DNA of 22,125 bases, taken from IMG/VR virus record IMGVR_UViG_3300030333_002266, positions 1 through 22,125 of that record, one strand, 5' to 3'. Position numbers and translations under genes: made by a program. The notes beneath the pieces are model-generated. The model saw only the letters and a program-made list of their open reading frames with translations, did no database searches and had not been told where the DNA came from. This document shows, one piece after another, positions 1 through 22,125 of this stretch. Origin of the DNA: a virus. Position 1 is the first letter of the stretch; every line of letters starts with the position of its first letter.

Positions 1-2
1 AA

Positions 3-2690
3 AACAATCCAGTTTATAGTGACTCTAAAGTATATAATGATGCACTTGCAGAGCTATCATATATGATGGATGATTTAGTTAGTGATGGTGCTTTAATGTT
101 AACAACAAATACAAAAGCTCAAGGAAGCGGTATTCAAATACAATCAAGACGAGAGTTTGACAGACTTATACCTAAGATTAATGAAGCATTATATGATGGT
201 ATATCTATGATTAATGGTTGGACAAGAGGTAAACTAAGAGCAGAGGCTTACGATCTTGGTGTTGAAAGACAAAAAATAGAAAGCAAAGTTGATAAATTAG
301 CTGGGGGTAAGGGAGCTAAAATGAAAGAAAGCGATTACTATGATTTAGTAATAAGAGAAATAGAAGAACCTGGCAGTACATTAAGACTAGGATATGACGC
401 TACTACAATACAAGCTATTGAAGGAACAGCTAGAGTAATAAATGAAATAACTGAAATGTTTGAAAAACAGTTAACAAAAAGAAATTTAATAGGTGTACCT
501 AAACAAATACAAAACGAAATAAACTTATTAGAAGCAAAAATATTAAGAGAAGAAAAGAGTAAAAACCCATTATCTAAAATTGCTGTTAGAGAGTATCAAG
601 CTAAATTAGAAGATGCAAAAGAGTTGTTAGCTATAGTTAAAGAAGAAAACATGCCTGTTAGATCAGGAGGGTATTATCCTCATTTGTATAGAGAAATTCC
701 TGTTGATAGAAAAGTTGAGTTTATAGATGATTTAGAAGCACAATTTAAAATAGATGAATCACTAGGTATGTTTACTGGTAAATTAACTGCTAGAGAAAGA
801 GCTGAAATATCAGCACAAAGAATAATGGGTGAAGCATTAGAATATAATTTTGGAAATTTATCTGGCAGAGGAAGAAGTAAATATTTTATAGAAAGACAAG
901 TTACTTGGCATGAAAAAGATAAAATGTTGAAGTGGATAGATAATGATATTTTTTCTGTTATGTCTAATTATATACATAGAGTTGGGCCATTAATTAAAAT
1001 GCACGATTTTGGTGGTGGTGATATTATGTTAAGTAAACAAATGATAGAGATAGAAAAAAACTTTAACATTATAAAATCTGCTGCACCAAAAAAATACTTA
1101 CCAAAAATTGAAGAAGATATGGAAAACTTTAAACTTAATATTGCAGACATGAGGGATGTTGTTTTAGGTAGGATGAGTAATCACGGTAACCCAGCAAGTA
1201 TACAAGCAAGAACAGCAAGGTTATTAAAAAATTACGCTACAACATTATTTGCTGGTAAGTTTTTATTTAGCTCTATTCCAGATTTAGGAAACATGGCAGC
1301 AATAATTGGTATGAAAGAAATTGGTATTTATACACAAGCTATAACATCTGGAAACAAAAACCTTATAAACGCAATAGAACAAAACAAAGAGTTTACTAAA
1401 GAAATTGGATTAGCTATTGAAACTGTATTAGGTAGTAATGCAAGATTTATGGAACCCAATCAATACCGAACACCTAGTGGTGGTCTTGGACAATTTGGTT
1501 TAAGAAACATGGAAGATTATGCAGAGCGTGGTGCTAATGCTATGCACATAGCAAACTTGTTATTGCCTTGGACAACAATGACAAAACAATTAGCTGGTAC
1601 TTTAACAACATCACAGTTAATTAGAAATGCTATTGAACTTACAGCTAATGTAAAGCCAAGAGCTAATGGTAAAAAATATGTAGCTGATATACCTAAAAAA
1701 GATATTAAAGAATGGCAAAGGTTACAAAATTTAGGTTTAAGCAAATCAGAAATTATTGCAATAGGTCAAAAGAAAACAGGAGTTAATTGGGAAAAAGTTG
1801 AGGAGGGTGATACCTCTATATATGTAGGTAATGTTAATAACTGGACAGATAGAAAACTAGCAGAAAAATTTGAGATTGCTGTTTTTGAACAAACTGAATT
1901 AGCTGTTATGATACCAGGCTTATCCTCTAAACCAAATTATTTATACAATACTGTTAATGTTCCTTTTAGAGGTAAATGGGCTGTAAAAATAAGAAAAGAA
2001 ATGAATGATTTAGATGACAAGATTAGAGATGGAGTCAATAGAGGTGTTGGTGAAAAAGAATTAGAACCTATGCGTGAAAGATTTAGAGAGCTACAATCTG
2101 AATATTCTGGATTAGGAAGAAAATACGCTCCATTATTTAGTTTAATATTTCAGTTTAGATCATTTGGTATTGGTGCTGCGCAAAAAATTACACAAGCATT
2201 TACACAAGGTAGACAAAGATCAAGATGGTCTGGTTTATCAGCAGTTATAGCATTAGCATATATTTCTAATTATCTTAGAAATCCATATTATAGATTCTTA
2301 GATGAAAATGAGCAAATGCTTACAGCATTAGAATATACTGGTGTTACAAATTGGTTATTAGATTTTAATACATCAATAGAAACACTTGCACCTTTGTTAA
2401 CAGAAGATGAATTTGGTTTAAGAGCTATGTTAGGAATGGATCCAAAATGGTCTTATGATGAAAATATAGATAGAGTAGGTGGTGGATTTGGTACTGGTTA
2501 TGCAGCCTTATATAAAGCATACGATTATATATTAAACAATGATGATAAAACAGATAGAGAAAAATTAAATGCAATTAGGCAATTAATACCGTTTAACAAC
2601 CTTTTTTATCTTAGCCCTGTAGCTAAAGGTGTACAAAAAGAAATGTTAGAATCTAAACAATTAGATGATGAGTTTTTATATGGGTATTAA
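3..2690 (+). CDS. Large internal virion (DNA-ejection) protein, N-terminus cut by window edge
   Basis: The frame is open to the left edge, so the first visible ATG (63) is probably internal and the protein is longer than the 875 residues that follow it. It is a mostly helical, charged protein. A conserved-looking GGYYPHLYREIP stretch lies near residue 200 (counted from ATG 63). Hydrophobic helices lie around 395-420 and 720-740. A QFRSFGIGAAQ segment near 697 is followed by an RNPYYRFLDE patch near 741. Very large helical proteins with a QFRSF-type segment, placed just before the tail fibre, are typical of podovirus internal core proteins that help carry DNA across the envelope. That role is inferred from style and position. 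Any transglycosylase domain would lie upstream, outside the window. A generic large polyvalent phage protein is the alternative. Confidence 0.7.
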   Translation, partial: NNPVYSDSKVYNDALAELSYMMDDLVSDGALMLTTNTKAQGSGIQIQSRREFDRLIPKINEALYDGISMINGWTRGKLRAEAYDLGVERQKIESKVDKLAGGKGAKMKESDYYDLVIREIEEPGSTLRLGYDATTIQAIEGTARVINEITEMFEKQLTKRNLIGVPKQIQNEINLLEAKILREEKSKNPLSKIAVREYQAKLEDAKELLAIVKEENMPVRSGGYYPHLYREIPVDRKVEFIDDLEAQFKIDESLGMFTGKLTARERAEISAQRIMGEALEYNFGNLSGRGRSKYFIERQVTWHEKDKMLKWIDNDIFSVMSNYIHRVGPLIKMHDFGGGDIMLSKQMIEIEKNFNIIKSAAPKKYLPKIEEDMENFKLNIADMRDVVLGRMSNHGNPASIQARTARLLKNYATTLFAGKFLFSSIPDLGNMAAIIGMKEIGIYTQAITSGNKNLINAIEQNKEFTKEIGLAIETVLGSNARFMEPNQYRTPSGGLGQFGLRNMEDYAERGANAMHIANLLLPWTTMTKQLAGTLTTSQLIRNAIELTANVKPRANGKKYVADIPKKDIKEWQRLQNLGLSKSEIIAIGQKKTGVNWEKVEEGDTSIYVGNVNNWTDRKLAEKFEIAVFEQTELAVMIPGLSSKPNYLYNTVNVPFRGKWAVKIRKEMNDLDDKIRDGVNRGVGEKELEPMRERFRELQSEYSGLGRKYAPLFSLIFQFRSFGIGAAQKITQAFTQGRQRSRWSGLSAVIALAYISNYLRNPYYRFLDENEQMLTALEYTGVTNWLLDFNTSIETLAPLLTEDEFGLRAMLGMDPKWSYDENIDRVGGGFGTGYAALYKAYDYILNNDDKTDREKLNAIRQLIPFNNLFYLSPVAKGVQKEMLESKQLDDEFLYGY

Positions 2691-2732
2691 AGTGCGTTGC
2701 AATAGAATAAACATTAAGGAAAGTAGGTCATT

Positions 2733-4955
2733 ATGGCAATAAGTGTATCAGATACAAGCCCAAGAGTAGAATATACTGTTGGCACATCATCACAAACTGT
2801 ATTCTCAGTACCGTTTGCTACTGAACAAGCTGCGGATATTAAGGTTTTCGTGAATGATGTAGAGGCTTTACAAGTATCTTCTCTATCAGGACAGACAGGA
2901 ACAGCATATATATTAAATAATGTAGGTACTGCTAGTTCTACTACTGTTGAATTTGCTACAGCACAAAGTAATGTGACCGTTGACATAATCAGAGATACAG
3001 CTATATCAAGAACAAGTGACTACAACACAGGGGGGTATTTTGATATTGAGGACCTCAATGTTGAATTATCAAGGGTAACAAGAAACTTACAAGACTTGGA
3101 GTTAAAAGTTGATCAATCTATTTCAGCACCTATACAAGAGGGTACGCCAGGAACTCTACCTACTGCGACTTCAAGGGCTGGAAAGCTCTTGGCTTTTGAC
3201 TCATCTGGTAATGTCACCACTAAAACATCTGCTATTACTGAGTATCTTGGAGCTTTTTCAACTGATTTAACTAACAGGCCAGACGGTACTGCATTACAAA
3301 CTGGTGACTTATATTACAATACAACAGCTTTAGAAACACGGATATGGACAGGCACAGCATGGGATTTGGTATTTGGTAGGGTTCAACCTATATCAACAAC
3401 ATATACTTCTTCTGGTCAAACAACACTAACTCTATCAGCAAGACCTAGTAGTGTCTTGTCCATATTAGTTATTATTGATGGTGTATTACAGAATGTTAAT
3501 AACTATACATTGTCTGATAATGTTATAACATTTACAACTGCTCCACCTACTGGTGCCTCTATTGAGATAAGAGATTTTTCCTCAACGGTATCATCTGGTT
3601 CAGGAACTATTATTGATTTATCTGGTACAGAAATAACTCAAGCTAATATAGATTTAGATAAACTACTTGCTGACTTAGCTGCTGCAACAAATAAAATAGA
3701 TACATCACAATTATCTTCAACACTACAAGATCAAATATCTAATATTTCTACAGTAGATGGTAGAGTCTTGGTTCTTGAAAACATTATTACACAAAATGGT
3801 GTGCAACTTATTACAGATCAAGGAACTAAAATAACTGCGCTAGAAACATTAACATCATCATTAGACAATACTGTTAATGGTTCTGCATCTACATCATTAA
3901 CATCAAGAGTAGCTGCTTTAGAATTATTACAAGTGCAAGGTACTGGTAGTATAACATTAGATTTAAATAGAATTACCAATCTTGAATCACAAGTATTTGA
4001 AGCAGATGGAACTACAAGAAGATTAGCTACACTTAATGAACACAATTCATTAAACGCTACTGTAAGTACACTTAATGGTACTACAACATCTCATGCTACA
4101 AGATTAAATAGTTTAGAATCTATTGTAACTGGTGGTACTGGTAACAGAGTACTGGCTACAATATCAGAATTAAATGCTGTAAGCACAACTGCTGCATCTG
4201 CAAACTCTACAGCACAAGCCCAAGCTGCAACAGTTACACAGTTAAGTACAACAGTAGGCAATAACACAACATCAGTATCTACTAACACTCAAAGTATTAA
4301 TGGAATACAAGGCAAGTACTCTGTTAAAATTATGACTAATGGTTATATTGGTGGCTTTGGATTAATTTCAAGTGCTAATGAAGTAGGTACATCAACTACA
4401 TCTTTTGCTATTAATGCTCAAAAGTTTTATATGGTTGATAGATTAGGTGGTGCTAGTCCTAGTACAGTATTTGAGGTTGTTGGTGGAACATTTAATATTC
4501 GTGATGCTGTTATTGATTCATTACAAGCTAATAAAATTAGAGGAGATGTTAATAAACACCAAGTAGCAGAAACATCTGGTTCATCATCTTTAACATCTTC
4601 TTATGTATTAAAACTTACTTGTGATTTACCAGCACCAGATAATGTAGGATCAACAACAGAGGGCCATGCTGCTATGGCTTTTGCTAGTTTATATTTCAGC
4701 AGTACATCTGATGGTATATATGGAAAGTTAACTGCATGTACATTAACAGGAAGCACAGAGGGTACTGAGTATGTATTACATGATATATATGAAGATTGGT
4801 ATGTATCTAATTTGCATCTTAACGCTAGAATACCAACACAAATATCTGCAACAGGAAAGACAACAAGTGCAATTAGATTTAAACTATATGCCAAACATGA
4901 TGGAACTTCCTGTAGTTTAACTAAAGCTAACATACTTGCTTGGGGATTAAGATAA
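2733..4955 (+). CDS. Chimeric tail fibre: T7-type attachment domain with lambda gpJ-like C-terminal domain
   Basis: 740 residues; an AAGGAAAG ribosome site precedes ATG 2733. Residues 1-135 have the pattern of the T7 tail-fibre N-terminal domain, which joins fibre to tail: an MAISVSDTSPRVEYTV start, a hydrophobic VPF segment, TVDIIRDT and a closing LELKVDQSI helix. A WTGTAW segment lies near 205, followed by a beta module at about 218-285 (VLSILVIIDGVLQ). A long Ser/Thr/Asn-rich region with leucine heptads at about 300-520 suggests a trimeric coiled-coil shaft. Residues 527-608 (VKIMTNGYIGGFGL, FEVVGGTFNI, LQANKIRGDV) resemble the DUF1983 domain of lambda-type gpJ central fibres. The last 130 residues look like a beta-rich tip and may bind receptor. 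Its stop overlaps the next start as TAATG. Confidence 0.85.
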   Translation: MAISVSDTSPRVEYTVGTSSQTVFSVPFATEQAADIKVFVNDVEALQVSSLSGQTGTAYILNNVGTASSTTVEFATAQSNVTVDIIRDTAISRTSDYNTGGYFDIEDLNVELSRVTRNLQDLELKVDQSISAPIQEGTPGTLPTATSRAGKLLAFDSSGNVTTKTSAITEYLGAFSTDLTNRPDGTALQTGDLYYNTTALETRIWTGTAWDLVFGRVQPISTTYTSSGQTTLTLSARPSSVLSILVIIDGVLQNVNNYTLSDNVITFTTAPPTGASIEIRDFSSTVSSGSGTIIDLSGTEITQANIDLDKLLADLAAATNKIDTSQLSSTLQDQISNISTVDGRVLVLENIITQNGVQLITDQGTKITALETLTSSLDNTVNGSASTSLTSRVAALELLQVQGTGSITLDLNRITNLESQVFEADGTTRRLATLNEHNSLNATVSTLNGTTTSHATRLNSLESIVTGGTGNRVLATISELNAVSTTAASANSTAQAQAATVTQLSTTVGNNTTSVSTNTQSINGIQGKYSVKIMTNGYIGGFGLISSANEVGTSTTSFAINAQKFYMVDRLGGASPSTVFEVVGGTFNIRDAVIDSLQANKIRGDVNKHQVAETSGSSSLTSSYVLKLTCDLPAPDNVGSTTEGHAAMAFASLYFSSTSDGIYGKLTACTLTGSTEGTEYVLHDIYEDWYVSNLHLNARIPTQISATGKTTSAIRFKLYAKHDGTSCSLTKANILAWGLR

Positions 4956-5413
4956 TGCCAAAATTTACAGAACAACAAATAAGAGAAAGAGAAGAAAAAG
5001 TAGCAAAGGAAATGGAGCAAGCAGAAAAAGAAACTGCTGCTCAAGATGAAGCCTATGCTCAGTTACTATTAGACCAACAGGCAAGGTCTGATTCTAAATC
5101 TGACGGCTACTATATACAAGTACTAGGTGATAACGAGTATGGAACACAAATGGGTCCAGATAAAATAGATGATTCTTATGAATTAATTATTCCTTTTGTT
5201 GGACAAGTAAGTAAAGGTTATGAATTATATGTAGCAAGGAATGATGCTGGTGTTCTTGAACAAAGAATAAGAGAAGAAGATTTAGATTATTCTGGTAAAA
5301 GAAGAAATGAATATCCTAAACTAGCAGAACAATTAGATATGATATATCACGACATAGACGCATGGAGAGAAACTATAAAAGAAATAAAAGAAAGGAATCC
5401 TAAAGGAGAATAA
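4955..5413 (+). CDS. Tail assembly chaperone-like protein
   Basis: 152 residues, starting at the ATG inside TAATG (4955). An in-frame TTG at 4940 would add five residues but lies inside the fibre gene, so it is less likely. Residues 1-45 are a Glu/Lys/Gln-rich helix. The middle part is beta-like ([26 protein letters not shown]). The C-terminus, [19 protein letters not shown], followed by a final [10 protein letters not shown], matches the YP..eQLDm.y...W...I...K..nP pattern of small proteins encoded beside phage tail fibres. Those are generally thought to help fibre folding or attachment. Its place between two fibre genes, with SD AAGGAG for the next gene in its last codons, supports translation coupled to fibre production. 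Function is inferred. Confidence 0.6.
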
Positions 5414-5415
5414 CA

Positions 5416-8400
5416 ATGGCTATAACTACAGTACATGGAAGAATGGTAACAGATGGTTCTATTGGAACTGTTGATTTAGATGGTAGTAGTGTTACAACTG
5501 GTTTTAGCGGAGTAACTAAAACTGATAATGGTGATGGTACTCTTGATATTATATTTACTGCTGTAGGTGGTCAGACATATACTATTGTAACTCCTGATTT
5601 AACTGGACCAGCTGGACCTACTGGTGCTACTGGAGCTACTGGAAGTGCTGGAGCAACTGGAGCGCAAGGACCAGCTGGACCTACTGGTCCGACTGGACCA
5701 GCTGGTACATCTGGTATTACTGTTACAGGATTTTCTTCTACATCTAATAACGATTATACAGAAACTATTACTTTAACTTTCTCTGATAATAGTACGCATA
5801 GCTTTACATCACAAAATTTAAGAGGTGCTACTGGTGCTACTGGTGCAACTGGACCTCAGGGTGCAACAGGAAACACAGGACCTACAGGACCAACTGGACC
5901 TACAGGAAATACTGGGCCTCAAGGTGCAACTGGTGCTACTGGAGCTACTGGTACATCTATTACAGGAATTAGCTTAACTGATAATAATGATGGAACTTAT
6001 GACATAGTACATACTATGTCTGCTGGTTCTAATATTACAGTAACAAGCCCTAACTTAACTGGACCTACTGGAGCAACTGGAGCTACTGGAGCTACTGGAC
6101 CACAAGGAGCTACTGGACCACAAGGAGCTACTGGACCTCAAGGTCCTCAGGGCGAAACTGGTGCTACTGGACCAGCTGGACCAATGGCAAATCTTGTTGA
6201 AGATACAACTCCACAATTAGGTGGTGACCTAGACTTAAATGGAAATGTTATTACAGGATTAGAGCCTGGAACTACTGCAAACAAATTAGTGCAATTAGAT
6301 GGTAATGCTAAAATACCAGCTGTTGATGGATCACAATTAACTAATCTTCCAGCATCAGGAGGTGTGGCAACATTAGTGGCTGATGGAGCTATTACTGCTG
6401 GTAAGCCTTGTATATTAACTGCTGCTGGAAAAGCAAAACAAATTGCACAAACAGGAAATAGTGTAACAGAGGGTTTTGGAGCAACAACAGACTTTATAGG
6501 AAATAATGGAAACTATAGTCCTGTAAATATGGCAGTAATAGGAACAAATAAAGTAGCAACAGTATATACTGATGATAGCAATAGCGATTATCCAACTGTA
6601 CAAGTAGGTGAAGTTAATGGTTCGACTAACGCTATTACATGGGGAACAAAAACTGTAATTGATTCTAATGCCACTAATGGAACAGGCATTGTTTGGAAAT
6701 CATCAAACAGTACTTTAGGAGTTTTGTATAAAACAAGCTCTTGGGCAGAAGTTAGAGGTTGCACAGTTTCTGGCACATCAGTTACAGTTGGTAGCAGTAA
6801 TTTAAGTTTAAGTGTAACAAATACAAATCTATATGGAGCTATGCTCGATCCAGATACAGATGAAATGATATGTTGGATAATGGATTTTGTAAGCAGTCAA
6901 AGAGTATTAAAATCATTTGCTGTTGACCTTGATGGAACAAACACACCAACTTTATCTCATTCACATACAACAGGCGCGTTAAATAATGTATGGTGGGGTT
7001 CAGGATCTGCATTATCTTGCGCTTATGACACAAACACCAATGTTTTTATATTAACAAACTCAAAAGATGAACCAGATAGTGCAGTTAGATTTATTGTTCA
7101 AACAAATACAGGATCAGCATTTACCACAACAGAAAGAACAAAAGCTATAACAGGATTTTTAGGTTATGGTACATTTTGTTTTGATAGCACAAATAACAAA
7201 GTTGTTTATGCTTTTAGAGATAGTGCAGATAAAGTAGGTATTGTTAATTTAACAATGTCGGCAGATGACTTTACAGTTGGTTCGATAACAACGACAACAT
7301 TAGTTAACGGAGGTGCAATTCAATGGTTAGCTTATGATCCATCAAGTGAAAGAGTAGTTGCATTTTCAGGTAAAGCTGCTGCTGTTGGTGCAAATTATGG
7401 TGTGTATTCTAATGATGGTACAACTTTAACAGAAATTTCAACAGCAAATTTTGGTAGTACAACTCAAGATTATTGGGCGCAACGAGGTGCTGTTACTCAA
7501 ACAGCTATGACTGGTTTAGCTTCAAATCCTATAGTTTTAGCTATGCGTACAAATACTTCTAACACAAGTTTTGCTGGAGCTTTTTCAGTAGGGCAAACTC
7601 CTGTTACAAACCTTGATAACAATTATATAGGACTTGCTTCAACAACTGCATCAGACGGACAGAATGTAGATATTAACTTAACAAATAGTATTAACACTTC
7701 GCAAAGTGGATTAACTATTGGAGATGATTATTTTTCAAATGGTGCTGGTGAGATTAATCCGTTTATTAAAAGTGCAACAACAACACATACTTATGCAACT
7801 GGAACAGTAGCAGCTTTAACAACTGTTAATGCGTCTGCAAATAATAAAATAGACATAATTTATGATACACATAATGACAAAGTGTGGGCGTATTGTAAAG
7901 ATGGTGATAATTCCAATTACCCAACTGTTATTGTAGGAGATATTTCATCAGGAACAAGTATTACATGGGGTACGCCTGTAACTGTTACAAGTAATACTTA
8001 CTCTCCAACATCAAAAATGACGCAAAGAAATATAGCAAGTGATGGATCAGGAAATATTCTTGTAGCTTATCGAGATAATTCTAACGATTATGCAAGAGTA
8101 AAAGTTGGTAATTATTCTGGTACTAACAGCGCAACTTTTGGTAATGAGTTACAACCAGAAAATATTAGCGCATTAGAAACAATAGATATAGGTTACTGTT
8201 CATCTGCTAATTTGTGGTATATGTTTCATGGCAATAGCACATCAACTAGTTGGGCATTGATGAAACAGAATAGCGGCAATCAAAACTTTGACAGTTGGGA
8301 TTGGGGAACTATACATACTGGTAATGCAGTAGTCATAAACAATATTTATAACTCTACTAATAATAAAATAATTGTTGGATTCAATCAAACTGGTGATGGC

Positions 8401-10497
8401 AAATTTTATGTTTGTAATACAAGCGCAGATGGCTCAACAAATACTGGTTACACATTAAACATAGGATCAGTACAATCTATAGATTGTGCAAATAATTATG
8501 AAACAGATGGTCGATTAAAAATAATACATGATACAACTAATAATAATTATATTCTGATAGATAGCACTACTTCATCAGGTGGCATGGATTGTTCTGTTAT
8601 TACTGAAAGTAATGGAACATTAAGTCAATCAACTCCACAAAATGTGGGTAGTGGAACTATGTCCTCTAATACAGCTTTCTATAATCCTAATGACCAAAAG
8701 TTTTATGGAGCATATCAGGTTTATTCAAGTCCTTATGCTTGTAAAAATTATTTACTAACTGTATCTGGAACGACTTTTACTTATGTTGATGGTATTGATA
8801 TGCCAAATGCAACTGATCGAGGAGTATGGACACAAGGTATTTATATTGCTGATGTAACTAAAGGTGTGTTTATAGGTCAGACTAATAATGGTTACGATAT
8901 GGTAACAGCAATAATGAATATTGGTTCAAGCACAACTTATACTAAAACAGATACTCAATACATTGGCGAAGCTATATCAACAACATCTTTATTATTAAAA
9001 GATACACCAACTGATATTATATTTGGTAAGGCAGATAGCAATATTGCTAAAGGTCGTTCCGTTATTGTTGAAGCTGATGGAGATTTTAAACAAGTATCTG
9101 GAACAACATCAAGTGGTAGCGAAGTAACAACAAACTATATGGAAGTTCACGACACTAGCGGAGATGTTTTTGGTTTAGCATCAGATGGTACTGGTACAAT
9201 GTGTGTAGTATTTAGAGGCACAAGTAATTATATTCAGGTATCTAAAGGAACATTAAATGCTGATCACAGTATATCTTGGGCCACTCCTGTTACTATGGCA
9301 AGTGTGTATGGTAATAGCTGTTCAGTATATTATGACAAAACAAATGAATTCTTTGTTGCAAACTTTCAATCTTCTAATGATTGGTATGCTTATCGCGTAA
9401 CAGGAAGCGGCAACACAACAACAGTTGCTAATACAAGATCAAGTGGTGGTTATGGTGTTGGTACTGGTGTTGGTCATCAAGTTTCAATTTTTAGTGAATC
9501 GCAAAATTGTGGCGTAACATTTTTAAGTAAGCAAACAAGTAAAATAGGAACGCATCCATCATCAGAATCAGCATCATCAGGTAATGGTTATCGATCTGTA
9601 TCATCTACAGTTGGTAGTTCTGCAAGTGATTGTCAATTTATTGGAATGGACTACGATCAAACTAATGATGTTGGTGTGGTTTGGTGGAGAGCAGAAGCTA
9701 ACTCTGACTATCCAACTGTAAGAGCTTTTACTGTTGATGGTTCATCAGGTTATGGTTCTATAACTTTAGGAACAGCTGTTGTTTTAGAAAGCACAGGAAC
9801 AAATTCTTATGGTGGTGTTGCTCTTAATGGTACTAAAGGATTAGCTGTATGGAAAAGTAGCTCAACTGAATTAAGACAAAACTATTTTACATTATCTGGC
9901 ACAACAATTACAAAAGGAACAGCTGGAACAGTAGCTAGAGATGGTACAGAAGAATACTATGTTGAGGGAACACAGCTACTAACATATAATCCAATATCTG
10001 ATAGATTTTATTTTGCTTACAATAATTCTGCTGATAACTATGATGTTATGTTAAAAGAACTTCAATGTTCAGGCTCAACAGTATCAGTAACAAATACAAT
10101 TAAAGTCTTTGATGCTACAAATAATCAAAACTATTATTGGAATGTAAAGTATGTAGGTAACACAACATCAGGCAGAGAAGATCAACAAGCCTATATGTTG
10201 ATGCTTGGTAAAGAACATGGTGATGATGCTGGAACATTTGGTTATGGCCCAGCTTATACAAGTAGCACTACTAATTTAACTACTGAAAATTTTATAGGTT
10301 TTGCTGAAACTAATGCAACAGCAAATGGAACATCTAAAGTTAGAATACATGGAATAAATCCTAATCTTACTGGACTTACTCCTGGACAAACTTTATATGT
10401 AACAGCTAATGGCGATTTATCTGAAACTGCTGAGTCAGGTACAGTCGTGGAAGCTGGTAAAGCAATCTCGGCAACACAATTATTAATAAGAGGATAA
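5416..10497 (+). CDS. Giant collagen-like fibre protein with repeated beta modules
   Basis: 1693 residues; AAGGAGAATAACA sits directly before ATG 5416. Three uninterrupted Gly-X-Y blocks lie at residues 64-99, 137-181 and 216-257. Each is preceded by a related spacer of about 30 residues ending in PDL, QNL or PNL. After the last block a [12 protein letters not shown] motif (near 264), common in phage fibres, opens a long Ser/Thr/Asn-rich region. That region has many copies of an NSDYPTV..g...g.s..ItWGTp..v unit, suggesting a repeated beta fold such as a propeller or beta-solenoid. A larger module recurs: YIGLA near 736, YIGEAIS near 1182 and FIGFAE near 1625, with AISTTSLLL near 1186 and AISATQLLI at the extreme C-terminus. 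It is probably a surface-exposed fibre or decoration protein that binds host glycans. No catalytic motif is visible. Confidence 0.8.
5605..5712 (+). repeat. Collagen-like Gly-X-Y block 1
   Basis: Twelve consecutive Gly-X-Y triplets (residues 64-99 of the giant fibre), mostly GAT, GPT and GPA. The DNA shows it as tandem GGACCA, GGTGCT and GGAGCT units. Such blocks form trimeric collagen helices in phage fibres. Confidence 0.9.
5824..5958 (+). repeat. Collagen-like Gly-X-Y block 2
   Basis: Fifteen consecutive Gly-X-Y triplets (residues 137-181), rich in GAT, GPT, GNT and GPQ. It is separated from block 1 by a beta-type spacer of about 35 residues. Confidence 0.9.
6061..6186 (+). repeat. Collagen-like Gly-X-Y block 3
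   Basis: Fourteen consecutive Gly-X-Y triplets (residues 216-257), with GAT and GPQ alternating. It ends just before the [16 protein letters not shown] segment that begins the globular part. Internal GGAGCTACTGGA repeats make this the most repetitive DNA in the window. Confidence 0.9.
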
Positions 10498-10501
10498 TAA
10501 T

Positions 10502-10807
10502 ATGGCACAAGTATTAACATGGAACAGCTCTAAAAATACAGATGATACTGTATTAGAAGATATAGCTATCTACCAATTCTCAGATGATACTATCGTTGAG
10601 ATCGGAGATGATAAAACTGTTATTAAAGACGCAAGTGGTAATGAACAGTTAATTATTTCTGATGTTAACACATCTAATGTTAATCACTATACAAATGTAC
10701 CTGATCCTGAATCAGAATACTATGGGTATAAGTGGTTTTATACAACAGAAGATGGATGGGTATTAAATGATAACTGGGTTGATCCTAGATTAGAAGATGA
10801 AGAATAA
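10502..10807 (+). CDS. Small acidic protein of unknown function
   Basis: 101 residues; an AGAGGA ribosome site overlaps the end of the giant fibre gene, four bases upstream. Strongly acidic and aromatic: an N-terminal beta-like half (IAIYQFSDDTIVEIGDDKTVI) and a C-terminal YYGYKWFYTTEDGWVLN patch ending in EDEE. No signal peptide or membrane segment. Two bases separate it from the next gene, so it is probably co-transcribed with the fibre. I do not recognise the family. A minor virion component or fibre accessory protein would fit the position, but this is only context. Confidence 0.65.
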   Translation: MAQVLTWNSSKNTDDTVLEDIAIYQFSDDTIVEIGDDKTVIKDASGNEQLIISDVNTSNVNHYTNVPDPESEYYGYKWFYTTEDGWVLNDNWVDPRLEDEE

Positions 10808-10809
10808 TT

Positions 10810-11016
10810 ATGGCTGGTCTATCTCCTGTTGAACAAGGCAAACTACTTGAGGCTGTTAATAAACTGACAGACCAAGTAGAGGACTTGAACAAGAGATTAC
10901 AGAACATGGAGCTACAAGTAGCAAGAGGTAGAGGCCTGTTGTTCGGAATTATTTTTGCAGCTGGTGGATTATCAGCTGGGATTACAAATTTTTTAACTAA
11001 ACTTGGAGGAAATTAA
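10810..11016 (+). CDS. Coiled-coil plus single-TM protein, possible holin-like or spanin-like
   Basis: 68 residues. Residues 5-40 are a heptad-patterned helix (LLEAVNKLTDQVEDLNKRLQ), then a basic ARGRG turn, then one hydrophobic segment at about 43-62 (LLFGIIFAAGGLSAGI). Small coil-plus-TM proteins at the start of phage lysis regions are often annotated as holins or haemolysin-like. The topology, with the coil N-terminal to the TM, differs from a classical inner spanin. The stop codon directly abuts the ATG of the lipoprotein gene, and the ribosome site of that gene lies in its last codons, suggesting translational coupling. Lysis function is inferred from neighbours. Confidence 0.6.
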   Translation: MAGLSPVEQGKLLEAVNKLTDQVEDLNKRLQNMELQVARGRGLLFGIIFAAGGLSAGITNFLTKLGGN

Positions 11017-11160
11017 ATGAAGTATGCACTATCCCTTATAATTTTATTTGGAATAACTGTATCTGGTTGTGCGTCTAGCCACATTGGAGTCAATGCTCAG
11101 CTACCATCAGACCAGAATATCTCTATTGAGATAAAAACTACTACTGAAAATGACAGTTAG
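11017..11160 (+). CDS. Small lipoprotein, candidate outer spanin (Rz1-like)
   Basis: 47 residues. A strong GGAGGA at 11005-11010 precedes ATG 11017, which abuts the upstream stop. The N-terminus is a type II signal peptide: MK, a hydrophobic core (YALSLIILFGITV) and the lipobox VSGC with Cys18. The predicted mature lipoprotein has 30 residues. It is hydrophilic and not proline-rich, unlike lambda Rz1. Tiny lipoproteins in lysis regions are usually outer-membrane spanins, which pair with an inner-membrane coiled-coil partner. The 101-residue protein starting at 12270 and the 68-residue protein just upstream are the visible partner candidates. The lipobox is seen directly; the spanin role is inference. 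Confidence 0.7.
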   Translation: MKYALSLIILFGITVSGCASSHIGVNAQLPSDQNISIEIKTTTENDS

Positions 11161-11269
11161 CTCTCTCGCTTGAATAGAAAGCCATACAGAAAGATTTAAA
11201 CTTTATGACCTTATACTATATAGACACACCTAACTTCTTTTCTACGCTCATTTATGGGATTAATTTTTC

Positions 11270-11704
11270 ATGATTGCCCTGTTCGGATCAGCACTTGGGT
11301 TCTTTTCCAGTACAATTCCATCTGTATTAGGATTTTTTGAGAAACGCCAGGCACATCGTCAGCAGTTGGCATTACTTGAAGCACAGTCCAAACATAAAAT
11401 TAATATTGCTAATGCTCAAGCCGACATAGCAGAGGCAGAAAATATATATAAGCATGACCAGACACTAGCTACTAACTCTGCTGGTTGGGTTACTACATTC
11501 TCAGCTACATGCAGACCAGTCATTACATATCTGTTTTTGTTTTCTTACCTTACTGCAAAATCAATTACTATATGGCAAGCATATACTAGCGGTGTAGAGC
11601 TGCATGAAAACTTGCACATCATCTACTCAGATTTCGATGAGGGTATGGTATCTTGCATTATTGCTTTCTGGTTTGGTCAACGAGCTATGATGAGAAAAAA
11701 ATAA
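11270..11704 (+). CDS. 3-TM holin-like protein (GTA-holin type)
   Basis: 144 residues. A hydrophobic N-terminus (IALFGSALGFFSSTIPSVLGFF) leads to a long charged helix (residues 24-70, EKRQAHRQQLALLEAQSKHK). A CRPVITYLFLFSYL membrane segment follows at about 82-100, and the end is GMVSCIIAFWFGQRAMMRKK. The RPv.ty...y segment and the FWFGqRa ending match the family of three-TM holins first described for gene-transfer-agent release (PF11351-like, by eye). An in-frame stop at 11261 fixes ATG 11270 as the earliest start, but no good Shine-Dalgarno is seen before it. It likely makes the inner-membrane lesion that triggers lysis. The stop overlaps the next ATG as TAATG. Confidence 0.7.
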   Translation: MIALFGSALGFFSSTIPSVLGFFEKRQAHRQQLALLEAQSKHKINIANAQADIAEAENIYKHDQTLATNSAGWVTTFSATCRPVITYLFLFSYLTAKSITIWQAYTSGVELHENLHIIYSDFDEGMVSCIIAFWFGQRAMMRKK

Positions 11705-12270
11705 TGGATAAGATTATTGAAATAGTTAAAGGCATTATATCACCAGAGCAATCTTGGTCAGCTTTTGTTATGAAGATCATTGGTCTTATTGTTGTGGCTG
11801 TTATTGCTTATGTTGGTTTCCAACAATACTCAAGTCTAACTGTTGAAGAAGATACAGAGATTCCTATTGAAGAAGTATTTGAAAAGGACCCAGAAAAGAA
11901 AATTAAAGTAGAAGAATTAATCAGTAAACTGTTAAGGTCAGATAGAGATATTGAATCTGTGTGGTTGTATGATTGGATTGATGCTAGAAATATTGCACCA
12001 TTAATTAATATGCCAGCAAATAGTATTGATCTATTACCTACTGGTTACTGGATGGAGGGCGATGAGTATGTCATTGGGCATTTTGTATTAGGACAATGCA
12101 CATCATTAGATAGAGATACTGTTAATATTGCATGTAGTGTAATGTCTGCTGAAGATAGCTGGGGTTTTGTATTAGTACAATATATAGATGGTGTTACTCC
12201 AGATTTAAAAACAACTAAAGCTACAGCTATGAGAATATCTGAAATATTATATTTAATAGAGAGAAACTAA
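11704..12270 (+). CDS. Membrane-anchored protein with exported domain, unknown function
   Basis: 188 residues from ATG 11704, which overlaps the holin-like stop by one base. An upstream in-frame extension to 11653 lies inside the holin-like gene and is unlikely. Residues 20-42 form one strong TM helix (FVMKIIGLIVVAVIAYVGF). After it come an acidic linker and a mixed domain of about 130 residues with paired cysteines (Cys at about 129 and 142) that could form a disulphide if exported. I do not recognise the domain. Position between the holin-like gene and a second TM protein suggests a role at the inner membrane during lysis, or in superinfection exclusion. Both ideas are inference. Confidence 0.65.
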   Translation: MDKIIEIVKGIISPEQSWSAFVMKIIGLIVVAVIAYVGFQQYSSLTVEEDTEIPIEEVFEKDPEKKIKVEELISKLLRSDRDIESVWLYDWIDARNIAPLINMPANSIDLLPTGYWMEGDEYVIGHFVLGQCTSLDRDTVNIACSVMSAEDSWGFVLVQYIDGVTPDLKTTKATAMRISEILYLIERN

Positions 12271-12575
12271 TGGCAGTAAAAGTATCAGACTCAAGTGTAA
12301 TATCTATACCATTAAGAAATCTTGTAAGCCTTATAGCTGGTAGCTGTATAGCTGTGTATGGTTACTTTGGTTTAACTGAAAGATTAAATTTTCTTGAGCA
12401 TGAGTTAGAGTTAAAGAATAAAGATATAGTTCTTAACTCAGAGTTCAGAGTTAAATGGCCGAGAGGTGAGTTCGGTGCGCTCCCAGATGATGCACTTCAA
12501 GACATGCGGATTGAGCAACTGCAAGAAGAAGTTAGTAAACTTAAGGAGCAATTAGATGAAATCAATAAAGATTGA
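12270..12575 (+). CDS. Single-TM coiled-coil protein, candidate inner-membrane lysis protein
   Basis: 101 residues; ATG overlaps the previous stop by one base (TAATG). A short N-terminal cytoplasmic part is followed by a TM helix at about 17-36 (LVSLIAGSCIAVYGYFGL), a helix with heptads (RLNFLEHELELKNKDIVL), a WPRGEFGALPDDALQD loop and a final coiled coil (MRIEQLQEEVSKLKEQLDE). The order of N-terminal TM then periplasmic coil is what an inner spanin has, so it may pair with the lipoprotein encoded at 11017. It could also be a tail-related membrane protein. Family not recognised with certainty. Confidence 0.65.
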   Translation: MAVKVSDSSVISIPLRNLVSLIAGSCIAVYGYFGLTERLNFLEHELELKNKDIVLNSEFRVKWPRGEFGALPDDALQDMRIEQLQEEVSKLKEQLDEINKD

Positions 12576-12753
12576 TAAAGACACACAGACCTACATAATC
12601 CCATCTGGTGATAAGTTAAGGGTGTGTATAGATAATGAATCCCTATGGAAAGACATGACAGTTAATGCGTATATTAATTTAATATGTGGATGTCTTGATG
12701 CTATCCAAGAAATAAGACGAGAAGAAAAACTTTGTAAATGTTGTAAGGAGTAA
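12556..12753 (+). CDS. Small protein with C-terminal CxCC motif
   Basis: 65 residues; its start overlaps the previous gene by 20 bases, with AAGGAG 9 bases upstream of ATG 12556 inside that gene. The N-terminus is beta-like (IKIDKDTQTYIIPSGDKLRVCID). The C-terminus is a helix ending in LCKCCKE, with further cysteines in CGC near residue 45. The cysteine set could bind metal, but spacing is not that of a standard zinc finger. No family recognised. It is tightly placed between the membrane cluster and the phosphoesterase, so it is probably part of the same transcript. Confidence 0.6.
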   Translation: MKSIKIDKDTQTYIIPSGDKLRVCIDNESLWKDMTVNAYINLICGCLDAIQEIRREEKLCKCCKE

Positions 12754-12756
12754 ACA

Positions 12757-13794
12757 ATGTCACGCAATCCATTAACAGTCGATGAGTTATTAGAAGTATT
12801 AGAAGCAGACAATGAACATAAGAGCAGACATGATGCTGCTAAATCATTAGGTCTGAGCTATGCTACATTTACTGCACGATTATATTGTGCAAGAGAAAGG
12901 TTACCTGACTTATCTAAAGAACCTGAGTTTGAAGTACCAGACCTACCATCTGAGGAATTACCTATTGAAGAATTGATTGAGTATAAACGAAAAAGATTTC
13001 GTACAAGAAAGAAAGCTACTGATGCTCATGAATGGATAGATGTTAAAGTAAATATTGATGGGCCAGTAGGTATACTATGGATGGGTGATCCACATATAGA
13101 TGATAACCATTGTGATTGGGAGAAGTTATACTCTGATGTAGAGTTAATTAAATCTAATCCAGCTATTAAAGGCGCATCGATAGGAGATGTACATAATAAT
13201 TGGATAGGTCGCTTGTCACTAAAAATGAGTCCTAGTCAGGAAACAACTGATGCACAAACCTATCTACTTATTGAATGGTTGATTAACAACATGGACCCAT
13301 TAATTTTGATCAGAGGGAATCATGACAACTGGACACCTAGTGCAAAGGATCCGATGACATGGATGGAACAGCCAAAGAATATCTCTGCTGATTGGCAAGT
13401 TAAGTTTAGATTAAATTTCCCTAATGGATATCGTCTTTCTGTGGATGCGCGTCATGACTATCCAGGTCATTCTCAATATTCAAATCTTCATGGGCTGATG
13501 AAAGCGAGTCTTTGGAATTCTGATGCTGATCTTTATATTGCTGGTCATAAGCATAACTGGGGGATTCAGAAAGTGGAACAAGTAAATGGTAAAGTAAGTT
13601 CTTTAGTTCGACTAAGAGGTTATAAGTATCACGATCAATATGCAATAGATAAGGGTTTTCATCAACAGCAACATGGTCAGTCAATCTTGCAAGTGATCGA
13701 TCCATACTCTCTAAGTGCATCAAAGCAGCTTTTCTTTGAGAATGTGGAAGAAGGTCGTGACTATCTTGAGTTTCTTCAAAAGAAATCTCGTTAA
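12757..13794 (+). CDS. Calcineurin-like metallophosphoesterase with N-terminal HTH-like region
   Basis: 345 residues; AAGGAG lies 8 bases before ATG 12757. All metal-site motifs of the family are present: GDPH (D111, H113), GDVHNN (D144), RGNHD (N188, H189), a later His (H233) and GHKH (H264, H266). It should therefore be an active dinuclear-metal phosphoesterase, acting on nucleic acid, nucleotide or phosphoprotein. Residues 20-50 (HDAAKSLGLSYATFTARLY) resemble a helix-turn-helix, suggesting a DNA-associated role. A linker rich in Glu and Pro joins the parts. It is the last + strand gene. Its last 374 bases, including the codons for H233, H264 and H266, are antisense to the DnaA-IV-like gene. 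Confidence 0.85.
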   Translation: MSRNPLTVDELLEVLEADNEHKSRHDAAKSLGLSYATFTARLYCARERLPDLSKEPEFEVPDLPSEELPIEELIEYKRKRFRTRKKATDAHEWIDVKVNIDGPVGILWMGDPHIDDNHCDWEKLYSDVELIKSNPAIKGASIGDVHNNWIGRLSLKMSPSQETTDAQTYLLIEWLINNMDPLILIRGNHDNWTPSAKDPMTWMEQPKNISADWQVKFRLNFPNGYRLSVDARHDYPGHSQYSNLHGLMKASLWNSDADLYIAGHKHNWGIQKVEQVNGKVSSLVRLRGYKYHDQYAIDKGFHQQQHGQSILQVIDPYSLSASKQLFFENVEEGRDYLEFLQKKSR

Positions 13795-14059
13795 ATATTT
13801 TCTGGTATTCATCCACAATATCTTGTGGTGCTTTCTTAATACCATTCATAACAGTAGAGTGGTCTTTGTTAAACAGTCTGCCTATCTCTCCGTAACTTAA
13901 TCCAGAATTTTTTCTGATTAGTTTCCACATAACCCATCGTGGTTCTGTTACTTGCTTGGTTCTTTGGTTGCCTTTGATTTCTTCTACAGTTAAATCATAA
14001 TCCTCCATAATCTTATGGACTATATGTGTAAGTTTTTTATTTTTGAATTTCATTTGCAT
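13421..14059 (-). CDS. DnaA domain IV-like DNA-binding protein with antisense-overprinted tail
   Basis: 212 residues; AAGGAG lies just before ATG 14059 (a second ATG two codons later is also well placed). Residues 10-78 match bacterial DnaA domain IV, which binds DnaA boxes. They include PRWVMWKLIRK (40-50), GLSYGEIGRLFNKD (53-66) and the signature DHSTVMNGIKK (66-76). There is no AAA+ ATPase domain. Residues 89-212 lie antisense to the phosphoesterase gene and are hydrophilic, rich in His, Asp, Gln and Ser, with no recognisable fold. The conserved domain ends just before the overlap, so the tail may be an accidental extension or a true overprinted gene. Likely role: recognising an origin or DnaA boxes, or competing with host DnaA. 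It lies downstream of the SSB terminator. Confidence 0.75.
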   Translation of the reverse strand: MQMKFKNKKLTHIVHKIMEDYDLTVEEIKGNQRTKQVTEPRWVMWKLIRKNSGLSYGEIGRLFNKDHSTVMNGIKKAPQDIVDEYQKIFNEISFEETQDSHDLLPHSQRKAALMHLESMDRSLARLTDHVAVDENPYLLHIDRDTYNLLVELKNLLYHLLVPLSESPSYAYDQQYKDQHQNSKDSLSSAHEDLNIENDLDSHDAHPQKDDIH

Positions 14060-14108
14060 AGCTCTCCTTTATAGCAATTACTTATCTCCTTATCTACTCA
14101 CAAACAAA

Positions 14109-14148
14109 ATAAGCACAGCCATTGTTTCTAAGCTATAGCTGTGCTTAT
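14109..14148 (-). terminator. Rho-independent terminator after the SSB operon
   Basis: A perfect 11-base inverted repeat, ATAAGCACAGC (14109-14119) and GCTGTGCTTAT (14138-14148), with an 18-base loop. Read on the - strand, the stem is followed by TTTTGTTTGTG, a reasonable U-rich tract. On the + strand no T-run follows, so it probably ends - strand transcripts leaving SSB. The DnaA-IV-like gene beyond would then need read-through or its own promoter. Confidence 0.6.
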
Positions 14149-14176
14149 CAGCATCCGTTTGCGCCCTTTGAATACT

Positions 14177-14222
14177 AACCTATTGATGCACAAACGAATT
14201 AGGAAAGGAGAATCAATAGGTT
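14177..14222. repeat. Inverted repeat overlapping the SSB stop codon
   Basis: A perfect 11-base inverted repeat, AACCTATTGAT (14177-14187) and ATCAATAGGTT (14212-14222), with a 24-base loop. The right arm covers two bases of the SSB stop codon. A second imperfect repeat (CGTTTGCGC at 14156-14164 with GCACAAACG at 14188-14196) overlaps its loop, so alternative folds exist. No U-tract follows on either strand. It may be a 3' stabilising hairpin or part of a protein-binding site. Confidence 0.5.
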
Positions 14223-14637
14223 AAAATGGTATACCGTCATCATCGTCAATCGCTTCGCCTGTTGTGGGCTTCGCTCCTGACTCTGATGATTTAGAATCTA
14301 GCATGGTAAATGTAGAATTGAATCCTTGAAGTACAACTTCGGTAGTATATTTTTCTACTCCGTCTTTGTCCTCATACTTTCTTGTCTGCAATTTACCCTC
14401 AATAAATACATTACTTCCTTTCGTAACATATTGTTCTATAACAGGAATCAATCCCTCTTGGAATACTACTACTCTATGCCATTCGGTTTTTTCCTGTTGA
14501 TCTCCGCTCTTGTCTTTCCATCGTTCAGTTGTTGCAAGACTAAAGGTTGCGAATCTTCCTCCTGTCTTTTTATCTCTGACCTCTGGGTCCGCTCCTAGTC
14601 TACCTATGAGCATTACTTTATTTACACTACCTGACAT
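14221..14637 (-). CDS. ssb: Single-stranded DNA-binding protein
   Basis: 138 residues; AAGGAGGAATAA directly before ATG 14637 lies in the end of the upstream gene, whose stop abuts this start. Residues 1-105 are a bacterial-type OB fold: a VNKVMLIGRLGADPEVR start, FATFSLATTERW, TEWHRVVVF and GSNVFIEGKLQTRKY. The tail is short and flexible and ends in the acidic tip DDDDGIPF, which in bacterial SSBs recruits repair and replication partners. Length is slightly short for the family, because the linker is brief. It coats ssDNA during replication and recombination. It is last in a run with an exonuclease and a possible annealing protein. Confidence 0.95.
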   Translation of the reverse strand: MSGSVNKVMLIGRLGADPEVRDKKTGGRFATFSLATTERWKDKSGDQQEKTEWHRVVVFQEGLIPVIEQYVTKGSNVFIEGKLQTRKYEDKDGVEKYTTEVVLQGFNSTFTMLDSKSSESGAKPTTGEAIDDDDGIPF

Positions 14638-15048
14638 TTATTCCTCCTTTGTCTTTGGTTTTCTAAAATCATCTGCTTCTGATTCACTATAAAAATCTAC
14701 ATATACTTCGGTTAATTTAAGAACAGCTCTATCATGCGCTCTTTTTTCTGCTATAGCTATTGGGTATCTTGCTACTGTATTAGCTTTATTTGATTCTCCA
14801 AAAGTTTCTATCTCTAATCCTGTTAGAGTATTTCTAGCAGTAGCTCTAATGTATATATTACCCATTATTTCTTTTGGTTCGCCATAAGTAACTATTATTT
14901 TATGATGAGCTGCAATTCTTTGAACAGCTTTGTTACTTAATATCCAACGAATTCCATTCTTGGTTTTATGTGGCCATGCAAGATCATCGCTTGGTTCTAT
15001 GCCTGGACAAAGTGATTGTATTTTATCCCATGCTTCTTCTCTTTTCAT
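14638..15048 (-). CDS. Possible ssDNA-annealing or recombination accessory protein
   Basis: 136 residues, between exonuclease and SSB genes, with a TTAGGAGGA-type leader (AGGAGGAACTA) before ATG 15048. The core ITVTYGEPKE-like beta region (here IIVTYGEPKEIMGNIYIRATARN) is followed by LEIETFGES. Next comes the helix YPIAIAEKRAHDRAVLKL and an ending SESEADDFRKPK. The EKRA..RA.LKL helix resembles a pattern found in Erf/Rad52-type annealing proteins and their relatives, and the gene order exonuclease, this gene, SSB is what a phage recombination cassette would show. It is much shorter than classic Erf or Redβ, so the assignment is tentative. It could equally be an uncharacterised replication accessory protein. 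Confidence 0.5.
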   Translation of the reverse strand: MKREEAWDKIQSLCPGIEPSDDLAWPHKTKNGIRWILSNKAVQRIAAHHKIIVTYGEPKEIMGNIYIRATARNTLTGLEIETFGESNKANTVARYPIAIAEKRAHDRAVLKLTEVYVDFYSESEADDFRKPKTKEE

Positions 15049-15057
15049 TAGTTCCTC

Positions 15058-16047
15058 CTATTTAATTCTGATAGACACTATGCCATTTTTATTTCGGCTG
15101 GCAGTAATACCGTTGTATGTTACAGACTTGGCATCATCTGGTATCAGTTTCTTGAGGTGATTCTTATTGTGTTCATTCTCCTCTTTAGACTTACTGAATC
15201 CAGTATTGCTTACTGAAGTTTCTATTGCTTTATCAATAAATTCTTTAGCCCAATTCCAATCTGCACATTCGTTAAGATTATACACCTTACCGCTTGCACA
15301 TACAATATCTTTTTCTATTGGTACACCAGTAACCCAGTCTAATTCTTGTGATACTTTCCACCATTCATCTCTGTTTGGTTTCTCTCCATCTTCATAGAAT
15401 TGTTCTGGCGCATGCCAATAGTCATGGATCAATGCTCCTAATTCCATAGCTCTTTTCATGTATTCTGAAAGAAAGGTATTATCTCTTTTAACTATGTCAT
15501 GCTGTTGTTTTTTGTTTCCAAAGATAGCTGAGATCATTATCTCATCTCTACCCCAGACATACATGTGATGTTGTAACTGTGGATAATAGTTTTTAATTAC
15601 TGTATCTAAGTTACTGTACTCTCCAGTATGTTTAAGTTCTACTAAGCTAATACCTTTATCTGTATCTTGTACTAAATGTTCTTCTGCATAAGCTATATCA
15701 ATAGTAGATGCTAATATAAATGGATGAGATGTACTATCAGATTCAATAACACAATGTGCTTGTTCATACATTAAGTTATGTTCATGTCCGTAACCAACTA
15801 CATTGTTTCTTGTTAACTGTTTGTTAAGCCAACTTGTATGAAAATCCTCAGTAGCTAATCCTAATTGAACAGGGAATACATTAGACAAATCATCTTTGAG
15901 ATGATCTATCTTTTGTTCCCAAAGTTTTTCTAAATCATAGTAGTCACCACTAGCTATTGCTCTTGCATCACTACTACTTATCTTATCCTGATAGTATTCT
16001 TCTCTTGTTCCAGAGTATTCTACACTTTTATATATTTTAATTGACAT
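15058..16047 (-). CDS. YqaJ/lambda-exonuclease-type PD-(D/E)XK nuclease
   Basis: 329 residues. The PD-(D/E)XK core is visible: E67 after QLGLAT, D117 in ASTIDIAY, then E137 and K139 in LVELKH, and the following helix YYPQLQHHMYVW (Q157, Q159). This layout is that of phage YqaJ/lambda Red alpha exonucleases, which resect dsDNA ends 5' to 3' to give ssDNA for annealing. A long helical region and a C-terminal beta piece (YNGITASRNKNGIVSIRIK) follow, as in longer YqaJ proteins. The start overlaps the 69-residue gene by 11 bases. With SSB and the 136-residue protein downstream it forms a recombination module. It could also act in host DNA breakdown. Confidence 0.85.
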   Translation of the reverse strand: MSIKIYKSVEYSGTREEYYQDKISSSDARAIASGDYYDLEKLWEQKIDHLKDDLSNVFPVQLGLATEDFHTSWLNKQLTRNNVVGYGHEHNLMYEQAHCVIESDSTSHPFILASTIDIAYAEEHLVQDTDKGISLVELKHTGEYSNLDTVIKNYYPQLQHHMYVWGRDEIMISAIFGNKKQQHDIVKRDNTFLSEYMKRAMELGALIHDYWHAPEQFYEDGEKPNRDEWWKVSQELDWVTGVPIEKDIVCASGKVYNLNECADWNWAKEFIDKAIETSVSNTGFSKSKEENEHNKNHLKKLIPDDAKSVTYNGITASRNKNGIVSIRIK

Positions 16048-16246
16048 CTTCTGGCCTCATATCACTTTCAGGATCAGGTTCATACACATCGTTCTCAATA
16101 CGAACTTGTTCTTCTGCGTATTCATGCACCTCATCATACTCAGCATCAGGATTCTCTTTAGAATATTGCTTAAAGTGTTTCTTGTAGCTTTCTATTTCAG
16201 CCTGTTCTTGTTGTTCAATAACCCAATCAGTAAATTTAATTGACAT
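16037..16246 (-). CDS. Small acidic protein of unknown function
   Basis: 69 residues; ATGGAGGATAGAA gives a strong ribosome site before ATG 16246. It is almost entirely charged helix (EQQEQAEIESYKKHFKQYS) with an acidic end (YEPDPESDMRPEDVN). No domain recognised. It overlaps the exonuclease start by 11 bases and is itself overlapped by 11 bases by the gene before it, so these genes are translationally linked. An exonuclease regulator or partner would fit the coupling, but nothing in the sequence shows it. Net charge and size would also suit a DNA-mimic protein. Confidence 0.65.
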   Translation of the reverse strand: MSIKFTDWVIEQQEQAEIESYKKHFKQYSKENPDAEYDEVHEYAEEQVRIENDVYEPDPESDMRPEDVN

Positions 16247-16373
16247 TTCTATCCTCCATAATTTTTACTTTTTTGTACCACTTACCATTTTTACGATAGA
16301 CTGTACCTCTAAGTGGTCTTGAGTTACCGCCTCCGTGGGAATTCTTCCCTTTATGATTCTTCTCTTTAGCCAT
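16236..16373 (-). CDS. Tiny basic protein
   Basis: 45 residues (starts MAKEKNHKGKNSHGGGNSR), very basic, with a Gly/His/Asn-rich first half and a beta-like TVYRKNGKWYKKVKI second half. ATG 16373 lies one base after the stop of the 39-residue gene and the 3' end overlaps the next gene by 11 bases; the next gene's ribosome site lies inside it. It has no strong Shine-Dalgarno of its own, so coupling to the upstream gene would be needed. The basic charge suggests nucleic-acid binding. It fills a stretch otherwise without a gene. Confidence 0.5.
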   Translation of the reverse strand: MAKEKNHKGKNSHGGGNSRPLRGTVYRKNGKWYKKVKIMEDRNVN

Positions 16374-16374
16374 G

Positions 16375-16494
16375 TTAAAGACCAAAGATAAATGCAATAC
16401 CATTCAACAATACAATTCCAGATAGAATTGCTATCATCATAGTCTTAAGGTAATGCTTAACTGCATATTGTAGTTCTTCTTTTTGAGTAGTCAT
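16375..16494 (-). CDS. Tiny single-TM protein
   Basis: 39 residues; AGGAGGAATAA directly before ATG 16494 is one of the best ribosome sites in the window, and the ATG abuts the stop of the helicase-loader-like gene. A charged N-terminus (MTTQKEELQYAVKHYLK) is followed by one hydrophobic helix running to the end (TMMIAILSGIVLLNGIAFIF). A tiny membrane protein between replication genes is unusual. Membrane anchoring of a replication or defence-related partner is possible but not shown. Confidence 0.65.
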   Translation of the reverse strand: MTTQKEELQYAVKHYLKTMMIAILSGIVLLNGIAFIFGL

Positions 16495-17064
16495 TTATTC
16501 CTCCTCTAATTGTTCAGCAATTTTTTTATGAGCGTGCTGTAATAACTCAAATACTTCCATTCGTGGAATGTATATCTTGTTAGCATGTGTCCTAATATTT
16601 TTTATGCTAGGGTATTCTGATTCTTTAACCATCTTAGATACTGCATATTGAATAGCATCAGCTGGAAATAATTTTAATTCATTAGAGTATACAGCATAGA
16701 AGTCTTTCTTCTCTTGCTCTGTATCTGGTAACACATGCTTGTTAACTAAGAACAATAGATATAAACACTCAGACATTTGTTCTAATGTAATAGGTTGTAG
16801 TCTATCTATCATATACTTTAAGTCTATATCCAATTCATCAAGTGCTGCGTTTATTTCTTTCTGGGATTTGTAAGACTTTACTTCCATCTGTGCTTTGTAT
16901 TGCACCCCTGTCAACAATTCCTTGCTGAATGGTGTTTGCAGATGTGCTATTGGTTTCGTATCTATTATAGTAGTGTCCTTCTCGTAACCAGTTACTTGGG
17001 TACTTGATGTATCTTTGTTCGATTTTGTTTTGTTGGACATATTTTCTGTACTCTCTTGCTCCAT
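16495..17064 (-). CDS. Helicase-loader-like replication protein
   Basis: 189 residues if started at ATG 17064, which has AGGAG 7 bases upstream. That start gives a 227-base out-of-frame overlap with the previous gene; a later ATG (16887) would give about 130 residues but has no clear ribosome site. Residues 1-60 are polar and look disordered. From about 70 the protein is helical: LKYMIDRLQPITLEQMSECLYLL, then FYAVYSNELKLFPADAIQYAVSKMV and YPSIKNIRTHANKI. This resembles phage P-type helicase loaders, where the repeat of P-x-A and a closing YPS/FPs segment is common. It probably brings host DnaB to the phage origin. Similarity is by eye. Confidence 0.5.
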   Translation of the reverse strand: MEQESTENMSNKTKSNKDTSSTQVTGYEKDTTIIDTKPIAHLQTPFSKELLTGVQYKAQMEVKSYKSQKEINAALDELDIDLKYMIDRLQPITLEQMSECLYLLFLVNKHVLPDTEQEKKDFYAVYSNELKLFPADAIQYAVSKMVKESEYPSIKNIRTHANKIYIPRMEVFELLQHAHKKIAEQLEEE

Positions 17065-17224
17065 TTATAATCTCCTGTTCTGTTGCGCCATCATCTTTTA
17101 TTGCATGTACATAGGCAGTCATGGCTGTAAATTTTCCTTGAGCATTTGGATATGCTTCCCAGAATAATTCAAATCCATCCATGAGTTTAAGTTTAATGAG
17201 ATCTTTCTGTTTGTATACTTTCAT
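16838..17224 (-). CDS. Replication initiator-like protein (O-type helical domain)
   Basis: 128 residues from ATG 17224, chosen because GGAG lies 8 bases upstream; a longer frame to 17254 runs further into the preceding gene. The core reads GFELFWEAYPNAQGKFTAMTAYVHAI, then EIINGAREYRKYV and YIKYPSNWLREGHYYN. The pattern FW..YP...gK..A followed by Y...P.nWL..g is widespread at the C-terminal end of phage replication initiator and DnaD-like proteins. The first part of such proteins (a winged helix) is absent here. The last 40 residues are polar and share DNA with the next gene. The order Xre regulator, initiator-like, loader-like resembles lambdoid O-P arrangement. Confidence 0.6.
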   Translation of the reverse strand: MKVYKQKDLIKLKLMDGFELFWEAYPNAQGKFTAMTAYVHAIKDDGATEQEIINGAREYRKYVQQNKIEQRYIKYPSNWLREGHYYNRYETNSTSANTIQQGIVDRGAIQSTDGSKVLQIPERNKRST

Positions 17225-17480
17225 TAGTAGTCTCCAATTTAATATCACAGTCAAGGGCCATAGCCCATGAAGTTAAATTGAAAGCACCTGGACTTCTAAT
17301 ACCACATTCCCATTTACCTACCAACCCATCAGCATTACCCATGCGTTGATCTAATTCTAATTGAGATATATTCAAACTCTCTCTCCTCAGTTTGAATTGA
17401 TATATCAGTTCCCAATACCATGTAGGTTTATACCCTACACGATTAGACCTTGATGCTATCCATTCATTCTTATCTGCCAT
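17193..17480 (-). CDS. Xre/Cro-type helix-turn-helix regulator
   Basis: 95 residues. Residues 29-80 are an HTH of the Cro/CI family: LRRESLNISQLELDQRMG, then NADGLVGKWECGIRSPGAFNLTSWAMALD, with the expected recognition helix and the W-E-G-R-P turn. An N-terminal extension (about 28 residues, aromatic) is unusual for a minimal Cro. No Shine-Dalgarno precedes ATG 17480, and promoter-like hexamers end three bases before it, so its mRNA may be leaderless. It overlaps the initiator-like gene by 32 bases, so it may regulate the replication genes it heads. Operator repeats are not evident by eye. Confidence 0.75.
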   Translation of the reverse strand: MADKNEWIASRSNRVGYKPTWYWELIYQFKLRRESLNISQLELDQRMGNADGLVGKWECGIRSPGAFNLTSWAMALDCDIKLETTNESIQTERSH

Positions 17481-17483
17481 AAC

Positions 17484-17516
17484 AGTATAGCATAGGTGCT
17501 TTCGTTTTTAAATCAA
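17484..17516 (-). promoter_or_regulatory. Possible sigma70-type promoter for the Xre gene
   Basis: On the - strand, TTTAAA (17507-17512) and TATACT (17484-17489) are 17 bases apart. TTGATT (17511-17516) with TATGCT (17489-17494), 16 apart, is the alternative. The first pair would start RNA at about the ATG itself, giving a leaderless message. The -35 matches are weak. Confidence 0.35.
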
Positions 17517-17947
17517 GAAAGTTTTTCTATTACATCTTGTTTTACTATTTCTTCTAGCATACCTAATGATGTAACAGCTTCATTATCCTCTGCATTAAAC
17601 ATAGTACTGTCATGTACTAATGACCATAGCGCATAGTTATTCCAAGCAAGATGAATCTTGCCATCACTATACTTATAACCTTCAACAGAATAACTATCTC
17701 CATAATGATCACAAGATTTTAACCAATCTCCAAATTCTTTAGCATCATTATCAATAGCTTCGTCTAATTCATAGGCTTTATTTCTTATTTTTTTAACCTC
17801 ATCTTTCCTAAGATTTAAACTTCTTAGTTTATTGATAACAAGTTTATCACTTCCTACTAGCTTTAGAAAATGTTCACGAACAGCGTCTTTAACTCTTGAT
17901 TCTATTCGTTCCCTATCTTTTACTCGTACTTTAAATTTTTTTGCCAT
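17513..17947 (-). CDS. Protein of unknown function
   Basis: 144 residues; AAGGAGAAACAAC before ATG 17947 decides the start, although the frame stays open for a further 32 codons upstream. The N-terminus is very basic (MAKKFKVRVKDRERIESRV), followed by helices (INKLRSLNLRKDEVKKIRNKAYELDEAI). A mixed region with Tyr/Trp-rich strands comes next (YSVEGYKYSDGKIHLAWNN). The C-terminal third is acidic. No family is recognised. A basic head could bind nucleic acid. It is preceded by a tiny gene candidate, and its 3' end contains the promoter-like sequences of the Xre gene. Confidence 0.65.
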   Translation of the reverse strand: MAKKFKVRVKDRERIESRVKDAVREHFLKLVGSDKLVINKLRSLNLRKDEVKKIRNKAYELDEAIDNDAKEFGDWLKSCDHYGDSYSVEGYKYSDGKIHLAWNNYALWSLVHDSTMFNAEDNEAVTSLGMLEEIVKQDVIEKLS

Positions 17948-17960
17948 GTTGTTTCTCCTT

Positions 17961-18068
17961 TTATATGACATTAATAAAATCACTAGCATCTTGTTCAGAT
18001 GTAGTGACAACCACTCTGCGCACAGTCCTACGACCGTGAACAATTTGCATGGGCATAGGTTCGCCCAT
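17961..18068 (-). CDS. Tiny protein candidate in a frame interrupted by TGA
   Basis: 35 residues from ATG 18068 (MGEPMPMQIVHGRRTVRRVVV start, ASDFINVI end). The composition looks protein-like: a basic beta-type segment and an acidic C-terminal helix. No ribosome site precedes this ATG. The same frame is open further upstream for 18 codons and reaches a TGA at 18123. Four codons before that TGA is an ATG (18137) with a good GGAGG. The real gene may therefore be longer and interrupted, or may use a weak start. The upstream open codons encode a hydrophobic stretch (LLVCNIVFIIYTIILNL). Confidence 0.4.
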   Translation of the reverse strand: MGEPMPMQIVHGRRTVRRVVVTTSEQDASDFINVI

Positions 18069-18201
18069 CAAATTCAATATGATAGTGTATATAATAAACA
18101 CAATATTACATACCAATAGCTTTCAATCGGTAGACATAATGCCCTCCAACTATCTGTTAGAGGAATTATCCTAAGATAAAATACTAATTACTATCTTGAC
18201 A

Positions 18202-18405
18202 TTAAGGTATTTTTTTCAACCAACATTTGTATATTGGTCCACCAAAATCATCTAAGCATTGTCCACCTTTGGCTGATGTTCCACAATACATACAGATACC
18301 AGCTTCAATAGCTATCTGTCTTTCTCTTTCTGTTTCTGCTTGTTCAGCTAATGAATCCATCATGTGGTCCATCGCCTCATCTACATAATGTTTTGTTTCT
18401 GCCAT
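18202..18405 (-). CDS. Small four-cysteine protein, possible zinc binder
   Basis: 67 residues; AAGGAGAAGAAAGA before ATG 18405. An N-terminal acidic helix (KHYVDEAMDHMMDSLAEQAE) leads to a cysteine region: Cys38 and Cys41 (CMYC), Cys50 and Cys61. The CxxC with two later cysteines suggests one zinc site, although the second pair is widely spaced and not canonical. It overlaps the preceding gene by 25 bases. Small zinc proteins in phage early regions often bind host RNA polymerase or other host proteins. No such role can be read from the sequence here. Confidence 0.65.
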   Translation of the reverse strand: MAETKHYVDEAMDHMMDSLAEQAETERERQIAIEAGICMYCGTSAKGGQCLDDFGGPIYKCWLKKIP

Positions 18406-18665
18406 TCTTTCTTCTCCTTATATAATCTGTTAATAATAATTGCAGCTGCGTCACACCTACTACATAAGTATTCACGCATTGTATTTATTACATCATAGTA
18501 ATAATCTTCATCGACTTGATAAGCATAAGGTCCAATGAATCCACCTCTGGTTTCTAATATTTCAATAGAATTTTCTACTGCCATTCTACTTCTTGTTTTA
18601 ATTCTTCTACCCATAGAAGCAAACTCATGATTGACTTGTTGCCTAATCCATTCCTGACTGTACAT
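18381..18665 (-). CDS. Protein of unknown function
   Basis: 94 residues; AAAAGGAGATTAAT before ATG 18665. Mostly helical with an aromatic middle (GPYAYQVDEDYYYDVINTMREYL), a basic region (MGRRIKTRSR) and a CSRC pair near residue 70, then a basic helix (INRLYKEKKEW). No family recognised. Its leader is the region with long-range inverted repeats described separately, so its translation could be controlled by RNA structure: the right arm of the outer repeat ends 17 bases before the ribosome site. Confidence 0.65.
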   Translation of the reverse strand: MYSQEWIRQQVNHEFASMGRRIKTRSRMAVENSIEILETRGGFIGPYAYQVDEDYYYDVINTMREYLCSRCDAAAIIINRLYKEKKEWQKQNIM

Positions 18666-18687
18666 ATTAATCTCCTTTTGTTTGGTG

Positions 18688-18853
18688 CGTGATGAGTATA
18701 CTAAGCAGTTCGTGAGGCCTTTCTAACTTAGGAAATACAGAAACCTACTCTGATTGACTTGCATTACATTCAATCAAGTGTGCAGTCTAACGATACTTGG
18801 ATATGATTTTTTCAGCACTTATCATACCGCCTCTGTGCGTAATACTCATCACG
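18688..18853 (-). ncRNA. Candidate multibranched structured RNA or leader
   Basis: On the - strand a perfect 12-base inverted repeat, CGTGATGAGTAT (from 18853) and ATACTCATCACG (to 18688), encloses about 142 bases. Inside, GAGGC (18829-18833) pairs with GCCTC (18714-18718). Within that lie three local hairpins: GGTATGAT/ATCATATCC with one bulge (18799-18828), TGATTGA/TCAATCA (18751-18776) and TTTCT/AGAAA (18720-18743). Together this gives a closed multi-branch fold ending shortly before the ribosome site of the next gene. No U-tract follows. The first arm overlaps an interrupted small reading frame, so coding and RNA explanations compete. Folding is by hand, without energy values. Confidence 0.4.
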
Positions 18854-18949
18854 ACTTTATCATATAATGTTGGTTCGTGTGCGACACGCTGAAGATACTC
18901 ATAAGTTTCTTTCAACTTAATTTTCTTCGTCTGATTTTTGGTTACTCAT
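18787..18949 (-). pseudogene. Small gene apparently frameshifted at an A-run
   Basis: From ATG 18949 the frame gives ten residues (MSNQKSDEEN) and stops at TAA 18917. A +1 shift at GAAAATTAAG (removing one A) opens a frame of 53 residues to TAG 18787. It continues as IKLKETYEYLQRVAHEPTL and later GGMISAEKIISKYR, which reads like a normal soluble helical protein. The ribosome site is poor (GGAG 14 bases upstream). Explanations are a sequencing or assembly indel, a real lesion, programmed shifting, or chance. A TTG at 18915 could also start the downstream 42 residues. Confidence 0.4.
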
Positions 18950-19020
18950 CCTAGTATTTGTAACTCCGCTCATCAGTATTGCAATCCCACAATGTGTGAT
19001 TCCCACCCATTATATAAATT

Positions 19021-19197
19021 CTATATGTTTCTTATATCTACATTATGCTTTTGTTCTGCTGCAAAAGCACATGCATTAATCTCTTTCTTAAAAAAATTCT
19101 TTTGTTCCATATACTTAGCGTCTTGCAAATGTTTCTTTGCCCATTGGTAACGCTTTTTAATTTCGTATAAGTCTAAGTCTAAGCTACTGTGTTGCAT
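19021..19197 (-). CDS. Small protein of unknown function
   Basis: 58 residues; GAGGAAGAAA directly before ATG 19197 lies in the end of the upstream winged-helix gene, overlapping it by 14 bases. The protein is a highly charged helix throughout (LDLYEIKKRYQWAKKHLQDAKY, then FFKKEINACAFAAEQKHNVDI). No membrane segment or domain recognised. Tight overlap with the preceding gene supports it as a real member of the operon. After it the dense gene packing ends and a stretch with no intact gene runs to 18666. Confidence 0.6.
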   Translation of the reverse strand: MQHSSLDLDLYEIKKRYQWAKKHLQDAKYMEQKNFFKKEINACAFAAEQKHNVDIRNI

Positions 19198-19549
19198 TTT
19201 CTTCCTCGTTTCTAACTAATTCTAAACCCTTAGTACTAAGGAAATGTATAGTGTTATTACAATTACTTGTAATACTTTTCCTTTTATCTGGGTTACCATG
19301 TTCATCAAACTTAATGTATACCCACCCCTTATCTCTAAATGCTTTAAGCCTGGAGCTTATAGATACTTCTTTAATACCAGTATACTTTGCTATCTCTGAG
19401 AATGTACCACCAGTATTTAAACTCTTAGTTAAAGCATGTAGTATTTTATAGTCTTTAGTGTTGGTCCATGTATTCTTAGATGTAGATGGATCGTTTTTCC
19501 TTGTAGGTGTAGGAAATTTAATTACATTTAAATCAGTTGGTATCGCCAT
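19184..19549 (-). CDS. Winged helix-turn-helix DNA-binding protein
   Basis: 121 residues; GGAGGTAAAG before ATG 19549. After a polar N-terminal tail of about 30 residues, the fold reads DYKILHALTKSLNTGG, then the HTH TFSEIAKYTGIKEVSISSRLKAFRDKGWV and a wing with the DEHGNPDKRKS turn. This is the MarR/phage wHTH style. A further helix (FLSTKGLELVRNEEE) ends it. It overlaps the preceding gene by 17 bases. It may regulate this arm or act as an initiator-type DNA binder; the sequence cannot separate these. Confidence 0.7.
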   Translation of the reverse strand: MAIPTDLNVIKFPTPTRKNDPSTSKNTWTNTKDYKILHALTKSLNTGGTFSEIAKYTGIKEVSISSRLKAFRDKGWVYIKFDEHGNPDKRKSITSNCNNTIHFLSTKGLELVRNEEENATQ

Positions 19550-19847
19550 CTTTACCTCCGTATGATTGTATTGCTGCGTCTTGAACTATATTATTAACAG
19601 CAAAATTAATTGTAGTAGTAATCATAGTCTTTCTCATCTCATCAGTTATATCTTTATCGTGACCAGTCATTGCCATCACTTGGTCAACAACAAATTTAAT
19701 ATGTTGCTCATCACTTTTTTCAAGAACTAATTTGCCACCATTTTTAAAATCATCTGTATTTCTGTAATGATCTTCGATGCCTTTTAGTATTTGTTCTCTA
19801 TAATAATTACGCATTGATCCGTTAAGATCAGGTATTTCTTTAGTCAT
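19533..19847 (-). CDS. Protein of unknown function
   Basis: 104 residues; AAGGAGATAAAC before ATG 19847. Helical and mixed-charge (MRNYYREQILKGIEDHYRNTDD, HIKFVVDQVMAMTGHDKDI). A later helix (MRKTMITTTINFAVNNIVQDAA) is amphipathic. There is no signal peptide, membrane span or known motif. It sits 36 bases downstream of the ArdC-like gene and overlaps the winged-helix gene by 17 bases, so it belongs to the same transcript. Function cannot be assigned. Confidence 0.65.
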   Translation of the reverse strand: MTKEIPDLNGSMRNYYREQILKGIEDHYRNTDDFKNGGKLVLEKSDEQHIKFVVDQVMAMTGHDKDITDEMRKTMITTTINFAVNNIVQDAAIQSYGGKDGDTN

Positions 19848-19883
19848 GTTTATCTCCTTATAATATTATTAACATAATCCACA

Positions 19884-20855
19884 TTAATTCACAACAACTT
19901 TAGGTTCTTTGTTATCCAATATCCAAGTTGCTGCTTTACTTGCTTGAGCAATACACTTAATAAGATACTGGCTGTCATCTTTAATAGCTCTATCCCATGA
20001 TGCTATGTATTTAAGATGATTAGGTTGTGCTTTAGCAATCACACCTAACTCTGTGCATACCATTATACTACACATCTCAGCTATTAATTCTTCTTTAGCT
20101 CTGCTCTCCTTACATGTATGGTATGAATCCATATCTCTATTCAATCTTGATGGATGGCCTGTAAGATGACCAGCCTCATGGAATATAACAGATAGATACT
20201 CTTGAGTAGCATCTGATTCTCCATCAATACCATGAAACTTCCATTCTTCTGGCATTACAATAGTATCTGTGCTTGACTGGTAGTATGCAGCATTACCTTG
20301 ATGTTTAAGTTTAGCTCCTTGTTTCTTCATGAACTTAGATATTAATTCTTCACAATCTTTATTCATATCAACAGCATTAGCTTTAGGTTCATCATTAAAG
20401 ATAGCATAGTCTTTGTCTTTCCAGACTTTAGCACCGTGATATACTGGAGTAACTTGATCTCCATTCCAGCCAGGTATTGTTTTCCATCTGTATATATATT
20501 CTTTACCAGTTTCTTGATTGACTCTAAAGACAGGCGTTATAATTCCACACTCACTTGCACCATTAGGTGCATATCCTATGCTAGCCCAGCCTTTATATGT
20601 TGCCCAGAATTTAGATTTATATCCATTCATTTCAGATACCATACTCATTAACATATTGTTAACTCCTTTGTATCTATTAAGTTTATTATCTTTTGATTGT
20701 GGATTTAAATAAGCTGCTTTGTATTGATCTTCAAAGGTAAGCTGCCATGTTCTTTGCCACTTACCCTCCTCATTACCAGCGTCTTTTATTATAGATAAAA
20801 ACTTAGAGTTAAATCTTTTTGTGTTAAACTCATACACTTTTTTTGTCTTAGACAT
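19884..20855 (-). CDS. ArdC-like antirestriction protein (ssDNA-binding domain plus zincin)
   Basis: 323 residues; AAGAGGAACAA before ATG 20855. The N-terminal half (about 8-150) has ArdC features: GKWQRTWQLTF in place of pW..pW, NRYKGVNNMLM (60-70), and GYKSKFWATYKGWASIGYAP (78-97). The C-terminal half is a metallopeptidase-like domain with HEAGH at 226-230 (H226, E227, H230) and a downstream EELIAEM helix (255-261) supplying the likely third ligand. ArdC proteins bind ssDNA and protect incoming DNA from type I and some type II restriction. All zincin residues are present, so catalysis is possible. Length matches the family. It overlaps the small gene upstream by 8 bases. Confidence 0.85.
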   Translation of the reverse strand: MSKTKKVYEFNTKRFNSKFLSIIKDAGNEEGKWQRTWQLTFEDQYKAAYLNPQSKDNKLNRYKGVNNMLMSMVSEMNGYKSKFWATYKGWASIGYAPNGASECGIITPVFRVNQETGKEYIYRWKTIPGWNGDQVTPVYHGAKVWKDKDYAIFNDEPKANAVDMNKDCEELISKFMKKQGAKLKHQGNAAYYQSSTDTIVMPEEWKFHGIDGESDATQEYLSVIFHEAGHLTGHPSRLNRDMDSYHTCKESRAKEELIAEMCSIMVCTELGVIAKAQPNHLKYIASWDRAIKDDSQYLIKCIAQASKAATWILDNKEPKVVVN

Positions 20856-21033
20856 TTGTTCCTCTTATAAATTTAGTGTTGTTAATTTTAATATCAGTTA
20901 CTCCATAGTCTATATCTTCAAGCCATGTCTTGATTTCACTAGCGATGTGTTCTTCATCAACCCATGTGTCATCTTCATCATTTGAATCATCTCTTGATAG
21001 AGTAAATGATACATCAAATTTTTCTATTGCCAT
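20848..21033 (-). CDS. Small acidic protein of unknown function
   Basis: 61 residues; AAGGAGAAACTA before ATG 21033. A beta-like N-terminus (FDVSFTLSRDD), a strongly acidic loop (DDSNDEDDTWVDEE), one amphipathic helix (IASEIKTWLEDID) and a final strand (VTDIKINNTKFI). It looks like a compact alpha/beta fold. It lies between the AlkB-like and ArdC-like genes, 10 bases after the first and overlapping the second. The acidic character might allow DNA mimicry, but size and position are the only support. Confidence 0.6.
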   Translation of the reverse strand: MAIEKFDVSFTLSRDDSNDEDDTWVDEEHIASEIKTWLEDIDYGVTDIKINNTKFIRGTNV

Positions 21034-21043
21034 TAGTTTCTCC

Positions 21044-21583
21044 TTAATTAGTTTGTCTAAATGTTATGCTTATTCTTTTACCCATAGGTATTGATGTACC
21101 GTGTGTATACACATGTTGGAAGTTGCCCTCTGGCATTATGTATATATCTTTATCTTCTTGTTTAAAGCTAAATGATTTACCGGTATTCTTTCTTACTATG
21201 AATATATTAGTTTGCTTTCCAAAGCTAACTGTTGCAACTGCTCCAGTAGTTCCGTCAGGTTTTACAAAGATAGGCTCATCATCTGAGTGTTGAGCTATAC
21301 CTTTAAAGTCATAAGCGTTTAGTAATGCGCTATTGAAATATCCTTTTGGATATTTGAATTTATGTTCTAATCTTCTAGCTAGATGTATAAATTCATTAGG
21401 CATATCTTGTGCTTTATGTCTAACTCCTGTGTAACCGTAGTCTACTGGGCCATACCATGTAGCTGTATGGTTGCGGTAGTTTCTACCAGATACCAAGTTA
21501 TTATCAACTTGTATCTTATTCCAAAGGTAATCAAACTCTATATCTATTTGTTTAATCTTACCTCGTTTTATTGTGTGATTCAT
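21044..21583 (-). CDS. AlkB-like 2-oxoglutarate/Fe(II) dioxygenase
   Basis: 179 residues; AAAAGGAGAATATA before ATG 21583. The AlkB core is complete. LLNAYDFKGIAQHSDDE carries N89, Y91, the iron ligands H99 and D101, and E103. AVATVSFGKQTNIFIVRK follows. The third iron ligand is H161 in YTHGTS, and KRISITFR supplies the 2-oxoglutarate arginines R170 and R176. AlkB enzymes oxidatively remove alkyl groups from bases, usually in ssDNA or RNA; phage versions are known. The sequence is short at the N-terminus, as in many viral AlkBs. It heads the operon with the ArdC-like gene, and its leader carries an apparent attenuator. Confidence 0.85.
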   Translation of the reverse strand: MNHTIKRGKIKQIDIEFDYLWNKIQVDNNLVSGRNYRNHTATWYGPVDYGYTGVRHKAQDMPNEFIHLARRLEHKFKYPKGYFNSALLNAYDFKGIAQHSDDEPIFVKPDGTTGAVATVSFGKQTNIFIVRKNTGKSFSFKQEDKDIYIMPEGNFQHVYTHGTSIPMGKRISITFRQTN

Positions 21584-21597
21584 TATATTCTCCTTTT

Positions 21598-21656
21598 AAA
21601 AAAAATTAGCTACAGGATTTAGTATATCTGGGGAGATGACTACTTCCTCCTGTAGC
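21598..21656 (-). terminator. Terminator or attenuator in the leader of the AlkB-like gene
   Basis: On the - strand, GCTACAGGA (21656-21648) pairs perfectly with TCCTGTAGC (21617-21609), and the stem is followed by TAA and eight Ts (21605-21598). The loop is 30 bases and contains a minor GGAG/CTCC pairing. The T-run ends four bases before the AAGGAG of the AlkB-like gene. A terminator placed directly before a ribosome site suggests attenuation, or the 3' end of a small RNA with partial read-through. Confidence 0.6.
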
Positions 21657-21660
21657 ATTG

Positions 21661-21725
21661 TGCTGTAATGAGTAGCTCGAAGCGTTCTCTCTGGCGATTA
21701 GCCAAGTTCCCTCATATTTACAGCA
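21661..21725 (-). ncRNA. Upstream stem of a structured leader or small RNA
   Basis: On the - strand TGCTGTAA (21725-21718) pairs with TTACAGCA (21668-21661), and after a bulge TGAG pairs with CTCA (21714-21711 with 21672-21669). Inside is a small TGGC/GCCA hairpin (loop TAATC). Only four bases separate it from the terminator-type hairpin. The AGCTAC within it (21677-21672) is complementary to GTAGCT in the 3' arm of the terminator, so the two could be alternatives. No known riboswitch class was recognised. Confidence 0.45.
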
Positions 21726-21781
21726 GATAGAAACAGAAAATCATAATGCTCTTTCCATTTTTAAATGACAAACACACAAAA

Positions 21782-21807
21782 GAATAGCCGAAGTTAATCG
21801 GCTATTC
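21782..21807 (-). terminator. Strong rho-independent terminator
   Basis: A perfect 10-base stem, GAATAGCCGA (21782-21791) and TCGGCTATTC (21798-21807), with a six-base loop. On the - strand it is followed by TTTTGTGTGTTTG. It lies 11 bases after the stop of the rightmost gene. It separates that gene from the AlkB-ArdC operon, so the operon needs a promoter between about 21725 and 21780. A weak TTGTCA with CATTAT, 17 apart, occurs there on the - strand. Confidence 0.85.
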
Positions 21808-21818
21808 AGTTTGCTAGA

Positions 21819-22124
21819 CTAAGCTTTGATTGCGTTGAGCTTAGCTTTTTGGTCTTTGATTAGCTGAGCTGGTGTCTTAGAAGAACCAGACTTAGTGTCT
21901 GACCTCTCGAATCGCTTAGCTTGTTTCTTCTTGTATTCTGTGTAGGTTTCTCCGAAGAAGAAAGTCCAAACATAATCACCAGTTAAGATAACCCTTTTCT
22001 TTAGATGAGGTTCTAGTAAATCTTCGTAGATTTCTAGGTATTGAGAACTGGTTTCTATTCTGCCCAAAGCCATAACTTCTGGACTGTGTAGTGGGTTACC
22101 AGATTCATCATATAGAGGTTCTCT
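21819..22124 (-). CDS. Protein of unknown function, N-terminus cut by window edge
   Basis: The frame is open to the right edge. The first ATG inside (22073) has no good ribosome site, so the protein probably starts outside the window; 101 residues are visible. It begins REPLYDESGNPLHSPEVMALG and continues with helices (YLEIYEDLLEPHLKKRV). A hydrophobic and aromatic GDYVWTFFFGETYTEY follows, then a long basic tail (KKKQAKRFERSD, PAQLIKDQKAKLNAIKA). The basic C-terminus suggests nucleic-acid contact. Family not recognised. A strong terminator just downstream shows it ends a separate transcript. Confidence 0.65.
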   Translation of the reverse strand, partial: REPLYDESGNPLHSPEVMALGRIETSSQYLEIYEDLLEPHLKKRVILTGDYVWTFFFGETYTEYKKKQAKRFERSDTKSGSSKTPAQLIKDQKAKLNAIKA

Positions 22125-22125
22125 A

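Follow-up and report, generated by a model that had tools for sequence, protein, structure and literature searches.

A structured two-domain leader RNA before the antirestriction operon of Hodr-like marine podoviruses

Results

Genomic context of the leader

The window, the whole stretch of DNA analysed here, covers 22,125 bases of a virus record that is 23,496 bases long. Read along its minus strand, the C-terminal part of the first early gene is followed by a terminator-like hairpin (T1), a structured leader and an operon beginning with genes for an AlkB-like oxygenase, a small protein (MAIEKF...) and an ArdC-like antirestriction protein (Table 1). Leader-bearing contigs were gathered by 17-mer, TerL, ArdC and D1-pattern searches and represent a group of Hodr-like marine podoviruses. 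The isolate closest to the window's phage is Hodr, a Pelagibacter (SAR11) phage. The terminase of contig L019, standing in for that of the window, is 68% identical to the terminase of Pelagibacter phage EXVC031P Hodr, which makes SAR11 bacteria the probable hosts of the leader-bearing phages.

Each record holds a single copy of the leader, at a fixed site immediately before the same operon. The first-pass annotation had assigned it to AlkB, an assignment that the relatives contradict: AlkB is gained or lost between leader and operon, and in L006 and L019, where it is missing from this place, the leader, U-run included, leads straight into the MAIEKF open reading frame. This frame (61–73 aa) comes first behind the leader in L006, L019, L108–L111, L113 and L114, and ArdC does so in L033, L118–L120 and L127. 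The gene upstream is barely recognisable between phage groups. With the genes on both sides exchanged, the RNA is therefore the fixed point between them.

We considered the first early gene as a regulator and set it aside, as its product has no family match and has diverged almost past recognition between groups. All three contigs of the window's clade carry, adjoining the intact first early gene, a decayed inverted copy of this gene and T1, in which T1 is 83% identical over 64 nt and the frameshifted protein about 30%. In L019 the ArdC gene is split into two frames; it is intact in L006, which has the same leader.

Table 1 Features of the leader locus and of related contigs (window coordinates unless a contig is named)
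Feature	Position	Strand	Basis or remark
First early gene, C-terminal part	21819..22124	−	fast-evolving; continues past window; 204 aa in L006
T1, terminator-like hairpin of upstream gene, TTTTGTGTGT	21782..21807	−	10 bp
Promoter-like TTGTCA-17-CATTAT, T1–D1 interval	21743..21771	−	weak match; not evidence of function
D1, three-way-junction RNA domain	21661..21725	−	fold, covariation, leave-window-out model
D1 outer stem 1 arms, TGCTGTAA and TTACAGCA	21725-21718, 21668-21661	−	folded as 7 bp, 3-nt AAU bulge, 5 bp
D1 P1	21719-21725/21661-21667	−	7 bp
D1 AAU bulge	21716-21718	−	
D1 P2	21711-21715/21668-21672	−	5 bp
D1 J2/3 GGAAC	21706-21710	−	
D1 P3	21701-21705/21691-21695	−	
D1 J3/4 AGAGAAC	21684-21690	−	
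D1 P4	21681-21683/21675-21677	−	small hairpin
D1 J4/2 UA	21673-21674	−	
D2, terminator-like hairpin	21598..21656	−	z −4.8, covariation, conserved loop and U-run
D2 stem 2 arms, GCTACAGGA and TCCTGTAGC	21656-21648, 21617-21609	−	
D2 stem	21648-21656/21609-21617	−	9 bp
D2 apical hairpin AUCU-CCCC-AGAU	21626-21637	−	
D2 spacer UAA	21606-21608	−	
D2 U8 (T8 in DNA)	21598-21605	−	
Shine-Dalgarno GGAG, first operon gene	21590..21593	−	sequence
AlkB-like 2OG-Fe(II) oxygenase	21044..21583	−	PF13532, E 1.5e-11
61-aa ORF (MAIEKF...)	20848..21033	−	tblastn
ArdC-like antirestriction protein (ArdcN + MPTase-PolyVal)	19884..20855	−	Pfam, tblastn
Decayed inverted copy, first early gene and T1	G000 about 22540-23400; L019 4528-5204		G000 copy partly beyond window
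Split ArdC gene	L019 2134-3127	−	
D3, small structured element, UAGUCAUCCCCA...GARCGACUUUAAAAGUG	L108 2694-2761; L111 103-163	+; +	
Multi-branched RNA	L113 about 1822-1970; L109 about 1295-1440; L033 about 6440-6600	+; +; −	
GGGUGCGGGCAGUUC...GAACAACACGGC element	L113 about 1190-1330; L109 about 720-850; L033 about 7030-7165	+; +; −	
Nested inverted repeats, AATAATAACAAC/GTTGTTATTAT and TTGCCAAT/ATTGGCAA	Hodr (L022) 12222-12357	+	

Two RNA domains form the leader

The leader (21598-21725, minus strand) consists of two independent RNA domains, D1 and D2, which correspond to the two neighbouring stems that the first-pass annotation had placed here. As a whole it folds with a minimum free energy of −38.2 kcal/mol (z −2.8), equalled by 1 of 200 shuffles. 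When the domains are folded separately, D2 has a z of −4.8 with none of 200 shuffles as good, and D1 a z of −1.9; because folding energy alone is convincing just for D2, the case for D1 rests on comparison.

D1 spans 65–77 nt among the relatives. Its alignment holds seven distinct sequences, which represent three lineages; 96% of the cells are paired and six pairs are altered on both sides, a level of covariation reached by 0 of 500 shuffles and by no slid alignment. When the window's clade is left out of the D1 model, the model still recovers the window at 57.7 bits (E 8.9e-12), with L019 its sole other match within 337 kb. The junction strands J2/3, J3/4 and J4/2 together with the P4 stem are invariant in 19 of 20 columns, and P1 in 2 of 12, a pattern expected where an RNA presents a conserved binding, tertiary or three-dimensional surface.

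D2 has the form of an intrinsic terminator, a stable hairpin followed by a U-run, and here the proposal of a leader ending in a terminator-like structure is borne out; we infer that transcription terminates at this U-run. The eight Ts and their four-base distance (AAAA) from the AlkB ribosome site had been read exactly, although a UAA spacer separates them from the stem that they were said to follow. Relatives carry U6–U9 behind a 3–5-nt spacer, with z from −4.8 to −8, and the U-run lies 0–4 nt from the Shine-Dalgarno sequence in all of them. In six sequences, drawn from three lineages, pairing of the 9-bp stem is complete (100%), and five of its nine pairs are changed on both sides, which 0 of 500 shuffles match. 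The apical loop UYUCCCCA is invariant among D2 relatives, and its UCUCC complements GGAGA in the ribosome-binding sites of the leader operons. A simple terminator scan misses D2 because its loop of ~30 nt exceeds the size limit of the scan.

Homologous leaders thus carry the compensatory changes on whose presence the original proposal depended; with about three lineages per domain, the number of independent covariation events is therefore small. Because matching base changes preserve the fold while the flanking genes on both sides are exchanged, we conclude that the leader is a genuine structured RNA, beyond what chance would produce.

Distribution and modularity

L006 and L019, with leaders 98.8% identical to that of the window, belong to its clade. 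Both domains are found in L109, L110, L113, L114 and L134, and D1 without D2 in L108. L033, L119 and L120 retain a related outer base (GUAAAUCUGAG...CAGUAC) around a different inner domain, followed by D2. D1 is missing from L118 and L127, in which a short loop caps P1, and from L111, which has another element (D3) instead; D2 is retained in all three. L115 has a truncated D2, and neither domain is present in L116, L124 or Hodr (L022).

Several candidates were discarded. The exact 17-mer scan matched 16 contigs, two of them genuine relatives and the others chance matches within coding DNA; the loop-plus-T-run matches L105–L107 and the D1-pattern match L132, an RNA-phage contig, are likewise chance, and L001, reached via AlkB, lacks the leader. 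A contact between GGGA of D1 and UCCC of D2 is feasible in most leaders and is not claimed here: the window and L033 have GGGA on different sides of the junction, and L118 and L127 lack it.

Transcript context and further structured RNAs

T1 closes the upstream gene in each group and also precedes the leader in L108–L114, L134, L033 and L118–L127. About 45 nt separate T1 from D1 in the window and L108, enough for a promoter. In the L113 and L033 groups D1 begins a few bases past T1, with neither a promoter match nor room for one, so that D1–D2 there is probably transcribed within a longer RNA, with a terminator-like hairpin on either side. At the equivalent junction Hodr has a near-consensus promoter, TTGACA-17-AATAAT.

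Other structured elements occur nearby. A large multi-branched RNA (z about −4.5 to −7.4), whose arms visibly covary, lies immediately before the first early gene and, taken with D1–D2, suggests a set of leader RNAs. A further conserved, strongly structured RNA or palindrome, with the core GGGUGCGGGCAGUUC...GAACAACACGGC and z −5 to −9, separates divergent small ORFs; neither of these two elements has an Rfam match. D3 stands in for D2 in L108 and comes before D2 in L111. In Hodr, long nested inverted repeats lie right before the ribosome-binding site of the first early gene.

Discussion

We tentatively favour, at a little under an even chance, a transcriptional gate: a conserved leader RNA that acts in cis, and without alternative pairing, on transcription of the delayed-early antirestriction operon (an optional AlkB, the MAIEKF frame, ArdC and recombination genes). 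We prefer it because a longer message seems to run through D1–D2, which lies between two terminator-like hairpins and 0–4 nt from the Shine-Dalgarno sequence. A polymerase arriving from upstream would first transcribe T1, next the three-way junction of D1 and finally D2 with its U-run, where by default a fraction of polymerases would halt. D1, with its invariant junctions and changeable helices, would allow polymerase through; it might act on the enzyme in the manner of HK022 put RNA or bind a factor from phage or host, and would not exchange pairing partners with the terminator. The inferred parts of this gate are read-through, any trigger and what D1 does. In its favour are the covariation, the leave-one-out match, the single copy and the constant place before the operon, as is a U-run that keeps its distance from the Shine-Dalgarno sequence despite three different first genes. 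Counting against it are the persistence of D2 where D1 is lost (L118, L127 and L111), the promoter-sized T1–D1 gap in the window and L108, and the derivation of the covariation from about three lineages per domain; the 3-nt spacer ahead of the U-run may also reduce termination. Lying downstream of T1, D1 cannot carry polymerase past that hairpin.

The main rival to the cis gate is a processed small RNA of about 130 nt that acts in trans, ends at D2 and uses the invariant C-rich loop as a UYUCCCCA seed against G-rich, Shine-Dalgarno-like sites in host or phage mRNAs, the operon being expressed by leaky read-through. We regard it as unlikely, though a serious contender. The U7–U9 end of D2 resembles small RNA 3′ ends, UCUCC complements the GGAGA of ribosome-binding sites, D3 of L108 and L111 likewise contains UCAUCCCCA, and alphaproteobacteria offer a precedent with C-rich loops (PmaR, PMC6234868). 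A promoter for it would fit between T1 and D1 in the window and L108, but our check found a weak match in the window and no match in either the L113 or the L033 group, both of which leave no space for one. The constant abutment on the Shine-Dalgarno sequence of one and the same operon, and the dispensability of D1 in L118 and L127, also speak against a small RNA.

That loop complementarity, shared by every D2 relative (L033, L119 and L127 include one G-U), would equally suit an element of mRNA processing, stability or translation, in which an RNase acts at D2 or D2 shields the 5′ end as a hairpin, and the loop may pair with the adjacent GGAGA to tune translation of the first gene. A hairpin held 10–20 nt upstream of the Shine-Dalgarno sequence fits this proposal. 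The match is weak evidence, however, as it is unable to covary with a nearly constant Shine-Dalgarno sequence, and the conserved U-run and invariant D1 junctions are left unexplained; we consider such an element quite unlikely.

Those junctions, unpaired and invariant in a compact three-way fold with covarying helices and an apparently exchangeable inner domain, immediately before a terminator, could also belong to a metabolite-binding riboswitch with D1 as aptamer and D2 as expression platform. We judge this very unlikely: D1 and D2 show no conserved pairing of the antiterminator kind, the element is restricted to one phage group, a strict D1 pattern has no match in bacterial genomes, and no metabolite is common to the downstream genes.

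The first-pass annotation had proposed mutually exclusive folds, with AGCTAC of the first stem pairing with GTAGCT of the terminator arm. The two are complementary (21677-21672 and 21613-21608), but AGCTAC spans the 3′ strand of the inner hairpin and the junction rather than an arm of stem 1. AGCUAC is invariant across type-A D1, whereas GUAGCU is confined to the window's clade, and no conserved alternative pairing of D1 with the terminator arm was found among the leader relatives. Forcing the pairing gives −23.9 against −38.0 kcal/mol for the native fold, 14 kcal/mol worse, with a pairing probability of 0, and 182 of 2000 D1 shuffles (9%) match the arm at least equally well. A classic attenuator in which AGCUAC sequesters GUAGCU, for all the six-base complementarity of the window, is thus refuted as a conserved mechanism, and we give it next to no weight. 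Nor did we find a conserved short ORF over the stems that would mark a leader-peptide attenuator (window, L113, L108 and L033, in which ORFs differ or are absent); the window's 20-aa ORF across D2 is not open in L033.

A broader extension of the cis gate, which we hold to be rather unlikely, is a phage-exclusive modular RNA class in which a constant outer base and terminator would frame exchangeable inner domains (the three-way junction in the window, L108 and L113, another in L033 and L119, deleted in L118 and L127). It would control read-through from early to delayed-early genes without any switch of base pairs, and its phages would carry further unlisted structured RNAs stacked in the same early region. 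To our knowledge, little is known of the timing of gene expression in SAR11 phages, and an RNA backed by covariation, set where the first early gene meets the antirestriction-recombination operon, offers a definite regulatory site that can be tested.

Comparison with known systems

As the first-pass annotation had remarked, the leader falls in no recognised class: Rfam 15 gave no match at the gathering threshold in the window and 13 related loci, and relaxed scans gave matches far below it, none convincing on D1. Candidate preQ1-II and glutamine-riboswitch identities were rejected for scores too low or a wrong order of elements. INPHARED phages and PLSDB plasmids contain no real leader match, a strict D1 pattern has 0 matches across 84,980 bacterial and archaeal genomes, and a limited search of the pelagiphage literature found no such RNA. 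The leader is a new, previously unlisted RNA motif. It shares with the marine and phage motifs of Rfam (manA, wcaG, Downstream-peptide/glnA, PhotoRC-II) a structured form, typically in a 5′ UTR, but matches none of them at gathering or relaxed thresholds.

With small RNAs of the PmaR type, known from alphaproteobacteria such as Agrobacterium (PMC6234868), the leader shares an exposed C-rich loop and a U-rich 3′ end; unlike them, it occupies a fixed site before one operon, in some relatives without room for its own promoter. Terminating riboswitches and attenuators likewise place a conserved folded domain just before an intrinsic-terminator-like hairpin and a Shine-Dalgarno sequence, but the leader has neither a conserved alternative pairing of domain and terminator nor a conserved leader peptide.

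The closest precedent, by analogy of location and logic, appears to be HK022 put. In lambdoid phages, terminators stand in front of the early genes; the put RNAs, about 70 nt long, act in cis to suppress termination (PMC9378689). Like putL and putR, D1 is a structured RNA of about 70 nt in the early region of a phage, in cis and near early-gene terminators. The put RNAs form two stem-loops upstream of the terminators that they overcome, whereas D1 forms a three-way junction with a terminator-like hairpin on either side, and for want of the two-stem-loop form we do not class it as put. The likeness is drawn from location and logic, not sequence, and an effect of D1 on RNA polymerase is hypothetical. 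Were D1 an antiterminator, protein-free phage antitermination would reach beyond the lambdoid phages.
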